In this document: positions 1-64,000 of the stretch, in pieces
Layout of the letters: the number at the start of each line of letters is the position of its first letter
Numbering within the stretch: the first letter of the stretch is position 1
Assembly (NCBI RefSeq): GCF_036287235.1
Contig: NZ_CP142850.1
Span: 1,319,127-1,383,126 of the forward strand
DNA from: Exiguobacterium sp. 9-2
Lineage (GTDB): Bacteria > Bacillota > Bacilli > Exiguobacteriales > Exiguobacteriaceae
DNA: 64,000 bases
Reading direction: 5' to 3'
The notes under the pieces: model-generated
Told to the model about the DNA's origin: nothing
Seen by the model: the letters and a program-made list of their open reading frames with translations, nothing else
The model's database searches: none
Program-made: the position numbers and the translations under genes

Positions 1-2204
1 GAGTAAGTCGTATCCGTTTTCGTCAAGAAGACGTCAGCGCGTCGTTTGTATTCGTCCGCCATCTCAAAATTACGGCGTGCCGTCGCGTCAAGATCGTCGA
101 ACAGGTCATCAATCGTTTTTGAGATTCGACCCGGTAATTCGTTCTCGAGATCGAGATATGAACCGAGTGGACCGATGAAGCGTTTCGGGTCGAATTGGAG
201 ATAGTGAACCGGTCGCTTTAAGAAACTGAAGTCAAAGGCAACACTCGAGTAGTCAGTGACGAGCAACAGGCTCTCTTTTAACAACCCTTGGACGTCACGT
301 TCGCCTTGGTGGATGACCGTGATCGGTAAGTTCTCGAAATGACTCGAATATTGCTGCATGTTTGGATGCAGGCAAAGAACGATCTCGAGACGATGTTGTT
401 TCGCATACGCATGCAAACGATCACTCGATAGGAACGTTTGATACTGCTGATAGTATTCTGATTCGAAGAACTGGAGAGGCGTCTGTAGCCACGACCGCCA
501 CGTCGGAATGACGAGCATCTGACGTTTGACCGGGACGTCATTTTTCAAGAGTGCATCAAAGCGAGACAAGCCAGTAATTTTGACCTCGCGCTCAGCGTAT
601 CCCATATCTTGTGTGACGAGTCGCTTTTCCCGCTCCGAGCTGACAAGGAACAAATCCGTGTCGAAGGCAGCAGCAAATTTCCCGTATTGATTGTTCATGT
701 TCTTCGTTCCGAGAACTCCGTGTTGGATGAAGACACGATCTGCTCGCATCTTGCGTTTGAACGGCTCCGAGCGAAGCGGATACAAGTATTCCGCGTGGTG
801 TGTCCCGATGACCTTCTTTGCCATCAACGAGTGATAGATGTGTTCCTTCGATTTGATCGGCAAGACGTTTCCGAGCGGAGCGACTTGCGCATATTCGTTC
901 GACGCCGGATCGATGACGTAATAGACCGGTCGCTCAGGATAAGTCTCGCGCATGTATTTGAAGAAGTGGTAACCATTGTCCTGCGCTTTATATGGACGTT
1001 CTCCGACGAGCCACGTGTTCTTCTCGGCAAACAGCCGGTAGAGCGGGGCGAACGTCATCAGATGATTCAGATAGGCGTAATTTTCATTCGTGAACTCGGT
1101 CATCTCAAATGATAGATTCCGGTGACCGACCGTGTAGTACGGAATGATATGCATCGTCGACGTCTCATCTTTCCCTAACGCTTCCGGTGTCAGCTGACGC
1201 GTAATATAACGGGCACGACCGAGACGGTATAATTTCGGTTCCGATCGGTGATAGAAATCGAGCGCGATGAAAGCATCATAAACCCCTTCTTGCAATTGGG
1301 CTGCTTGATGGAGTTGTGACCAGTGAATCTTCGCCGTGTAATGATAGCGATACAATCCGAATTTTTTCGCACTTACCTCGTTTTGGTACAACCAATCGAT
1401 TGGGACAGGGACTTGATCGCCACTCTCTCGGTGAACAAGGAGCAACCGTCCCGTCTTGATGAACGCATGACGCGTAAAGGCTTTTCCGCTTATGACCGTC
1501 GTCGCTTTCGTCTCATTACGGACCGCATCGATTTGAATTTTCGGCTTCATCTGCGGTTCTTTATTCAGCAAGAGACGCAGGTTGCCTTTTAGATCCGTAT
1601 ACAACTGGACGAATTCGTTGAACGTCTCATCCATCAACGGCGCGAGAGGCGCAGGAATCTGTGTATCAAGAAAGCGCCCTAACAGAATTTCGCGGGTGAA
1701 GACGGTCGCGTCGAGCGTAGCATGGCTCGGTAACCCGTCGGATTCCCATTTTTGTAATTGTTCCGGTGTGAGATGCTCGACTTTTTTTGTGAACGTTAGC
1801 CAGAGTGAAAAACGACCAATCGGATAGAGCGTATCTTGATCGGCTTCGACGGACTCGATCTCAGCGAGACCGTCCTCTTCGATCGTCGGAACGTCCGCCT
1901 CTTCTTGCATTTGAGCAACATGTTGACTCAGTTGAGACACGATTGAATGCGACAGCTGAAAGGTGAAGCGATGATCGTCCAGTTGGTTCGGCACTTCAAG
2001 GACCGTCTCTTGCGATCGATCGCGGATACGTAACGACGTGATCGTCAGCAACGGATCATTCAATTGACCGGATAGCGTATAGTCTGTCGGCGAAGATTGA
2101 ATCTGTAACGATTCTTTTAATGCCGATCGTTTAAGTTTTTTTTGTTTTTTCGGAAGTACGGAATGTCCAAATTGGAGCACCCGGAGAGCAGATTTAAACA
2201 GCAT
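1..2204 (-). CDS. CDP-glycerol glycerophosphotransferase (TagF/TarF-like), 3' end outside window
   Basis: The minus-strand frame is open from an ATG at 2204 to the left window edge, giving about 734 residues without a stop. The start follows AGGAGG at about 2217-2222. The second half carries the glycerophosphotransferase features of the TagF family: a FIQHGVLGTKN segment, a VIPTWRSWL segment, and TDYSSVAFDFSFLKRPVHY near the end. The first about 350 residues are an accessory region of unknown fold that I cannot assign. Family members polymerise or prime poly(glycerol phosphate) wall teichoic acid at the inner membrane face using CDP-glycerol. Two glycosyltransferases follow upstream on the same strand, fitting a wall-polymer cluster. 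The C-terminus is missing only because of the window edge. Confidence 0.85.
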   Translation of the reverse strand, partial: MLFKSALRVLQFGHSVLPKKQKKLKRSALKESLQIQSSPTDYTLSGQLNDPLLTITSLRIRDRSQETVLEVPNQLDDHRFTFQLSHSIVSQLSQHVAQMQEEADVPTIEEDGLAEIESVEADQDTLYPIGRFSLWLTFTKKVEHLTPEQLQKWESDGLPSHATLDATVFTREILLGRFLDTQIPAPLAPLMDETFNEFVQLYTDLKGNLRLLLNKEPQMKPKIQIDAVRNETKATTVISGKAFTRHAFIKTGRLLLVHRESGDQVPVPIDWLYQNEVSAKKFGLYRYHYTAKIHWSQLHQAAQLQEGVYDAFIALDFYHRSEPKLYRLGRARYITRQLTPEALGKDETSTMHIIPYYTVGHRNLSFEMTEFTNENYAYLNHLMTFAPLYRLFAEKNTWLVGERPYKAQDNGYHFFKYMRETYPERPVYYVIDPASNEYAQVAPLGNVLPIKSKEHIYHSLMAKKVIGTHHAEYLYPLRSEPFKRKMRADRVFIQHGVLGTKNMNNQYGKFAAAFDTDLFLVSSEREKRLVTQDMGYAEREVKITGLSRFDALLKNDVPVKRQMLVIPTWRSWLQTPLQFFESEYYQQYQTFLSSDRLHAYAKQHRLEIVLCLHPNMQQYSSHFENLPITVIHQGERDVQGLLKESLLLVTDYSSVAFDFSFLKRPVHYLQFDPKRFIGPLGSYLDLENELPGRISKTIDDLFDDLDATARRNFEMADEYKRRADVFLTKTDTTY

Positions 2205-2238
2205 GGAATCAAGGAACCTCCTACTAAAAGATGTTATA

Positions 2239-2252
2239 TGAAAGCGTTCTCT
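2239..2252. promoter_or_regulatory. Candidate CcpA cre site upstream of the teichoic-acid gene
   Basis: TGAAAGCGTTCTCT matches the cre consensus TGWAANCGNTNWCA at 13 of 14 positions. It lies 35 bases upstream of the start of the glycerophosphotransferase gene, so carbon-source control of wall-polymer synthesis is possible. A single near-match in AT-rich DNA can occur by chance. Confidence 0.35.
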
Positions 2253-2329
2253 TCCATTAGCATTTTATCATAACCAATAGCTAAAACATCCTAAAATTTG
2301 AAAAACAATGCGGACTTTGGTGGATAGAC

Positions 2330-2357
2330 AAAAAAACCTCCTCACAGGGGAGGAGGT
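2330..2357 (-). terminator. Intrinsic terminator of the GT4 gene
   Basis: On the minus strand ACCTCCTC and GAGGAGGT form an 8-bp stem around a 6-base loop, followed by a run of seven T. It lies just after the stop codon of the gene ending at 2365, separating it from the next wall-polymer gene. Confidence 0.85.
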
Positions 2358-2364
2358 CGACTAA

Positions 2365-3939
2365 CTATTCGTCGAGCTGATTCAAAAGCATCAGCCAATT
2401 TTTCGTGAAAAGATCATCCGAAAAACGCTCAACCGAATGCAAGGCGGCTTCGCCCATTTGACGTCTTAGGGACGGTTGCTCCATCAAGCGAATCGCTGCG
2501 TCAGCAAAGGCTGACGAGTCTCCAGGTGGAATGATAAATCCAGTCGTTCCATGCTCAATGATTTCACGGGGACCGTAACAAACATCGTAGGCAATGACCG
2601 GAACACCGTGACCCATGCTCTCAAGGATTGCCATCCCGAACCCTTCGGATTGCGACGTGAAGATCGTTGCGACAGCACCATGATAAGCGTCTTGAATGTT
2701 CGTAACGAACCCTTTGAAACGGATGTGCTTCGTTAATGACAATTCCTTGATCAAAGCATGGAGATCCTTTTCGAGCTGATCGTTGTAACCGAAGCCATAG
2801 AAATCAAGGAAGGCATTGGGGTGGTGGTCGACGATCTTCCGCATGACACGGACACTCGCAGCGACATCCTTTTTGATTTGAATGCGCGAGACAACGATGA
2901 ACCGATTCGGATCAGGTTCAGGAAGTACCGAGTAGTCGGCTTCCGGAACAGCACCAACACCGTGTGGAATCGCATGGAACGTTTCCGGATGACCGAACTG
3001 GTTGGTCATATGCGCTTGTTGACGAGGTGTTGCCGTGATGACACGATCCCACTCGTCGATGCGACCGAATAATGTATCCCAGACACCACTGACGGCTGCT
3101 GTCTCATTGAAGGGCGACACGAAGTGATTGCTATGCCCGAAGGCAATCTTTTTAATATTCGGATGCTTGATGTCTAGGATGACCGCATCCAAATTCTTTT
3201 TCGGTAGGTTGGCAAGACGATCCCGGTATTCTGATGAGATCAAGACCGCGTCATGTTGATCTAACAGCTTGTTCAAAACGAACGTATTAAAGATCGCTGG
3301 ATCATTGAACTGTTTTTCCTGACCGGCTTCGAAATAAAACAGATGGCTCCAATCCGCCGAGTTGATTTTATGCCAAATCGTCAAATAACACGTTCCATCA
3401 CTGTGGAAGAAGGAACGAGAGACCGGCTTATTCGATGTAAGCGAATACTGGATCGTCTGCACCAACTGCCCGTTATCAAGGTATTCCTCGCGGCGTAGGC
3501 GATGGCGATTCTCTGAAAAATAATCGATGAAGCTGAGCTGATTGTTAGCGTCAAACCGAGCGTACTGGACGTATGTACCATTGTCGAACAATCGATAGGA
3601 ATCTTTTTCGGCACGGCTCGCATCGAGGAACAACGTATACCGTTTTTCCCAACGCGGAATCAATTCGGCTTTCGAAGAAACGACGGACCGTTTGTCTGCC
3701 TGGCGACGTGCTAAATAATTGATGACGTTGACGACCTGGATGCGAGGATCAAGCAACCGTGCTTCGACCATCTCTTGACGAATTGTTTCGAGATTCGGTT
3801 GAATCCCTAACGTCACGAGCGTCACGTTTCGCTCCGGATCAGCCGCGATGATCGCATTCGCGCGTTTAATGACTGCTTTTGATAAACCGCCACGCTGGGC
3901 TGCTAACGTATTCAATGTAAAAAACAAATCTCGTGTCAT
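2365..3939 (-). CDS. GT4 glycosyltransferase, TagE/TarM-like (polyol-phosphate glucosyltransferase family)
   Basis: A 524-residue protein whose C-terminal half is a GT-B fold donor domain: SRIQIKKD around residue 340, then EGFGMAILESMGHGVPVIAYD near residue 440, whose glutamates bind the nucleotide sugar in GT4 enzymes. The N-terminal half (MTRDLFFTLNTLAAQRGGLSKA) resembles the acceptor domain of poly(glycerol-phosphate) alpha-glucosyltransferases of TagE type, which decorate wall teichoic acid in the cytoplasm. AAGGAG precedes the ATG by seven bases. It lies between a teichoic-acid polymerase-like gene and a GT2 gene on the same strand, supporting a wall-polymer role. The exact sugar and acceptor cannot be read from sequence. 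Confidence 0.8.
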   Translation of the reverse strand: MTRDLFFTLNTLAAQRGGLSKAVIKRANAIIAADPERNVTLVTLGIQPNLETIRQEMVEARLLDPRIQVVNVINYLARRQADKRSVVSSKAELIPRWEKRYTLFLDASRAEKDSYRLFDNGTYVQYARFDANNQLSFIDYFSENRHRLRREEYLDNGQLVQTIQYSLTSNKPVSRSFFHSDGTCYLTIWHKINSADWSHLFYFEAGQEKQFNDPAIFNTFVLNKLLDQHDAVLISSEYRDRLANLPKKNLDAVILDIKHPNIKKIAFGHSNHFVSPFNETAAVSGVWDTLFGRIDEWDRVITATPRQQAHMTNQFGHPETFHAIPHGVGAVPEADYSVLPEPDPNRFIVVSRIQIKKDVAASVRVMRKIVDHHPNAFLDFYGFGYNDQLEKDLHALIKELSLTKHIRFKGFVTNIQDAYHGAVATIFTSQSEGFGMAILESMGHGVPVIAYDVCYGPREIIEHGTTGFIIPPGDSSAFADAAIRLMEQPSLRRQMGEAALHSVERFSDDLFTKNWLMLLNQLDE

Positions 3940-4046
3940 AGGGCATCTCCTTATATAGCGCTTACAATTTTATTTAGTAGCATAAAATATGGATCATATG
4001 GTGAACCTTGTCCATACTATAGCATACTTTGTTGGAATAATAAGGA

Positions 4047-4077
4047 ACCTAGGAACGAGATCTCTCTATCCCTAGGT
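4047..4077 (-). terminator. Possible terminator of the GT2 gene
   Basis: ACCTAGG and CCTAGGT pair across 17 bases that themselves contain GAGATCTC. It sits 7 bases past the stop codon of the minus-strand GT2 gene. The following T-tract is short (TTCCTT), so termination efficiency is uncertain. Confidence 0.4.
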
Positions 4078-4083
4078 GTATTG

Positions 4084-5976
4084 TTAAGCTTCGTTGATCG
4101 GTTGAACGAATGATCGATTGGCTGTGATGTACATATCCTGAGCCGTTTTCAAGCGTGGTGTGCCTTTCGATGACAGGACGACCTTCTCGATTTGAAGCAC
4201 CGTATCGGGTGTGTTTTTCGTCGGTAGTTCATTTTTAAAGTCACGATCGGCGTACTGTTTACATGTCTTCAAAATCCGGACTGTTGCTGGAGGCACAGTC
4301 AGATACGTCTCGTTATCGATCACAGGCGGAAGATGGATATATTTTTTGTTTGCCGTGACGTAAGCCCCATCAGCCGTGACGAGTCGTGGTGTGCCAGCAA
4401 GCGTCAACTGTAGATCACTGATCGTCAGGAGTTGACCGACTTCGAGCGCTGCTTGCTTATGCTCGAATTCGAGGTCATCATACAAAAAGGCTTTCTCGAG
4501 TACGACGACTTGCGTCGGTGCTTCGATATGATACTTCGTCGCGTCGATTTTCTGTAACGGTGATTTTTGTTCCTCGGGACGAAATTCGACTTTAAGTTGC
4601 TGATAATGCAAATGCATTTCGTCGACACTACTCGGTAACGTCATCCGGACGACGAACGGATGATAGTCGTCATGGATCAGCATCAATTGGAATGGATCTG
4701 AACGCGGTTCGAGTGCCTCCGTCGGAATGAACAGTTCGTTCTCATCGATATGGAACGGAACGTCGGTCTCCGTTGTTTCATCATTGGGTGCGATTAAGAG
4801 AACTTGATCGACCGAAGACATGTCGTCTTTGAGTAATTGTACGACTTCATAGAAGAGACCATCAACGAGACGCGTGCCTGCATACGTAGCAAAGAATGGC
4901 TCAAGGACAGGACCGAGATGACTCAACGAAGCAGGCATCCGGTAATAAAGACGATTCTCCGATACATATCGCCGGGCTTTATGTTTTTGGACGAGCAACG
5001 TGATGAAGGTGACGAAGCTGTCATAATCTTTTTGCTGAAGTAAGGCGTACTGTTTTTGAAAGATGTCATCAAAAATGAAATCCGCTGGATCTGCACCATG
5101 GCGTTCAAAAACGGCAATCATTTCGCGGAACAGGTCAAAAAAGGTCTGCTGTTGCGGATGCTCAAGGAAACGCTTGTTGTTGAACAGTCGGGAGAGGAAG
5201 TCCATCTCGATCAATCGACTCAAAGCATGGGTTTTAGCAACTGCCGGAATATCAAGTTCGAGCGTTTTCTCAAGCACTTGTAAATTGAAGGTCGTCTTTT
5301 CGAAAATACTTGTTTGTCCGACAAGCGAATCATTCATCGCGAAACGATTGACGTGATAGACCGGTGCCGGATTCATCGAAGCCGTTTGGCATTTCGAGAT
5401 GGCTTCAAAGAAGAAGAGTTTATCTTCACCGTACTGCATCGCGCTGAACCGAATGTTATGTTCAAGCAAGACGGAGCGCTTCAGAATTTTCCCCGGAGGT
5501 CCGACCGCGCGGAACACTTTGTCGATTTCATACGGAACAAGCTGATTCGCTGTCGTAAACGACGCAAAGCGACCAACCTTTTGAATCGACGTGTCGGTAT
5601 GTTTGATCGTTTGACCGAATGCGATATCGGCATCATGCGAAGCGGCTTGTGCGACGAGTCGAGGGAATCCGACTGGATCGAGACGATCATCAGCATCTAA
5701 GAACGTGACGTAGGTACCTGTCGCTTCTTCAATTCCGACGTTTCGCGGTTGTGCAGGACTGCCCGTATTTTCAGGAAGTTCGATGATGCGAATGAAATCC
5801 ATCGTTTGCGCAGCAGTGCGAAGAATTGATAACGACTCGTCCGTCGAACCGTCATCAACGAAAATGGCTTCAATTGTTGAATGATCAAGTTTAAGTGCCT
5901 GAATCGACTCGATACATGTCGAGAGATACGTCGCCTTATTGTATACAGGAATGATGATTGATACGATTTTTTCCAA
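4084..5976 (-). CDS. GT2 family glycosyltransferase with C-terminal repeat region
   Basis: I place the start at TTG 5974-5976 (MEKIVSIIIPVYN), eight bases after AAGGTGGG. A longer open frame reaching 6303 has a low-complexity hydrophobic N-terminus and overlaps the neighbouring gene, so it is unlikely. The 630-residue protein has a GT-A domain: SIIIPVYN at 6-13, VDDGSTD at 40-46 and the metal-binding DADD at 94-97. The last about 100 residues hold two copies of a short unit, GTPRL-x-TA-x4-Y-x-TAN, starting near residues 528 and 605. Similar TAN repeats occur in Gram-positive surface proteins and may bind wall polymer. The likely role is addition of sugar to teichoic acid or another wall glycan. 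Substrate unknown. Confidence 0.8.
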   Translation of the reverse strand: MEKIVSIIIPVYNKATYLSTCIESIQALKLDHSTIEAIFVDDGSTDESLSILRTAAQTMDFIRIIELPENTGSPAQPRNVGIEEATGTYVTFLDADDRLDPVGFPRLVAQAASHDADIAFGQTIKHTDTSIQKVGRFASFTTANQLVPYEIDKVFRAVGPPGKILKRSVLLEHNIRFSAMQYGEDKLFFFEAISKCQTASMNPAPVYHVNRFAMNDSLVGQTSIFEKTTFNLQVLEKTLELDIPAVAKTHALSRLIEMDFLSRLFNNKRFLEHPQQQTFFDLFREMIAVFERHGADPADFIFDDIFQKQYALLQQKDYDSFVTFITLLVQKHKARRYVSENRLYYRMPASLSHLGPVLEPFFATYAGTRLVDGLFYEVVQLLKDDMSSVDQVLLIAPNDETTETDVPFHIDENELFIPTEALEPRSDPFQLMLIHDDYHPFVVRMTLPSSVDEMHLHYQQLKVEFRPEEQKSPLQKIDATKYHIEAPTQVVVLEKAFLYDDLEFEHKQAALEVGQLLTISDLQLTLAGTPRLVTADGAYVTANKKYIHLPPVIDNETYLTVPPATVRILKTCKQYADRDFKNELPTKNTPDTVLQIEKVVLSSKGTPRLKTAQDMYITANRSFVQPINEA

Positions 5977-6151
5977 CAGTAATTCCCACCTTAAACAAAA
6001 TATTAAAAAAATACCATCTGAACTGTACCATAAAACGGTCGGCTGCATGAAAGAGAAGGGCGAGAAAACGCAAAAATAGACGATGACTCCATTAAAGAAT
6101 AGAGTCATCGACCATTTAAATAGGTAATACATCAGCCTTATAGGATTGGAA

Positions 6152-6538
6152 TTACTTGATTCCAATATTCTCAAGGTATTTTTTTTCAGAGGAATCAATT
6201 TTACGGTTGATTTGTTTCGTATATGTCTTTCGCTCGTAATTTGATCCGTCTTTCTGATAAATGGCTGTCTCACGTCCAGATAATTGATTGTAATAAATTT
6301 CAATTAAATCTTGATCCTCATAGACGATGACACCCGTTTCATCAGTGTTTCGCTTTAATTGGCGGTTGTCCTGTTGCTGCTTTAAGTACTGGTTTTCAGA
6401 TTTAATGACTTGATCGATGGCTGCATCATATTTCTGTTTTGCTTCCTCACTCGTCGTATTTCCGTCTTGATCGTAATCACTACACCCTGCTAGACAGACG
6501 ATCGAAAATAGCAGTAAAAATAAAAGTTTACTTTTCAA
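6152..6538 (-). CDS. Small lipoprotein, function unknown
   Basis: The start is chosen at TTG 6536-6538, preceded by GGAGGTG seven bases upstream. A longer frame starting at 6589 would bury the signal peptide. The 128-residue product begins with KSKLLFLLLFSIV, then the lipobox LAGC, so it should be exported and lipid-anchored. The mature part is hydrophilic, rich in Lys, Gln and Asp, with no domain I recognise. It ends 175 bases before the GT2 start codon and may or may not be cotranscribed. Confidence 0.75.
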   Translation of the reverse strand: MKSKLLFLLLFSIVCLAGCSDYDQDGNTTSEEAKQKYDAAIDQVIKSENQYLKQQQDNRQLKRNTDETGVIVYEDQDLIEIYYNQLSGRETAIYQKDGSNYERKTYTKQINRKIDSSEKKYLENIGIK

Positions 6539-6647
6539 ATGCGAACACCTCCGAAGTACACGTTCTGTATTACCGATAGTGTACATCAAGGCAACACTTC
6601 ATATGTAGCTTACTTAAGAAAAAGGGAAGTGTTTCATGTTGGTCGCA

Positions 6648-6887
6648 CTATAGTTCGATGGCATCGATGACGCCTTCAGGATACTCCCAGACATTGCCTT
6701 CAATGAGCCATTGATGATGGCAGTTCGGACAAGCGACTTCCGAAGAAAAGTCATACTGGATTTCGAGACCTAAGCGCCGGTCTTCGTACGCTACACTATG
6801 TAAATCTTCAATGAGAATCTCATCCTTGAATTTCTCGCGACAACGTGGACATTTGAATTTCGAATAATGACTGATGACCGTATCCAT
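6648..6887 (-). CDS. Small zinc-ribbon protein
   Basis: A 79-residue protein with two Cys pairs, CPRC at about 14-17 and CPNC at about 53-56, the usual arrangement of a zinc ribbon. The ATG at 6887 is favoured over a TTG nine bases upstream because AGGAG (6897-6901) is correctly spaced only for the ATG. It resembles small CpXC-like zinc-ribbon proteins of unknown function. A near-perfect cre-like sequence lies about 45 bases upstream. Confidence 0.7.
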   Translation of the reverse strand: MDTVISHYSKFKCPRCREKFKDEILIEDLHSVAYEDRRLGLEIQYDFSSEVACPNCHHQWLIEGNVWEYPEGVIDAIEL

Positions 6888-6932
6888 TCGATTCAACTCC
6901 TAAATAAAGAATAAGTACCGTATACAGTATAA

Positions 6933-6946
6933 TGATAACGCTTACA
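6933..6946. promoter_or_regulatory. Candidate cre-like site upstream of the zinc-ribbon gene
   Basis: TGATAACGCTTACA matches TGWAANCGNTNWCA at 13 of 14 positions and overlaps the likely minus-strand promoter region of the zinc-ribbon gene. A match by sequence only. Confidence 0.3.
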
Positions 6947-7106
6947 TAAAAGTGTTTTAAATTAAAATTGTAATCAAAATGGAATATATCAACTAAATTG
7001 GATTTTGATTTATAGAGATTTCGAGGAAGGACTGTAAGAGGAATACCTGTACCTATACATCCGTTCAATCCAAATGAGGCATATTTTGATGTTAGCAGTT
7101 AGTTAG

Positions 7107-7246
7107 GATCACGCTAAGGTCGTTCAAGTGTTGCTACAGTACGGAGTAGATCCAAATCATCAGGATACAATGGGAAAACGGTTATTGATTATGCGAAGAA
7201 ATATAAAAATAAAAAACTTCTCAAACACTTCGATGGATTGCTTTGA
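7107..7246 (+). pseudogene. Ankyrin-repeat protein relic, frameshifted
   Basis: One frame reads DHAKVVQVLLQYGVDPNHQD and, after a one-base shift at the A-run in GGGAAAACGG (about 7172-7179), continues as KTVIDYAKKYKNKKLLKHF and stops at 7244-7246. Together these form the helix-turn-helix and beta-hairpin pattern of one to two ankyrin repeats. No start codon or upstream domain remains. In 6,888-7,106 I see only the cre-like site and possible further coding debris. From 7,247 to 7,386 nothing recognisable is visible. Confidence 0.55.
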
Positions 7247-7386
7247 AGGATTCGTAGCACATCTTCTTTTAACCATATTTTGAGTTCTAGCGGTTGTGCT
7301 ATTAAAGCATCTACACATACTTCACATTTTCCGTTTATCACATGCTAAACTTAAACAATCTATTTCTAAGTAAAGGAATGATTTGG

Positions 7387-7608
7387 ATGTGGAAGGCACT
7401 ATTGTTTAATTCTATTTGGATGGGTATCACAATTCCAATTCTTTTGAGTGTCGTTTTTACAATCTTGCATCCTCTACTCGTTTTTGAATACAGTGGTGTT
7501 CTCATGATTGTTGTTACATTAATCATTGGCATAATTGATGTTTACCTAGCAATTCGGATTTGGACATGGATCGAAGGAAAGTTCTTCGAACGAAAACGGT
7601 ACATGTGA
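7387..7608 (+). CDS. Small membrane protein, function unknown
   Basis: The ATG at 7387 follows AAGGA with nine bases spacing. An upstream in-frame ATG at 7342 has no ribosome site. The 73-residue product has two hydrophobic helices (about residues 5-28 and 36-58) and a basic tail (EGKFFERKRYM), so it is probably a two-pass inner membrane protein. No family recognised. It lies at the left border of the immunity island, whose small membrane proteins it resembles in style. Confidence 0.55.
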   Translation: MWKALLFNSIWMGITIPILLSVVFTILHPLLVFEYSGVLMIVVTLIIGIIDVYLAIRIWTWIEGKFFERKRYM

Positions 7609-7664
7609 GTACAGCCTAACAAATGGACGCTTCAAAAAAGTCGTTTTAACTTTTTCGTTACTAT

Positions 7665-7699
7665 GAGGTGGCTTCGGTATTGCACCGGAGTCATCTTTT
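7665..7699 (+). terminator. Probable terminator before the immunity island
   Basis: GGCTTCGGT and ACCGGAGTC pair imperfectly around a 5-base loop, followed by ATCTTTT. It would end transcription from the small membrane gene. The remaining AT-rich gap to 7977 probably carries the promoter of the following operon. I see no convincing gene in it. Confidence 0.5.
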
Positions 7700-7977
7700 G
7701 ACATTTTCAGTTGTCTCGATATTCTTTACCTAAGTAAGAAATACCGCTTTACAGGATTTTATGCTTACATTTCATCGATTTTCTAATCGTCTTTCATATG
7801 AAGCGCAGTTCTTATTTTCGAACTAAGGCGTCCATCTTGTGCAACTAAATAAAACATTAAAGTAACAGGTATAAAAAATAAAAAATCCCAAAAATGTATT
7901 ATGAAATATATAATATATGGTAGAAGATACTTTTTGAAAATGACATTTTTTAATGTCTTGAAATGAGGATATAAAAT

Positions 7978-9273
7978 ATGAATTACATAGAACACTTAGA
8001 AGCTCATTGCGGTAAAATTACAGGTCATCTAGAGATTGAAGAATTACAAGAGCAGGCGATTCAATTGTTGCAGTTTCAAAATGCACCGTGTGCTAATGCT
8101 ATCACGATGACGTCACTTGGACTGTTACGCCATCCGTTACAATTCGAAAATGGTGCTATCGTTCATCAAGAAGTGATGCTATCCGTCATGCAACAAGATG
8201 CTGAGTCGGACTTGATTGAATTGGTTTATCGCTTGACGCTAGAAGCATGGAAGACTGGACATGCTTATGATCTAGGTGAGTATTTACCGATGCCAGATGG
8301 ATTGTTATCGAAGTACGGCTTCGCTGCTCTATACGTGACGACACCATTCTACTTTGAAGAATCGTTTCAAGTCCATAAAGGAGACGCGGCATTCGGGGAA
8401 CCGGAAACGGTACTACCGGTCTGGTTCGTACCGATCTTTGCTTCAGAAGTCGCATACATCGAACAATACGGTACTGAGAAATTTAATGAGATGTTACATG
8501 AAACTGAGATGCAGTTGCTTAATTTAAAGCGGCATCCGCTCGTGGGAGAAGAAGCAATCGAAGCATTGAACGCTAAAAGACAACTCCTCGTTCTCGAGTG
8601 TGAGATTACAGATATTCTTTTTGAAGATGAAATTCAACGACCATTATTGCTAGACGGACCATTAAAAAAAGCATATGCCATTGACCTTGATTCGGAAGCA
8701 CAAGGGAATGCGGTCGAAACTCAAACCTTCCTATTTGATTTTCTAAATCATCAAAATCGTTTTCCGATCTACACGACCTTTTTTGCTTTTGAAGAAGACA
8801 AAGACAACAAAGCGTTCTTCACGCAACATCAAATGTCGTTCACTTCACATGTCTTGTCTAAGCAAAAACAAACGGACGGATGGTTACGCGGAAAACGAAC
8901 ATCGACAAGGGAGAGTCATTACTTCACGGTCAAGATTGAAGATGCTAAGATGCTCGAACTCATCCTTGAGCAAGCCTATGCAGCCGCATTAATGAACGAA
9001 CTGTTCATGTTTTCATATTCCGATCGTTTGTCAATTCAACGAGAGGTCGAAACGACGTATCGAAAAACACGTGTCCTAGAAGATCGATTCGTTTATCCAG
9101 AGGAGACGACCGTCGTGATCGTCGGTCATGATGGTGGAATGCTTTATGTCCTCTCGAACGAAGAACACTTCGCGTATGATCTTCGTACAGACTGGGCGAA
9201 ACGACTGCGACAACAGTTACCAAGCGATACGGTGATTCGCCAGCTGAATGGAGAATGGTTCGCAGACCTATAA
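7978..9273 (+). CDS. Two-domain immunity protein: SUFU domain + 'FPIY' domain
   Basis: Of 431 residues, 1-188 are a suppressor-of-fused (SUFU) domain: MNYIEHLEAHCGKI, then LGLLRHPLQ, HPLQFENGAIVHQEVMLS, and a closing ETVLPVWFVPIFASE. SUFU-like domains are common bacterial immunity proteins. The rest carries a second unit beginning near residue 265, NRFPIYTTFFAFEED, and ending with HDGGMLYVLSNEE. This unit recurs as separate proteins at 9859, 18163 and 18835. A stand-alone paralogue of the SUFU half lies at 21656. GAGGAT precedes the start. It is the first gene of the island. Neutralising a toxin of competing strains is inferred, not shown. Confidence 0.8.
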   Translation: MNYIEHLEAHCGKITGHLEIEELQEQAIQLLQFQNAPCANAITMTSLGLLRHPLQFENGAIVHQEVMLSVMQQDAESDLIELVYRLTLEAWKTGHAYDLGEYLPMPDGLLSKYGFAALYVTTPFYFEESFQVHKGDAAFGEPETVLPVWFVPIFASEVAYIEQYGTEKFNEMLHETEMQLLNLKRHPLVGEEAIEALNAKRQLLVLECEITDILFEDEIQRPLLLDGPLKKAYAIDLDSEAQGNAVETQTFLFDFLNHQNRFPIYTTFFAFEEDKDNKAFFTQHQMSFTSHVLSKQKQTDGWLRGKRTSTRESHYFTVKIEDAKMLELILEQAYAAALMNELFMFSYSDRLSIQREVETTYRKTRVLEDRFVYPEETTVVIVGHDGGMLYVLSNEEHFAYDLRTDWAKRLRQQLPSDTVIRQLNGEWFADL

Positions 9274-9289
9274 GAACGGGAGGAACTGC

Positions 9290-9829
9290 ATGCAACTCAT
9301 TAAACAAATCAACGGTCATAATCATTTTTGGTTGTTCGAGAAGGATGGACGGACACTTTACACGTTTCACGGCATTATGGGAGAGCGGTTAGAAGAACCA
9401 ATGAGCGAGCAGAAGTTCTCGCGATTTTTCAATCTGGATGCCTACATTCGGGAGCTCGTAGCGGAGAAAGAAAAAGACGGTTACTCCGCCGTTCAAGAAG
9501 CAGATTACTATGAGATTGTCGTCGAAATCTTTTGTCAGGATACAGAGTATGACATCATCTTTGAGCATCGTTCGAATATCGAAGACGACCTTCATACATT
9601 TCTTTTTCAAATCGGCAACGGTTATTTTGTTGAGGATGATTATGGTCCGGAAGCCATCGAATTCGTCCTTCATGTCCTCGAACCATCTCAGATCGTCCAA
9701 CCCGTCATTGAATATTTTAAGAAACAGTATGGAGTGACACGGCTTCGGATGGGGCAGGCAAAAGTTCATTATGGCAGACGCTTGACCGGGCTCTATCCTG
9801 AAGGGAAAAACTTTAACCGAAAAAATTGA
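9290..9829 (+). CDS. WGR-like domain protein, putative immunity
   Basis: The ATG at 9290 follows GGGAGG by six bases and lies 16 bases after the preceding stop. Of 179 residues, the first about 75 resemble a WGR fold: MQLIKQINGHNHFWLFEKDGR, then a GIMGE turn, ending LVAEKEKDGY, which parallels the K-x-x-GY end of WGR domains. The second half has IGNGYFVEDDYG and RLTGLYPEG, shared with the first part of the protein at 15591 (TGNGYCEGGD, TVLYPEG). The same N-terminal module also heads the proteins at 11375 and 63755. The function is unknown; an immunity role is inferred from location and family behaviour. Confidence 0.65.
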   Translation: MQLIKQINGHNHFWLFEKDGRTLYTFHGIMGERLEEPMSEQKFSRFFNLDAYIRELVAEKEKDGYSAVQEADYYEIVVEIFCQDTEYDIIFEHRSNIEDDLHTFLFQIGNGYFVEDDYGPEAIEFVLHVLEPSQIVQPVIEYFKKQYGVTRLRMGQAKVHYGRRLTGLYPEGKNFNRKN

Positions 9830-9858
9830 GCAATGACGACACAGGTAGGAGTGACAGT

Positions 9859-10515
9859 ATGAACGAGCTGACGATCGATGAATACTTTTTTCAGTCGAAG
9901 AGTATCCAACGTATGCTTCAGACATCCGAAATCAATGTGCTTGGTCACTTGCAAACTATCTACGAAATCATGTGTTGTGACCATACAATAGGTAGCTTTA
10001 CGAGTGAATTGACGGAGGAGGTATTGTATGACACGCTAGTTCGCTACAATCATTTTCCTTTATATATCACGACTAATTTTGATGAGATTAGAGAAGATGA
10101 GATGCACCTCTTAGAACGTTTAAAATCGCGACCATTCGTATGCCACGAACATCCGCGGTACGAAGGCGATCATTGGCGCACCAGTTTTTACTGTTGTATC
10201 GAAGTGTTGAATGCGAACGATCTGCGTTTCGTCTTAGAAGAGTCCTTTTTTCGAGCTGCCTATAGTGAAACGTTCCTCATCACGTTCGCTCGCCCCACGT
10301 TTGAGTTGAAAACCTCTGGAAAATGGATCTTTAAAGAAGCGAAATACACGCATGTGATTGATGCACGTGATAGATTACCGTTCATCCTTCCGTCACATGA
10401 TGCGCTCGGTTTCATGTGGTTTTCGAATGGAGATGCCTTTCAAAACGTCGATCAGCTACAAGCGATTTTACCAACGGATTATCAAATCGATCATGTACTA
10501 AATTCCTACGAATAA
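9859..10515 (+). CDS. 'FPIY' domain protein, putative immunity
   Basis: The start is the ATG at 9859, eight bases after TAGGAG; an earlier in-frame start would overlap the previous gene. The 218-residue product contains NHFPLYITTNFDEIRED, then a helix LRFVLEESFFRAAYSETFLI, then HDALGFMWFSNGDAF. These align with the C-terminal half of the 7978 protein (NRFPIYTTFF, NELFMFSYSD, HDGGMLYVLSNEE) and with the pair at 18163/18835 (NRYPIFVTFGG, NEDFFISFTN, HDFMGYYLFSNEA). I do not recognise a named family. Function inferred from the island context only. Confidence 0.65.
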   Translation: MNELTIDEYFFQSKSIQRMLQTSEINVLGHLQTIYEIMCCDHTIGSFTSELTEEVLYDTLVRYNHFPLYITTNFDEIREDEMHLLERLKSRPFVCHEHPRYEGDHWRTSFYCCIEVLNANDLRFVLEESFFRAAYSETFLITFARPTFELKTSGKWIFKEAKYTHVIDARDRLPFILPSHDALGFMWFSNGDAFQNVDQLQAILPTDYQIDHVLNSYE

Positions 10516-10545
10516 TTCAATTGAAGATAAAAGGAGTCATACAGA

Positions 10546-11268
10546 ATGATATATCAGAGTGGATTACCTGGTGTTACAGAAGAGAGACTACAAGAGGTAG
10601 AGACAGCACTCGGTTGCGAGCTTCCAAAAGAACTACGAAACCGGTACAAGCGCGAAAACAAGTTCAACGTCGGCGAATGGGAGTTTCATCCAATCAAGGA
10701 CGAGCAGTATATCAAGCGAACATGGGATGATCTTGTTCGTGTCAACTTGACCGATGCAGAAGAGTATCCAGAAGGGTTCTTGCGGATTGCGGCGGACGGA
10801 ACGGGTGACGAACTCGGGTATCAATTTCCGGACACAAAGACGATCGTCTGGTGGGATCATGAGGAACAAGAGCTGTTTCCGGTAGCACCAACGTTGATGG
10901 CGTTCATTGAAAAGGAACAACAAATGGAGCAGAGTGCGGAACAAGCAGAAGACTTCTTACAGACAGTTCTTGAAACGGACGCTGTCTATGGTCTATCGAA
11001 GTTTGAACAGTCGGGCTGGGCGTATTGTCCGTCGAATCAAGAGGAAACGGACGTGCTGTTATTCTTTTCGACGGAAGCAGGGGCGAAAGCGTTGCAGATG
11101 AAGGAATGGGCGGACTATCATCTAATTCGCTTGGATCTGGATCTGTTCATGGATGGCTGGTTACCGAACATGATTGACGATGGACTATATTGTGGGTTGA
11201 ACTGGGGAACTGAGCTCGTCGGGATCGAACTTGATCCGGAAGATGTCCTAGCCGATTTAGAAGGTTAA
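10546..11268 (+). CDS. SUKH (SMI1/KNR4) + DUF2750 fusion immunity protein
   Basis: A 240-residue protein with two domains. Residues 1-125 are a SUKH domain: GLPGVTEERLQEVETALG, LPKELRNRYKREN, then LRIAADGTGDELGYQF and the typical TIVWWDHE segment. Residues 130-240 match DUF2750: AVYGLSKFEQSGWAYCPSNQE, DLFMDGWLPNMIDDGLYCGL and a closing ELDPEDVLADLE. SUKH proteins are broad-spectrum immunity proteins against contact-dependent and secreted nuclease toxins. DUF2750 is another small domain found in such loci. AAAGGAG precedes the start. The fusion suggests one polypeptide covering two toxin types. Confidence 0.8.
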   Translation: MIYQSGLPGVTEERLQEVETALGCELPKELRNRYKRENKFNVGEWEFHPIKDEQYIKRTWDDLVRVNLTDAEEYPEGFLRIAADGTGDELGYQFPDTKTIVWWDHEEQELFPVAPTLMAFIEKEQQMEQSAEQAEDFLQTVLETDAVYGLSKFEQSGWAYCPSNQEETDVLLFFSTEAGAKALQMKEWADYHLIRLDLDLFMDGWLPNMIDDGLYCGLNWGTELVGIELDPEDVLADLEG

Positions 11269-11374
11269 TAGGATTTGGGCGTTTTGAAACAAGTCGATAG
11301 AATGTCAGATGTGTGGCGTATCTATCGCTATGGATAAAAGAAGATTATCTTAATGGATTAAGGATGATGAAAAA

Positions 11375-11950
11375 ATGATTGTCACACTTAGTAAGCAAGT
11401 GGATGGCATCACCTATTTCTGGTTTATGTATCGCGATGGTCGAACGATTCAGATGTATCACGGTGTCACTGAGCAATGGAAACTCGATCAGGATGTCAGT
11501 GATTCAATGGAAGAACGATACACGTTTCGGCGTCAAGCAAAACGAAGACTGAATGAATTGATTGCAGAGAAACAGGCGGAGGGATACAGACAAGATGATA
11601 TCTACGGGATGCAACCTGGACGAAAGGAACGCGAGAAGTTTCGACGACGGACATCGTGGTTCGCCTATCTACTTATAGGACTAGGTATATTTCAGTTAGT
11701 AACACCTTTCTCTGTCTTACCAACTGTAGTATTTGGAATGGGTATACTCTTGATGTTTTTAGGTTTTCTCAGTAAAGGTTACCTCCCTACATGGCTTCGA
11801 AGTGTCTGCTTCATTAGTTACTTTTTCATGCACGTGATTCATCAGCAGGAATCGTACATCCCGTATCTTTTCCCGATTCTTTCGATAAGCACGGGAGTAT
11901 TATTATGGTCTCATCTTCGAAAAACAAGACAAAATATGAAAGTGGAATAA
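11375..11950 (+). CDS. WGR-like domain fused to a membrane domain
   Basis: Of 191 residues, the first about 75 form the WGR-like module: MIVTLSKQVDGITYFWFMYR, GRTIQMYHGV, ending LIAEKQAEGY, closely matching the modules at 9290 and 15591. After a basic linker (GRKEREKFRRRTS) come three to four hydrophobic helices between about 92 and 178. The C-terminus is short and basic. It therefore presents the WGR-like domain on the cytoplasmic face of the membrane. Function unknown. Membrane-anchored immunity proteins are known against toxins acting in the envelope, but that is only analogy. Confidence 0.65.
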   Translation: MIVTLSKQVDGITYFWFMYRDGRTIQMYHGVTEQWKLDQDVSDSMEERYTFRRQAKRRLNELIAEKQAEGYRQDDIYGMQPGRKEREKFRRRTSWFAYLLIGLGIFQLVTPFSVLPTVVFGMGILLMFLGFLSKGYLPTWLRSVCFISYFFMHVIHQQESYIPYLFPILSISTGVLLWSHLRKTRQNMKVE

Positions 11951-11976
11951 TAGCACTCTTTAAAAGGAGATGAAAC

Positions 11977-12642
11977 ATGTCGCTTCTAAATAAGTTACTA
12001 CAAGATCCTGTCGTTTCTGAGATACCACGTTTACATAATGCTCTTCTTGCGAAAGAACGCGGCTTGCGCAAAGAGTGGTTAGTACATATCGACGAATTCA
12101 TTGAAGAAGCGAATGCGTGGGATTTCGAAAGACAACGGACGTATGTGAGTTGGTTGCTGTTAACGTGTGAAGGAGAGTCAGACGTTTCGGTCCTTTTGAT
12201 TCATCCGATACAAAAACGCCTTCTAAAACCTATCTTGAATCAGTGGATGAAAGAGTTGCCGGATGACGTTCGACCGTATCGCTGGTATGGTCTCTTTTTT
12301 GATGAAGATGACCGTTTCATCTACTTACAAGAGGCAATTACGCGTGGGGGAAGGCGGGAGCAGTTAGCGATCGAGAGAATGATTGACCATCATTTATACG
12401 GGTTATGGTATTCCTTCCATCATCTCGATGAAGATTTGTATTTAGGAGAAATAGAAGAGGATGCAGCATTTTTAACTGAGGCTCGGTTGCTAATCGAGCA
12501 ACTCGATGATGTAGTTTTCAAATCGGAATGTATCATCGAATGGCAGAAGTTGAATCAAACCTTAACGTACTGGGTTCGTTTCCGAGAAGAACACACCACC
12601 GGATTCATGGAGTGGCGCATGCAACAAGAATTAAAGGATTAA
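11977..12642 (+). CDS. Unrecognised protein of the immunity island (221 aa)
   Basis: A strong ribosome site AAAAGGAG precedes the ATG by seven bases. The protein is acidic and largely helical, with a tryptophan-rich middle: RPYRWYGLFFDEDDRFIYL and HLYGLWYSFHHLDEDLYLG. No signal peptide or membrane segment. I do not recognise the family. It sits in line with its neighbours, 26 bases after the preceding gene, so an immunity function is only inferred. Confidence 0.65.
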   Translation: MSLLNKLLQDPVVSEIPRLHNALLAKERGLRKEWLVHIDEFIEEANAWDFERQRTYVSWLLLTCEGESDVSVLLIHPIQKRLLKPILNQWMKELPDDVRPYRWYGLFFDEDDRFIYLQEAITRGGRREQLAIERMIDHHLYGLWYSFHHLDEDLYLGEIEEDAAFLTEARLLIEQLDDVVFKSECIIEWQKLNQTLTYWVRFREEHTTGFMEWRMQQELKD

Positions 12643-12716
12643 ATTTGATTAATCTAATGGCATTAACAGGTTAGAAATGCCCCCTCTCCGTTATATTTAA
12701 GAAAGAGGTATACACC

Positions 12717-13889
12717 ATGAAAAAATTAGGCACGTTTACAAGTCGGGAAGGAAATCTGATCGTCTCGGATCCGGCTTTCCTTGAGCCGGATATAGAGTAC
12801 AACGTGACGATACCGGTTGATCAAGGTTCGATTTGGACGGTCTTCTATAACGAAGATGAGTTCGAATCGATCAATTTGCTTTACCTGACGAGGAATGAAG
12901 AAGCGGAAGTGGCTCCATCGGCTTTCGAGCCGTTATCCGATCTAGTCGTTGTTGATTCAGCGCAGCTCGTTGTCATGAACACAGCTGATTACGGGAGACG
13001 GGAAGCCATCGACTGGGAGATTCGAAATACCTTGGAGTTCGACGAAGAAATCGACCCGTTCTATATCGCAATTTCAGACGAAATGATGGAAGACGAGATC
13101 TTCCTGTTTCCGTTCGGTGTCGCCGTTCAGTTGATGGGGGACGGACACTATGAAGTCCTCGTCCGCCGAGAAGACGGGAACGTGACAGGCATCGCGATCG
13201 TCCTCGGAGAACATGAAGCTTTTGAAGAACACGATGACGAGGAAGAATTATCGCTGGAAGACGTCGACGTACCACGACTGAATCATCAGAACACTGCTTT
13301 GCCTGACGATGCCTTTCTTACGAGTATCCTTCAGGCGATGCGATTATTTTATGTGAACGATCAAAAATCCTTGAAGTACAGTATTCCGATTGAAGGTCAG
13401 AAGGTGGAGCACAAACTGTATTTGTATGATTATTCATCCTCCATTCAAAACTATCAAGTGGCAGTGGAAAGTCCCTGTCCAGAAGCTCGTATCCAAGCAT
13501 TCGAGACCGATCATTTTGCAATTCCGGAGTGGTATAAAGATATTTTGAGAGTCTGTAACGGTGTGCGTTTTGCCGAAGAGTTGAACTTATACGGTATTCC
13601 GTTGACGAGCTGGAACGGGTTATCGCATGAGATTCAAGGCAATCTCTCCGTCAGTCTCGAGGAATACGCGTTAACCGAGTTCGATGCGATTCGCGACAAG
13701 TATTTCTTTTTTGGATCGTCGTTTAGACAGAATGAATATTATGCGGTATTGAAAGAGCGTCCAGACGAAGCCGTCTATTGCTTCGACTATAGAACGTTGA
13801 AACTCAAACGCCAGGCGACGACTTTCCAAAATATCGTTCGTGATGCATGGCGCGCTTGTAATCTCAAAGCATTCCATAAAAGAATGTGA
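12717..13889 (+). CDS. DUF4241-like + SUKH two-domain immunity protein
   Basis: A 390-residue acidic protein. The N-terminal half starts KKLGTFTSREGNLIVSDPAF, resembling DUF4241 proteins (a G-x-hydrophobic-x2-DP motif near the start) that occur in immunity loci. A run of acidic residues (EHDDEEELSLEDVD) links it to a C-terminal SUKH-like domain with FAIPEWYKDILRVCNGVRF and LNLYGIPL near residues 265-295. It is preceded by AAAGAGG. The next gene starts 10 bases after the stop, so they are probably cotranscribed. Domain calls are by eye; the SUKH call is firmer than the DUF4241 one. Confidence 0.65.
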   Translation: MKKLGTFTSREGNLIVSDPAFLEPDIEYNVTIPVDQGSIWTVFYNEDEFESINLLYLTRNEEAEVAPSAFEPLSDLVVVDSAQLVVMNTADYGRREAIDWEIRNTLEFDEEIDPFYIAISDEMMEDEIFLFPFGVAVQLMGDGHYEVLVRREDGNVTGIAIVLGEHEAFEEHDDEEELSLEDVDVPRLNHQNTALPDDAFLTSILQAMRLFYVNDQKSLKYSIPIEGQKVEHKLYLYDYSSSIQNYQVAVESPCPEARIQAFETDHFAIPEWYKDILRVCNGVRFAEELNLYGIPLTSWNGLSHEIQGNLSVSLEEYALTEFDAIRDKYFFFGSSFRQNEYYAVLKERPDEAVYCFDYRTLKLKRQATTFQNIVRDAWRACNLKAFHKRM

Positions 13890-13899
13890 GGATGATCTC

Positions 13900-14379
13900 A
13901 TGAGAACAATCTATTTGCGTGAAGACTTACTCGCACTCGACGATCCTTTTGAATATGAGGTGGGGTTACCGATCCGAATCAGAGAACTCCCGTCTTCCGT
14001 CATCAAAGAGGAGATACCGGATAGCCGTGAACAATTGGATCGTCTTCTGAAAGATGGCTATACCTTGGTCATCCAGAAACCGCGAATTCCGAACGCTCCC
14101 GTATTTGCGGGGTTACCCGTGATAGCGGAGAATACGATCATGAAATTGTATATCTACGAGGCGAATCGTTGTGAGGATGCGTTATGGGATGTTTTGTCTG
14201 AGAATGAATACGATCGGCACTGGGCTTATTTTTTATTGAAGAAGATCGAAGGTGTCAGATTCGAATTGGCTTATACGCAACCATCACAACAATCACTCAG
14301 ACTCACTCATCTTGGTACGAATCAACTCGTGTATCTACAGTTTGAAACGTATCAAAGCGTATCGTGTCAGTGGGATTGA
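13900..14379 (+). CDS. Unrecognised protein of the immunity island (159 aa)
   Basis: Start chosen at ATG 13900, five bases after GAGGATG and 10 bases after the previous stop. An earlier in-frame ATG lies inside the preceding gene. The product begins MRTIYLREDLLALDDPFEYE and has an even mixture of strands and helices, with no signal peptide or membrane segment. Family not recognised. The tight spacing to the SUKH-containing gene suggests a shared transcript. Confidence 0.6.
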   Translation: MRTIYLREDLLALDDPFEYEVGLPIRIRELPSSVIKEEIPDSREQLDRLLKDGYTLVIQKPRIPNAPVFAGLPVIAENTIMKLYIYEANRCEDALWDVLSENEYDRHWAYFLLKKIEGVRFELAYTQPSQQSLRLTHLGTNQLVYLQFETYQSVSCQWD

Positions 14380-14394
14380 AAAAGAAGATTTTTC

Positions 14395-15027
14395 ATGAAA
14401 ACGTATATCGAAGAGCATAGCGATGCGACACGTATCTTCCCTTGGCTTGCGGATGCGAGCTCATCAATTCGTTGTCTATGTGTGGTCGGTGAGATGCTTT
14501 TGTTTCCAGAAGAAATCGTCCAGTTCAAACAAATAAGTAGTGAAATGTTCCGTAACGAGCTAAGGCAAAAGCATGAGCTGAGCACTTATCGCTTTTATTT
14601 AGTAGTGTGTGCCGGAAATGGGTTCCAGTCAAAAAGAATCTTTGATTATTACAAACTGTGGCGTTTGCTCGAACGAGAAGAGATGCTTGATGGCTTCACA
14701 TCCCGAATAGAAGTACCAGTCCAAGTTGGAGAAGAACCGTATTACGTCGGTATCGCTGAATTTGGTCTCGAACAGCTTTCGAGAGCCATTGAAATGATTA
14801 GTGACTCTCCATCTAGGTATACCATTATTTGTGCGAATCATGATCGACCGTCACACTGTCAGGAGTTACTTGATCAGGTGCTTGACTTCGGCTTAACAGA
14901 GAGTGGAGGTTTGCCAGTCGTCGAGATGGTCACGACATTGACCGCACAAGGTTACGCCGTCTGCACGTGGGGAAGTTCAAGTGAAGAACAAGAACTACAG
15001 TGTTTTCATACGGTAGCCTTCTTATGA
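14395..15027 (+). CDS. Unrecognised protein of the immunity island (210 aa)
   Basis: The ATG at 14395 lies 15 bases after the previous stop with a weak AGAAG ribosome site. A central segment, TYRFYLVVCAGNGFQSK followed by EPYYVGIAEFGLEQLSRAIEM, is reminiscent of the order of elements in the 'FPIY' domain (F-P-I-Y, then Y-Y-x-V, then a helix), so it may be a distant member. Otherwise unrecognised. Cytoplasmic by composition. Confidence 0.6.
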   Translation: MKTYIEEHSDATRIFPWLADASSSIRCLCVVGEMLLFPEEIVQFKQISSEMFRNELRQKHELSTYRFYLVVCAGNGFQSKRIFDYYKLWRLLEREEMLDGFTSRIEVPVQVGEEPYYVGIAEFGLEQLSRAIEMISDSPSRYTIICANHDRPSHCQELLDQVLDFGLTESGGLPVVEMVTTLTAQGYAVCTWGSSSEEQELQCFHTVAFL

Positions 15028-15049
15028 CAAGATAGAAAGAGGGGATTCG

Positions 15050-15532
15050 ATGAGTCTGCGTGGTGTGTCATTTGAAATCCCGAATGAACCGGGGCGTATC
15101 TTGATCGACATATTAAGTGCGATTGAAATGAAAGAGTATGATTGGTTTCTTCGTAATTTTGATTTTCCAATCCAAACCATGGACGGGGAGTTGTATGACA
15201 GTTTAGAAGAGTTTTCGGTCGATCAGAACGTAACAGGACGTGAACTAGCGAAATGGCTAAGGGGACCTAGCAATTACCTAATCTTTGCTGAATTGTTTGC
15301 ATTTCAAAGTGGTCAGACTGAAGAAGTAGGAATGACGTATGAGTGGTTTCAGGAAAGCAAATGTCACATCGCGATGTTGATTTATGACTGCACGTACGTT
15401 GATATCTATTGCAAGGAGCAGCACGTATCCGAAGCGTTTTATGAGAACGCTGTGAAACGTGGATATTCCGGAATTAAGTGGGTGACCGATGACAATGATC
15501 CACGGACCCGTTTGTCGGTATGGTCAGAATAG
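15050..15532 (+). CDS. DUF2691 family protein
   Basis: A 160-residue protein beginning MSLRGVSFEIPNEPGRILID, the characteristic start of DUF2691 proteins (RGVSFEIPNE near the N-terminus, about 150-160 residues). The C-terminal segment GYSGIKWVTDDNDPRTRLSVW also fits. A clear AGAGGGG site precedes the ATG. DUF2691 has no known biochemical function; members are found in Bacilli, often near other immunity-type genes. The context here supports that association. Confidence 0.7.
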   Translation: MSLRGVSFEIPNEPGRILIDILSAIEMKEYDWFLRNFDFPIQTMDGELYDSLEEFSVDQNVTGRELAKWLRGPSNYLIFAELFAFQSGQTEEVGMTYEWFQESKCHIAMLIYDCTYVDIYCKEQHVSEAFYENAVKRGYSGIKWVTDDNDPRTRLSVWSE

Positions 15533-15590
15533 GACGTTATTCATACTAGCAGATGTAAACGTGTTGTGATGGAAGGGAGCGAAACCACTC

Positions 15591-16595
15591 ATGATCCAAC
15601 TGACAAAACAAAACGGCTCGGATACACTCTACCAAACAATCTATACGGAGGGACGCCTCATCATTCAACATCAAGGAATCGTTGGAGAGTGGGTGAGAGC
15701 GGAAGACATAGGACAGATGCGTGTCTCGCGCTTCAAACGATTAGGTGTACAGATTTTGCAGCTGATCGAGAAGTTTGAACGTCAAGGCTATCGCGAGCTG
15801 AACGAGGCAGATTACCGGGAACTAATCGTCCAGTTTCCTTATGACGAGGGTCAGGCAGAAGCAGCACTCGAGCGTCGCCATATGATGGAAGAGATAATCG
15901 ATGAAGGTCTGCTTCATACAGGAAACGGCTACTGTGAAGGGGGAGATATAGGAAGTGGCACGACGAATATCTTTTACTATGTCCTTGATGTCGAGGCAGC
16001 CGTTTCTCTGATTTTTGAAGGGATGAAGGAACACAATGTGCGAGGCGAACCGATCATCGCGGTATCAGAAGGAGAAGCGTACACCGTTCTCTATCCTGAA
16101 GGAATGACGTTCGATCTGATTGGTGAAGGGAAACCATGGAGCTGGATTCCGATGACGCAAGCGGAGGACAAGAAGATATGGCACGTCATTGATCAACAAT
16201 TTCAATTCTCGCCTAGTACGACGGTTTTCCCCTCATACCACTCCCCAAGTCCGTTCATTACATATGAAGTGGATTACGAGAAACGCGAAGAGATCGAGCA
16301 AACGTTAAAGCGTATTCTGACCGAGCTGACCGTTGAAGGAGAACGCGTGATGGCACTCGATTGGAATCATCAAGGATACTGGATCGACCCAAGGCGCACG
16401 TTTCTTCGAAATGAAGAAGGAGACTGGATGATTCCAGCAGTTCCAGATGGCGATTACTCCTTTTTCATCGCTCGTGATTTTCGCTGGGGGTACCTCGGTC
16501 ACCCGTGGGAGGGTAGCATCACGTTATTTGGAGAAGACATGATCTCTGCGTTTCAAAGAACGGAGAGTTTTTCGAATGAAATCCGAAGAGGATAA
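15591..16595 (+). CDS. WGR-like + DUF2716 multidomain immunity protein
   Basis: A 334-residue protein with at least three parts. Residues 1-75 are the WGR-like module (QLTKQNGSDTLYQTIYTEGR, GIVGEW, EKFERQGY). Residues 80-180 match the second half of the protein at 9290 (HTGNGYCEGGD, YTVLYPEGM). Residues 190-334 match DUF2716: FITYEVDYEKREEIEQTLKR, VMALDWNHQGYWIDPR, DGDYSFFIARDFRWGYLGHP. The WGR-like module is thus used three times in this island with different partners. Ribosome site GGGAG. The role is inferred to be toxin neutralisation. Confidence 0.75.
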   Translation: MIQLTKQNGSDTLYQTIYTEGRLIIQHQGIVGEWVRAEDIGQMRVSRFKRLGVQILQLIEKFERQGYRELNEADYRELIVQFPYDEGQAEAALERRHMMEEIIDEGLLHTGNGYCEGGDIGSGTTNIFYYVLDVEAAVSLIFEGMKEHNVRGEPIIAVSEGEAYTVLYPEGMTFDLIGEGKPWSWIPMTQAEDKKIWHVIDQQFQFSPSTTVFPSYHSPSPFITYEVDYEKREEIEQTLKRILTELTVEGERVMALDWNHQGYWIDPRRTFLRNEEGDWMIPAVPDGDYSFFIARDFRWGYLGHPWEGSITLFGEDMISAFQRTESFSNEIRRG

Positions 16596-16609
16596 AAGGA
16601 GGACCGGAA

Positions 16610-16777
16610 GTGAGAACACCATACGACGAATATCACGGAACCGCATTATGGCAGGTCATCTCGGAGACAATCAATGAATTAGTCGACAATGATGATCTTG
16701 AAGAACGGACGACGCATGAACATATCGTGGGCTATCTTTGTAGCAAACTAGAAGGTCGGATGAAAGATGAAAAATAA
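16610..16777 (+). CDS. 55-aa small acidic protein, GTG start
   Basis: A short frame from GTG 16610 to TAA 16777, with an excellent AAAGGAGG seven bases upstream. The product runs MRTPYDEYHGTALWQVISET, then a helix ending THEHIVGYLCSKLEGR. It resembles a family of very small helical proteins with a YHG-start and a VGYLC ending found next to immunity genes; I cannot name it. It overlaps the start of the following gene by 11 bases, so translation is probably coupled. Easily missed by length filters. Confidence 0.7.
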   Translation: MRTPYDEYHGTALWQVISETINELVDNDDLEERTTHEHIVGYLCSKLEGRMKDEK

Positions 16778-17553
16778 GAATAGGATGCTACTTGACCGAA
16801 ACGACTGGATCGATGTGTTCCGGGAATTGCTACCACGCGACGATTGGCAAGACCTCATCCGTCTTCAGGTGAGTCAGCATTCGTATCCGTTTGAAGTGAA
16901 GTTACTAGAACGACCAATCAAGCAGAATCCAAATATTCATGATTTATCGGATTGGACGGTTCGTTCCCACTTCATCATGACCGACGCCGCGCAGCTTGAC
17001 AGATTTCTCGAACATCTTGTCATCGAACAGCAAGAAATGGCAACTGAAGCAGAGGTGACACTCATCGTCCAAAAAACAAGGACAAGGAATCGTCCGGGTC
17101 ACAAACGATTGTGTCTCGATGTATGGAGTCGCATATGAGGAGCTCGATGACGCAGGGACAGAATATGAGAACTTTTTTGATGCGATTTTACCACACGCCA
17201 CGTTTCCGGTCGAGGTTGCCTTTTGTGGTCGAGGTGTCTTAGATAATGATGATTCGATTCACGTGATGACATTGCACGATACCAATTGGCAAACGGTATT
17301 TGAAGAACATTTATTGCATTTGCTGAATCGAAGAGAAGTCACGTCAGGATTATTTTCGAAATATGCACGTCCATCACAGCAAACGCTTGAGGACTTTATG
17401 TCTGAATTCTCGTTATTGATGGCGTATAACTTCATCGTTACTCACGATGCGATGGATCGATTTGGCATGCTCGATCACTTTTGTACGAATGGAAAGATCG
17501 CGCATTTTGGAAAGATAGACGATGGAAACATCATACAGAAGGAGGAAGCATAA
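16767..17553 (+). pseudogene. Immunity-island gene split by a one-base frameshift
   Basis: Two consecutive frames, 16767-17138 and 17119-17553, look like one protein. The first reads to VTLIVQK and then drifts into a basic low-quality tail. Reading with one A fewer in the run AAAAAA at 17071-17076 gives VTLIVQK joined to QGQGIVRVTNDCVSMYGVAY and on into the second frame, for about 261 residues. The segment SHFIMTDAAQLDRFLEHL resembles the helix region of the 'FPIY' domain (YYSVQVHDASELELLLDE). Either the gene is broken, it is phase-variable at the A-run, or the sequence has an indel error. The family is otherwise unrecognised. Confidence 0.6.
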
Positions 17554-17987
17554 TGAGCTTAGCATCATATATCTGTATGGAGAGACAAATTCCTGAACAG
17601 TATCTCAATTTAGATGAAAAAGGTGAAACCGTTCCTTTATATATCGGCCCCTGTTTTGCGGATCAAGACTGTCTGTATGAAGTAAAAACGAAGCATTTTC
17701 ATAAATGGTATGTATATGAAATTTCGAGTCACTGGGGCATCGAGATCGTTGAACCTTTTGATTCCGAAATTGCACTGGAATCGAAAGAAAAGCTGCGTTA
17801 TTTGTTTACGCTCATGAGTGACTTCTTAGACGAGGGCGAATCGTTTGAATTGTATACCTGTTGGATTGGGGAAGAGTCCGATCCGCAAGTGAAAAGTATG
17901 ACGTTATCATTGGCACTTGATCAGTTAGAAGACATTGAGATTCCTGAAAGAACGCATATTTTGATCACGAAACAGAGTGAAAACTAA
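17553..17987 (+). CDS. Unrecognised protein of the immunity island (144 aa)
   Basis: The ATG at 17553 overlaps the preceding stop (TAATG) and is preceded by AGGAGG at seven bases, so coupling to the split gene upstream is likely. The product starts MSLASYICMERQIPEQYLNL and is acidic, with alternating strands (WYVYEISSHWGIEIVEPFD). No membrane segment. Family not recognised; role inferred from context only. Confidence 0.6.
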   Translation: MSLASYICMERQIPEQYLNLDEKGETVPLYIGPCFADQDCLYEVKTKHFHKWYVYEISSHWGIEIVEPFDSEIALESKEKLRYLFTLMSDFLDEGESFELYTCWIGEESDPQVKSMTLSLALDQLEDIEIPERTHILITKQSEN

Positions 17988-17989
17988 GA

Positions 17990-18018
17990 AGCCGCTGATT
18001 CATAGCGGCTTTGGTTTA
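17990..18018 (+). terminator. Stem-loop after the first part of the island
   Basis: AGCCGCT and AGCGGCT form a 7-bp stem with a 7-base loop directly after the stop codon, followed by TTGGTTT. The T-tract is weak, so this may be an attenuator or an RNA 3'-end stabiliser. It separates the preceding genes from the duplicated pair at 18163 and 18835. Confidence 0.5.
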
Positions 18019-18162
18019 AAAGGTTCACTTTGAAGTTTGAAATGACAAAAGTAAGACGGTGGTTAATTAAAAAAAGAGAGTAGTGCCAGTAATCGAATAG
18101 AAGCACTCTTTCCAGACGATAAAATCGAGCGGTAATAAAGTGATTGAGAGAGGAGTGGCATC

Positions 18163-18777
18163 GTGTTATATGTCTATTTTGAGAAGCGTATGGATCACGC
18201 ACAAGTGTTTAAGGACAGATACTTGTACGTTGATCGACCAGAACGTATCGACTTCATCTATTCGATGGGTTGTCTACCGGATATGGAAACTAAAAGAGAC
18301 TATCAAGGCGATTCAAATCAAGTCCTGAAACAATTTTTGACGCGTCTCAATCGCTACCCGATTTTCGTCACGTTCGGTGGAGGTTTTACGGACGAGGAGG
18401 TCGAGCCGTTTTTTCAAAAGCACGATCTATCGTATACAAAGGTTCGACCAAATAAGAACTTATACTATAGCGTTCAGGTGCATGATGCGAGCGAACTGGA
18501 GTTATTGTTAGATGAGACCTATTGGTATGGGGCTGTGAACGAAGACTTCTTTATATCGTTTACGAATCTCTTGACGTTTGAGCTGAGAATGGTCAAAGGA
18601 TGGTTTTTCAAAAAAGAACGTACCGTTCCCGTCATTCGTGCGACGAAAGAGATGTCGTTCATCACGATGGAGCATGATTTCATGGGCTATTATCTGTTTT
18701 CGAATGAAGCCTGTTTTAATACCGAGGACAAGGTGAAAGCAATCTTTTCTGACGATGGTACCATTGAATTCTATTGA
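18163..18777 (+). CDS. 'FPIY' domain protein, first copy of a tandem pair
   Basis: Starts at GTG 18163 after AGGAG. The 204-residue product begins MLYVYFEKRMDHAQVFKDRY and contains NRYPIFVTFGGGFTDEEVEP, YYSVQVHDASELELLLDETY and HDFMGYYLFSNEACF. It is paralogous to the next gene and shares its domain with 9859 and the C-terminal half of 7978. No signal peptide. The family name is unknown to me. Duplication within an immunity island fits selection for variants that neutralise different toxins. Confidence 0.7.
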   Translation: MLYVYFEKRMDHAQVFKDRYLYVDRPERIDFIYSMGCLPDMETKRDYQGDSNQVLKQFLTRLNRYPIFVTFGGGFTDEEVEPFFQKHDLSYTKVRPNKNLYYSVQVHDASELELLLDETYWYGAVNEDFFISFTNLLTFELRMVKGWFFKKERTVPVIRATKEMSFITMEHDFMGYYLFSNEACFNTEDKVKAIFSDDGTIEFY

Positions 18778-18834
18778 TGAAACAAGCAGTTGAATTATGT
18801 AGATGGATCTAGCAGAATACGTGGAGGAATTTTT

Positions 18835-19452
18835 ATGTTATATATCTATCTCGATGAACATACGAATCATGCAAAAGTGGTCAAAGACCACTATCTCGAT
18901 ATTGATCCACCAGGTGCTGTTAAGTCGATTTATTCGATGGGATGTATTCCGAATGACGAGAAACGTGACTATCAAAATGACTCCAATGAAGTACTGAAGC
19001 ATTTTTTGACGCGTCTGAATCGCTTTCCACTATTCGTTACGTTCGGCGGTGGTTTTACCAATGAAGAGGTGGAACCATTTTTTCAGAAGGAAAACCTATG
19101 CTATACAAAGGTTCAACCAGGTAAGAGCAGTCCTTATTATAGCGTTCAGGTAAACTATATAAGCGAACTTGAGCGTCTACTGGACGAAACGTATTGGTAT
19201 GCAGCTGTGAATGATTTTTACTTCCTATCCTTTACGAATCTCCTGACGTTTGAACGGAAAATGGTCAAAGGATGGTTTTTCAAAAAAGAACGTATCGTTC
19301 CTGTCATTCGTGCGACAAAAGAGATGTCATTCATCACGATGGAGCATGATTTCATGGGCTATTACCTGTTTTCGAATGAAGCTTGTTTTGATACTGAAGA
19401 CAAGGTAAAAGCGTTTCTTCCGAAAGGAGACGGCATCGACTACTATGATTGA
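18835..19452 (+). CDS. 'FPIY' domain protein, second copy of a tandem pair
   Basis: The start is ATG 18835, six bases after GGAGG; a longer in-frame start at 18790 has no ribosome site. The 205-residue product parallels the preceding gene along its full length (MLYIYLDEHTNHAKVVKDHY, NRFPLFVTFGGGFTNEEVEP, KEMSFITMEHDFMGYYLFSN). The 3' third is nearly identical in nucleotides to the first copy while the 5' parts have diverged, which suggests recent duplication or gene conversion. Confidence 0.7.
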   Translation: MLYIYLDEHTNHAKVVKDHYLDIDPPGAVKSIYSMGCIPNDEKRDYQNDSNEVLKHFLTRLNRFPLFVTFGGGFTNEEVEPFFQKENLCYTKVQPGKSSPYYSVQVNYISELERLLDETYWYAAVNDFYFLSFTNLLTFERKMVKGWFFKKERIVPVIRATKEMSFITMEHDFMGYYLFSNEACFDTEDKVKAFLPKGDGIDYYD

Positions 19453-19483
19453 CATCCGGTCGGATGATAAAAGGGAGGACATC

Positions 19484-19879
19484 ATGTTTGGAATTAGTAC
19501 AAGTTTAAAAGAAATGCCAGAAAATGAAAAAGAGATTCTCTGGTATCCGAGTAACGTCCAACGCTTTTTGAAAGAAGACTTCGCAAGGATATCTAATCGT
19601 TGCGATCTCTTGATTAATCTCGATCCTTACACTGATAAGTTGTTTGGAGCGAGAGAAGTGAATGAGTTGATCGGAGTTTGCGAACTACTTATTCAACGCT
19701 ATTGCACACCGAAGGAAGCGTGGATGATGAATCAAGCGAATTATTATGCGAATGAGCCGTGGGTGATGCATCAGTCAGACAAACGAGTAATGGAACTGCA
19801 TCAATTTTTAGAGTTGCTGAAGCGAATGTGTATCGCATCTGTCTATCAGAACGCGTTGATTTGTTTTTGGGGCGACTAA
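19484..19879 (+). CDS. Unrecognised protein of the immunity island (131 aa)
   Basis: The ATG at 19484 follows GGGAGG by five bases and lies 31 bases after the preceding stop. The product starts MFGISTSLKEMPENEKEILW and is mostly helical (REVNELIGVCELLIQRYC, DKRVMELHQFLELLKRMC). No membrane segment. Not recognised; context suggests an immunity role. Confidence 0.6.
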   Translation: MFGISTSLKEMPENEKEILWYPSNVQRFLKEDFARISNRCDLLINLDPYTDKLFGAREVNELIGVCELLIQRYCTPKEAWMMNQANYYANEPWVMHQSDKRVMELHQFLELLKRMCIASVYQNALICFWGD

Positions 19880-19924
19880 TCGTTTAAATTTTGATGAATA
19901 ATTAAAAATTGGAGTTTTTGAAAA

Positions 19925-20305
19925 GTGAGAAAAAAGCTGAAAATAACTGGAATAGTAGTTGGCATAAGTTTGGCTGTATATATTGTATGGATGATCTATC
20001 GACTATTTTTCTTAGTTGATATCAATGTTGTTCCAAAAGAAGAATATATCTCAAAAAGTACATCGCCCGATCAGGCGTATACGGTTCGCTTTTACCGCGC
20101 AAATGGTGGTGCGACGGTGGATTATGCAATGCTCGGCATTATGGAAAATAAGAACGGAGAAAAGCGTAGAATGTACTGGGAGTATCCTTGTCGCGAAATA
20201 AAAGAAGTGAAGTGGACGAAGGATACGGTGACAATCAATGGCACTAAAATCAAGATATGGAGTCAAGTGTACGACTTCAGAGAGGGCATATACGAAGCAG
20301 ACTAA
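19925..20305 (+). CDS. DUF5412 family membrane-anchored protein
   Basis: GTG start at 19925 with GGAG about 12 bases upstream. The 126-residue protein has one N-terminal transmembrane helix (ITGIVVGISLAVYIVWMIY) followed by an outside domain. STSPDQAYTVRFYRANGGAT, MYWEYPCREIKEVKW and the closing VYDFREG match DUF5412, a family of small anchored proteins in Bacilli of unknown function. It lies in line with the immunity genes and could protect the envelope side. Confidence 0.7.
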   Translation: MRKKLKITGIVVGISLAVYIVWMIYRLFFLVDINVVPKEEYISKSTSPDQAYTVRFYRANGGATVDYAMLGIMENKNGEKRRMYWEYPCREIKEVKWTKDTVTINGTKIKIWSQVYDFREGIYEAD

Positions 20306-20400
20306 GAGGAACATGAGGATGATGATATGCATTCAGCAAATTTTGGCGTACGACCACGTGACGTAGTTGTTAGAAACCAAGCATGGATGAAAGACGATAT

Positions 20401-20823
20401 TTACCGATTGCTTGGTTTCTTCAATAGATAGCGAGGTGGTGGACCGAAAGATTGCTCCGCTTCGAAATACGCTAGTTCGCCTGGAATACAGGAAATGATC
20501 GAGGCGAATCCAAAGCCGATAGCGTGTTCGAGTGCTTCACGGAGAGGTAACGTTTTCCCGCTAATCAGCTCGTTTTCTGATAGGCAATAGCACATATCCG
20601 GTGCACCGTACTGCTTCAATAAATCATACGTATCTTCAGGCCATGAATTAGGTGGTTTGATTTCAATCAAATAATCATTCTTCAGCATGCTTAAATACCG
20701 GTGATCTAACCGCTGGAGCGCCATATCTCGTTTCTTTGGCGTGAACAGTTCATGCAGAACGCGCTCTTGAACGCGTTTGACGAAAAACGATTGGACGAGC
20801 ACTCTTTCTTGATCTTTATCCAT
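20401..20823 (-). CDS. Unrecognised 140-aa protein, only minus-strand gene of the island
   Basis: ATG at 20823 preceded by AAAGGAAATG. The product, MDKDQERVLVQSFFVKRVQE, contains LRHRYLS-like and GFGFASIISCIPGELAYFEA segments and ends FGPPPRYLLKKPSNR. No membrane helix. Family not recognised, although short proteins of this pattern are widespread. Its last codons lie in an inverted repeat: the sequence around GAAACCAAGCA at 20370-20381 recurs inverted at 20407-20419, which may serve as a terminator for convergent transcription. Confidence 0.6.
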   Translation of the reverse strand: MDKDQERVLVQSFFVKRVQERVLHELFTPKKRDMALQRLDHRYLSMLKNDYLIEIKPPNSWPEDTYDLLKQYGAPDMCYCLSENELISGKTLPLREALEHAIGFGFASIISCIPGELAYFEAEQSFGPPPRYLLKKPSNR

Positions 20824-20910
20824 GTTTTCATTTCCTTTCTACTTCATCTATCGTACCGAATCCATTACTTACACTCGTTGAATTCATTTTACATGACAAG
20901 GAGCCGAATC

Positions 20911-21618
20911 ATGCACTATTTATCAGCAGGATATTATCTTATTCTGCCAACTTCTCGAAAAGAATACATGGACAAGGCTGTTATTCCTGAGTCCGTTCTA
21001 TCCGTAAGTGAATGCATCTGTACACACTATCCTGACATCAGTATCTTATGGGGAAACGTGGAAGTAAAGAAAGAACGTTATATGGAGCAACTCGGTCTAT
21101 CACTTAATACCTTTCAGTTACTCGAACAATGGATAGAAGAACATCGGAAGACAGGAGATATGTTGTTTCCTCAAGTGTTCTCTAACTTAGATGCTGCGCA
21201 AACGTTCGTAGATCGTTTTTTGAATCATCTTCCTGACATACGCCTCATCAGCATCGGTTTGCCCGAACAGTATAGAGTGGATTTCCTTGATGACGTAACG
21301 GCTTTTAGTAATAAAAATCCTGATCCTTATGGAGTAGAAAAAATCTTGCAACGGCAACTTCCAGTTAATATGGAGGGAGCACAAATAATCGGGTACGAAG
21401 TGTTAGGATTTGATTCGGGATCATTTCATTCGTATTTGTGTAATGGACTGGAACGCGATTTCAGTCACCATTTTAACTTTTCATTAAACAGCCATGGTTT
21501 GATCCATACGTTCGAAGAAGCGGATCGTTACTCAGATTATTGTAATGAATTAGGCGAGGTGACAGAAGCAGTCTTATGGCTTCCGTGGGCGATTTTTGAA
21601 TATGAACGCAGCAATTAG
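20911..21618 (+). CDS. Unrecognised immunity-island protein (235 aa), full-length parent of the 59835 fragment
   Basis: Start chosen at ATG 20911, seven bases after AAGGAG; longer in-frame starts overlap the minus-strand gene. The product starts MHYLSAGYYLILPTSRKEYM and has no membrane helix. Its first about 43 codons and its ribosome-site region are repeated, truncated, at 59835-59972. Middle segments such as FPQVFSNLDAAQTFVDRFLN suggest a helical domain. Family not recognised. It is followed 38 bases later by the SUFU gene. Confidence 0.65.
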   Translation: MHYLSAGYYLILPTSRKEYMDKAVIPESVLSVSECICTHYPDISILWGNVEVKKERYMEQLGLSLNTFQLLEQWIEEHRKTGDMLFPQVFSNLDAAQTFVDRFLNHLPDIRLISIGLPEQYRVDFLDDVTAFSNKNPDPYGVEKILQRQLPVNMEGAQIIGYEVLGFDSGSFHSYLCNGLERDFSHHFNFSLNSHGLIHTFEEADRYSDYCNELGEVTEAVLWLPWAIFEYERSN

Positions 21619-21655
21619 AAGCAAGTAATCATAAATTTTAATGGAGGTTGATTTA

Positions 21656-22225
21656 ATGAACTATCTTGATCATTTAGAAAAGCATTGTGGAGAATTTTCG
21701 GAAGCATTTCCAATCGAGGAACTTGAACAAAAGAACGTCCAAATCTTGAAATTCAAAGATGCACCATTCAAGGAAACCTATACGATTGCATCCTTTGGAT
21801 TACTTTTTCATCCACTCCAAATGGAAGATGGTTCACTGATGCATCAAGAAATAATGATGTCAGCGGAACAACCAGACGTTCAGGATGAGATCATTTTTCT
21901 ACTCTGGCAATTGGCTGAATACGCGATGAGAACAGGACATGCATTTGATGCAGCAGAATACTATCCACTCCCTGAAGGAATATTTGAAAAGTATCAGTTC
22001 TCATCTGTTTATGTTACAAGTCCTGTGTACTTTGATGAATCTTTCTGCCTATTTGAAACAGATTCTAATGTTGGGAACGAGCCTGACACAGTATTGCCAG
22101 TATTGTTCGTACCGATTTTTGAATCTGAGGAAAAATATATTGAAAAACACGGAGCGGATCGATTTGAAAATCTTTTATTTGAGACAGATGAGTTAGTAGA
22201 TTTTAACCGTAAACCACTCGTATAA
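21656..22225 (+). CDS. SUFU domain immunity protein (stand-alone)
   Basis: ATG at 21656 is eight bases after GGAGG. The 189 residues are a single suppressor-of-fused domain: MNYLDHLEKHCGEFSEAFPI, FGLLFHPLQMEDGSLMHQEI, and DTVLPVLFVPIFESEEKYIE. It is a clear paralogue of residues 1-188 of the first island gene at 7978, without the C-terminal extension. SUFU-like proteins act as intracellular immunity proteins in polymorphic toxin systems; the cognate toxin is unknown. Confidence 0.8.
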   Translation: MNYLDHLEKHCGEFSEAFPIEELEQKNVQILKFKDAPFKETYTIASFGLLFHPLQMEDGSLMHQEIMMSAEQPDVQDEIIFLLWQLAEYAMRTGHAFDAAEYYPLPEGIFEKYQFSSVYVTSPVYFDESFCLFETDSNVGNEPDTVLPVLFVPIFESEEKYIEKHGADRFENLLFETDELVDFNRKPLV

Positions 22226-22316
22226 ATGGTTACTGATAGTTATTTGAAAGACAAAACATCAATCATACATGATCTGATTGAAGATCTTAGAGGTTTAGAG
22301 AATAAAGGAGAATCAA

Positions 22317-22622
22317 ATGAAGACGCCTCGTATACATGACATCATATCGAAATTAGAATCGGTTTTAGAAAATCAACTACCAAGGGAAGAAGCTTCAGAA
22401 TGGGCTTACAAATGGATGATGATATCAGAAAATGAAGAGGGTTTGGAGACTACAGATTACGATATTTTAGTTTTCCAAGGCTTAACTAAGGTGTATGGCA
22501 TGGACATGCTCAATAGTCCTACCGAATATCTTCATTGTGAGGAAGATATACGCGACTGGGTAAAGGAACTCCAAAATATCGAAAACCGTTATCATCAGAA
22601 GTGTAGAAAAAACTTCAACTAA
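22317..22622 (+). CDS. Small acidic immunity-type protein (101 aa)
   Basis: ATG at 22317 with AAAGGAG seven bases upstream. The product has PREEASEWAYKWMMISENEE and YLHCEEDIRDWVKELQNIE, a pattern (E-A-x-x-W-A near the start, YLH-x-EED-x-x-x-W near the end) that I associate with small proteins common in polyimmunity loci. I cannot give the family a number. Tight packing after the SUFU gene supports cotranscription. Confidence 0.65.
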   Translation: MKTPRIHDIISKLESVLENQLPREEASEWAYKWMMISENEEGLETTDYDILVFQGLTKVYGMDMLNSPTEYLHCEEDIRDWVKELQNIENRYHQKCRKNFN

Positions 22623-22751
22623 AATTTTGATTATATCGCGCAATTACAGTAAACGATCTAGTTTCTTTGCAAAAGAAAGCTAATTTATCGGTTGTCACGT
22701 AAGGGGGAAGAAACTGAAGATTTTTGTGTTGACTCTTCTGATTTTTCATTA

Positions 22752-23422
22752 ATGAATTATGTGCTTGAAATCGTCAAAACGTATGGCAGGGATGTATTCT
22801 CGCCTCTATCGCCCATGCTATCTTTGTCGCGAATAACCCTGATTTTGCTTATGAGCATTCGTGTGATGGTGATCATTACAGTAAGAATGATGGTCAAGGC
22901 TGTAGAGGAACAGTAACATTTGGACGAACAATTTTTTTAGCGGGCTTTCGAAACGAAGAATTTTTTAAAGAGACTACAGAAGCGAACAATTTACTAATCG
23001 TAGCTCCAGAAAAGCAGAAAGACTTGCTGCAGATGATACTTTTCAATATCTATTAGATGATGTTGAAGGAGTCATTCTCCCAGTCGTTACTACTGTCTTA
23101 TGGGAATATATTTATGTACTAAGCCATGAAAAAAATACTTTTATTTCTTCTATATCAAATGTGGATGAAATTGTTCTAGGTTGCTATCTATACAAACTTA
23201 AGATTAGTAATAAAAATGAGTTGTACGAGTATATAAGCTTGATTTATCTAGACTCATTTAATGGATACAGTATGGTTATTTCAACAAATAAAGATATATG
23301 AATTTCTTAGTTCTACTACAGAAACATACTTTCTAACATTAGGTCACGATGGAGATGGTTTTGACTTTATAGCAAATTATAAAAATCACCCATACAAGTA
23401 TGTAAAAATAGTTGATAAGTAA
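22752..23422 (+). pseudogene. Decayed immunity-type gene(s) with several frameshifts
   Basis: Coding-like segments change frame at least three times. The order is MNYVLEIVKTYGRDVF, then ILASIAHAIFVANNPDFAYE and on to LIVAPEK, then AERLAADDTFQYLLDDVEG and VILPVVTTVLWEYIYVL down to a stop at 23301, then YEFLSSTTETYFLTLGHDG and YKYVKIVDK ending at 23422. The second shift falls in GAAAAGC, where one more A restores PEKAERLAADD. The pieces resemble a known type of about 170-residue hypothetical protein, possibly followed by the 3' end of another gene. AT content is higher than in the intact island genes. The stretch 22623-22751 shows nothing else I can name. Confidence 0.6.
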
Positions 23423-23424
23423 TT

Positions 23425-23457
23425 AAAGAGAGCTCTCGATGATCGAGAGCTCTCTTT
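23425..23457. terminator. Bidirectional terminator at the island border
   Basis: AAAGAGAGCTCTCGAT is followed after one base by its exact reverse complement, giving a near-perfect 33-base palindrome with A-rich and T-rich flanks. It separates the plus-strand immunity island from the minus-strand araR-yesL pair and can work in both directions. Confidence 0.75.
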
Positions 23458-23535
23458 ATCTTGATGTTTTAAAATTAAAATTCATACTAAGAAAACAGAT
23501 ATGTTGTAATTGTGAGAGCTCTGATCCAACAACGA

Positions 23536-24135
23536 TTAAGATTCAAGCATCACGCGATCCAATTGATGCAAATACAGTTTGGTAGTAAGAAAAATAACAA
23601 ATGAAAAGCCGAACAGCAAATAAAGTGGTGATTGATATGTTAAGACACTCAATGTTGCTAGTAGAAGAAATGAAAACAATAAAATGTATCCATAGCGTAC
23701 TAGACTAAAAAGGGCTAGCTTAAGGGCATCCCTTTTTTTCAAATCGTAATGCGAGAGAATCGGAAATAAGAAAACAGAAATAGCCAAGAAGAACAGACTG
23801 ACGATTGAAAGACTCGTAAATAAGAAGGTCTGTCCTGTCTCTAAGTGGCGAATGATTAAAAAGTCAAAAAGTAAAAACAGTAAGATGAAGGTCCACAAAA
23901 TACCGAATTTAAAATGGAACTGCATCGCTTCTTTAAAGAAACGAATGTAGGCTCGAAAAACACTGTAATCTTGATGAACTGACCATTGTCTTGTGACGGC
24001 AGTTAGTGCATAAAGAGCTGGGAAAATCGTGATGACTGGTAAAAGGGTGATAAAAAAAATGAAGTTCAACTGTACGAGTCCAGTAGTGAATTCAAGTAGC
24101 TGGAATAGTTTGTTTTGTTCATGTCTTAAGTTCAT
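23536..24135 (-). CDS. DUF624 (YesL-like) membrane protein
   Basis: ATG at 24135 follows GGGGGAGG by five bases; an earlier in-frame start has no such site. The 199-residue protein has about five hydrophobic helices and the family pattern of DUF624: LFFITLLPVITIFPALYALT near residues 25-45, followed by a loop with VFRAYIRFFKEAMQ. YesL-type proteins accompany sugar ABC importers of the CUT1 class in Firmicutes and have no defined biochemical role. It lies 30 bases downstream of araR, so the two form one transcript facing the transporter operon. Confidence 0.75.
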   Translation of the reverse strand: MNLRHEQNKLFQLLEFTTGLVQLNFIFFITLLPVITIFPALYALTAVTRQWSVHQDYSVFRAYIRFFKEAMQFHFKFGILWTFILLFLLFDFLIIRHLETGQTFLFTSLSIVSLFFLAISVFLFPILSHYDLKKRDALKLALFSLVRYGYILLFSFLLLATLSVLTYQSPLYLLFGFSFVIFLTTKLYLHQLDRVMLES

Positions 24136-24165
24136 AAGTACCTCCCCCGAAGTTCTGCTCAAAAA

Positions 24166-25290
24166 TTAACTAGATTTAGATTCGAGACGATTAAATGGTG
24201 CTGTTGAGTTACGAATAATTAATTCCGGTTCATAAATGTGAGATGGAGGGGCTTCTTTTTTTTCCACCGCTGCAATAATCCGTTCTGCTGCAGCGCGTCC
24301 AAGTTCTTGTTTCGGGTGAATGATCGAAGTCAATTTCACTTCCGTTGCCACTGCAAGTACGGAATCATCATAACCCACGAGAGAGACATCTCGAGGAACA
24401 GATAGATGTAGCTTCCGTAACTGATCCAAGACACTTAATGCCAATTGGTCATTGTAACAAACCACAGCACTTGGTCGATGCTTTCCATTTTCAAAGAGAC
24501 GTCCAATCGAATCATAAAAACTTGGAATTAACTCTTCCGTTGTATAGGTAATGATTAATTCTGGCTCTAAGGGAATGTTGTACTCACGAAACGCACGAAG
24601 GAATCCACGCATTCGATAAACACCCTGTAAATCATCTGTCTTAAACAAGCCTATGATTCGTTCATGACCAAGGTTGATTAGATGTTCCGCTGCTAAAAAT
24701 CCACCTCTTTCGTCATCCATCATAAGATGAGGAGGCATTAGTTGAGAGTAATATTGGTTGATCATCAAATAGGGAATGTTTTGCTGCTCAAGTTCTAGAT
24801 AGTATTTGATGTTCGGATTATAGTTACTACTTTTCGTGGGTTCAACAATTAATCCATCAATTTGACGATCTAACATCATTTCGAGGCATTGACGTTCTTT
24901 GTCTACATCATTGTTTGTGCACGAAAGTGTCAGCGTGTACCCTTTTGAAGCTAAATGCGATTCAATTCCTCGAATGATAGATGGAAAGATGTAATCAGAC
25001 ATATACGTTGTAATGACACCAATGTTTTTTCCATTATTAGCACGTTCAGTTATCTCAGCTTCTAGTGTAGGAAGTACTTGGGAGCAGTAAGTTCCTGATC
25101 CTTGTTCGCGGTACAGGTATCCTTCATTTACAAGTTCTCCAACTGCTTGACGAATCGTGTGGCGACTAACTTTAAAGGATTGTACAAGCTCACTTTCAGG
25201 AGGAATTTTTTCGCCCGGACGTACTGTGCCATCTTTAATCCAATCGAGAATATGATCTTTAACGATACTATATTTTGTCCGTTGTGCCAT
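24166..25290 (-). CDS. araR: Arabinose-responsive repressor AraR (GntR-type HTH + LacI-type sensor)
   Basis: A 374-residue protein from ATG 25290 (MAQRTKYSIVKDHIL); a TTG further upstream is possible but less like the family. Residues 1-70 form a GntR winged helix: GEKIPPESELVQSFKVSRHT, IRQAVGELVNEGYLYREQGS. The rest is a periplasmic-binding-like sensor with VVCYNDQLAL and VSLVGYDDS. This hybrid architecture is specific to AraR, which represses arabinose genes and is released by L-arabinose. Seven sequences with the AraR operator core lie in its own promoter region and before the arabinan operons. It probably also represses itself. Confidence 0.9.
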   Translation of the reverse strand: MAQRTKYSIVKDHILDWIKDGTVRPGEKIPPESELVQSFKVSRHTIRQAVGELVNEGYLYREQGSGTYCSQVLPTLEAEITERANNGKNIGVITTYMSDYIFPSIIRGIESHLASKGYTLTLSCTNNDVDKERQCLEMMLDRQIDGLIVEPTKSSNYNPNIKYYLELEQQNIPYLMINQYYSQLMPPHLMMDDERGGFLAAEHLINLGHERIIGLFKTDDLQGVYRMRGFLRAFREYNIPLEPELIITYTTEELIPSFYDSIGRLFENGKHRPSAVVCYNDQLALSVLDQLRKLHLSVPRDVSLVGYDDSVLAVATEVKLTSIIHPKQELGRAAAERIIAAVEKKEAPPSHIYEPELIIRNSTAPFNRLESKSS

Positions 25291-25324
25291 GAGGCGTCCC
25301 TGCTTTCTTTCTTGTAACAGCAAA

Positions 25325-25340
25325 CTTATCCGTACAAGAT
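25325..25340. promoter_or_regulatory. AraR box 1 (araR promoter side)
   Basis: CTTATCCGTACAAGAT, centred on CG at 25331-25332, matches the right half-site CGNACAA of the AraR operator. It lies 35 bases upstream of the araR start codon, fitting autorepression. Confidence 0.6.
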
Positions 25341-25366
25341 GTGATAGTACTTACATATTAGCAAAT

Positions 25367-25382
25367 ATTTGTCCGGTTTGCT
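25367..25382. promoter_or_regulatory. AraR box 2 (araR promoter side)
   Basis: ATTTGTCCGGTTTGCT has the complete left half-site TTTGTNCG and a degenerate right half. Its centre is 43 bases, about four helical turns, from box 1, which would allow cooperative binding. Confidence 0.5.
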
Positions 25383-25417
25383 ATGGATTTAAGAGAAAAT
25401 CAATAGATATACTAATT

Positions 25418-25433
25418 AAATGTACGTACAAAA
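25418..25433. promoter_or_regulatory. AraR box 3, upstream of the transporter promoter
   Basis: AAATGTACGTACAAAA is a nearly perfect palindromic AraR operator (TGTACGTACA core). It lies 26 bases upstream of the -35 element at 25459. Confidence 0.8.
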
Positions 25434-25458
25434 AAGAAATAAATGACAAAAAATCGAA

Positions 25459-25487
25459 TTGACATGTCCGAATGTGTGTAATAGACT
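25459..25487 (+). promoter_or_regulatory. Sigma-A type promoter of the arabinan transporter operon
   Basis: TTGACA at 25459-25464 and TAGACT at 25482-25487 are separated by exactly 17 bases. The predicted start site near 25495 is immediately followed by a cre-like sequence, and the interval is flanked by AraR boxes 3 and 4. The transporter mRNA would therefore have a leader of about 160 bases. Confidence 0.75.
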
Positions 25488-25497
25488 CAAATTGTGC

Positions 25498-25511
25498 AGA
25501 AAACGCTTTCA
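25498..25511. promoter_or_regulatory. CcpA cre site at the transporter transcription start
   Basis: AGAAAACGCTTTCA matches TGWAANCGNTNWCA at 13 of 14 positions. It lies 11 bases downstream of the -10 element, where CcpA binding would block initiation or early elongation during growth on preferred sugars. Confidence 0.75.
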
Positions 25512-25594
25512 TTGTTCATTTAACTCGTTTTAATTGTCTTTCTTATAGCGTTGTGTGGGCTTCGCTATAAAAAACATTGTTTTTACTTAAATAA

Positions 25595-25610
25595 ATATGT
25601 ACGTACATCT
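25595..25610. promoter_or_regulatory. AraR box 4, downstream of the transporter promoter
   Basis: ATATGTACGTACATCT carries the palindromic core TGTACGTACA. It lies about 100 bases past the predicted start site. Together with box 3 it could form a repression loop around the promoter, as known for AraR in Bacillus subtilis. Confidence 0.8.
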
Positions 25611-25656
25611 TAATTCCGCTTTGACACTGAAAACTAAATCAATGGAGGAATTCACA

Positions 25657-27006
25657 ATGAACATTAAATCAAAGAAAATGTTTGCGCTAACCATGACTGC
25701 CTTGATGACTACATCGATAGCATTAGCTGGTTGTTCGGGAGATGGCAAAAGTGCTGACGGGAAAGTCGAACTCACATTCATGTTTCGCGGGAATCCTGAA
25801 GAATTAAAAGCGTACAAAGCAACAGTAAAACGATTTGAAGAAGCCAATAAAGACGTTAAAGTGACAATGGTACAAACAGCTCCAGATCAATATGATACGA
25901 AATTAAAATCTGCAATTGCAGGACGGAAAGTGCCAGATGTCTTCTTTTACAATCCGGCTCAAGTCAAAGCTTACGTGAACTCAGGTGTACTACTAGATAT
26001 TACAAAGAACGTCGAAGGATCGAAAGACATTCAGTTAGAAGACATCTGGAAAAAAGGGGTCGATAAGTACCGCTATGATGGAAAGGTACTTGGTAAAGGG
26101 GCTATATATGGTTTACCCAAAGATTTAGGACCATTTGCGCTTGGCTATAATAAAACGATGTTCGAGAAAGCGAAGGTACCGCTTCCGGATAAGGACAAAC
26201 CGTACACATGGGACGAATTCATTCAAGTAGCTAAAAAGTTAACGAAAGATACGAATGGCGATGGAAAAATGGATCAGTACGGTACAGGATTTAATGTGAA
26301 CTGGGCATTGCAACCGTTCGTTTGGAGCAACGGAGCAGATTGGATCAACGAAGAGGGAACGAAAGTAACGATTGACGATCCAAAATTCATCGAAGCTCTC
26401 CAATTTTTCGTAGACCAGCAACTAAAGCATAAAATCACTCCATCAATCGGAGAATCACAAACACTCGATACCTATCAACGCTGGATGAAAGGACAACTTG
26501 CGTTTTTCCCTGTTGGTCCTTGGGATATGGCAGCTTTTAAAGATCAATTGAAGTTTGAGTATGACCTTCTTCCGTGGCCAGCGGGATCAACAGGTAAACC
26601 AGCAGGGTGGGTCGGCTCACTCGGGATTGGTGTAGGATCAACGACGCAACATCAAAAAGAAGCAACAGAACTAGCCATGTACTTATCTGCTAACCAAGAA
26701 GGGCAACAAGCTTTAGTGGATGCGCAAGTTCAATTACCAAACAGCATGGAAATCGCAAAAACTTGGGTGGAGGACACATCAATCAAGCCTGCCAACAAAC
26801 AAGAATTCCTTGATTTGATTAATGATTATGGACGTGGTCTCCCGGCAGAAAAAACGTATACTGCTGAATGGTATGACGAGTTCTTCAAAAACATCCAGCC
26901 TGTACTCGATGGAAAAACATCAGTTGAAGACTATGTAAAAAAAGAGCAACCGAAAATGCAAAAGTTGCTAGATGATGCCATCGCACAAGAGAAACAGGCG
27001 AACTAA
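25657..27006 (+). CDS. Arabino-oligosaccharide ABC transporter substrate-binding lipoprotein (AraN-like)
   Basis: ATG at 25657 is eight bases after GGAGG. The 449-residue product has a lipoprotein signal peptide with lipobox LAGC (Cys26) and the family-1 sugar-binding fold: [20 protein letters not shown], a helix [28 protein letters not shown] and a C-terminal [17 protein letters not shown]. It captures sugars outside the membrane for the two permeases that follow. AraR boxes, the GH43 arabinanase and the ara genes indicate arabinose oligomers as substrate, like AraN of Bacillus subtilis. Exact oligomer length is unknown. Confidence 0.85.
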
Positions 27007-27053
27007 CTAGAGATGATGATTTAGGTGGCGTAAGTCGCCACCTGAATCTCTAG
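27007..27053 (+). other. Intercistronic double stem-loop after the binding-protein gene
   Basis: CTAGAGAT/ATCTCTAG (outer) and AGGTGGCG/CGCCACCT (inner, loop TAAGT) nest in a long hairpin placed just after the binding-protein stop codon. There is no T-run, so it is more likely an RNA-stabilising or processing element that raises binding-protein level over permease level than a full terminator. Confidence 0.7.
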
Positions 27054-27073
27054 CGTAGAAAGGATGGAAGACA

Positions 27074-27970
27074 ATGAAGACAAAACCGATTCCCAAGTTA
27101 TATCGTACGGAACAACGGTATGCCTATCTATTCGTTGCGGCTCCGGTGATTGGGTTCTTTCTATTTGCGTTAATTCCGTTAATGTATTCCTTCTATGGTG
27201 CATTCACGAACTGGAACGGACTCGGACAAATGAAGTTCATCGGACTAGAAAATTTTATTAATGTGTTTCAAGATGAGTATTTTTATAAAGCCATGTACAA
27301 CACGCTGTTCATGATGATCGGAATTCCAATTGGCATCGTATTAGCACTTCTCCTTGCCCTCGCGTTGAATCGAGGGATTTTTGGTACTAATACGTTCCGC
27401 GTCATCTATTACATTCCCGTTATCTCTTCCATCGCGGCTGTCTCGATTTTGTGGCAGTGGGCATATAACGGTGATTATGGTTTGGTGAATCAGTTCTTGG
27501 ACTTGATTGGTATTGATGGTCCGAACTGGCTCCAAAATGCCAATACCGTTAAGCCGGCATTGATCGTCATGGCGATTTGGAAAGGTCTTGGCTATACGAT
27601 GCTCTTGTATTTGGCAGCCTTGCAGAGTGTACCGCGTTCGTATTATGAAGCAGCAAAATTAGATGGGGCGAATGCGTGGCACTGCTTTTGGTATATTACG
27701 CTCCCAATGGTTAAACCGGTCACCTTCTTCATCATCGTGACAAATATTATTGGTGGGGCGCAAATCTTTACGGAAATCAACGTCATGACGCCTACAGGGG
27801 GACCGGAGTATTCCTCTGCTTCTGCCGTCTTCTACATTTGGCAAAAGTCCTTCGGAAACTTCCAGTTGGGCTATGCTTCAGCGATGGCACTCGTTCTCGG
27901 TCTTTTCATTTTCATCGTTACCTTGTTCCAATTCCGTATGAACGAAAAATCATCATTTGACTTGGATTGA
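27074..27970 (+). CDS. ABC sugar permease, MalF-type (AraP-like)
   Basis: A 298-residue inner membrane protein with six predicted helices. The conserved EAA loop reads YYEAAKLDGANAWHCFWYITLP around residues 196-217 with the typical EAA-x3-G pattern for contact with the ATPase; FFLFALIPLMYSFYGAFTNW lies in helix 1. Ribosome site GGATGG. It works with the following permease as the membrane channel. No ATPase gene is present in the window, so a shared MsmX-type subunit is presumably used. The symbol araP is not given because orthology was not tested. Confidence 0.85.
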   Translation: MKTKPIPKLYRTEQRYAYLFVAAPVIGFFLFALIPLMYSFYGAFTNWNGLGQMKFIGLENFINVFQDEYFYKAMYNTLFMMIGIPIGIVLALLLALALNRGIFGTNTFRVIYYIPVISSIAAVSILWQWAYNGDYGLVNQFLDLIGIDGPNWLQNANTVKPALIVMAIWKGLGYTMLLYLAALQSVPRSYYEAAKLDGANAWHCFWYITLPMVKPVTFFIIVTNIIGGAQIFTEINVMTPTGGPEYSSASAVFYIWQKSFGNFQLGYASAMALVLGLFIFIVTLFQFRMNEKSSFDLD

Positions 27971-28000
27971 GACATTCATACCTTAGAAAGGAGAATGACC

Positions 28001-28885
28001 ATGCAGTTAGCCCTTACCCGTAAAAAAGAAAAAGTAGAGACGATGTCCGTGAAGAAAAAAGATCGAATTACTGATATATTCGTCTTCATCTTTCTGACGA
28101 TGGGTGCAATCGTCATGATCGCACCATTATTGTGGATGGTATCGACCTCTCTGAAGTCAAAAGATGAAGTGTTTTCCCTTCCACCGGTTTGGATTCCCAC
28201 AGACATATCGTTCAATAAGTATATGGAGATTTGGAATATGGGTCCGCTGTTGTCTGGTATATCGAACAGTTTGATCGTCGCGTTATCTGTCACGATCGTT
28301 GGAACGTTCACCTCGAGTCTTGCGGCATTCGCGTTCGCTAAGTTGAATTTCAGAGGAAAAAATAAAATCTTTCTTCTTTTGTTCGCGTCTGTCATGATTC
28401 CGTATCCTGTCCTGATGATTCCGCAGTTTATGATGTTCTCGGAAATCGGGTGGGTCGATACCCTTCTTCCGTTGATCGTACCTGGTTTGTTCGGGAATAT
28501 CTTCATGATTTTCTTCTTACGCCAATTCTTGAACAGTATTCCGAATTCGATCATCGAAGCGGCTAAAATTGACGGTTGTTCCTATTTTCAAATCTTTTAT
28601 AAAATCGTCTTTCCATTGATCAAGCCCGCTGTAGCTGCACAATTGATTTTATGGTTCATGGCGATTTGGAACGATTATCTCGGTCCGATTCTTTATCTCA
28701 ATTCTCCCGAAAAACAAACCCTGCAATTGGTCATCGCCAACTTTAATGCATCCTATGCTATTCAAAGTGATTATCCGTTAATCATGGCCGCGTCTGTTGT
28801 CGCCTTATTACCAATGCTGATCGTCTTCATGATCTTTCAAAAACAAATCATCGAATCGATTGCCATTTCTGGCGTTAAAGGTTGA
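28001..28885 (+). CDS. ABC sugar permease, MalG-type (AraQ-like)
   Basis: Start at ATG 28001, seven bases after AAAGGAG; an ATG two codons earlier is too close to that site. The 294-residue protein has six helices, the early TSLKSKDEVFSLPPVWIPTD periplasmic segment typical of MalG-type permeases, and the EAA loop IIEAAKIDGCSYFQIFYKIV. It completes the transmembrane pair of the importer. The gene is followed by a terminator-like stem-loop before the arabinanase. Confidence 0.85.
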   Translation: MQLALTRKKEKVETMSVKKKDRITDIFVFIFLTMGAIVMIAPLLWMVSTSLKSKDEVFSLPPVWIPTDISFNKYMEIWNMGPLLSGISNSLIVALSVTIVGTFTSSLAAFAFAKLNFRGKNKIFLLLFASVMIPYPVLMIPQFMMFSEIGWVDTLLPLIVPGLFGNIFMIFFLRQFLNSIPNSIIEAAKIDGCSYFQIFYKIVFPLIKPAVAAQLILWFMAIWNDYLGPILYLNSPEKQTLQLVIANFNASYAIQSDYPLIMAASVVALLPMLIVFMIFQKQIIESIAISGVKG

Positions 28886-28902
28886 GCTGTAACGAAAAGA
28901 TG

Positions 28903-28933
28903 AAACACCCGTCTTAAGTAAAGGCGGGTGTTT
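28903..28933 (+). terminator. Stem-loop between permease and arabinanase genes
   Basis: AAACACCCG and CGGGTGTTT form a 9-bp stem with GTCTTAAGTAAAGG-type loop, followed by TTTG. Probably a partial terminator that lowers expression of the downstream arabinanase. The gene after it has its own strong ribosome site but no clear promoter. Confidence 0.7.
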
Positions 28934-28957
28934 GTGATTAAAGGAGGAAAAAACAAT

Positions 28958-30355
28958 ATGAAAAAAATGATGATGGGGATCATTGTCTTATTCATTGCAG
29001 GGTGCTCTTTTTTTTGGTGGTCTACGAATGCGTCTCTCGAAGATTTGGATTTACCGAAAGCGCCATTCGATAAGGAAGTAGCAGACGTACAACCTGATAT
29101 TTTGAATCAGGAAAAGAAATGGACTACAAACTTTGCGCATGACGGAGCAATCATAAAAGAAGGTGATACCTATTATGTGTTTTCGACAGATTATATGGTA
29201 GGGGGACCGCCGACACCGGGCATCCAGATTCGAAAATCAAACGATCTCATTAACTGGCAATTTACAGGACGTGTATTTGACGAAGTCTCTCAAGAAGCAT
29301 TCAAATGGACAGGAGGAAATACGTTTTGGGCCCCTTCTATTACGAAGATCAAGGATACATTCTACCTCTACTATTCTGTCTCAAAAGTCGGGAGTCGTAC
29401 CTCGTATATTGGAATGGCGAGCGCTTCAAATATTGAGGGTCCATGGCACGATCAGGGAGTCGTCATCGCCTCAAAAGAAGGAGATGGAAAATCAGTCAAC
29501 GCGATTGATCCTCATGTGCTCCAAGATAAAACGGGGAAATGGTGGATGACGTATGGCTCCTATTTTGGCGGTATCTTCTTGACGGAAATCAATCCGAATA
29601 CAGGAAAGCTGATGAAAAAGTCATCAGAAGGGGAGTTGCTGGCTAAGCGAAAAGATATGACGATGGGAATTGAAGGCCCAGAAATTCTTTTCAACGCAAA
29701 GACAGGTTACTACTACTTGATGGTTTCATACGGTTGGCTAGAAGATTCGTACAACGTAAGGATTGGGCGATCGAAATCGATCAATGGACCTTATGTTGAT
29801 TCACGTGGTCGTGATCTACGTGATACTTCAAATGAATCTTTTGATACGGGTGTAAAAATTGTAGGCTCCTACCGTTTTGAAGAAGACGACGGTTATGTAG
29901 GGACCGGTCACTCTGCATTTTTACAGGATGGAAAAGATACCTTTATTATTCATCAAGCTCGACCAAGTGAAGATATCTACTGGTCGCAATTGCAGGTGAG
30001 GAAAGTGTATTGGACAAAAGATGGATGGCCAGTGGTTTCGCCCGAACGATACGCAGGTGAAAAGAAAATCAATGTTCAAAAAGAGCAGATCGTTGGAGAA
30101 TGGGAGATCATTGCTTTCCCGCGCTTTGATGACGGTCAGCAACAATCAAGAAAGCTAAAGTTGCAAATGGATGGCAGTCTTTTGGGTAAGAAGGGTTCAT
30201 GGCAACTAAAGGGAAGCATCCTTGAATTACGCATAGGACAGGAGACATACGAGTTACAGGTTGGTGCAGCATGGGATTGGGAAAATTGGAAATCAACGAT
30301 CATCATGACAGGTCTTAGTAAGGATGGAACAGCAGTTTGGGCAAAAAGACGTTGA
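28958..30355 (+). CDS. GH43 endo-1,5-alpha-L-arabinanase, lipid-anchored
   Basis: ATG at 28958 follows AAAGGAGG. The 465-residue protein starts MKKMMMGIIVLFIAGC, a lipoprotein signal with Cys16, so it should be displayed on the outer face. The catalytic five-blade propeller is visible: NFAHDGAIIKEGDTYYVFST (general base Asp), NTFWAPSITKIKDTFYLYYS, AIDPHVLQDKTGKWWMTYGS (pKa-modulating Asp) and MGIEGPEILF (general acid Glu). The last about 90 residues are the beta-barrel C-terminal domain common in arabinanases. It cuts arabinan into oligomers for the neighbouring importer. Confidence 0.88.
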   Translation: MKKMMMGIIVLFIAGCSFFWWSTNASLEDLDLPKAPFDKEVADVQPDILNQEKKWTTNFAHDGAIIKEGDTYYVFSTDYMVGGPPTPGIQIRKSNDLINWQFTGRVFDEVSQEAFKWTGGNTFWAPSITKIKDTFYLYYSVSKVGSRTSYIGMASASNIEGPWHDQGVVIASKEGDGKSVNAIDPHVLQDKTGKWWMTYGSYFGGIFLTEINPNTGKLMKKSSEGELLAKRKDMTMGIEGPEILFNAKTGYYYLMVSYGWLEDSYNVRIGRSKSINGPYVDSRGRDLRDTSNESFDTGVKIVGSYRFEEDDGYVGTGHSAFLQDGKDTFIIHQARPSEDIYWSQLQVRKVYWTKDGWPVVSPERYAGEKKINVQKEQIVGEWEIIAFPRFDDGQQQSRKLKLQMDGSLLGKKGSWQLKGSILELRIGQETYELQVGAAWDWENWKSTIIMTGLSKDGTAVWAKRR

Positions 30356-30361
30356 ACCCAT

Positions 30362-30379
30362 CATTTGTACGGACAAATG
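30362..30379. promoter_or_regulatory. AraR box 5, distal to the araB promoter
   Basis: CATTTGTACGGACAAATG is palindromic except at the two bases flanking the central CG, the best AraR operator of the window. It lies seven bases after the arabinanase stop codon and 92 bases upstream of the predicted araB -35 element. Confidence 0.85.
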
Positions 30380-30453
30380 AATGTATTAAAGAAGGTTGAT
30401 CATCTGATAGATAGAAAAAAACGTCAAAAAATGCGTATTTTTCTGAAAAATGA

Positions 30454-30481
30454 TTGCATATTCCTAAATAATTGATACAAT
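30454..30481 (+). promoter_or_regulatory. Promoter of the araBDA operon
   Basis: TTGCAT at 30454-30459 and TACAAT at 30476-30481 with a 16-base spacer. Transcription would begin near 30488, directly in front of AraR box 6, and give a leader of about 145 bases. Confidence 0.6.
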
Positions 30482-30490
30482 CATAGTATA

Positions 30491-30506
30491 AGTTATACGT
30501 ACAAAT
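30491..30506. promoter_or_regulatory. AraR box 6, at the araB transcription start
   Basis: AGTTATACGTACAAAT contains the half-site TACGTACAAA. It overlaps the predicted start site, so bound repressor would block initiation. Confidence 0.7.
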
Positions 30507-30543
30507 TTATTGTTTATTTAAATTTTCTGCATGGATTTTGATT

Positions 30544-30559
30544 ATTTGTCCGGATGAAA
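30544..30559. promoter_or_regulatory. AraR box 7, in the araB leader
   Basis: ATTTGTCCGGATGAAA has a full left half-site TTTGTNCG and a weak right half. It is spaced 53 bases from box 6, five helical turns, compatible with cooperative binding. Confidence 0.55.
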
Positions 30560-30598
30560 ACAAGAGAGTGCCCACACACTTTATTTTTTCTTCTGAAA

Positions 30599-30612
30599 TG
30601 TAAGCGTATTCT
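30599..30612. promoter_or_regulatory. Candidate cre site before araB
   Basis: TGTAAGCGTATTCT matches TGWAANCGNTNWCA at 12 of 14 positions. It lies in the leader, 21 bases before the araB start codon. Confidence 0.4.
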
Positions 30613-30633
30613 TTTTGGGAGTAGGGTGATGAA

Positions 30634-32325
30634 ATGTCGAAATATACAATCGGAATTGATTATGGCACGCAATCAGGTAGAGCCGTCTTGATTGACGTCG
30701 AAACAGGTCACGAAGTGGCGACTGCAGTCAAACCATACACACATGGAGTGATGGATCAATTTTTGCCTGATGGAAAAACACGGCTTGAACATGACTGGGC
30801 ACTCCAACATCCGCGTGATTATTTAGAGGTCCTGGAAATGACGATCCCGGCAGTTGTCAAAGAGGCAGGTATCACGAAAGAACAAGTCATCGGGCTCGGC
30901 ATCGATTTTACAGCTTGTACGATTCTACCGATCGATGCCGATTTAAATCCGTTGTGCTTCCATGAAGAGTATCAACATAATCCGCATAGCTATGTGAAGT
31001 TGTGGAAGCATCATGCAGCTCAAGACGAGGCAGACGCTTTAAACCGTATTGCGACTGAACGCGAAGAACCTTTTTTAAAGCGTTACGGCGGGAAAATCTC
31101 GTCCGAATGGATGATTCCAAAAGTCTGGCAAATTCTAAACGAAGCACCCTCCATTTACGAGGCTGCTCACGAAATTTTAGAGGCGACGGATTGGGTCGTT
31201 TCTCAATTGACTGGAAAAGTGGTACGCAATAGTTGTACGGCTGGCTATAAAGCGATCTGGCACAAACAGGAAGGCTATCCTTCAAATGAGTTTTTTAAAG
31301 CGTTAGATCCACGACTTGAGAACGTAGTTGAAGAGAAGCTTTCCAATGACATCGCACCAATCGGGGCCAAAGCAGGAGAATTAACGATATCCTTTGCAGA
31401 ACGAATCGGTCTCCTTCCGGGAACTGCCGTTGCAGTAGGAAATGTTGATGCGCATGTTGCAGTACCTGCCGTTGGAATCACGGAACCCGGTAAGTTGTTG
31501 ATGGTGATGGGAACCTCTACTTGTCATATCCTGCTTGGTGAAGAGGAGCAGGTCGTACCCGGTATGTGCGGGATCGTCGAAGACGGAGTCTTACCAGGGT
31601 ATATGGGGTACGAAGCTGGTCAGTCCTGTGTCGGAGATCATTTCGAATGGTTCATCGAAAACTGTGTACCAAGTGACTATTTGCAAGAAGCAACTCTTCA
31701 AGGAGTTAGTACGCATCAATTATTGACCGATAAGGCAACGATGCAACGCGTCGGTGAACATGGATTGATCGCCCTTGATTGGTGGAACGGAAATCGTTCT
31801 ACACTAGTGGATACAAATCTGACGGGTGTACTTCTAGGTGCAACATTACTGACAAAACCAGAAGATATCTACCGCGCATTGATTGAAGCGACGGCCTATG
31901 GCACGCGAACGATTGTCGAAGCGTTCCGCACAAGCGGTGTTCCCGTCCACGAAGTATACGCTGCAGGAGGAATTGCGGAGAAGAATGCCTTGATGATGCA
32001 GATTTATGCTGACGTTCTAAACATGGAAATCAAGATTTCAGCCTCTTCTCAAACCCCCGCTTTAGGATCTGCCATGTTCGGTGCCGTAGCCGCAGGAGCA
32101 GAACGAGGCGGTTATGCCACCATCACGGAAGCAGCGACGAAGATGGGACGTGTAAAAGAAAAAACATATCTTCCGATTCCAGAAAACGTTGAAGTGTATG
32201 AGGCGCTGTTCGCTGAGTATACGAAACTATACGATTATTTCGGTCGTGGAGAAAACGATGTGATGAAGCGATTAAAGAAAATCAAAGCTGAAGCGTCGCG
32301 TCAGAAGGGAGAACCTGTATGGTGA
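30634..32325 (+). CDS. araB: L-ribulokinase
   Basis: A 563-residue FGGY-family kinase, the usual length for AraB. The start [20 protein letters not shown] is the phosphate-1 motif; [13 protein letters not shown] and [20 protein letters not shown], with [10 protein letters not shown] further on, are specific to ribulokinases; [20 protein letters not shown] is the adenosine motif. It phosphorylates L-ribulose to L-ribulose-5-phosphate with ATP in the cytoplasm. Ribosome site is GGGAG/AGGGTG. Its 3' end overlaps araD by seven bases. Expression should be governed by AraR boxes 5-7. Confidence 0.95.
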
Positions 32326-33017
32326 GTCGTCAATTAAAAGAAGAAGTGCTTGAAGCGAACCTAGCATTGCCAAAGCATGACTTAGTCACCTTTACGTGGG
32401 GAAACGTCAGTGGGATTGATCGAAATGCGGGTTTAGTCGTTATCAAACCGAGTGGTGTCCCCTATGACGCTTTGACGATAGATGATTTAGTCGTAGTCGA
32501 TTTAGAAGGCAATGTTGTCGAGGGTGATCTACGTCCATCTTCTGATACGCCAACACATTTGGCTTTGTATCGTGCTCTGCCTGAGATTGGAGGCATTGTC
32601 CATACGCATTCCCCTTGGGCGACAAGCTGGGCGCAAGCAAAACGAGCAATTCCTGCATTCGGAACGACACATGCCGACTACTTTTATGGAGAAATTCCGT
32701 GTACACGTGAACTATCTGATGAAGAGATCGAGACGGCGTACGAGTTAGAAACCGGAAACGTCATCATTGAGACGTTGAACGAACTACACTTGGAAGCTGT
32801 TGCTGTACCAGGTGTGCTGGTCGCAAATCATGCACCTTTTTGTTGGGGGAAGCATGCGGATGAAGCCGTGCACAATGCAGTCGTACTTGAGGAAGTAGCC
32901 AAGATGGGTATTCATGCCTTGAATCTGAATCCAGGATTAGCACCCATCAAACAAAGCATCTTAGATAAACACTACTTGCGCAAACACGGAGCAAACGCCT
33001 ACTACGGTCAGAAATGA
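32319..33017 (+). CDS. araD: L-ribulose-5-phosphate 4-epimerase
   Basis: A 232-residue class II aldolase family protein. [12 protein letters not shown] (substrate phosphate loop), [11 protein letters not shown], and the metal site [20 protein letters not shown] with the later [18 protein letters not shown] are typical of AraD. It converts L-ribulose-5-phosphate into D-xylulose-5-phosphate for the pentose phosphate pathway. The ATG overlaps the end of araB, and GAAGGGAG lies just upstream inside araB, so translation is coupled. Confidence 0.95.
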
Positions 33018-33050
33018 TAGGTGCACATAGCTAGATGAGGGGGATTTTAA

Positions 33051-34538
33051 ATGTTGACAGCAAACACACACGAATTTTGGTTCGTGACAGGAAGCCAGAT
33101 GCTCTACGGTGAGGAGGTAATTCGTCAAGTCGAAACACATTCAAAAGAGATGGTCTCAGGATTAGATGCAGCGGACGTCTTCCGGGATCGAATTGTTTAC
33201 AAGGGAGTCGTCAAAAATGCAGAAGAAATTCGGCAGATGATGTTGCAGGCGAATGCTGATGATGCCTGTGCCGGTGTGATCACATGGATGCATACCTTCT
33301 CACCATCGAAAATGTGGATTAGTGGGATGCGTGTCTTACAAAAACCATTGCTCCATTTTGGGACACAGTTCAATCGTGACATCCCGTGGGATGCGATCGA
33401 TATGGATTTCATGAACCTCAATCAGTCGGCGCATGGTGATCGTGAACATGGTTTTATCACAAGTCGAATGAACGTGAAGCGAAAAGTGCTCGTCGGTCAT
33501 TGGGAAGATGAACTCACACGTCAAAAGATGTCATCTTGGATGAATGTAGCGCATGCGTTAGCGGAAAGTAAGAACTTAAAAGTCGCGCGATTCGGTGACA
33601 ACATGCGGAATGTAGCAGTGACAGAAGGTGACAAAGTCGAAGCGCAGATTCAACTGGGCTGGACGGTTGATGGGTATGGTGTCGGCGATCTCGTCACCTA
33701 CATGAATGCGGTATCGGAGTCAGATTTAGATGACTTGATGGAAGAATATCGCACGCGGTATGAAGTGACGAATACTGGAATGGAAGAAGAAGCATTCCAG
33801 GAATCGGTTCGCTATCAAGGTCGCATCGAACTCGGCATGAAGGCTTTTCTTGAAGCTGGTGGATACACTGCCTTCACGACAACCTTCGAAGACCTACATG
33901 GCATCAAGCAACTACCTGGGCTAGCCGTTCAACGATTGATGGAGCAAGGGTACGGGTTTGCTGGAGAAGGAGACTGGAAAACCGCAGCGCTTGTTCGTCT
34001 TATGAAAATCATGGCGAGCAACGAACGGACATCTTTCATGGAAGATTATACTTATCACTTTGAACCAGGCAACGAAATGGTCTTAGGGGCGCATATGCTC
34101 GAAATCTGTCCGACCATTGCGGTCGATAAGCCTAGAATCGAGGTACATCCTCTCGGAATCGGAGATCGTGAAGCGCCAGCGCGGATGGTATTCGAAGGAC
34201 AGAATGGCAAGGCATTGAACGCTAGTTTGATTGATTTAGGACATCGCTTCCGTCTCTTGGTAAACACAGTCGAGGGCATCCAGCCGGATGAAGCAATGCC
34301 GAATCTTCCTGTGGCACGTGTTCTATGGAAAACAGAACCATCGATGGCTCAAGCTGTCGAAAACTGGATCCAAGCCGGGGGAGCGCACCATACTTGTTAC
34401 TCCTATGAAGTGACAACTGAACAACTACGCGACTTCGCAGAACTTCTGAACATTGAAATTGCTATCATCGATAAAGAAACGGAGACGGTTCGGTTTAATA
34501 ATGAGTTACGTTGGAATGAACTGTACTATCGACCATAA
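33051..34538 (+). CDS. araA: L-arabinose isomerase
   Basis: A 495-residue protein, family length about 495-500. It begins HEFWFVTGSQMLYGEEVIRQ, has TWMHTFSPSKMWISGM, the metal ligands in GEGDWKTAALVRLMK and FMEDYTYHFEPGNEMVLGAH, and MLEICPTIA, all standard for AraA. It isomerises L-arabinose to L-ribulose using Mn or Co, the first intracellular step. AGGGGG precedes the ATG and the gene starts 33 bases after araD. A terminator-like hairpin follows. Confidence 0.95.
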   Translation: MLTANTHEFWFVTGSQMLYGEEVIRQVETHSKEMVSGLDAADVFRDRIVYKGVVKNAEEIRQMMLQANADDACAGVITWMHTFSPSKMWISGMRVLQKPLLHFGTQFNRDIPWDAIDMDFMNLNQSAHGDREHGFITSRMNVKRKVLVGHWEDELTRQKMSSWMNVAHALAESKNLKVARFGDNMRNVAVTEGDKVEAQIQLGWTVDGYGVGDLVTYMNAVSESDLDDLMEEYRTRYEVTNTGMEEEAFQESVRYQGRIELGMKAFLEAGGYTAFTTTFEDLHGIKQLPGLAVQRLMEQGYGFAGEGDWKTAALVRLMKIMASNERTSFMEDYTYHFEPGNEMVLGAHMLEICPTIAVDKPRIEVHPLGIGDREAPARMVFEGQNGKALNASLIDLGHRFRLLVNTVEGIQPDEAMPNLPVARVLWKTEPSMAQAVENWIQAGGAHHTCYSYEVTTEQLRDFAELLNIEIAIIDKETETVRFNNELRWNELYYRP

Positions 34539-34543
34539 TTTAT

Positions 34544-34567
34544 AGGGACCTTCCTAGGTCCCTTTTC
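34544..34567 (+). terminator. Terminator after araA
   Basis: AGGGACC and GGTCCCT form a 7-bp stem with loop TTCCTA, followed by TTTTC. It probably causes partial termination, because the arabinofuranosidase gene follows within 20 bases and has no separate promoter that I can see. Confidence 0.75.
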
Positions 34568-34581
34568 TTGGAGGAGATACT

Positions 34582-36108
34582 ATGAATAACCAACTCGTCA
34601 CATCAACACTAAATACAAAAGAAGCTGCAACACAACTAATCGTCAATGTGGATTTACCAAAAGGTAAAATCAGTAAGCATATCTATGGGCACTTTGCGGA
34701 ACACCTTGGACGTTGTATTTATGAAGGGCTTTGGGTTGGTCCAGAATCATCCATACCGAATACAGATGGCATTCGGAACGATGTATTGACAGCATTGAAG
34801 AAATTGAACATTCCGGTTTTACGATGGCCGGGTGGATGCTTTGCAGACGAGTATCATTGGAAAGATGGTATTGGACCAAATGAAAACCGAAAGCGGATGG
34901 TCAATACACATTGGGGTGGCGTCGTCGAAAACAATCACTTCGGAACCCATGAATTTATGCGCCTTTGTGAATTACTAGAGTGTGAGCCTTATATTTGTGG
35001 AAACGTTGGAAGTGGGACCGTCCAAGAAATGTCTGAATGGGTCGAATATATGACGTTCAATGGAGAATCACCGATGGCGAACTGGCGTCAGGAGAATGGC
35101 CGTACAGAGCCGTGGTCGCTTACGTATTTCGGTGTTGGTAACGAGAACTGGGGTTGCGGTGGGAATATGCGTCCGGAGTATTACGCCGATCTATATCGTC
35201 GCTATCAGACATATGTCCGCAATTATGATGGCAATCAACTCTATAAGATTGCTGGTGGTGCAAACATTGATGATTACAAATGGACTGAAGTTCTCATGCG
35301 TGAAGCGGGTACGATGATGGATGGTCTTAGTCTGCACTATTATACGATTCCGGGCGATTTTTGGTTAGGTAAGGGATCAGCGTTAGATTTTACGGAAGAT
35401 GAATGGTTCATCACCCTAAAACGTGCTTATTACATGGATGAACTGATCACAAAGCATGGGCAAATCATGGACCAGTATGATCCAGAAAAGCGCGTCGGTC
35501 TCATTGTTGATGAATGGGGAACGTGGTTCGACGTTGAACCAGGAACAAACCCAGGCTTCTTGTATCAACAAAACTCAATCCGAGATGCACTTGTCGCAGC
35601 GATTCACTTCAATATCTTCCATAAGCATAATGACCGCGTTCACATGGCGAACATCGCACAAATGGTCAATGTGCTTCAAGCAATGATCTTAACGGAGGGT
35701 GACCAGTTCATTCTTACGCCAACGTACCATGTCTTTGAGATGTATCGCGTTCACCAAGATGCTGAACGAGTCGAGCTAGCAGCCATCACGCGTGACTATG
35801 TAGCTAAAGAAGAATCGATTCCTTCTGTAAACGCGACAGCTTCTCGCGATGCTGATGGTGTATTGCACATTAGCCTCTGCCAGCTTGATCATCAAAATAG
35901 CGATAAAGTAGAAATTGATTTGCGGGGAATGGGGACGATTTCTAACGTATCGGCACGTATTTTAACAGCAGATCATCTCAATGCCCATAACACGTTTGAA
36001 CAACCAGATGTGGTTGCGCCGCGTGATCATGAGGTCCAGGTGACAGAAGACGGAAAGCTCATCATGGATGTTCCGGCGATGAGCGTCATCACAGTGGCGG
36101 TTCGCTAA
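34582..36108 (+). CDS. abfA: GH51 intracellular alpha-L-arabinofuranosidase
   Basis: A 508-residue cytoplasmic enzyme without a signal peptide. The GH51 acid/base Glu is in [10 protein letters not shown] (about residue 188) and the nucleophile Glu in LIVDEWGTW (about residue 311). [20 protein letters not shown] near the start and [18 protein letters not shown] are also diagnostic. It releases arabinose from imported arabino-oligosaccharides, supplying AraA. GGAGGAG precedes the ATG. The symbol follows the Bacillus subtilis name for this family in ara operons; two abf paralogues exist there, so the exact counterpart is uncertain. Confidence 0.92.
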
Positions 36109-36109
36109 G

Positions 36110-36349
36110 ATGAAAGTCGTCGAGACAAGACGGTGTCGTACTTGTCCACCGACAAAAGTAGACACTGATTGGTTATTAACCATCGACGCGGAAGTCATGC
36201 CGCAAGTCACGGACGCTGAGTATCAGAAACGTCTTCGTCAATGTGCAGTCTGTCCGTTTTATCAGGACGATACCTGTTTGAAGTGCGGGTGCTATGTCTC
36301 TTACCGGGCACGCCTTGCAACAAAGCATTGCCCGGTGAAGGTTTGGTGA
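36110..36349 (+). CDS. Small cysteine-rich DUF6171-like protein
   Basis: A 79-residue protein starting one base after the abfA stop. It has eight Cys in the pattern RRCRTCPPTKV, QCAVCPFYQDDTCLKCGCYV and ATKHCPVKVW, matching DUF6171 proteins, which probably bind zinc or iron. No function is known. There is no good ribosome site, so translation is probably coupled to abfA. Its presence inside an arabinan operon is unexpected; it may be a scaffold or redox accessory, but that is a guess. Confidence 0.65.
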   Translation: MKVVETRRCRTCPPTKVDTDWLLTIDAEVMPQVTDAEYQKRLRQCAVCPFYQDDTCLKCGCYVSYRARLATKHCPVKVW

Positions 36350-36366
36350 AAAAGGAGCGACTTGAG

Positions 36367-37365
36367 ATGGAGCGACAAGAAGTAGTAAATCAGACGGCAT
36401 TTACGCTCGAGAACGATATGTGTCGTTTACGCATTTTGGCATATGGAGCAACCCTGCAAGAGTTTTCGATTCAAGATGAGGGATGGAAAAATCTCATTTT
36501 GTCATACGATACGGTTGAAGAATACAAGACAGACACGTATTACTTGGGAGCGACTGTCGGACGTGTCGCTGGTCGAATCGAGGACGGGACATTCGATATG
36601 GACGGTGCAACTTACCATCTGCCTCAAAACGAAGGGAAGCATCATCTTCACGGTGGAGACGGTCTCCACTGTCAATTCTGGAAAATGGAAGACGTATCCA
36701 ATACTCATCTCGTTCTTCGGTATGTAAGTCCTGATGGTGAGAATGGCTATAAGGGTACACTCGATGTCAAAGCATCGTTTGAATTGTTAGCTGACGGTGT
36801 CAAAATTACGTATGAGGCAATCAGTGACACGGATACGGTATGCGATATGACAAATCATACGTACTTTAATCTAAGTGGTGGAAGTCGTGATATTTTAGGA
36901 CATGAATTGACGTTACCGGCTAATCAATTTGCTGAGCTGCGAGATGATTTGATTCCTACAGGACGCCTATTGGATGTCGATCAGACCCCTTTTGACTTCC
37001 AATCAGGACGAATGCTAGGAGATGGTCCAGCTTCAAGCCATCCACAAAATCAACTCGTCAATGGTTATGATCATCCATTTTTATTCGACGACCAACGAAA
37101 AGCGACGCTGTACGATCCTGAAAGTAAGCGTTCCTTGATGTTGTCTACGACTGCACCAGCTCTTGTGCTCTATTCAGGAAACCAGATGAATGAAGAAACG
37201 ATCTTACGTGAGGGACGCTCTCGAAAATATTATGGTGTTTGTCTCGAGCCGCAACATCTTCCGGACGCCGTTCATCACAGTAATTTTCCATCTATTCGAT
37301 TATTAGCAAGAGAGACGTATCACTGGGAAACGGAATATCGCGTTGGGAAAGGAGTCAGTCGATGA
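36367..37365 (+). CDS. Aldose 1-epimerase (GalM family)
   Basis: ATG at 36367 is placed nine bases after AAGGAG; the longer frame begins inside the preceding gene. The 332-residue protein shows GalM signatures: LGATVGRVAGRIEDGTF, NEGKHHLHGG (substrate-binding His), MTNHTYFNLSG (catalytic His) and GVCLEPQHLPDAVHHSNFPS (catalytic Glu). It equilibrates the anomers of L-arabinose or another aldose so that the isomerase gets its preferred form. It overlaps araM by four bases (ATGA). Confidence 0.88.
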   Translation: MERQEVVNQTAFTLENDMCRLRILAYGATLQEFSIQDEGWKNLILSYDTVEEYKTDTYYLGATVGRVAGRIEDGTFDMDGATYHLPQNEGKHHLHGGDGLHCQFWKMEDVSNTHLVLRYVSPDGENGYKGTLDVKASFELLADGVKITYEAISDTDTVCDMTNHTYFNLSGGSRDILGHELTLPANQFAELRDDLIPTGRLLDVDQTPFDFQSGRMLGDGPASSHPQNQLVNGYDHPFLFDDQRKATLYDPESKRSLMLSTTAPALVLYSGNQMNEETILREGRSRKYYGVCLEPQHLPDAVHHSNFPSIRLLARETYHWETEYRVGKGVSR

Positions 37366-38531
37366 ACCTCGAACAGATACAAAAGCAGGTTGCTACTTGT
37401 TCGTGTGGAAATCTACATTACCCCATTACGATTGAACAAATCAGTGCCTCTGAAAAAGTATGGCAATCAGTGGTCGAGTTTGTGCAGCAAAAAGAGTGGC
37501 GGCACCTCCTCGTCATTGGTGATGTCAATACGCAGATGGTCGGTTATTCTCCACTGAAGAAAGCATTACTGACAGTAGGAATTGACGTATCAATAGTCAC
37601 GCTCTCGCCGAACAGGCAAGGGGACGTTTTAGCTGATGAACTATCAGTTGTACAAGTAATGCTCGAGTTGGACGATAGTGTGGATGCGTTGATTGCACTC
37701 GGAGCAGGGACGATTCATGATGTGACGCGGTTTTGTGCTGCGAAAGCAAAAATCCCATTTCTGTCTGTTCCGACCGCTCCTTCGGTGGACGGGTTTACTT
37801 CGAAAGGAGCTCCCTTAATTATAAGAGGGAAAAAAATCACCTATCAGCTCGTCTCACCAATTGCCGTATTCATCCCAAGTGACATTATCCGTGATGCACC
37901 TCGGGCGTTAATAGCAGCAGGTGTCGGGGACATGCTTGGGAAGTACACCTCCTTACTGGATTGGCGTTTTGGTGCCTTTGATGGACAAGAACCCTTTTGT
38001 CCTGTAGTTGCTCGATTGACCGAAATTGCTTTATCCGATTGTGTAAAAGCTCTACCAGATATCTATGCAGAAAAAGCGGAAGGTTTGGATCAACTGATGG
38101 ATTCATTGATCTTATCAGGAATTGCGATGTTGATTTTTGGGCATTCACATCCTGCATCTGGTGGAGAACACCACCTCTCTCATTATTGGGAGATGGATTT
38201 CTTAACGCATGACCGTCCAGCCGTCTTACACGGTACAAAAGTAGCGATTGCGACGATGGAACTTATCGATACTTATAGAGCGATGATCCAAGAACAACCT
38301 GATGTACCAAAGGAGCTAGGTGATTGGGTCACTCAAATGCCAACAAGGCAGAAGTTGGAGTCCATTTTTAATTCGTTACAAGCACCTCTTCAGCCAGAGG
38401 AAATCGGTATTTCGTCTCTTCTCCTAGCGAGTAGCAAGAGAGAAGCATATCGTCTTCGAGAGAGACACACGCTGTTAAAACAGATGAGCTTACAGACGAG
38501 CCACTTTGAAACAGAGGAGCGTTCATTATGA
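37362..38531 (+). CDS. araM: AraM-type glycerol-1-phosphate dehydrogenase
   Basis: A 389-residue member of the iron-containing alcohol dehydrogenase superfamily. The nucleotide site is ALGAGTIHDVTRFCAAK near residue 110, PTAPSVDGFTSKGAPL follows, and the metal ligands lie in GHSHPASGGEHHLSHYWEMD near residue 260. AraM of Bacillus subtilis makes sn-glycerol-1-phosphate from dihydroxyacetone phosphate with NADH and Ni. Why it sits in arabinose operons is not understood. Overlaps with both neighbours (ATGA) show tight translational coupling. Confidence 0.88.
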   Translation: MNLEQIQKQVATCSCGNLHYPITIEQISASEKVWQSVVEFVQQKEWRHLLVIGDVNTQMVGYSPLKKALLTVGIDVSIVTLSPNRQGDVLADELSVVQVMLELDDSVDALIALGAGTIHDVTRFCAAKAKIPFLSVPTAPSVDGFTSKGAPLIIRGKKITYQLVSPIAVFIPSDIIRDAPRALIAAGVGDMLGKYTSLLDWRFGAFDGQEPFCPVVARLTEIALSDCVKALPDIYAEKAEGLDQLMDSLILSGIAMLIFGHSHPASGGEHHLSHYWEMDFLTHDRPAVLHGTKVAIATMELIDTYRAMIQEQPDVPKELGDWVTQMPTRQKLESIFNSLQAPLQPEEIGISSLLLASSKREAYRLRERHTLLKQMSLQTSHFETEERSL

Positions 38532-39475
38532 CAGAGACAATCGTAAATCCAATCGTAGAACAACGCGCGGATCCATGGATCATGCGGCATACAGATGGCT
38601 ATTACTACTTTACGGCGTCCTTACCTGACTTTAGCGGTATTCCGCTGCGTCGTGCTCAGACAATCGGGGAGTTGACTAAAGCAGAAGAGAAAGTCGTATG
38701 GCAGAAGCGCTCGACCGGAATCATGAGCGCTAACATTTGGGCACCAGAATTACATCACATTCAAGGGAAATGGTACCTTTATTTCGCGTCGGCACGTGAA
38801 GATGCTATTTTTGATCATCGCATGTACGTTCTCGAAAATAGTTCAGCCAATCCGCTGGAAGGTCAATGGACGGAAAAAGGACAAATCAAGACATGGCAAG
38901 AATCATTCGCCCTCGATGCGACAACGTTCGAGCATGAAAACCGGTTATATTACATCTGGGCTCAGAAAGATCCAAAAATTGAAGGGAACTCGAATCTCTA
39001 TATTTCTGAAATGGAGAATCCTTGGACATTGACAGGACCGCAAACGATGATTGCGACACCGGAATATGCTTGGGAAAAAGTCGGCTTTCTTGTAAACGAA
39101 GGACCTGCTGTCTTAAAGCGAAATGGCTATATATATGTCACGTTTTCAGCAAGCGCGACGGATCATAATTATTGTGTAGGTTTTCTTCGTATCAATGAAA
39201 AAGAGGATGTGTTAGATGCTACTCATTGGGAAAAATACCCGCAACCCGTTCTTACGACGAATGAGTCAATCCGTGAATACGGACCAGGTCATAACAGTTT
39301 CACGACACTCGCAGATGGGACCGATATGATTGTTTATCATGCACGGAACTATAGAGAAATCGAAGGGGATCCATTATGGGATCCGAATCGTCATACGTAT
39401 GTACGACCATTTTCTTGGCAGGGAGATGTGCCTGTTTTTGAAAACAGGATGGTCAACGAGGAGGTCACACGATGA
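38528..39475 (+). CDS. GH43 exo-alpha-L-arabinofuranosidase, first of a tandem pair
   Basis: A 315-residue cytoplasmic protein with no signal peptide. It begins with EQRADPWIMRHTDGYYYFTA (general base Asp), followed by ANIWAPELHHIQGKWYLYFA, ESFALDATTFEHENRLYYIW and LVNEGPAVLKRNGYIYVTFS (general acid Glu), then YGPGHNSFT. This is the compact GH43 arrangement of enzymes removing arabinose from short alpha-1,5 arabino-oligosaccharides. It overlaps araM and the next GH43 gene by four bases each. Confidence 0.88.
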   Translation: MTETIVNPIVEQRADPWIMRHTDGYYYFTASLPDFSGIPLRRAQTIGELTKAEEKVVWQKRSTGIMSANIWAPELHHIQGKWYLYFASAREDAIFDHRMYVLENSSANPLEGQWTEKGQIKTWQESFALDATTFEHENRLYYIWAQKDPKIEGNSNLYISEMENPWTLTGPQTMIATPEYAWEKVGFLVNEGPAVLKRNGYIYVTFSASATDHNYCVGFLRINEKEDVLDATHWEKYPQPVLTTNESIREYGPGHNSFTTLADGTDMIVYHARNYREIEGDPLWDPNRHTYVRPFSWQGDVPVFENRMVNEEVTR

Positions 39476-40416
39476 ACCAGACAGAGGATCGAAATCTTGT
39501 TTTAGAGCAACGGGCAGATCCATGGATGTATCTGCATTCTGACGGTTATTATTATTTTACAGCGTCTGTTCCTGAATACGATCGAATCGAATTGCGTCGT
39601 GCTAGATCTCTCCATGAACTAAGGGATGCAGAAGCGGTGACAGCATGGATTAAACCAGAAACTGGCCCTATGAGTGATCTAATTTGGGCACCCGAATTAC
39701 ATCGTATTCATGGGAAATGGTATCTTTATTTTGCGGCTGCGAAGTCACGCGAGATTGTAAACGGACTCTTTGATCATCGGATGTTCGTTTTAGAGAATAG
39801 TTCGGATAATCCTCTAGAAGGCGAATGGTTAGAACGCGGACAAATAAAAACGCAGTGGGATTCATTTGCTCTTGACGCGACCGTCTTCGAACATCAAGAC
39901 GTTCATTACTTAGTGTGGGCACAAAAAGATCCTTCCATTGAAGGAAACTCGAACTTATATATTGCAACTTTAAAGAATCCATGGACCATTCAAAAGCCAC
40001 AAGTCATGTTGACAAAGCCAGAGCTTGATTGGGAGACAAAGGGTTTTCTGGTGAACGAAGGACCGGCAGTCCTGAAGCGTCATGGACAAATCTTCATTAC
40101 GTATTCTGCTAGTGCAACGGATGAGAATTATTGCATGGGTATGTTGAGTGCCTCAGAAGACGCAGACCTATTGAATCCGGATGCTTGGGAAAAATCATCG
40201 TCACCCGTATTTGCGACGAATGAAGAGGTTGGTCAATATGGACCAGGGCACAATAGCTTTACAGTAGATGAACAGGGACAAGATGTCATTGTGTATCATG
40301 CACGGACCTACACTGAAATCGAGGGTGATCCTCTGTACGATCCGAATCGCCATACACGGGCACAGATCTTTACGTGGGGCATGGATAAAAAACCAAACTT
40401 TGATAAGCCAATCTGA
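39472..40416 (+). CDS. GH43 exo-alpha-L-arabinofuranosidase, second of a tandem pair
   Basis: A 314-residue paralogue of the preceding gene with the same motifs (EQRADPWMYLHSDGYYYFTA, LIWAPELHRIHGKWYLYFAA, LVNEGPAVLKRHGQIFITYS, YGPGHNSFT). The two share most positions over their whole length, so they come from a tandem duplication, but differ enough for distinct linkage or chain-length preference. It is the last gene of the arabinose operon; a stem-loop follows. Confidence 0.88.
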   Translation: MNQTEDRNLVLEQRADPWMYLHSDGYYYFTASVPEYDRIELRRARSLHELRDAEAVTAWIKPETGPMSDLIWAPELHRIHGKWYLYFAAAKSREIVNGLFDHRMFVLENSSDNPLEGEWLERGQIKTQWDSFALDATVFEHQDVHYLVWAQKDPSIEGNSNLYIATLKNPWTIQKPQVMLTKPELDWETKGFLVNEGPAVLKRHGQIFITYSASATDENYCMGMLSASEDADLLNPDAWEKSSSPVFATNEEVGQYGPGHNSFTVDEQGQDVIVYHARTYTEIEGDPLYDPNRHTRAQIFTWGMDKKPNFDKPI

Positions 40417-40506
40417 TTGCGAACAGAATCAACTTTTTTTATAAGAAAACGTAATTAATCTTGTACAGTTGATAATTTTTTGTTTAATAAACTTGAGGTC
40501 ACAAAA

Positions 40507-40545
40507 AGCATCTCTTATGTAGATTTACTCTACAGAAGGGATGCT
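40507..40545. terminator. Terminator of the arabinose operon
   Basis: AGCATCTCTT-A-TGTAGA pairs with TCTACA-G-AAGGGATGCT over about 15 bp with one internal mismatch and a 5-base loop. A-rich on the left and TTTA on the right, so it could also stop minus-strand transcription. Confidence 0.7.
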
Positions 40546-40568
40546 TTATCGCAAAAAGACGTTACTCT

Positions 40569-40718
40569 TCAATCTGGATTTTCACCTTCGTTTTCAGCGA
40601 CATGCATAGAGGGATTCTTGACATCAGAGGCGACAATGGAAAATCCTTTTTCTTGCTCAGCAGCTCGTGCTGGTTCGATCGCTACATTCAAGACAGGTAG
40701 ATTGGTTTGTTCAGAATA
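40569..40718 (-). pseudogene. Chemotaxis receptor (MCP) signalling-tip fragment
   Basis: The minus strand reads [20 protein letters not shown] and then [15 protein letters not shown] before a stop at 40569. This is the highly conserved hairpin tip of methyl-accepting chemotaxis proteins (canonical EQTNLLALNAAIEAARAGE ... GFAVVADEVR) with several substitutions at invariant positions. Nothing of the sensor or membrane part remains nearby. It is a decayed remnant only about 50 codons long. Around it, 40417-40790 contains only the terminator and AT-rich sequence. Confidence 0.7.
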
Positions 40719-40790
40719 TCATGAATGATAAAATAAGATTGAATTAGATGTAAATTACTTTATAGACAATATTTATTGGGGGTACTTTAA

Positions 40791-40976
40791 ATGGAAAATA
40801 AAACTTGCTCATCATGCGGAAGTACTAATTTTCAAGAGGCAACAGATTATATTCCACTAAAGCCATCTAAAGGGTCATTTCATAGTGCTCAAAAAGTATT
40901 TTCGTTTTGTATGGATTGCGGTATCGTAGATGCTATTCGTATTGAGAACACAGAAATCTTTCAAAATAAAGAGTAA
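40791..40976 (+). CDS. Small zinc-ribbon protein (61 aa)
   Basis: ATG preceded by GGGGG at about seven to eight bases. The product has CSSCGS near the start and CMDCG at about residue 44, a zinc-ribbon pair, with KTCSSCGSTNFQEATDYIPL suggesting a small metal-binding protein. No family named. A terminator follows directly, so it is a separate small gene. Confidence 0.6.
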   Translation: MENKTCSSCGSTNFQEATDYIPLKPSKGSFHSAQKVFSFCMDCGIVDAIRIENTEIFQNKE

Positions 40977-40993
40977 ATATTCAATCTACAAAA

Positions 40994-41019
40994 AGAGCGT
41001 CCGATATGGATGCTTTTTT
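40994..41019 (+). terminator. Terminator of the small zinc-ribbon gene
   Basis: AGCGTCC and GGATGCT form a 7-bp stem with one G-T pair and a 5-base loop, followed by six T. Confidence 0.7.
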
Positions 41020-41084
41020 ATAGAGAAAAAATGTAGTCGATCATGAAAAATAATTAGTTTTGTAAATAAGGAGTAATGTAGTGC

Positions 41085-41207
41085 CTATCTTTTTCTTAAA
41101 TGGCACTGTAAATGCATATCTAACCAATGCAACCAGTCAGATGCACTTAACCAGCCAAGTTCATCATAATAAATCTTTTTTGAAGCATCTATAGTTTGAA
41201 TATGCAT
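41085..41207 (-). CDS. Possible 40-aa tryptophan-rich small protein
   Basis: A minus-strand frame from ATG 41207 with GGAG about nine bases upstream. It reads MHIQTIDASKKIYYDELGWL and then SASDWLHWLDMHLQCHLRKR, three Trp within 14 residues. Composition is protein-like rather than random AT-rich DNA. It may be a genuine small protein or the start of a lost longer one. Unrecognised. Confidence 0.35.
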   Translation of the reverse strand: MHIQTIDASKKIYYDELGWLSASDWLHWLDMHLQCHLRKR

Positions 41208-41234
41208 TTTAACGCACTCCATTTGAGTAATTAA

Positions 41235-41330
41235 TTATTTTGTGCTTTTTAGGAGAATAGCGTAATCCAGGTTACTTTCTAGTTCGATCTTAAAATCATT
41301 TTTAAATTTACACGTACCTATGGAACTTCG
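41235..41330 (-). pseudogene. C-terminal gene fragment, unidentified
   Basis: The minus strand holds a 31-codon open segment that reads RSSIGTCKFKNDFKIELESN then LDYAILLKSTK and stops at 41235. It has codon-like structure and a credible C-terminal sequence but no start. The 41,331-41,767 stretch has only the hairpin at 41403 and a 31-codon frame that would need an ATA start (41673-41768). Confidence 0.3.
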
Positions 41331-41402
41331 TCATATAAAAAACAAAGTCTCCAAATCTTGTTCTCCTTTTCGAAGGCTGATGAAGTAAATTTAAGAACCC
41401 AA

Positions 41403-41442
41403 AAGCATCGTATCTTTTCTTAACAGAAATGGTACGATGCTT
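41403..41442. terminator. Hairpin in the gene-poor stretch
   Basis: AAGCATCGTA and TACGATGCTT are exact reverse complements separated by 20 bases; TTCTTTG follows on the plus strand. Probably the terminator of a gene now lost, in either direction. Confidence 0.5.
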
Positions 41443-41767
41443 CTTTGTAGTTCCTCGATAGAATTAAAAAAATCTATAGTTAGTCATTCATAAAAGGGAA
41501 AAGTAGAAAAAGAAGAAGAGGTCTGGTCAAGATTGATTAATTCTTCTAATCTCCATTTAACTAATTTATTAATTGAATTAACTTTAATTCTGAAAAGTAA
41601 ATTTAATAAATGTCACCTATCCTATTGTGATATAAGGTATCATTGGAAATAGTTTCTTAGGGAGTATATACCATAAAGAAAGTTATAAGAGGAAAAGAAC
41701 AGGCAATTGATTTCTTGAAACTACTAACAAAAGAATTAAATCTTAAAGTAGATGAAGGAGAGGTATG

Positions 41768-43438
41768 ATGAGAGAAAAAACTCGCATATTAATAGGGCTG
41801 CTACTAGCTTGCCTCTATATTTTACCGATGGTCTTACTGGGGGAACATGCACATGTCCGTATTCATGATAATCTAGACTCAAACATCACGTGGTATAAAA
41901 CATTGGTCGATACCAATAGTATTTACGCAAGCCTTCATGCGACTGTTCCTGACTTATTAAGTGGGGTCGTCTCGAGAAATGCTTTCGTCAGTGAGTTTAC
42001 AGGTATCGTGTGGCTATATCAATGGTTCCCACCATTTACGGCATACGTGATCAGTCAAACGTTGGTCCGAATCTTTGCTTTCTTAGGAATGTACTTGTTA
42101 CTACGTGATTATGCGAAAGGGGTTATTCCTAAATCATATGCGCTGTGGGTAGCAGTTCTATTTTCTTGGACACCATTCTGGCCATCGGGCATGCTCAGCA
42201 CGCTTGGGATGCCACTCTTATTGTGGGCTTATTGGAATATCTGGCATGGACGGAAAATAAAATCGAGTGCATTCGTATTGTTAGTGGTTCCGTTCTATTC
42301 GAGCTTCGTGCTAGGAATCGTTTTCTTTTTAGCAACGCTTGCCATTTACCATATGGTGAAGGAGATACGCGCACGTAGTTTTCATAGCCGTTTTTGGATC
42401 GCCTATGGCCTTCAGGTCCTTTTATACTTATTAATTGAATATCGACTGGTCTTCTCGATGCTGTGGGAAGAAGAGCCTACGAGTCGAAATGACTTCGAAA
42501 CAGGGAATAACGGATTTTGGGCAAGTATTCGTTTATTTTTTAAGAATTTGGTGTTTGGTCATACACATGATCGCGCAGTACAATCGCCCATCATCCTCCT
42601 AACACTTCTGATTGTTGGATTTCTAGTATTTCGTCAAAAAGATCATGCAGCAAGACGAATTCGAACTTTGATGTGGTTTCTATTTGGACTATCGCTGTGG
42701 TATGCGTTTTGGTTTTATGAGGGGTGGAATCCGTTAAAGCAACATGTCTCTCTCATTAGAACTTTCAATTTCTCACGATTCCACTTCCTTCAACCGATGT
42801 TGTGGTATGCATTGTTTTACTTGATGCTCGACTGGCTATGGCGAACTGCCAAACGAAAATGGGTGACTTGTTTGCTCGTAGCCCAAACCCTTGTCTTGCT
42901 TGCATGGAATCCCGAGTTCCTCTATCGTCATCATCCATCCTATGAAGCGTTTTATGCGACTTCTCAGTTTTCTGACATTAAACGCTTTATCAACCAACCA
43001 ACGAAAGACTATCAGGTCGCTTCTCTCGGATTGCACCCTGCGATCGCACAATACAATGGTATGCAAACCGTGGATGGTTATGTGAACTTTTATCCATTAC
43101 GCTATAAAGCATCTTTCCGAAAGGTGATTGCTGGAGAATTGGATAAAAGTAAGCTATTACAACGTTATTTTGATACGTGGGGAAATCGAGTCTATGTGTT
43201 TTCATCTGAACTCGGTAAGGAATACGAGTACACAAAGGAGCATCAAGTACCGGTTCGACATTTATCTATCAATACAGCACAGTTGAAGCAAATCGGTGCG
43301 ACATATCTTTTGTCTGCTGTACCAATCAAAAATGCTGCAGCCATTGGATTGCAGTACGAAAAAACGTTTGAAGATCAACATTCTGCTTGGAAGATTAGGT
43401 TATACCGTATCCAAGCTACTACAGAGAATACGAAGTAA
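41768..43438 (+). CDS. YkoS-like (DUF6044) multi-pass membrane protein
   Basis: ATG at 41768 is seven bases after AAGGAG; an ATG one codon earlier is also possible. The 556-residue protein has about ten membrane helices and, after the first, a large loop with HVRIHDNLDSNITWYKTLVD, which contains the Asp residues typical of GT-C type transferases. The overall pattern matches YkoS of Bacillus subtilis. It precedes a polyprenyl-phosphate sugar transferase-like gene and a GtrA-like flippase gene, suggesting transfer of a lipid-linked sugar to a surface molecule. Confidence 0.75.
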   Translation: MREKTRILIGLLLACLYILPMVLLGEHAHVRIHDNLDSNITWYKTLVDTNSIYASLHATVPDLLSGVVSRNAFVSEFTGIVWLYQWFPPFTAYVISQTLVRIFAFLGMYLLLRDYAKGVIPKSYALWVAVLFSWTPFWPSGMLSTLGMPLLLWAYWNIWHGRKIKSSAFVLLVVPFYSSFVLGIVFFLATLAIYHMVKEIRARSFHSRFWIAYGLQVLLYLLIEYRLVFSMLWEEEPTSRNDFETGNNGFWASIRLFFKNLVFGHTHDRAVQSPIILLTLLIVGFLVFRQKDHAARRIRTLMWFLFGLSLWYAFWFYEGWNPLKQHVSLIRTFNFSRFHFLQPMLWYALFYLMLDWLWRTAKRKWVTCLLVAQTLVLLAWNPEFLYRHHPSYEAFYATSQFSDIKRFINQPTKDYQVASLGLHPAIAQYNGMQTVDGYVNFYPLRYKASFRKVIAGELDKSKLLQRYFDTWGNRVYVFSSELGKEYEYTKEHQVPVRHLSINTAQLKQIGATYLLSAVPIKNAAAIGLQYEKTFEDQHSAWKIRLYRIQATTENTK

Positions 43439-43462
43439 GTTCATTTAAGGAGGAGTAATGGT

Positions 43463-44419
43463 ATGACGATGACGACAATCCCTACGCTAGGCGTAATTAT
43501 TCCGTGTTATAACGAGACGGAAGTATTACGCTTGACGGTCCATACGATGCACCGTTTCTTAACAGAGTGGCGAGAACGACACCTCATTTCTGAGGACTCC
43601 TTTGTCTTGTTCGTAGATGATGGAAGTCAGGATGATACCTGGTCCCAAATTGAAGATGTACACGCACAAGATGGTCGGTTTAGAGGATTAAAATTAGCAC
43701 ATAACGTAGGACATCAAAATGCTTTGTTCGCAGGTCTTGTCGAAGGACACACCGATGCGGATTGTGTTGTGTCAATGGATGCGGACCTTCAGGATGACGT
43801 AAAAGTGATTGAACAGTTTTTAAGTGAATTTGCGAAAGGGAATGATATCGTCTATGGGGTAAGAGAAGATCGTCAGACCGATAGCTGGTTTAAACGGTCG
43901 ACTGCTCAAGGCTTTTATCGCTTCATCGACTGGTTGGGAGTAGAGACTATCTTCAATCATGCAGACTATCGTCTCATGAGCAAACGAGCTGTCGAAACAC
44001 TTTGTGCACATCCGGAACGCAATCTCTTTTTGCGGGGGATGGTACCTTCGCTTGGTTTTCAAACAGCAGAAGTGACCTATACACGTCAATCACGTCCAGC
44101 AGGCGAATCAAAATATCCATTACGAAAGATGATGGCACTCGCATGGGATGGGGTGACCTCGTTTAGTGTTCGTCCGATTAAGTTGTTATTTTTAGTCTCA
44201 CTATTCATGCTCATCGTCTCGATCGGTTTTGTCGGATATGCTCTTTATCGTAGATATGAAGGAGAAGCGATGGATGGGTGGACGTCTTTAATGATGTCGA
44301 TCTGGTTCATCGGCGGACTTCAATTACTAGGTATTGGACTGATAGGAGAATACATCGGTAAAATCTATCAGGAAGTCAAACGACGTCCTCGTTATGTCGT
44401 CGAGAAAAAACGAGAATGA
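43463..44419 (+). CDS. GT2 polyprenyl-phosphate glycosyltransferase (YkoT/GtrB-like)
   Basis: A 318-residue protein with a GT-A domain: TLGVIIPCYNETEVLRLTVH, FVDDGSQDDTW, VVSMDADLQDD (metal-binding), and HADYRLMSKRAVETL. Two C-terminal helices (about 235-260 and 270-300) anchor it in the membrane, as in dolichol- or undecaprenyl-phosphate glucosyltransferases. RBS AAGGAGGAG. It overlaps the next gene by four bases. It should load a sugar onto undecaprenyl phosphate at the cytoplasmic face. Confidence 0.85.
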   Translation: MTMTTIPTLGVIIPCYNETEVLRLTVHTMHRFLTEWRERHLISEDSFVLFVDDGSQDDTWSQIEDVHAQDGRFRGLKLAHNVGHQNALFAGLVEGHTDADCVVSMDADLQDDVKVIEQFLSEFAKGNDIVYGVREDRQTDSWFKRSTAQGFYRFIDWLGVETIFNHADYRLMSKRAVETLCAHPERNLFLRGMVPSLGFQTAEVTYTRQSRPAGESKYPLRKMMALAWDGVTSFSVRPIKLLFLVSLFMLIVSIGFVGYALYRRYEGEAMDGWTSLMMSIWFIGGLQLLGIGLIGEYIGKIYQEVKRRPRYVVEKKRE

Positions 44420-44793
44420 TGACCTTTCTTCGTTTCTTATTAGTAGGAGTTCTTAATACGCTGGTTGGTCTGACGCTGACACTGATTTGTTTTCATGTCT
44501 TGCATACTGGTTATTGGGGAGCGACGGCGATCGGGAATGCATGTGGTGTTTGGGTCAGCTATATGCTAAATCGTCGCTTCACCTTTCGTCAAGAGGCTGG
44601 AGGATGGCCCTATTGGATACGTTTTTTGATCGTCGTTTCGATTAGTTATCTCATCGCTTATCGTCTTAGTTTATGGGGAGTGCATTACGTATTGCCAAAT
44701 CTACAAGAGACTGGAGCGATTCTGATCGGGATGATTATCTATACGGGGTTAAATTATCTAGGTCAGTCTTATTGGGTATTTCGCAAATCATGA
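44416..44793 (+). CDS. GtrA-like family membrane protein
   Basis: A 125-residue protein with four predicted helices and the GtrA signature: FLRFLLVGVLNTLVGLTLTL, GNACGVWVSYMLNRRFTFR and LNYLGQSYWVFRKS. GtrA proteins are thought to flip undecaprenyl-phosphate-linked sugars made by the adjacent GT2 enzyme across the membrane. The start overlaps the stop of that gene. A strong terminator follows, closing the three-gene operon. Confidence 0.85.
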   Translation: MMTFLRFLLVGVLNTLVGLTLTLICFHVLHTGYWGATAIGNACGVWVSYMLNRRFTFRQEAGGWPYWIRFLIVVSISYLIAYRLSLWGVHYVLPNLQETGAILIGMIIYTGLNYLGQSYWVFRKS

Positions 44794-44798
44794 TGATA

Positions 44799-44833
44799 AA
44801 ACAAGCTATCTATAGAGGTAGCTTGTTTTTTTT
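44799..44833 (+). terminator. Terminator of the ykoS-like operon
   Basis: AAACAAGCTA and TAGCTTGTTT form a 10-bp stem with a 10-base loop and a run of eight T. The stretch 44,834-45,573 that follows holds no intact gene, only the gene tail, hairpin and palindrome listed next. Confidence 0.9.
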
Positions 44834-45186
44834 ATCCTCTCAATTGCACTTGCAAAAGCACAGTAGCAAATCAAAAGACTGACAAATGAATTTTCAAATT
44901 ATAGAAATCAACCACTCAGATTAGAGTGAGGAAAGTCATTTACAATTTGATAAGATGACGCATTCAACGTATGCATCACATAGTTATATGGGTGGATATG
45001 CTATTTCTCATGTAATCGACCATGCCTATTCCTTATTCATCGACTCCCTTCAGTCCACCACATTAAATGATCGTTGATGAACGAATCCCAAAAGAAGAAT
45101 GAAAGTAAAGTATCCGTGAAATCTAATTTACAGACTTAAATTTATTACAAACGACATCAATAAATCGCAATTTCTTCTTGTAGTAA

Positions 45187-45279
45187 ATAATTCTGTTAAA
45201 AATAAGAAATTTTTATTTTTTAGTTGGTCCGTTATTACTCCTTCTCGATAAAGTAAAAGTCTATGAACTTAAACGATAA
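45187..45279 (+). pseudogene. C-terminal tail of a lost membrane protein
   Basis: A 30-codon segment reads IILLKIRNFYFLVGPLLLLL then DKVKVYELKR and ends in TAA within the foot of a perfect hairpin. It looks like the last membrane helix and basic tail of a transporter-type protein. The upstream part is absent or too degraded to follow. Confidence 0.35.
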
Positions 45280-45321
45280 GAAGCAGTTCCTGTCATGTAG
45301 AGACAGGAACTGCTTCTTATC
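45275..45321. terminator. Perfect 20-bp hairpin
   Basis: GATAAGAAGCAGTTCCTGTC and its exact reverse complement flank the 7-base loop ATGTAGA. There is no T-run after it. The left foot contains the stop codon of the preceding gene tail, so this was probably its rho-independent terminator or bidirectional barrier and has outlived the gene. Its exceptional perfection could also reflect a function as RNA. Confidence 0.6.
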
Positions 45322-45401
45322 AAACCATTATATCGTCGGTAATTCTAAAATTCTTAAGAGATAGAAAAAAGTAAGACAGAAAGATATGTCACTTCGTTTC
45401 A

Positions 45402-45421
45402 AAACAAACATACGTTCGTTT
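45402..45421. promoter_or_regulatory. Palindromic operator candidate upstream of the MFS gene
   Basis: AAACAAAC-ATAC-GTTCGTTT is an inverted repeat with one mismatch, the size and spacing seen for TetR-family operators. It lies about 150 bases upstream of the MFS transporter start. No TetR-type gene is next to it. Confidence 0.35.
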
Positions 45422-45573
45422 TACGTGACAATTTAAATAAAAGTGTCCTTACTTAATTTTCATAATATTAGTATAATCCATATCAAAATATAAGTCTATA
45501 TCTTGATAACTATCTTCTCTATAGTAAAGCTACGAAAAGAAGACGCTATTCGTTAACTATGAGAGGAGTTATT

Positions 45574-46809
45574 ATGAACAAAACTACATGGAATCCTAAT
45601 GTGAAAGTCAGACTGATAGGAGAAGGTCTTTTCAATCTGCTATTTTGGATGTACTTTCCTTTTCTAACGGTCTATTTTGGTAAAGGACTAGGGTTACAGA
45701 CTGCTGGATTAATAATGGCACTGCCCCCCTTAATAAGTATTGTCGGAAGTTTAACCGGAGGAAGCTTTGCGGATACGTTAGGGAGACGTCCTGTGATGCT
45801 GATCGGAACATTTTTGCAAATGACCATGTTTATTCTATTTGCTGTCTCTTCTTCTCCTTGGATTAATTATGTTGCCTTTATCGGAATTAATATAGGCGCA
45901 GCATTTTATCGTCCTGCTAGTTCAGCGATGATAGCGGACACAGTTCCAAAAGATGAATTGCGACAAGTGTATGCGACATTTATGACCGTGAACAATATTG
46001 GTGCCGTTTTAGGACCAATCATTGGAGCAGTCTTCTTTTTTCAACATCGTCAACTGTTATTGTGGACCTGTGCAATAGTTCTCTTTCTTTACTTCATAAC
46101 GATCTATTTTATTGTTAGTGAAACCTTACCTGTCCGATCCAAGCAAAAAGATGTAACGACCCCACTTAAATATGCGTTTCAGTCTAAGTGGTCTGGCTAT
46201 CGACTTATTCTCAAAGATCGTATTTTTCTGCTATACGTAATTGCGGGAACCTGTTCACTCTTCCCAGTGATGCAACTCGATCTCTACTTACCAGTTTACG
46301 TGATAGAGAATGTGCCTAAACAACCTCTCGTACCGCACTTGCTGGATTCTTTTCAGCTCACGAGCCAATCCATTTTTGGCTATCTGGTAGGCTTTAATGG
46401 TCTTTTGTTTGTCATCTTGATCCTTCCCGTAACGAATCGACTTAAAAATTGGTCAGAAAGACGTCTCTTCGTCGTTTCGACCTTACTTGCAGGAGGAGGT
46501 ACATTTTTAGTCGGATGGAATAACAACATCTGGTTTTTGTTTGGTTGTACGCTCATCTTCACGTTAGGTGAGATCATGCGTACACCAGTCACGCAGAGTT
46601 TCATCGGTCATTATGCTCCAGAGGAGGCAAGAGGTCAGTATCTAGCTGCTGATAGTCTTCAAAACACACTTGGTAAGACGCTAGCACCTCTCGCTATCTA
46701 CGCATCAGGATGGATCGCCCCGCTTGGTATCTTCACTATCATTCTCCTTTTTGCTATCATTGGAGCTTGTTTATATCTGCAATTATTTAGACTGTATTCT
46801 CCCACTTGA
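45574..46809 (+). CDS. MFS multidrug-type transporter
   Basis: ATG at 45574, five bases after GAGAGGAG. The 411-residue protein has about 12 helices and the MFS loop motif GGSFADTLGRRPVMLIG between helices 2 and 3, with NIGAVLGPIIGAVFF as the antiporter-like motif C near residue 135. This fits drug:proton exporters of the DHA1/YttB-like group. It stands alone between gene-poor stretches. Substrate unknown. Confidence 0.8.
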   Translation: MNKTTWNPNVKVRLIGEGLFNLLFWMYFPFLTVYFGKGLGLQTAGLIMALPPLISIVGSLTGGSFADTLGRRPVMLIGTFLQMTMFILFAVSSSPWINYVAFIGINIGAAFYRPASSAMIADTVPKDELRQVYATFMTVNNIGAVLGPIIGAVFFFQHRQLLLWTCAIVLFLYFITIYFIVSETLPVRSKQKDVTTPLKYAFQSKWSGYRLILKDRIFLLYVIAGTCSLFPVMQLDLYLPVYVIENVPKQPLVPHLLDSFQLTSQSIFGYLVGFNGLLFVILILPVTNRLKNWSERRLFVVSTLLAGGGTFLVGWNNNIWFLFGCTLIFTLGEIMRTPVTQSFIGHYAPEEARGQYLAADSLQNTLGKTLAPLAIYASGWIAPLGIFTIILLFAIIGACLYLQLFRLYSPT

Positions 46810-46936
46810 CAATCAGGTTGATAATACAAAGTGTACGATTACAAATAAAATATTAATTTAGGCTTTAGAATGATTTCACAAAAATAATAATTACTATAGA
46901 TAATTAATATCAGATAAATGCTATCTAAAATATCTT

Positions 46937-47040
46937 AAATCAGCATGAACGAGATGATTTCGATTTCAACATTTCGCGACAATGAGTAAGAAATCGTCCC
47001 CGAGAGTTGATTAACTCATGACCAGAAATGCTGATTTTTT
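46937..47040 (+). ncRNA. Candidate structured RNA of about 104 nt
   Basis: AAATCAGCAT (46937-46946) pairs exactly with ATGCTGATTT (47028-47037), closing a domain that contains a second helix GATGATTTC/GAAATCGTC (46953-46961 / 46990-46998, one G-U pair) and a hairpin GAGTT-GATT-AACTC (47004-47017). The closing strand runs into TTTTTT. So three helices and an intrinsic terminator occur together in a 370-base gap between the MFS and kinase genes. I recognise no known riboswitch or sRNA consensus. It could be a small RNA or a relic leader. The rest of 46,810-47,184 shows nothing definite. Confidence 0.45.
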
Positions 47041-47184
47041 ACTGTTGCCTTGGTTATGTATTCCGCTAACAATAAAGGAATAGTTGGAATTAGTAAAATA
47101 GGATAAGCTAGCAAAAGGACGGATCAGTTATTTTAGAGCTCGATAGAAATTTGTTCTTAATATCAAACAAGGAAGGATTTGAAA

Positions 47185-48369
47185 ATGAGTAATCGTTCCA
47201 ACACTATGAATAAAACAGATGATCTTTTAACCATTTCTCGAGTTCCCATAATATTTTGGATTCTTCTTGTTTATGTAGTAGCTTTACTTCTACAGTTTGT
47301 TAATCAAATTAAATTCTTAGAAAGTCTATTTTTTACATCTATTTTTTCACTACATGCGTTTATGCATTGGTTCTCGTACAAATTTAAAGAAAAGGCTGTC
47401 TGGTATTATCTAGCGTTGCAGGGATTCTTGGTTTTTACAGCTGCTATTATACTTCCTAAAGGTGCACCTGTCGTATTAATCGGATTGCTAACGCTTTTGA
47501 TAGCGCAGAGTATTGTAAAACTGCAGAGTATTTTCAAAGTTTTTCTCACCTTTATTCTTTACTATGGTGTTTATTGCTTATTTATTGTGCGTGTTTATGG
47601 ATTAAGTGAACTACCATTGTTCATTTTGATTTTGTTTTTCATACTCGTCATTGTTATTTTTTATTCCGTCATATATTCCAGAGAAGTAAAGACACGTATA
47701 CGGATGGAGTATTATTTAAAGGAATTAGAGCTAGCTTATGAAAGAGTGGAAGAGTTAACGTTATTAAATGAAAGGCAACGGATGGCACGTGATCTTCACG
47801 ATACTTTAGCCCAAGGCGTTGCAGGTTTAGTGATGCAAATGGAAGCACTGGATGCCTATTTAATTAAAAATGACATTGAAAAATCACGACACATCGTTCA
47901 GATGTCGATGCAACAGGCGCGGAATACGTTGAAAGAAGCAAGGCAATCTATTGATAGTTTACGATCTTACTCTCAAGAAAATAAAGATTTCTCTCAAGCA
48001 GTACTGAAGATGATAGATGAATTTAAAAATTTCTCCACTCTTGAGGTAAGCGAACAAGTTGAAGATAAAATCTATATTCCTAGCATAGTCTCTACACACT
48101 GTTTGTTTATTTTGAGTGAATGTCTAACTAATATAGTGAAGCATGCTAACGCGCAAACGGTATTTGTCACACTAATGATTACCGATAATAGACTGATTTT
48201 AAAAATAAAAGATGATGGCATAGGATTTAATGTCGAAAGGAAGAGTCAACTTATAAAAAACTATGGTATTTTGGGTTTACAGGAACGAGTACGTTTATTG
48301 AATGGAGACCTTGAAATAAAGAGTACCATCGCTCTTGGGACAGAAGTCATTATTCGAATTCCGATTTAA
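47185..48369 (+). CDS. Sensor histidine kinase, NarL-class (YdfH/LiaS-like)
   Basis: ATG at 47185, seven bases after AAGGA. The 394-residue protein has five to six N-terminal helices (to about residue 170), a HisKA_3 phosphoacceptor site ERQRMARDLHDTLAQGVAGL (His around 208) and an ATPase domain with LSECLTNIVKHANAQTVFVT, IKDDGIGFN and YGILGLQERVRLLNG. The response regulator follows 18 bases later and an MMPL transporter after that, the same order as ydfH-ydfI-ydfJ of Bacillus subtilis, where the pair activates the transporter. The signal is probably membrane-perturbing compounds (inferred). Confidence 0.88.
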   Translation: MSNRSNTMNKTDDLLTISRVPIIFWILLVYVVALLLQFVNQIKFLESLFFTSIFSLHAFMHWFSYKFKEKAVWYYLALQGFLVFTAAIILPKGAPVVLIGLLTLLIAQSIVKLQSIFKVFLTFILYYGVYCLFIVRVYGLSELPLFILILFFILVIVIFYSVIYSREVKTRIRMEYYLKELELAYERVEELTLLNERQRMARDLHDTLAQGVAGLVMQMEALDAYLIKNDIEKSRHIVQMSMQQARNTLKEARQSIDSLRSYSQENKDFSQAVLKMIDEFKNFSTLEVSEQVEDKIYIPSIVSTHCLFILSECLTNIVKHANAQTVFVTLMITDNRLILKIKDDGIGFNVERKSQLIKNYGILGLQERVRLLNGDLEIKSTIALGTEVIIRIPI

Positions 48370-48387
48370 AGTGAAGAAGGTGTATGA

Positions 48388-49044
48388 ATGAAGAACAAAG
48401 TCATGATCGTCGACGACCACTTTGTAGTACGAGAAGGATTAAAGCTCATTTTAGAAAGTGATGATTCTTTTCAGATCATCGGAGAAGCTGAAAATGGAAA
48501 AGTCGCTCTTGAATTGTTAACAGGAATTCAACCGGATGTCATTCTGATGGATTTAAATATGCCGATACGAAGCGGCTTGGAAACAATTAAAGCATTGAAC
48601 GATCAAAATAATTCGATTCCGATTATCATACTGACAACCTATAACGAAGACGAATTAATGGTTGAAGGAATCGGATTAGGGGCTAAAGGATATTTGCTTA
48701 AAGATGCAAGTCGAGATCATTTATTTAGAACAATAAATGCGGCCATTCGAGGAGAGACTCTTCTTCAGCCTGAAATAATGAATAGGTTACTTGCTTTTAA
48801 TAAAAAGAGTGTGGCAAAAACGAGTCAACCGAACAAAGCAATGCTCACACCAAAGGAGCTTATAATTTTGCATGCATTGGCTAGAGGTACTAAAACCAAA
48901 AATATCGCTTCAGACATGAACATTGCAGAAAGGACAGTAAAAGCCCATTTAACTACTATCTATAATAAATTAGGGGTAAATAGTAGAACTGAAGCCGTTG
49001 TCATTGCCCTGACCGAAGGATATATAGAATTTGGAATAGAATAA
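48388..49044 (+). CDS. NarL/LuxR-type response regulator (YdfI-like)
   Basis: A 218-residue protein. The receiver domain has the acidic pair in MIVDDHFVVREGLKLIL, the phospho-Asp in PDVILMDLNMP, and Lys in GYLLKDA. The C-terminal domain reads LTPKELIILHALARGTKTKN and IAERTVKAHLTTIYNKLGVN, the GerE-type helix-turn-helix. It pairs with the kinase upstream and most likely activates the downstream transporter. Terminator follows the gene. Confidence 0.9.
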   Translation: MKNKVMIVDDHFVVREGLKLILESDDSFQIIGEAENGKVALELLTGIQPDVILMDLNMPIRSGLETIKALNDQNNSIPIIILTTYNEDELMVEGIGLGAKGYLLKDASRDHLFRTINAAIRGETLLQPEIMNRLLAFNKKSVAKTSQPNKAMLTPKELIILHALARGTKTKNIASDMNIAERTVKAHLTTIYNKLGVNSRTEAVVIALTEGYIEFGIE

Positions 49045-49053
49045 CTTGCCCTT

Positions 49054-49091
49054 TCGTACATTCGTTTGCTACCCGAATGTACGATTTTTTT
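49054..49091 (+). terminator. Terminator after the response regulator
   Basis: TCGTACATTCG and CGAATGTACGA form an 11-bp stem with a 9-base loop and seven T. The MMPL gene thus needs its own promoter in the 63 bases that follow, consistent with separate activation by the response regulator. Confidence 0.9.
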
Positions 49092-49154
49092 ATGAGCTAT
49101 TCCTGATAACCTAAAGTCTATGAAAAGATTTTATTTGGTGGAGGGACATATTGA

Positions 49155-51353
49155 ATGGCAAAAAAGTTATACAGATTAGGATATTGGGCAGCAGAGCATA
49201 GAAAAAAAGTGTTTGGAGGAACACTCTGTCTGTTGGTACTGACTATTGTACTCACATTGAGTTTCGGAATTTCTTTCAAGGAAGAAATGACAATCCCTGG
49301 TACGAAGTCAGAACAAGCAGGGAAACTATTAGCAAAAGAATTTCCACCTGTTTCTTCAGGCGGTCAAATTCAAATAGTCATGAAAGCACCTCGTAATGAA
49401 CGCTTAGATGATCAGCGAAATAGTCATATAATCGAGAAAATGGTAAAAGAAATTCAGAAGGATTCAGAAGTTGTTACTGTGGCACTTCCAATTGAACTGG
49501 GCAATTTGAATAAAGAGAAAACAATTGGTTATGCAACAGTGACATATAAACAACCTTCAAACAAAGTAACAGAAGCATCCAAAGAAAAAGTATTGAAAAG
49601 CATCAAAATAACTAAAGCAAAAGGGATTCAAACTGAATTAGCTGGAGACGTTGCCTTTTCAGAACTTGAAATCGGTGGGATTACAGAAGCTCTTGGTGTC
49701 GCAGTAGCATATATGATTTTAGCTTTGACATTCACTTCATTTCTTGCAGCGGGAATGCCTATTTTAAGTGCTGTCGTTGGGCTCGGTATTGGTATTCTAT
49801 TGATATTAGCCGGAACCAATTTCTTAGACATTCCTTCTTTCGCTCTTTCCCTAGCTGCTATGTTAGGATTAGCCGTCGGAATCGATTATGCCCTATTCAT
49901 CATTTCTCGCTATCGACAACAAATAGCGGGTGGAGATACAGTCAAAGAGGCTGTGGCAATTGCTACGGGAACTGCTGGAAGTGCAGTAGTTTTCGCAGGT
50001 GCTACTGTAATCATTGCTCTTTTAGGCTTATCTACGACAGGAATCCCGTTTTTAACTATGATGGGTATTTCAGCATCACTATGTGTATTCGTAGCTATTC
50101 TTATTGCGATCATACTTGTTCCTGCAATTTTAGGCGCATTAGGTCATAAAATGGATCCAACAAGACAGAATACGTTGTTACGCAGTATTAGTCGCTTCTC
50201 GAATAAAAAAGAAAGTGGCTATGAAAAATGGGGGAAGTTTATTCTGAAACGTCCTTTGTTCATTAGTATGCTTGCAGTAAGTTTACTATTGATCATCTCT
50301 ATCCCATTTTTCCATATGCAATTGGGCTTGCCTAACAATGGAACAAAATCGGAAGAGACAACGGAAAGAAGGGCCTATGATTTATTAGCTGAAGCATATG
50401 GACCCGGGTACCATGCCCCGTTAATACTCGTTGCCGAGAAAAACCAATCGGATATTGATGTAAATAAAGCGCTATCTACACTTACGAAGAAACTAAAGCA
50501 TGTAAATGGAGTCGAAAATGTAAGTCCGGCAGTCCCGAACAAAACTTCAAATGTATTCATGTTGTCGGTGACACCTTCAACAGGTCCAGATGATCCTAAA
50601 ACGAGTTATTTGGTTAAGGCGTTAAGAGGAGACATAAAAAAAATCGCCAATCAAAATGGATTAAACTTAATGCTCACCGGAAGTACAGCCGTGAATATCG
50701 ATATTTCTGACAAACTACAAAACGCACTACCGATTTTTGCAATGTTAATTGTTGGTTTTGCATTTATTTTGTTAATGTTAGTCTTCCGTTCGATTTTAGT
50801 TCCGCTTAAAGCAGTATTAGGGTTTTTATTATCACTTGGTGCGACGTTAGGTTTTGTGGTATTCGTCATACAGGATGGTCATTTTATTGATTTGTTTGGC
50901 TTTCCTACAGCTAGTCCTGTATTGAGTTTCTTACCAGTCATCGTAATTGGTATTCTTTTTGGACTTGCTATGGACTATGAAGTTTTCTTGGTTTCTCGAA
51001 TGCGAGAAGAATTCACACGTACTGCCAATGCAAAACAAGCTATTTTAACGGGCATAAAAGAGAGTGGTGGTGTAGTGACAGCTGCAGGACTCATTATGAT
51101 GGCCGTGTTTGTAGGCTTTATGATGGCACCTGATCCTATCATCAAGTCCATGGGTTTTGCCTTAACGTTTGGCGTCCTTTTTGATGCCTTTATTATCCGG
51201 ATGACGCTTGTTCCGGCAATCATGTTTCTGTTAGGAGACAAGGCGTGGTATCTACCTAAATGGCTAGATCGTATCTTGCCAAACATAGATATTGAAGGTC
51301 ATACGATTTCTGATAAAGGAAAAATGAGACAAAAACAAGTAGTGAATAAGTAA
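49155..51353 (+). CDS. MMPL/RND family transporter (YdfJ-like)
   Basis: A 732-residue membrane protein with the MMPL layout: helix 1 at about 20-40, an extracellular domain, six helices at about 175-330, a second extracellular domain and a second six-helix bundle from about 525. Proton-relay Asp residues lie in LGLAVGIDYALFIISRYRQQ and FGLAMDYEVFLVSRMREEF. Such proteins export lipids, siderophores or hydrophobic drugs. Ribosome site GGTGGAGG. Together with the upstream two-component genes this matches YdfHIJ. Confidence 0.88.
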   Translation: MAKKLYRLGYWAAEHRKKVFGGTLCLLVLTIVLTLSFGISFKEEMTIPGTKSEQAGKLLAKEFPPVSSGGQIQIVMKAPRNERLDDQRNSHIIEKMVKEIQKDSEVVTVALPIELGNLNKEKTIGYATVTYKQPSNKVTEASKEKVLKSIKITKAKGIQTELAGDVAFSELEIGGITEALGVAVAYMILALTFTSFLAAGMPILSAVVGLGIGILLILAGTNFLDIPSFALSLAAMLGLAVGIDYALFIISRYRQQIAGGDTVKEAVAIATGTAGSAVVFAGATVIIALLGLSTTGIPFLTMMGISASLCVFVAILIAIILVPAILGALGHKMDPTRQNTLLRSISRFSNKKESGYEKWGKFILKRPLFISMLAVSLLLIISIPFFHMQLGLPNNGTKSEETTERRAYDLLAEAYGPGYHAPLILVAEKNQSDIDVNKALSTLTKKLKHVNGVENVSPAVPNKTSNVFMLSVTPSTGPDDPKTSYLVKALRGDIKKIANQNGLNLMLTGSTAVNIDISDKLQNALPIFAMLIVGFAFILLMLVFRSILVPLKAVLGFLLSLGATLGFVVFVIQDGHFIDLFGFPTASPVLSFLPVIVIGILFGLAMDYEVFLVSRMREEFTRTANAKQAILTGIKESGGVVTAAGLIMMAVFVGFMMAPDPIIKSMGFALTFGVLFDAFIIRMTLVPAIMFLLGDKAWYLPKWLDRILPNIDIEGHTISDKGKMRQKQVVNK

Positions 51354-51373
51354 TTGAAGAGTAAACAGTAAGA

Positions 51374-51406
51374 ATCCGCATTTACAAAACAGTGATGCGG
51401 ATTTTT
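51374..51406 (+). terminator. Terminator after the MMPL gene
   Basis: ATCCGCAT and ATGCGGAT form an 8-bp stem with a 13-base loop, followed by TTTTTC. Confidence 0.85.
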
Positions 51407-51516
51407 CTATCTCTCGAAAACCCATTAAAACGGATTGTACACCGCTTTATTTAAATCAAAGTATAAAGTTAGAAACTTCAGATGAGCATGTATTTCCTGA
51501 AAACCATAAGCGGCTG

Positions 51517-51930
51517 ATGATTTTACACGATAAAACAGAAGCGGAGTTGTATCTAGACGTTAACAATGAAGATAAAATTTATTTTCTAGACAAAATCGAA
51601 GATGGAAATAAGAAGCTAAAATATTTAGAAAAAGTTTATTATGATGTCAGAACATCCGAAAGATTGGGCTTAAAGCTAGAGGTCGGTCTCCTTTCAGAAA
51701 ATCTTATTCAAAAAGTAGAAGAAACAATCAGCTACACAGACGTATATATATATTTTGAAACAATAAGTGATCCAGAGGCGACACAGCTTAACCAACTTCA
51801 TGACCCATCAGCCTTATGTATTGACACTGTGTATTATTCAAAGGATGGTCAACTATTTGGGTTTTCAAGAAAAATATACCCGCGCGGTGATGACTGTTTT
51901 TTAATACAAACCAATAAAAGAAATACCTAA
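51517..51930 (+). pseudogene. Unidentified gene, probably 5'-truncated
   Basis: The open frame from ATG 51517 encodes 137 residues (MILHDKTEAELYLDVNNEDK; FETISDPEATQLNQLHDPSA) but the ATG has no ribosome site. The same frame is open and protein-like further upstream (IKTDCTPLYLNQSIKLETSD, EHVFPENHKR) as far as the preceding terminator, without any start codon. So the true 5' end seems to be missing. No family recognised. No membrane helix. Confidence 0.45.
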
Positions 51931-51989
51931 ATCATCCTGTGATCGTATATGGCGATTTATTACCAATAGCAAAATGGGGGTTAATAAGG

Positions 51990-52547
51990 ATGATCACTGA
52001 AAAAGAAAAAATGCTTGCTGGTGACTTATATGTACCGAATGATCCGGAACTTTTAAAAGATCGTAGTACTGCTAGAATGAGAACGTATGCATACAATCGA
52101 ACAACAGATGTTGAGAAAGACCGAAGAACTCAATTGTTAAAGGAGTTATTCGGAAGTACAGGTGAAAATGTATATATGGAACCTAATATTCGGGTTGATT
52201 ATGGATACAATATTCATGTAGGGAACAATTTTTTTGCGAACTTTGATTGCACAATCTTAGATGTTTGTGAAGTTCATTTTGGATCAGATTGCATGCTAGG
52301 ACCTGGAGTACAGATTTATACAGCAACTCATCCAATGGATCCTACTGAGAGAAACTCAGGAAAAGAATATGCAAAGCCCATCCACGTTGGAAGCAGTGTT
52401 TAGGTCGGAGGAAGCGTTATAATAAATCCAGGCATAACGATTGGAGACAATGCGATCATAGCATCCGGATCCGTCGTGACCAAAGATGTACCTCCAAATG
52501 TCATAGTGGGGGGAAATCCTGCAAAGACCATTAAGAAACTTGTTTGA
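51990..52547 (+). pseudogene. Maltose/sugar O-acetyltransferase gene with an internal amber codon
   Basis: A 185-codon frame from ATG 51990 (MITEKEKMLAGDLYVPNDPE) to TGA 52547, the full length of maltose O-acetyltransferases of the hexapeptide-repeat family. Codon 138 is TAG (52401-52403), where family members have Trp in N-V-W-I-G-G-G. Beyond it the frame continues perfectly: [41 protein letters not shown] single G-to-A change of TGG explains it. The truncated product would lack half of the left-handed beta-helix and hence acetyl-CoA binding. Readthrough or sequencing error are alternatives. Confidence 0.8.
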
Positions 52548-52657
52548 TATGCGAAGGTTTATGTCTCCTCAAATCATGAATGCAGCTGACATTATGTGAT
52601 GCATGATCTTGTGTTGATATGTACATACATTCTAATTCAATGTTTTGAGTCTAATAA

Positions 52658-52697
52658 AAAACAGGTAGGGCAATAAATTTGCTCCTGCCTGTTTTTA
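52658..52697. terminator. Terminator between convergent genes
   Basis: AAACAGGTAGGGCA pairs with TGCTCCTGCCTGTTT with small internal mismatches and an A-rich loop; TTTTT follows on the plus strand and A-rich sequence flanks the other side. Probably serves the acetyltransferase gene and the convergent VOC gene. Confidence 0.75.
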
Positions 52698-52761
52698 CGT
52701 TTTTACGTAGACAATCAAGTAGTGTGATGAACGTTACTATGCTTTGAGAAAATGCCTTTTG

Positions 52762-53139
52762 TCATAGTGTCAATTCGATTACGTTTCCTTCCGGATCCGC
52801 GACCGTACTCTCATAATAACCGTCTCCCGTCGTCCGCGGACCATCGAGATGTGTTACACCTGCATCCCGTAACCGAGCCGTCCAGTCATCGACCGCTTGT
52901 TTACTGCCGAGCGAAAAGGCGAAGTGGGCGTAACCAAGGGCGTTCGATGTCCGTTCCGTGATGTCTGTCCGTTGCATCAACTCAAGACGCGCTCCACTTG
53001 AGAACGTCAAGAAGTACGAACTGAAACCTTTAACGGCATTTTCATAACGATTATTTGATTTAGCATCAAAATGCGCTTCATAAAATTGGCGCATTCCTTC
53101 AAGGTCTGCCACCCATAGTGCGATATGTTCAATCTTCAT
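52762..53139 (-). CDS. VOC (glyoxalase/bleomycin-resistance fold) protein
   Basis: A 125-residue protein with two beta-alpha-beta-beta-beta halves: MKIEHIALWVADLEGMRQFY and, from about residue 70, GYAHFAFSLGSKQAVDDWTA, ending DGYYESTVADPEGNVIELTL. Metal-binding positions His5, Glu53 region, His73 and Glu122 fit the fold. Function could be a lyase, dioxygenase-like or resistance enzyme; small stand-alone members are mostly uncharacterised. It starts 18 bases after the MFS gene on the same strand, so both may be cotranscribed. Confidence 0.8.
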   Translation of the reverse strand: MKIEHIALWVADLEGMRQFYEAHFDAKSNNRYENAVKGFSSYFLTFSSGARLELMQRTDITERTSNALGYAHFAFSLGSKQAVDDWTARLRDAGVTHLDGPRTTGDGYYESTVADPEGNVIELTL

Positions 53140-53157
53140 TAATTATCTTCCTTTCTT

Positions 53158-54321
53158 TTATGACGCTTTCGCTAATCGTTTTCTGATTAACATGCGGTTC
53201 AAGCCTTCCGTTGCGATCAACATCAAGAAAATGAGACTGATCGTGAACCAATGGAACAACGACAAGGAGTAAGAGGTTGCAAGCCAACCGAACAGTGGTG
53301 GCATGAACGTACTACCGGTATAGGCGAATGCCATCTGCATGCCCATTAACCGTTGCGCCGCAGCTTCTCCGAATCGAACCGGTGTCTCATGGAGCATTGC
53401 CGGATAAATCGGAGCGAGACCGAGCCCGACGAGTACGAAACCGAGTGGCATCCAAGCAGCAGGTGCAAGAATGAAGCAGATTGCACCGATCAAGGCCGTC
53501 CATTGACCGACGCGAATCAAGCGACGGTTCGACCAGCGGAGGGATAGAAAACCACTAATGAAGCGACCTGCCGTGATGCTACCGTAGTAGACGGAAACCC
53601 AAGTTGCAGCAGACGTCACCGAAAACGACCGGACTTGGACGAGGTAACTACTTCCCCAAAGACCGACGACAGCTTCGACACCACTATAAAAGCAAAATGC
53701 AGCGAGCGCAGCCATCAGTCCACGAGGTTTTCCAGACGACATACTAGCAGTTTGGACTTGTTCGGAAACGTGTTTTGGAGCCCGTTTCCAGAGCGGCAAA
53801 CTAATGATCAAGATAATCATCAATACGAGTTGCAGTGCTCCAACGATGAGATATCCAGTGCGCCATCCGGAATCAAGCAACACGCCAGCCATGATGAGTG
53901 GACCAGCTGTCGCGCCGATGCCCCAGAAGCAATGGAGCCAGTTCATATGATGGGCTTGATAATGCGTTGCAACAAAATGATTGAGTGCCGCGTCGACGAC
54001 ACCGCCACCGAGTCCAAGCGGAATCGCAAGAACAAAGAGCCAAATCAGCGAAGGGGCAATGAAAAAGCCGAGCAATGCAAGTGCTGTCAGACCAGCAGAA
54101 ACTGCCGTAATTGGTCCCGTCGAATATCGCGCGATCAATCGACCGCTAAACAGACTAGAAACGATTGTTCCGGCAGCAATCGTCATGAAGAGCCAACCTG
54201 CCATATCGAGCGGGGCGTCGAGGTCGAGCCGCATCACCGGCCAGGCCGTACCGAGCAAGGCGTCCGGAAGTCCGAGACTGATGAAAGCCAGATAAATCAG
54301 AGGTAACAGTAAACGAGTCAT
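53158..54321 (-). CDS. MFS transporter, probably sugar-specific (FucP/YfkF-like)
   Basis: A 387-residue, 12-helix protein beginning RLLLPLIYLAFISLGLPDAL, with GLPDALLGTAWPVMRLDL typical of the FHS-type MFS branch, and GLGGGVVDAALNHFVATHYQ, HHMNWLHCFWGIGATAGPLI. This branch imports fucose, glucose or related sugars. It overlaps the upstream ROK regulator by four bases (ATGA), so the two are coupled. Substrate unknown, probably the effector sugar of the regulator. Confidence 0.8.
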   Translation of the reverse strand: MTRLLLPLIYLAFISLGLPDALLGTAWPVMRLDLDAPLDMAGWLFMTIAAGTIVSSLFSGRLIARYSTGPITAVSAGLTALALLGFFIAPSLIWLFVLAIPLGLGGGVVDAALNHFVATHYQAHHMNWLHCFWGIGATAGPLIMAGVLLDSGWRTGYLIVGALQLVLMIILIISLPLWKRAPKHVSEQVQTASMSSGKPRGLMAALAAFCFYSGVEAVVGLWGSSYLVQVRSFSVTSAATWVSVYYGSITAGRFISGFLSLRWSNRRLIRVGQWTALIGAICFILAPAAWMPLGFVLVGLGLAPIYPAMLHETPVRFGEAAAQRLMGMQMAFAYTGSTFMPPLFGWLATSYSLSLFHWFTISLIFLMLIATEGLNRMLIRKRLAKAS

Positions 54322-55301
54322 CGGGTAAGTCCTCCTAACGGAATCTCTTTAATGAAGGATTGGACGCCGAGTTGGACCAGACCATCCAAATAATCGGTTT
54401 CCCAGTCACTTTGGCGCAACTGTGGTAATTTGTCGAGTGGAAATCGTTTGGCGCATCGATCTGTCACATGTGTCAACACATCATCGGTGACATCAGATGC
54501 TGCAAACAAGATGACGTCCGGGTTTAAGGTGATGGTAAATGAAAGGATGATCCGACTCAATGCTTCATACCAGTCGTCAGAGTATGATGAAGTCGTCGCG
54601 AGAACTTGGCCGACATTTCGAGTTTCGTCAAACGGGATGAACGAGATTTCCCCAGCAAAGTGATGCGCTCCGCGGACGACGCTGCCGGATACGGCGACAC
54701 CAGCTCCAGGTCCGTTCGTTCCGAGATAAACGTAGACAGTCGTTTCGTTTTCCTGAGTTGGAGCGATGACAGCCGCGTTCATGTCATTCTCGACGACGAC
54801 CGGTCGAGCGAACCGTTCAGTCAGTTCTTGTTGCAACGGGCGACCGTCAAGCGTCGGATAATCCGGAGCGAACAGGATGGATCCTGAGGCATCAATGGCA
54901 CCTGCGACACCAATTATTAGTGTCTGAATACGTGGATAGTCCTTCAGTAAAATGGTTAATGTTCTCAATAAGATCGACATATGGTTCGATGAATTAATTA
55001 ATATGCGATCAGTCGCGATCAGGTTACCACCTACATCATGAATCCGGTATTGCAGATACGTACGTTCGATGAATAAAGCGAGCCCATGAAAGCGATCCGT
55101 ACGATACCGGTAACGTTTTGCAGGACGTCCCCCACGGATCAACTCGAGCGGCGTTTCTTCGATTTCCTGAGCGGCGAGTAACAGATCGATTTGTTTACTC
55201 GTTGTTGGAAAACTGACGTCTAATACTTGTCGAATGGCAGGGATCGTGTCGAGATGCGCCATCAGAAAAGCATGACGAGTCCGTGAAATAAGTTCAGACA
55301 A
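54318..55301 (-). CDS. ROK family transcriptional regulator or sugar kinase-like protein
   Basis: TTG start at 55301 with GGGGG eight bases upstream. Residues 1-70 are compatible with a winged helix (RQVLDVSFPTTSKQIDLLLA). The rest is a ROK domain: VVENDMNAAVIAP, VYLGTNGPGAGVAVSGSVVR and GAHHFAGEISF. The usual Cys-rich zinc motif CGCxGC of ROK kinases is not seen, favouring a regulator. A perfect palindrome 23 bases upstream of the start probably is its operator. It is the first gene of the regulator-transporter pair. Confidence 0.8.
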   Translation of the reverse strand: MSELISRTRHAFLMAHLDTIPAIRQVLDVSFPTTSKQIDLLLAAQEIEETPLELIRGGRPAKRYRYRTDRFHGLALFIERTYLQYRIHDVGGNLIATDRILINSSNHMSILLRTLTILLKDYPRIQTLIIGVAGAIDASGSILFAPDYPTLDGRPLQQELTERFARPVVVENDMNAAVIAPTQENETTVYVYLGTNGPGAGVAVSGSVVRGAHHFAGEISFIPFDETRNVGQVLATTSSYSDDWYEALSRIILSFTITLNPDVILFAASDVTDDVLTHVTDRCAKRFPLDKLPQLRQSDWETDYLDGLVQLGVQSFIKEIPLGGLTR

Positions 55302-55323
55302 AATAATGCCCCCTATACAAGTA

Positions 55324-55347
55324 ACTTATTAAAATAATTTAATAAGT
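55324..55347. promoter_or_regulatory. Operator palindrome of the ROK-MFS operon
   Basis: ACTTATTAAA-ATAA-TTTAATAAGT is a perfect 10-bp inverted repeat with a 4-base spacer, similar in size and AT-richness to ROK repressor sites. It lies 23 bases upstream of the start codon, where bound protein would block transcription. Confidence 0.7.
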
Positions 55348-55661
55348 ATTGGTTTTAGTATAGCAGATCTTAAGAAGACAATGATAAAAAAATTGTGAAA
55401 AATTATACTCTGAACTAGAAGGGGGATGATGAAAAAGTTCTTTCGTGTGTTTTTATATTTAAATGGGAATAATCGCAAAGCCAATTAGATGATTTGACTG
55501 TCTAAATGCGACAATTCAATAAAATGTCCGCACCTATACCGATTCAATTTATCAATCAGTAAGTCATACGATGATGACTGATTTGAGTAGAACAATCCTG
55601 ACAATGAAAGCGTCTCGTCGATTGTTTTCAAGTTTTCACCAGTTTTTGAATTCATTCAAAT

Positions 55662-56501
55662 TCACTGAGCTGAAATCAATCGTTTCAGTTTTTCTTCTGT
55701 ACCTGACTCCTCGACAGGTGTATAGATGCTACATCGCAAGTCGTCTACGCCCTGCACTTGAAGGGAGGTCAGGTCGAATAGCATCTTGCCGACTTTTCCA
55801 TGACGGAATTCAATCAGGATTTCCGGAGCCTTACTGACCTGACTTTCCATCCATAGCGATTTGAATTCAGGATACGTATTACTCATCTCCTGTATGAAGG
55901 ACGTATACCATTCATCACCAGAGTATTGACCGTAGTATGCACGGAAAATGGACAAGAACCCTTTGGCGAAGTGTTCCCAGTTCCCGGCAAGTACTTTAAA
56001 TTCTTTCTGTGAGAACAAGAGGCGAATGAGGTTACGTTGTGATTCTGGAATGGTCGCAAAATCTACAAACACATGGGCCGCTGCAGGATTCCAGCCGACG
56101 ATATGGCAGTAACGATCCGTAATGATCGTCGGACACGTCGTCAAGGCAGAGAGAATTTTTTCGAGTGACGGACTAATAGTCATAGGGGAAGCTTGAATTT
56201 TCATACTGACGACCTGCGTCCCTAATGCTAAATCGTTCAAATATTCGTGTTCATCCCTGTTCAGACATAACGCCTGGGCGATACAGTCTAAGACGCTTCT
56301 AGATACCTTAATATCTCTTCCTTGTTCTAACCAGGTGTACCATGTCGTACTGACTCCTGCTAATTGAGCAACTTCCTCTCTTCTCAAGCCAGGCGTTCTC
56401 CTTCTTGATCCAGGCGGTAGCCCCACTGATTCCGGTTTGAGCTGTGCTCTTTTCGTCTTCAAAAAATAGGATAGAGCTTCTAATCGATTCGAGTCGTCCA
56501 T
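55662..56501 (-). CDS. XRE regulator with MmyB-like ligand-binding domain
   Basis: ATG at 56501, six bases after AGGAGG. Of 279 residues, about 5-85 form a helix-turn-helix: FLKTKRAQLKPESVGLPPGS, RTPGLRREEVAQLAGVSTTW, YTWLEQGRDIKVSRSVLDCI. The rest has the MmyB-like pattern PTIITDRYCHIVGWNPAAAH and RNLIRLLF. Proteins of this type are known or proposed to bind fatty acids. It is divergent from a FabF-type gene with a 118-base spacer holding repeats, so it probably regulates that gene and itself. Confidence 0.85.
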   Translation of the reverse strand: MDDSNRLEALSYFLKTKRAQLKPESVGLPPGSRRRTPGLRREEVAQLAGVSTTWYTWLEQGRDIKVSRSVLDCIAQALCLNRDEHEYLNDLALGTQVVSMKIQASPMTISPSLEKILSALTTCPTIITDRYCHIVGWNPAAAHVFVDFATIPESQRNLIRLLFSQKEFKVLAGNWEHFAKGFLSIFRAYYGQYSGDEWYTSFIQEMSNTYPEFKSLWMESQVSKAPEILIEFRHGKVGKMLFDLTSLQVQGVDDLRCSIYTPVEESGTEEKLKRLISAQ

Positions 56502-56541
56502 ATACGTTCCTCCTGATTTCTCTCCATCCAAGTATCAATTA

Positions 56542-56607
56542 TAATAGGATAAATGAACACTTGTAATAGGATACATGACACGTATGATTATCTCATACTA
56601 TTACAAG
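56542..56607. promoter_or_regulatory. Repeat array between the XRE and FabF genes
   Basis: Two direct repeats TAATAGGATAAATGA (56542-56556) and TAATAGGATACATGA (56564-56578) are spaced 22 bases apart, two helical turns. In addition CTTGTAATAG (56560-56569) recurs inverted as CTATTACAAG at 56598-56607, next to the ribosome site of the FabF gene. Likely binding sites of the adjacent XRE regulator. Confidence 0.6.
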
Positions 56608-56619
56608 GAGTGAAGAAAA

Positions 56620-57858
56620 ATGGAGCGCGTAGTGATTACAGGAATGGGTGTCGTCTCACCAATCGGAAACGATGTGGAGTCCTTTTGGAATAATATGATT
56701 GCTGGAAATTCAGGCATCACGGAAATCGATACGTTTGATACGACTGATTTCAAAGTAAAGATTGCAGGGAGTGTAAAAAACTTTGATGCGGAAAAGGCGA
56801 TTGGTAAAAAAGCCTCTCGTAACCTGGATCGCTTCGTCCAGTTCGCATTAGCGGCTGCTGATCAAGCCTGGAACGATTCTAAGCTAGGAGAATCTGATCT
56901 GGATCGGGAAAGACTTGCTGTATATGTGGGTTCAGGTGTAGGAGGGATTGAAACGTTAATTGACGGTGTTCATGCTTTATACCAAAAAGGTCCGAGAAGG
57001 GTCAGTCCAAGTCTCGTACCTTCCATGATGTCTAACGCAGCAGCCGCTCAAATTAGCATCAAGTGGCAAGCGATGGGACCTTCCATGTCACCTGTATCCG
57101 CTTGTGCAATCGGAAACACGGCTATTGGTGAAGCATATCGACTCATTCGAATGGGAGAGGCTGATGCTGCATTCGCTGGTGGAACAGAAGCGGGTATCAC
57201 TGAATTGTCTATAGCAAGCTTCGGTAATGCGACGGCATTGTCTACAAGAAACGAATCACCCGCTAAAGCGAGTCGTCCTTTTGACGGGACACGTGATGGT
57301 TTCGTGATGTCGGAAGGAGCAGGCATCTTGATCCTAGAATCGTTATCGCACGCAAAGCAACGAGGTGCGTCCATCTATGCGGAAGTCGTCGGATACGGAG
57401 CAAGTTCCGATGCCTATCATATAGTAGCGACTCATCCAGAAGGTCAGGGAGCATACCTCGCTATGAAGCGGGCCGTTCAACAGGCAGGGATTGAGACGAA
57501 TGACATCGATGTGATCAGTGCCCATGCGACGAGTACGATCGTCGGCGATCAGTCCGAGACACGTGCGATTAAAAAATTGTTTGCAGAACATGCGAACACA
57601 CTCCCGGTGACGGCGAACAAATCAATGCTAGGTCACATGCTCGGTGCTGCCGGTGGAGCGGAAGCGATCGCGCTTGCGAAATGTTTACAGGAAGGAATCA
57701 TTCCACCGACGATTAATCTTGAAGTCGATGATCCAACGTGTGACCTGGATTATGTAGCAGGAGGGGCTCGTTCGCTGGAGATGCAGTACGGACTATCCAA
57801 TTCTTTCGGATTCGGTGGTCATAACGCCGCCATCGTCTTGAAAAAATATATGGATTAA
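56620..57858 (+). CDS. Beta-ketoacyl-ACP synthase II (FabF-like)
   Basis: A 412-residue thiolase-fold enzyme of typical FabF length. It begins ERVVITGMGVVSPIGNDVES. The catalytic Cys is in MSPVSACAIGNTAIGEAYRL (about residue 164), His in ISAHATSTIVGDQSETRAIK (canonical AHGTST, here AHATST) and His in NKSMLGHMLGAAGGAEAI. It condenses malonyl-ACP with acyl-ACP. A main fab operon is not present here, so this is probably an extra, regulated copy, with control by the divergent MmyB-like regulator. AAGGAG precedes the ATG. Confidence 0.88.
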   Translation: MERVVITGMGVVSPIGNDVESFWNNMIAGNSGITEIDTFDTTDFKVKIAGSVKNFDAEKAIGKKASRNLDRFVQFALAAADQAWNDSKLGESDLDRERLAVYVGSGVGGIETLIDGVHALYQKGPRRVSPSLVPSMMSNAAAAQISIKWQAMGPSMSPVSACAIGNTAIGEAYRLIRMGEADAAFAGGTEAGITELSIASFGNATALSTRNESPAKASRPFDGTRDGFVMSEGAGILILESLSHAKQRGASIYAEVVGYGASSDAYHIVATHPEGQGAYLAMKRAVQQAGIETNDIDVISAHATSTIVGDQSETRAIKKLFAEHANTLPVTANKSMLGHMLGAAGGAEAIALAKCLQEGIIPPTINLEVDDPTCDLDYVAGGARSLEMQYGLSNSFGFGGHNAAIVLKKYMD

Positions 57859-57915
57859 GCATCAGAGTTTGGGTTCGGACAAGAGGACTCAATGAGTAAG
57901 TACTCGCTGAAAATG

Positions 57916-57957
57916 GATTGTATACATTTCGACGTCGAAATGTATACAATCTTTTTT
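57916..57957 (+). terminator. Terminator of the FabF-like gene
   Basis: GATTGTATACATTTCGAC is directly followed by its exact reverse complement (36-base perfect palindrome) and six T. The remaining stretch up to 58,150 shows no gene. Confidence 0.9.
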
Positions 57958-58149
57958 GTGTATCCAATTCTTATTAAATGTTAGTGATTCGGAAACCTTC
58001 ACTATTGCTGTGTCGTCATTCATCCAACGATTCATGACACGTTCTATCTATTTTACATAAAACGCGAATCATCAGTTCTAGTCAGAGTTTGCCTTAACTA
58101 GGACATCATGATCTTTATTTTAGTAATCCACCCTCTGAAGGGAGTTTTG

Positions 58150-58248
58150 AATCCACACCTAAAAAAATAACTGTATATGTTGTCATTCTAATTCTAGCTT
58201 TTTCATCATATCGTCAAAAGAGAAGGCTTTTGATTGATTATCATGTAC
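58150..58248 (-). pseudogene. Relic of a second RelBE-type module
   Basis: Minus strand: VHDNQSKAFSFDDMMKKLEL-E-stop at 58183-58248 parallels the C-terminus of the intact antitoxin just upstream (MAAHRKKSEAISFDDMMKEL-DLE). Its stop overlaps ATGA as in the intact pair, and the following frame begins MTTYTVIF, parallel to MTAYNVEF of the intact toxin, before losing similarity. So both the antitoxin end and toxin start of a duplicate module are recognisable. No functional protein can be made. Confidence 0.65.
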
Positions 58249-58274
58249 TTCCTAAGATATGAGTTTTGGATGCT

Positions 58275-58544
58275 TTATTTATAGATATCCCGACGATGTC
58301 CAATCTCAAGAATCAATATCACGACTTTCTCATCCTGGATGTCAGCAATCAGACGATAGTCGCCGATGCGATACCGCCATTCGCCAGAGCGATTCGAGAC
58401 GAGTCCTTTCCCATGACGACGCGGATCATCCGTCCCGACAAGGTTCTTCTTGATCCAGGACATGATGATCCGCGCTTGTTGTGGGTCCATCTTCTTGAGA
58501 GATTTTTGAGCCCCGCGCTCGAATTCTACATTATAAGCTGTCAT
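58275..58544 (-). CDS. RelE/ParE-type toxin
   Basis: An 89-residue protein: MTAYNVEFERGAQKSLKKMD, PQQARIIMSWIKKNL, then RRHGKGLVSNRSGEWRYRIG, DYRLIADIQDEKVVILILEI and GHRRDIYK. The core arginines and the closing GHRRDIY are those of RelE-family mRNA interferases that cut mRNA in the ribosome. Its start overlaps the antitoxin stop by four bases. Activity should be blocked by the upstream antitoxin. Confidence 0.88.
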   Translation of the reverse strand: MTAYNVEFERGAQKSLKKMDPQQARIIMSWIKKNLVGTDDPRRHGKGLVSNRSGEWRYRIGDYRLIADIQDEKVVILILEIGHRRDIYK

Positions 58545-58765
58545 TCTAAATCAAGTTCCTTCATCATGTCGTCGAAAGATATCGCTTCTGATTTTTTACG
58601 GTGTGCTGCCATGGAATCATGATAGAGTTGCAAATCGATTTCGTCTTCGATACGGTCGAGGACGGCATCGCGAACGAGTGTAGAAATCGTGATGTTCTTT
58701 GCCTTTGCATATTCCTTGATAAGTCGTGTATCCTGATCATCCAGACGTACGGAAATGGTACTCAT
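58541..58765 (-). CDS. RelB-type antitoxin (ribbon-helix-helix)
   Basis: A 74-residue protein with an N-terminal ribbon-helix-helix, MSTISVRLDDQDTRLIKEYA, KAKNITISTLVRDAVLDRIE, and an acidic C-terminal toxin-binding tail ending FDDMMKELDLE. AAAGGAG precedes the ATG. Directly upstream lie two TGTAATACAT repeats, the probable operator for autoregulation by the complex. It forms a complete toxin-antitoxin module with the following gene. Confidence 0.88.
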   Translation of the reverse strand: MSTISVRLDDQDTRLIKEYAKAKNITISTLVRDAVLDRIEDEIDLQLYHDSMAAHRKKSEAISFDDMMKELDLE

Positions 58766-58780
58766 GATTATCAGCTCCTT

Positions 58781-58800
58781 TGTAATACATTGTAATACAT
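58781..58800. promoter_or_regulatory. Operator repeats of the toxin-antitoxin module
   Basis: TGTAATACAT occurs twice in perfect tandem (10-base period, one helical turn), 15 bases before the antitoxin start codon. Typical placement for a ribbon-helix-helix autoregulator. Confidence 0.7.
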
Positions 58801-58906
58801 ATTAAGGTTTTAGTACATAGGATTGAGAGCGGAAACCCTGAACGAATATTCTTTGAAGTGCTGAAATTCGGCTTTTAAATATCGTGGATGAGTACGATTA
58901 GATTAA

Positions 58907-59080
58907 AAAAGTGGATTAAATCATGGTCAAATTGAAGTAAACATAGTCATTCATTTTTATTTTGACCATTTTTGGGAAGGCGATGATCTTTTATTCTACT
59001 CGTTTCCGACAATAGGATATGCATCTAAACGACGCCACGTATCGATTACAGAATATAAAAAAAGGTATGGATTTGTTTAA
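58907..59080 (+). pseudogene. 57-codon C-terminal gene fragment
   Basis: Open plus-strand segment without a start codon: KSGLNHGQIEVNIVIHFYFD, HFWEGDDLLFYSFPTIGYAS, KRRHVSITEYKKRYGFV, then TAA. Codon use and a mixed hydrophobic/charged pattern indicate former coding. The family is not recognised. Between it and 59,232 no gene is visible. Confidence 0.4.
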
Positions 59081-59232
59081 AGCATTTGTACCTTGATCTG
59101 TTTTTGTCATATGTATTGGTTTATTTCAAGATGTCATTGAGTTTGATAGAGAAAATCTCCCTACAACACGTAAACGATTATTGTAATCCATCTATCTGTT
59201 TTTTTATGGAATGCAACAAAGATATAATTCTC

Positions 59233-59706
59233 TCACTGAAGTAACTTTTGGTATTTATATCCTTTTAAAAGGTCAGCATCACCTTTAAAAGACCATTCCT
59301 CTATTTTAGAATCTGGATGTAATTTAAAATAATGGTCGAGGATATCGTGCCCTAAATTATAGTTACTCCAGCGGGGAATGTCTTTTTTGGGACTACCGCC
59401 CACAAGGTCCTCGTATGTAGCTTCACCAGATTGAATCAATTTTGCGACATGTTTTTTCGTCTTTTCATCCATTGGAGTACCCCATGGGGCCTTCACATCT
59501 TTGAGGACTCGGTCAGCAAAAGCATCCGCTTTTCCCTCGATAATGACCGAATCGAGTAATTTGTTCATCTGATATTTATTTCTGTCATGGAGAATCAAAT
59601 GATGGTATTCATGCGCAACCGTATAAGCTAAAGCATCCTTATCGAAATTCGAATCCATATATAGAACAACCGCATCTTTATATGACCCTGCTGCTACTCC
59701 GCCCAT
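59233..59706 (-). pseudogene. DUF2268-type metalloprotease, N-terminus missing
   Basis: The frame encodes a 157-residue C-terminal part with the zinc-protease motif in LAYTVAHEYHHLILHDRNKY (HExxH) and the following VIIEGKADAFADRVL glutamate helix, typical of DUF2268. Intact members have about 100-150 more residues before GGVAAGSYKDAVVLYMD. The upstream sequence changes abruptly at about 59,707-59,720 into an IS200/IS605-like end, and the first ATG lacks a ribosome site. So the gene was cut by a rearrangement. Confidence 0.65.
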
Positions 59707-59714
59707 AGGTTGGA

Positions 59715-59768
59715 TAACTCACGAATCCTCCACCTCTAAGCAACGCGTAGGTGGAGGTAGATCAACTA
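59715..59768 (+). mobile_element. Solitary IS200/IS605-type right-end hairpin
   Basis: AACTCACGAATCCTCCACCT is followed by CTAAGCAACGCGT and AGGTGGAGG, giving a 9-bp stem (59727-59735 / 59749-59757). A flanking AACTCACGAA and a G/C-rich stem with C-T-A-A-G-C in the loop are what I know from the right ends of IS200/IS605 (TnpB, IS1341-like) elements, whose RNA copy also forms the 3' part of the guide RNA. No tnpB or tnpA is present; the adjacent DNA is a truncated gene on the left and a duplicated gene fragment on the right. Confidence 0.55.
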
Positions 59769-59834
59769 TGTCTCTACTCGATATAGCGTATCAAATCCAC
59801 TATATATACTCACTGCGTGATAAGGAGGCGAATC

Positions 59835-59972
59835 GTGTGCTACCTATCTGCAGAATGTTATCTTATCTTACCAACTCTTCGAAAGGAGTACATGGACAAA
59901 GCGCTTGTTCCTGAATCTGTGCTATCCGTAAGTGAATGTATCTGTACGCACTATCCTAATATCAACAATTAG
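59835..59972 (+). pseudogene. 5' fragment of an immunity-island gene (paralogue of 20911)
   Basis: GTG at 59835 with AAGGAG-GCGAATC upstream, the same spacing and bases as at 20911 (AAGGAG-CCGAATC-ATG). The 45 codons read CYLSAECYLILPTLRKEYMD then KALVPESVLSVSECICTHYP-NINN, against HYLSAGYYLILPTSRKEYMD and KAVIPESVLSVSECICTHYP-DISI in the full gene. It stops after that, overlapping the end of the LysR gene. The upstream 50 bases are also related. A truncated segmental copy. Confidence 0.8.
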
Positions 59973-60844
59973 ATTTCATGACTATCGAAATGTGCTTTCA
60001 CGATCTTGAGAAATTCTTTGGAAAGAGGCGTCATTTTGTCTGATGATTTGACAATTAATCCGAGATGTCTAACCACAGGAGGATGTAAGGGTAATAGATG
60101 AACATGAGTCTCCCGTTTAGGAACTGCCAAGTTTGGCATAATACTAATACCTAATTTTCCTTTCACCATAGACAGTACAGTTTCATTCTCCTTACTATTA
60201 TATGAGGTACGTAATGAAAGACTAGCTTTACGACATTCCTCCTCGATAAGGACTTCACATCCAGATCGTAACATGATGAATGATTCCTCTTCGAAATCAG
60301 CTATCGTAACAACATCTTTTTCTATAAAAGGGTGTCCATCATATACGACAACAGATAAAGGATCTTGCGTCAGTGCTATACTCTCGAAACCTTTAACTGG
60401 TAATGCTGTAAAACCGAGATCCACCGTACCTTCTTCCACCCACTTTTCAATATCATCATAGCCACCCTCATACAACACCAATTCAACATTCTGGAAACGT
60501 TCTTTGAATATAGAAAACAAAATCGGTATAAAGGTAGCTGTAAAACTTGGGAAACTCCCGACAGCAATCTTTCCTAATTCTAATCCTTGCAAAGAAGAAA
60601 CTTTTTGCTCTATATGAGCCATGTTTGTCACAATATTGCGTATGTGTGGAATAATATATTCCCCTGCAGTAGTTAACGATGTCCCACCTCGTCCTCGATT
60701 CAAAAGTGTTACTCCTAGTTCAGATTCCAGTGTTGTAATGTTATGACTTACTCCAGATTGTGTCAGTCCAATCTTTTGACCTGCTTTCGTAAAACTACCA
60801 CTTTCCACAACGTTTAAAAGCACTTCTAATTGAAATAAATTCAA
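59969..60844 (-). CDS. LysR family transcriptional regulator
   Basis: A 291-residue protein with the LysR helix-turn-helix at 1-60 (FQLEVLLNVVESGSFTKAGQ, IGLTQSGVSHNITTLESELG) and a two-lobed effector domain (IAVGSFPSFTATFIPILFSI). It is divergent from the reductase gene at 60993; the 148-base spacer should contain its sites and both promoters. It probably activates the reductase-exporter pair in response to a small molecule. Its 3' end overlaps the immunity-gene fragment. Confidence 0.88.
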   Translation of the reverse strand: MNLFQLEVLLNVVESGSFTKAGQKIGLTQSGVSHNITTLESELGVTLLNRGRGGTSLTTAGEYIIPHIRNIVTNMAHIEQKVSSLQGLELGKIAVGSFPSFTATFIPILFSIFKERFQNVELVLYEGGYDDIEKWVEEGTVDLGFTALPVKGFESIALTQDPLSVVVYDGHPFIEKDVVTIADFEEESFIMLRSGCEVLIEEECRKASLSLRTSYNSKENETVLSMVKGKLGISIMPNLAVPKRETHVHLLPLHPPVVRHLGLIVKSSDKMTPLSKEFLKIVKAHFDSHEI

Positions 60845-60992
60845 TGTACTTCACATCCTTTTCTGTATTATACATGAGAGATGCAAATGATTAGAATGAA
60901 AAACATTCATTTTACTTATTTTATTTTTACAAATACACTAAAAACAGACAGATTGAATCAAAAAATAAAAGAATTGGAGAGTGGATGTATTG

Positions 60993-62126
60993 ATGAATCA
61001 GAAGTATGAAAAAATCCTTTCACCTTATACCTTATCGAATGGAGTAACTTTGGCGAATCGAGTCGTTGTTGCACCGATGACCACCTATTCAGGAAATATA
61101 GATGGAAGCGTCTCTTCCGGAGAGTTGGATTACTATAGCAGAAGAGCACAAGGACCAGCTATGTTTATTACCGCGGCTGCGACCATTTCATCACTCGGGA
61201 CTAGTTTTCCTCGTCAAATGAAAGCATATGGAGAACACAATATACCAGGTCTTTCGCAGTTGGCTAATAAAATAAAAGAAAAGGGAGCAAGAGCAATCCT
61301 TCAGCTTCATCATGGAGGTAGCGAGAGTCTAATCGGATATATAAGTGAAAGGCGAATGGTTAGCCCGAGTGGTATCGTGGCGAGCCTTTACAAGGATTCA
61401 AGTGATGATTACGTTCCACGTGCGTTAGAACACGAAGAAATTCTATCTACTATTCAGGATTTTGGACGAGCAACAGAGATAGCTATACGTGCAGGGTTTG
61501 ATGGTGTGGAAATTCATGGAGCCAACGGATATCTGATTCAACAATTTTTTTCGAGATATTCAAATCTTCGAACAGATATGTGGGGAGGAACACTAGAAAA
61601 ACGGATGTCCTTTCCATTAGCTGTTATTGAAGAAGTAAAACGAGTCCGAGATCAATATGCGAACAATAATTTTATTATTGGTTATCGCTTCTCACCAGAA
61701 GAACCAGAAAAGAATGGTTTGAACATGGAGGAAACAATCGCCTTTGTAGATCGATTGTCTAATCAAGGCTTGTCGTACCTCCATCTTTCAGTCAAAAACG
61801 TTTGGTCCATGCCTCGAAGTGGTTCAAATCAAACAAAAACAAGATCAGAGATTTTTCGGGATGTGATTGCGGATAGAACAAGTTTTCTGTCACTCGGTTC
61901 TATACACACACCAGATGATGCCTTGAACGTATTAGAACAAGGAATTCCATTATTCGGATTAGGAAGAGAGTTATTAATGGAACCAGATTGGGTTCGAAAA
62001 CTAATAGCAGGAAGAGAAGAAGAAATTCGTACGACCTTGTCACGCGATGATCAACAAACGCTCTCCATTCCGGATGAAATGTGGAAAAATATTCTTACGC
62101 GTGATGGATTGCCTGCACAACGATGA
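60993..62126 (+). CDS. Old yellow enzyme family NADH:flavin oxidoreductase
   Basis: Several starts are possible; I choose ATG 60993 ([20 protein letters not shown]), with GTG 60981 and TTG 60990 nearby and GGAG at 60976. The about 377-residue TIM-barrel has [21 protein letters not shown] (His pair for substrate phenolates), [20 protein letters not shown] and [12 protein letters not shown]. It reduces activated C=C bonds with NAD(P)H and FMN. With the divergent LysR regulator and following exporter it may form a detoxification unit. Confidence 0.88.
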
Positions 62127-62157
62127 ATAAATGTGTAAGCAAAAAGGGGAGATAGAC

Positions 62158-63072
62158 ATGAACAAGAATGCTTTGTTTCAACTAAGTATAGCTATGACTA
62201 TCTTTGGATCAATTGGCTTTTTTTCAACTTTTACAGGTCTTCCGGCAATTGAATTAGTGTGGGTTCGATGTATTTGTGCTGCTGTATTTCTTATAATGGC
62301 ATGGATCGTATCTGGACGCTTTAAAAGGGAAAAATGGAATAGGAAAGAACTCATATACATTGCTTGTTGTGGTATGACGAATGTTTGTAATTGGGTGTTT
62401 CTTTTTAAAGCATTTGAAAGAACGTCCATTACAATTGCCATAACCTTATATCACTTAGCTCCTATTATTGTTCTTGTGATGGGTAGTCTTTTCTTTAAAG
62501 AAAAAAAGACGAAACTCATGTATGTATCTATGTTAGTTTGTTTTATTGGAACATTGAGTATTATAGGTACCGATGGTGTGCGGTTTGCTTCAGAAAGCTG
62601 GAGGGGGATCGTGTACAGCATCATCGCAGCATGTTTCTATGCAGCAACAATGCTGCTAGGAAAGAGTATTACAAAAACTAGTGTATATGCGACCACTTTT
62701 ATTCAAATGGTGATCGGTCTGATTGTGTTACTTCCATTCATTCATTTTAATAACTATCAAGCAATTGATACTTCTCAGTGGATGTACGTCACTGTAACCG
62801 GAGTTATTCATACAGGTATAGTTTATTTTCTGTTTTTCAATAGCATTCGTCATTTACCAACGACAGTTGTCTCTTCTATGGTTTTTGTCGACCCTACAGT
62901 GGCTATTTTATTAGACGTTTTTTTCGGAAATGTGTATCTAAGGTGGCTACAGCTATTCGGTATATTGTGTATCTTTATCGGATTGTTTTATTCGCTTAAA
63001 GCAAGCAGTCATATTGCTAGTATCACTGAAGAAAACTATATTACTCGAACAGGAAAAGTAAGAAGGCAGTAA
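62158..63072 (+). CDS. EamA/DMT family transporter
   Basis: ATG at 62158, six bases after GGGGAG. The 304-residue protein has ten predicted helices in two EamA repeats: FGSIGFFSTFTGLPAIELVW and, from about 155, a second repeat beginning WRGIVYSIIAACFYAATMLL. Signature segments include YHLAPIIVLVMGSLFFKEK and SSMVFVDPTVAILLDVFFGN. Exports metabolites or amino acids, substrate unknown. It starts 31 bases after the reductase gene and shares its transcript. A terminator follows at 63145. Confidence 0.85.
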   Translation: MNKNALFQLSIAMTIFGSIGFFSTFTGLPAIELVWVRCICAAVFLIMAWIVSGRFKREKWNRKELIYIACCGMTNVCNWVFLFKAFERTSITIAITLYHLAPIIVLVMGSLFFKEKKTKLMYVSMLVCFIGTLSIIGTDGVRFASESWRGIVYSIIAACFYAATMLLGKSITKTSVYATTFIQMVIGLIVLLPFIHFNNYQAIDTSQWMYVTVTGVIHTGIVYFLFFNSIRHLPTTVVSSMVFVDPTVAILLDVFFGNVYLRWLQLFGILCIFIGLFYSLKASSHIASITEENYITRTGKVRRQ

Positions 63073-63144
63073 TCTATATTCTTTTAAGAACCATTCTTTC
63101 TTTTTGATGTAAATAATCCTAAGAGACCTATGAATGTATGCAGA

Positions 63145-63179
63145 AAATCTATTCCACAAAATTAGGAATAGATTTTTTG
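63145..63179 (+). terminator. Terminator of the reductase-exporter operon
   Basis: AAATCTATTCC and GGAATAGATTT form an 11-bp stem with an 8-base loop, followed by TTTTG. The stretch 63,180-63,453 is AT-rich and probably carries the promoter of the next cluster; no gene seen. Confidence 0.85.
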
Positions 63180-63453
63180 TTTATTTCTACAAACTTGACG
63201 TCATGTTGAAACAAGATCCCTCATCTTATCACTAAAGAGATAGTTTTCAATTTTATATGGTAGTCATCTGATTAATTTATTATTTTAGGCAAAAAGATAC
63301 ATATGAAACCGAAAATACATTATCCATTTAATAGAAAAGTTAGTGATTGAAACTTAATAAAAAAAATATCGTATGTATTAGTTGTATAATAACTTTTATG
63401 AAAACATAATGACTTACTAAACGAAACAAATACATTTGCCGGAGGGAACATCT

Positions 63454-63711
63454 ATGGTATTAGCTTTCCTTGGCCTTGGTATCGGATTCTTTTTATTAAC
63501 GTTAGGCATCTATTTCATTCGGTCGAAGCATGCGTTGAAGACGCCTTTAGCAGGACACGGAGATAGCGTCGACACGGTGGATTCATTCGTACTCAGTATT
63601 ATTTTGTCGATTGGTGTTATCCTATTTTGTTCATTGACTGTCAGACACTACGGTTACGTCTGTGTCTTAGGTGGTCTGTTCATTTTATACGCCGTCAGTG
63701 CAGCTTGGTGA
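63454..63711 (+). CDS. Small membrane protein next to an immunity-type gene
   Basis: ATG at 63454 is seven bases after GGAGGG. The 85-residue protein has three hydrophobic stretches (MVLAFLGLGIGFFLLTLGIY; SFVLSIILSIGVILFCSLTV; YGYVCVLGGLFILYAVSAAW) and a hydrophilic loop HGDSVDTVDS between the first two. No family recognised. The next gene, 43 bases on, carries the WGR-like module, so this is probably the first gene of a second immunity cluster. Confidence 0.6.
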   Translation: MVLAFLGLGIGFFLLTLGIYFIRSKHALKTPLAGHGDSVDTVDSFVLSIILSIGVILFCSLTVRHYGYVCVLGGLFILYAVSAAW

Positions 63712-63754
63712 GACCTAAAAGAAGTTAGAAAGCAAGATAAAGGGAGCTCAAATC

Positions 63755-64000
63755 ATGATTCAATTACTGAAACAAGTCGACGATCATGTGTATCACATCG
63801 TCTTTCACCAAGAAGGGCGTACTTTATTCTGCCGGGAAGGGGTTGCTCGAAGAGAGCAGGCGATCGATAGCGAAGATATGATGGAAACAAACGAAGAGTC
63901 CGCGACGAAGCGGATTGTCTTCAAGAATCCGTTTCTCGCGTATCGTCAGAAAAAAGCATGGGTACGTGAAAAATTAGACGATGGATACAGGCGATCACCT
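63755..64000 (+). CDS. WGR-like domain immunity-type protein, 3' end outside window
   Basis: ATG at 63755 follows AAGGGAG. The 82 visible residues begin MIQLLKQVDDHVYHIVFHQE-GRTLFCREG and end AWVREKLDDGYRRS, the fourth copy of the WGR-like N-terminal module in the window (others at 9290, 11375 and 15591). What follows lies outside the window. It shows that the module is not confined to the island at 7978-23422. Confidence 0.65.
   Translation, partial: MIQLLKQVDDHVYHIVFHQEGRTLFCREGVARREQAIDSEDMMETNEESATKRIVFKNPFLAYRQKKAWVREKLDDGYRRSP

Follow-up and report, generated by a model that had tools for sequence, protein, structure and literature searches.

Organisation of the locus

The window, by which we mean the whole stretch of 64,000 nt from Exiguobacterium sp. 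9-2 that was analysed here and in whose coordinates positions are given, contains at 46937–47040 a 104-nt element on the forward strand. It lies within a gene-free gap of 375 nt (46810–47184), with an MFS exporter gene (45559–46809, forward strand, identified from the ORF list and by the Pfam profile MFS_1) on the left and a sensor kinase gene on the right. An earlier note on this DNA had described the gap as free of genes and as placed between an exporter and a two-component system, and both statements hold, as no ORF of at least 50 aa occurs between 46810 and 47178 and the MFS gene is followed, downstream of the element, by genes for a HisKA_3 sensor kinase (47185–48369) and a NarL-type response regulator with Response_reg and GerE domains (48388–49044). 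The kinase gene starts with the ATG at 47185, just before which stands AAGGAAGGA, and the regulator gene is followed by that of an MMPL-family transporter (49155–51353); all three genes are on the forward strand and were named from profile matches.

The stretch immediately upstream of the element (46816–46936, forward strand) is the first part of a block with homology to another genome of the genus, G007 (75–85% identity per 20-nt bin), and holds two candidate promoters. The first is the pair TTCACA-18-GATAAT at 46875–46904, with 10 of 12 letters in agreement, and the second a weaker pair, TTAATA-16-TAAAAT at 46904–46931, with 9 of 12 letters and its −10 hexamer TAAAAT at 46926–46931. A start from the second pair would fall at about 46938, which is the 5′ end of the element. 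The region holds six promoter-like sites against an expectation of 3.5 (sd 1.9), a number near chance, and none is listed on the forward strand between the element and 47185.

An operon resembling ydfHI–ydfJ

The order of kinase, NarL-type regulator and MMPL transporter, as given by the profiles, is of the ydfHI–ydfJ type. The gap between the regulator and transporter genes holds ACCCGAATGTAC, which agrees in 11 of 12 letters with GCCCRAAYGTAC, the sequence that we take to be the 12-mer consensus of YdfI; the exact 12-mer is absent from the window. In Niallia circulans (locus L040) similar ORFs, read from their translations, occur in the same order, with a kinase 46% identical to that of the window, and the presumed 12-mer is present at 12 of 12 letters in the corresponding gap. 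From the gene order and a palindrome containing this 12-mer, the downstream genes are read as resembling an operon of the ydfHI–ydfJ type. The B. subtilis ydfHI–ydfJ genes share with the window the order of kinase, NarL-type regulator and MMPL/RND transporter, whereas the YdfI sites are arranged there in tandem and those of the window and of Niallia form an inverted repeat. According to the title of a paper by Serizawa and Sekiguchi (2005), cited in PMC3246441, YdfHI regulates ydfJ in Bacillus subtilis.

Two observations concern this motif. The inverted repeat CGTACATTCG...CGAATGTACG at 49055–49091 contains the presumed YdfI-type 12-mer and runs into at least seven T, so that an operator-like site and a terminator-like hairpin coincide; the layout is common to the window and N. 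circulans (L040, about 6821–6857). An 11-letter version of the motif is found in 3 of the 26 kinase loci searched.

Fold and stability of the element

The three helices that had been claimed for the element are present in the sequence and recovered by folding. P1 joins 46937–46946 to 47028–47037 in ten Watson–Crick pairs, P2 joins 46953–46961 to 46990–46998 in nine pairs including one U–G, and P3 is a hairpin of five pairs, GAGTT-GATT-AACTC, at 47004–47017 (47004–47008 with 47013–47017). A run of six T (47035–47040) adjoins and overlaps the 3′ arm of P1. The minimum free energy structure (−25.6 kcal/mol) has in addition a 4-bp helix within P2 (46965–46968 with 46983–46986) and a P3 lengthened by 2 bp. 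A three-helix fold can thus form in the leader of the present genome, where the element is single-copy.

Against dinucleotide shuffles the element has a z-score of −2.86, its stability being reached by 3 of 200, and of −2.99 in a larger run, where it is reached by 9 of 1000; these figures refer to a pattern that was chosen by eye. Mean pair probabilities are 0.93 for P1, 0.95 for P2 and 0.90 for P3, and they remain high (0.88–0.95) within the longer leader 46912–47184. The stability of the leader 46937–47184 is ordinary (77 of 300 shuffles as stable), and among 4916 segments of 104 nt taken from both strands of the window, 164 are at least as stable as the element after a regression on G+C. 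The reverse strand of the element folds nearly as well (−23.8 kcal/mol). When the 375-nt gap was shuffled 3000 times, 235 trials produced on the forward strand an inverted repeat of 10 bp spanning up to 110 nt, and a single trial produced one ending in six T, again for a pattern picked by eye; the whole window holds seven 10-bp repeats with six T, which occupy five distinct places, whereas 30 shuffles average 0.07.

Comparison with terminators and known RNA families

Intrinsic terminators are short hairpins rich in G+C with a run of T immediately behind them. The element resembles these rho-independent signals in having a stem and then a T run, and differs from them in that its stem is A+T-rich, with 3 G–C among the 10 pairs of P1, and spans an interior of 81 nt with helices of its own. 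Of the six T, three take part in P1 pairs and three lie beyond the stem, and a simple terminator scan, which rejects the element, reported no intrinsic terminator in 46600–47400. Of the earlier proposal that the element ends in six T and has its own terminator, the six T stand and the terminator is weak: the element is terminator-like at best.

The earlier reader knew of no riboswitch consensus that fitted, and in agreement with this no Rfam 15 family matched the window at gathering score. At a loose threshold (E up to 5) nothing bacterial appeared, and the three matches obtained were weak (E 0.27–4.1, at most 21 bits) and to eukaryotic families. The riboswitch and attenuator leaders of Firmicutes in Rfam are likewise multi-helix leaders with a stem and T run before an operon; unlike them, the element is without an Rfam match and no conserved core is apparent in its homologues.

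Homologues within the genus

The comparison set consisted of 18 other Exiguobacterium genomes, and the block is common to four of them (G007, G010, G011 and G016). In G007 and G010 local BLAST found homology to 46821–47027 of the window at 77% identity, and closely behind the block lies a kinase piece 84% identical to 47245–47453, which lacks a start, is cut after about 70 codons and in G010 has an internal stop as well. These start-less, truncated pieces are located at L150 7071–7295 and L151 7633–7866, and the piece of G007 is followed by transposase genes that carry rve and HTH domains. Upstream of the block G007 has a DUF2975 gene on the opposite strand, identified by profile, and the DNA there has 99% identity to that of G010; since this upstream gene differs from that of the window and the kinase stretch follows nevertheless, the block belongs with the kinase gene. 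By 20-nt bins, identity is 75–85% over 46816–46975 and falls to 55–70% over 46976–47035, so conservation within the block is lowest where the 3′ arms arise.

In G011 and G016 the block reaches 46987 at 99% identity to the window, the differences inside the element being one change and a deletion of 6 nt. Between 46987 and 46988 homology ends and an IS21-type remnant begins; a Fic gene (tested by profile in G011) follows it, homology with the window resumes at 55549, and both genomes lack the ydfHI–ydfJ-type operon. The window arrangement is taken as the older and that bearing the IS as derived, because the homology of G007 and G010 crosses the junction and a kinase piece follows it. A recent insertion that joined the two halves of the fold in the present genome was considered and is rejected, as G007 and G010 are homologous across 46987/46988 to 47027.

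No intact kinase gene with a leader of this kind was found among the 18 genomes (E 1e-40). In the remaining 14 nothing matched the block at E 0.001, or a covariance model at E 0.01, and their BLAST matches to the single sequence, all at E 0.025 or above, were judged to be chance. Single-sequence BLAST against 19 genus genomes and 398 genomes of the class recovered, of the element, only the left halves in G011 and G016; it missed G007 and G010, which were found by a search with the whole 8.6-kb segment described below and then by local BLAST. The class search also gave matches of about 30 nt each in two genomes (G025 and G366), which lie downstream of the element and before the kinase start.

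Maintenance of the fold in relatives

The alignment comprised the window, G007 and G010, and as the latter two are nearly identical it amounts to one divergent homologue, which stands before a dead gene. P2 keeps 8 of 9 pairs in both, with one double change (C–G to U–A), and P3 loses 3 of 5. P1 loses 5 of 10 on the alignment used, a count that is uncertain because BLAST-level homology stops at 47027, just before its 3′ arm. Taken over all helices, 9 of 24 pairs are broken and one of 24 shows a double change in these two nearly identical sequences before a broken gene. The retention of P2 is no better than chance, as five random transitions keep eight or nine pairs in 43% of trials. In 500 shuffles of the alignment the percentage of paired positions was reached by 69, the covariation score and the number of double changes by 183, and the further pair types by 500. 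The structure pairs 75% of the cells of the three-sequence alignment against 27–49% when slid by one to three columns, an excess that is expected, because the structure was drawn from one of the three sequences.

Independently of any alignment, 426 and 498 of 1000 shuffles are as stable as the G007 and G010 homologues, respectively, and in G007 P2 alone has −2.3 kcal/mol, and P2 with an alternative P1 +1.35 kcal/mol. This alternative comes from a different alignment of G007, in which AAACCAG lies opposite CTAGTTT before a T run of its own, with 6 of 7 pairs and one change on both sides; judged by its sequence, it may be a P1 of G007 and G010 that has diverged and contains one mismatch. The loss of structure in these genomes may itself be decay, since both homologues precede a truncated, start-less kinase piece.

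Search beyond the genus

A covariance model of the three sequences matched 4 of 398 sampled genomes of the class, all of the genus Exiguobacterium, and under the strict filters used gave no match outside the genus; with these filters it missed G016, which was found at 30.9 bits in another run. Upstream of homologous kinases the model was run over 27 loci, namely the 26 of the scan described next and L076, which like L040 came from a set of 80, and returned only weak, non-homologous matches (17.5 bits, E at least 1.1). The scan, which covered L040 and L162–L186 and took the furthest in-frame start, so that some stretches perhaps lie too far upstream, found a 10-bp arm with a T tail before none of the 26 kinase homologues of other genera, and repeats of 8–9 bp and unrelated sequence in 4 of the 26. 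In N. circulans neither the model search nor the repeat scan upstream of the kinase found a counterpart of the leader fold. The matches from plasmid and phage collections were all short and A+T-rich, with best E-values of 3e-3 to 9e-3, and were judged to be chance; a pattern search of viral contigs gave none. The passages of PMC5897336, PMC3246441, PMC10837837 and PMC5399880, drawn from the literature on ydfHI–ydfJ and on small RNAs and riboswitches of Exiguobacterium, do not describe the element; PMC10837837 presents genome-wide predictions of sRNAs in Exiguobacterium.

Interpretation of the element

We consider the element to be promoter and 5′ leader DNA of the ydfHI–ydfJ-like operon, with a fold private to the present genome, and give this reading a probability of about 55%. 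It builds on what was observed of the position of the element, the content of the operon, the regional homology in four genomes of the genus and the poor folding of the two fuller homologues. A promoter in 46875–46931 would probably start a transcript that crosses the element and reaches the ATG of the kinase gene at 47185. The three-helix fold, which gives no sign of maintenance in the lineage, would have no selected function and could at most damp read-through into the operon.

Appreciably less probable, though the strongest of the alternatives, is a lineage-specific attenuator or small RNA, in which a transcript starting at about 46938 would fold into P1–P3 and end at the T run, to be released as a free RNA or to allow regulated read-through. 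It would account for a z-score of about −3, for the rarity of P1 with six T in shuffles (1 of 3000), for pair probabilities that stay at 0.88–0.95 in 46912–47184, for a −10 hexamer placed for a start at the 5′ end of the element and for the possible diverged P1 before the T run of G007 and G010. It accords poorly with the loss of P3, and on the alignment used of P1, in the two fuller homologues, which fold like shuffles, with a stem that encloses 81 nt, has three G–C pairs, leaves three T beyond it and was passed over by the terminator scan, with a single copy in the genome and no match outside the genus among the 398 genomes of the class, and with a leader (46937–47184) whose stability is reached by 77 of 300 shuffles. 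The earlier suggestion of a regulatory RNA is not supported by conservation and covariation in related genomes, in what is a thin comparison: P3 and, on the alignment, P1 are broken, P2 is kept no better than by chance, the IS remnant cuts the element in G011 and G016 where the operon is missing too, and nothing similar precedes the 26 kinase genes.

We doubt still more that the element is a young, Exiguobacterium-specific leader RNA that attenuates the pump operon and disappeared with it from sister genomes. Were it a working attenuator, pump operons of this type would gain control at the level of RNA; for the B. subtilis counterpart, a title cited in PMC3246441 reports control by its own two-component system.

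That the inverted repeat works as DNA, as a site for a regulator or an insertion target, seems very improbable: the two strands fold about equally and an IS21-type element lies inside the repeat in G011 and G016, but the arms are lost in G007 and G010 on the alignment used, the operator-like sequence of the operon that resembles the presumed YdfI site sits at 49055–49083, and a single insertion site is no sign of preference. Least credible is a translated leader peptide, MNEMISISTFRDNE, controlling the formation of P1 and P2, for although its 14-codon ORF (46945–46989) overlaps both 5′ arms and differs in G011 and G016 by one synonymous change and the in-frame 6-nt deletion, no ribosome-binding sequence is visible before the ATG, G007 and G010 are without the first ATG and have a much changed frame, and the run of codons typical of attenuation is absent.

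As matters stand, the locus illustrates that sister genomes need not have in common a stable three-helix structure that ends in a T run within an A+T-rich gap, and homologues and transcripts are therefore needed before such a structure is called an RNA.

Mobile DNA and other observations around the locus

The segment 46988–55548 (8.6 kb, with the operon) is absent from the same site in G011, which is of the same species, and in G016; between its flanks G011 has the IS21-type remnant and the Fic gene. The IS21 family assignment is that of a copy on contig G016:C2, whose istB ATPase matches IstB_IS21 at E 1e-68 and whose larger ORF matches HTH_7, Mu-transpos_C_2 and rve, the last below cut-off. 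This copy has CAGG at both ends, and a second copy and the remnant are without a direct repeat. G016 holds four further sets of IS ends, and the two copies compared, of 2.47 kb, are 99.8% identical.

Within the segment, 52769–55369 carries glyoxalase-, MFS- and ROK-like ORFs, named from their translations. An 81%-identical second copy is present in the same genome (G000:C1:1492779–1495379), and counterparts occur at 81–84% identity in eight other genomes of the genus and more weakly in eight more. At the right edge of the segment, 55461–55546 (85 nt) has about 80% identity to a portion of a small ORF of G007 (L150 15533–15856) that has no Pfam match, and also matches places in several other genomes of the genus.

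In G007, the first part of the block (about 46830–46880 of the window) and the adjoining start of the DUF2975 gene are 76–77% like a second place in the genome of the window (G000:C1:1453292–1453420) and one in G011, and this likeness suggests a shared promoter region. In G010, DNA about 9 kb downstream of the block is 98–99% identical to two mobilizable plasmids of E. acetylicum; the plasmid matches extend over part of the G010 DNA, with RelE/RelB-type genes among the features listed.
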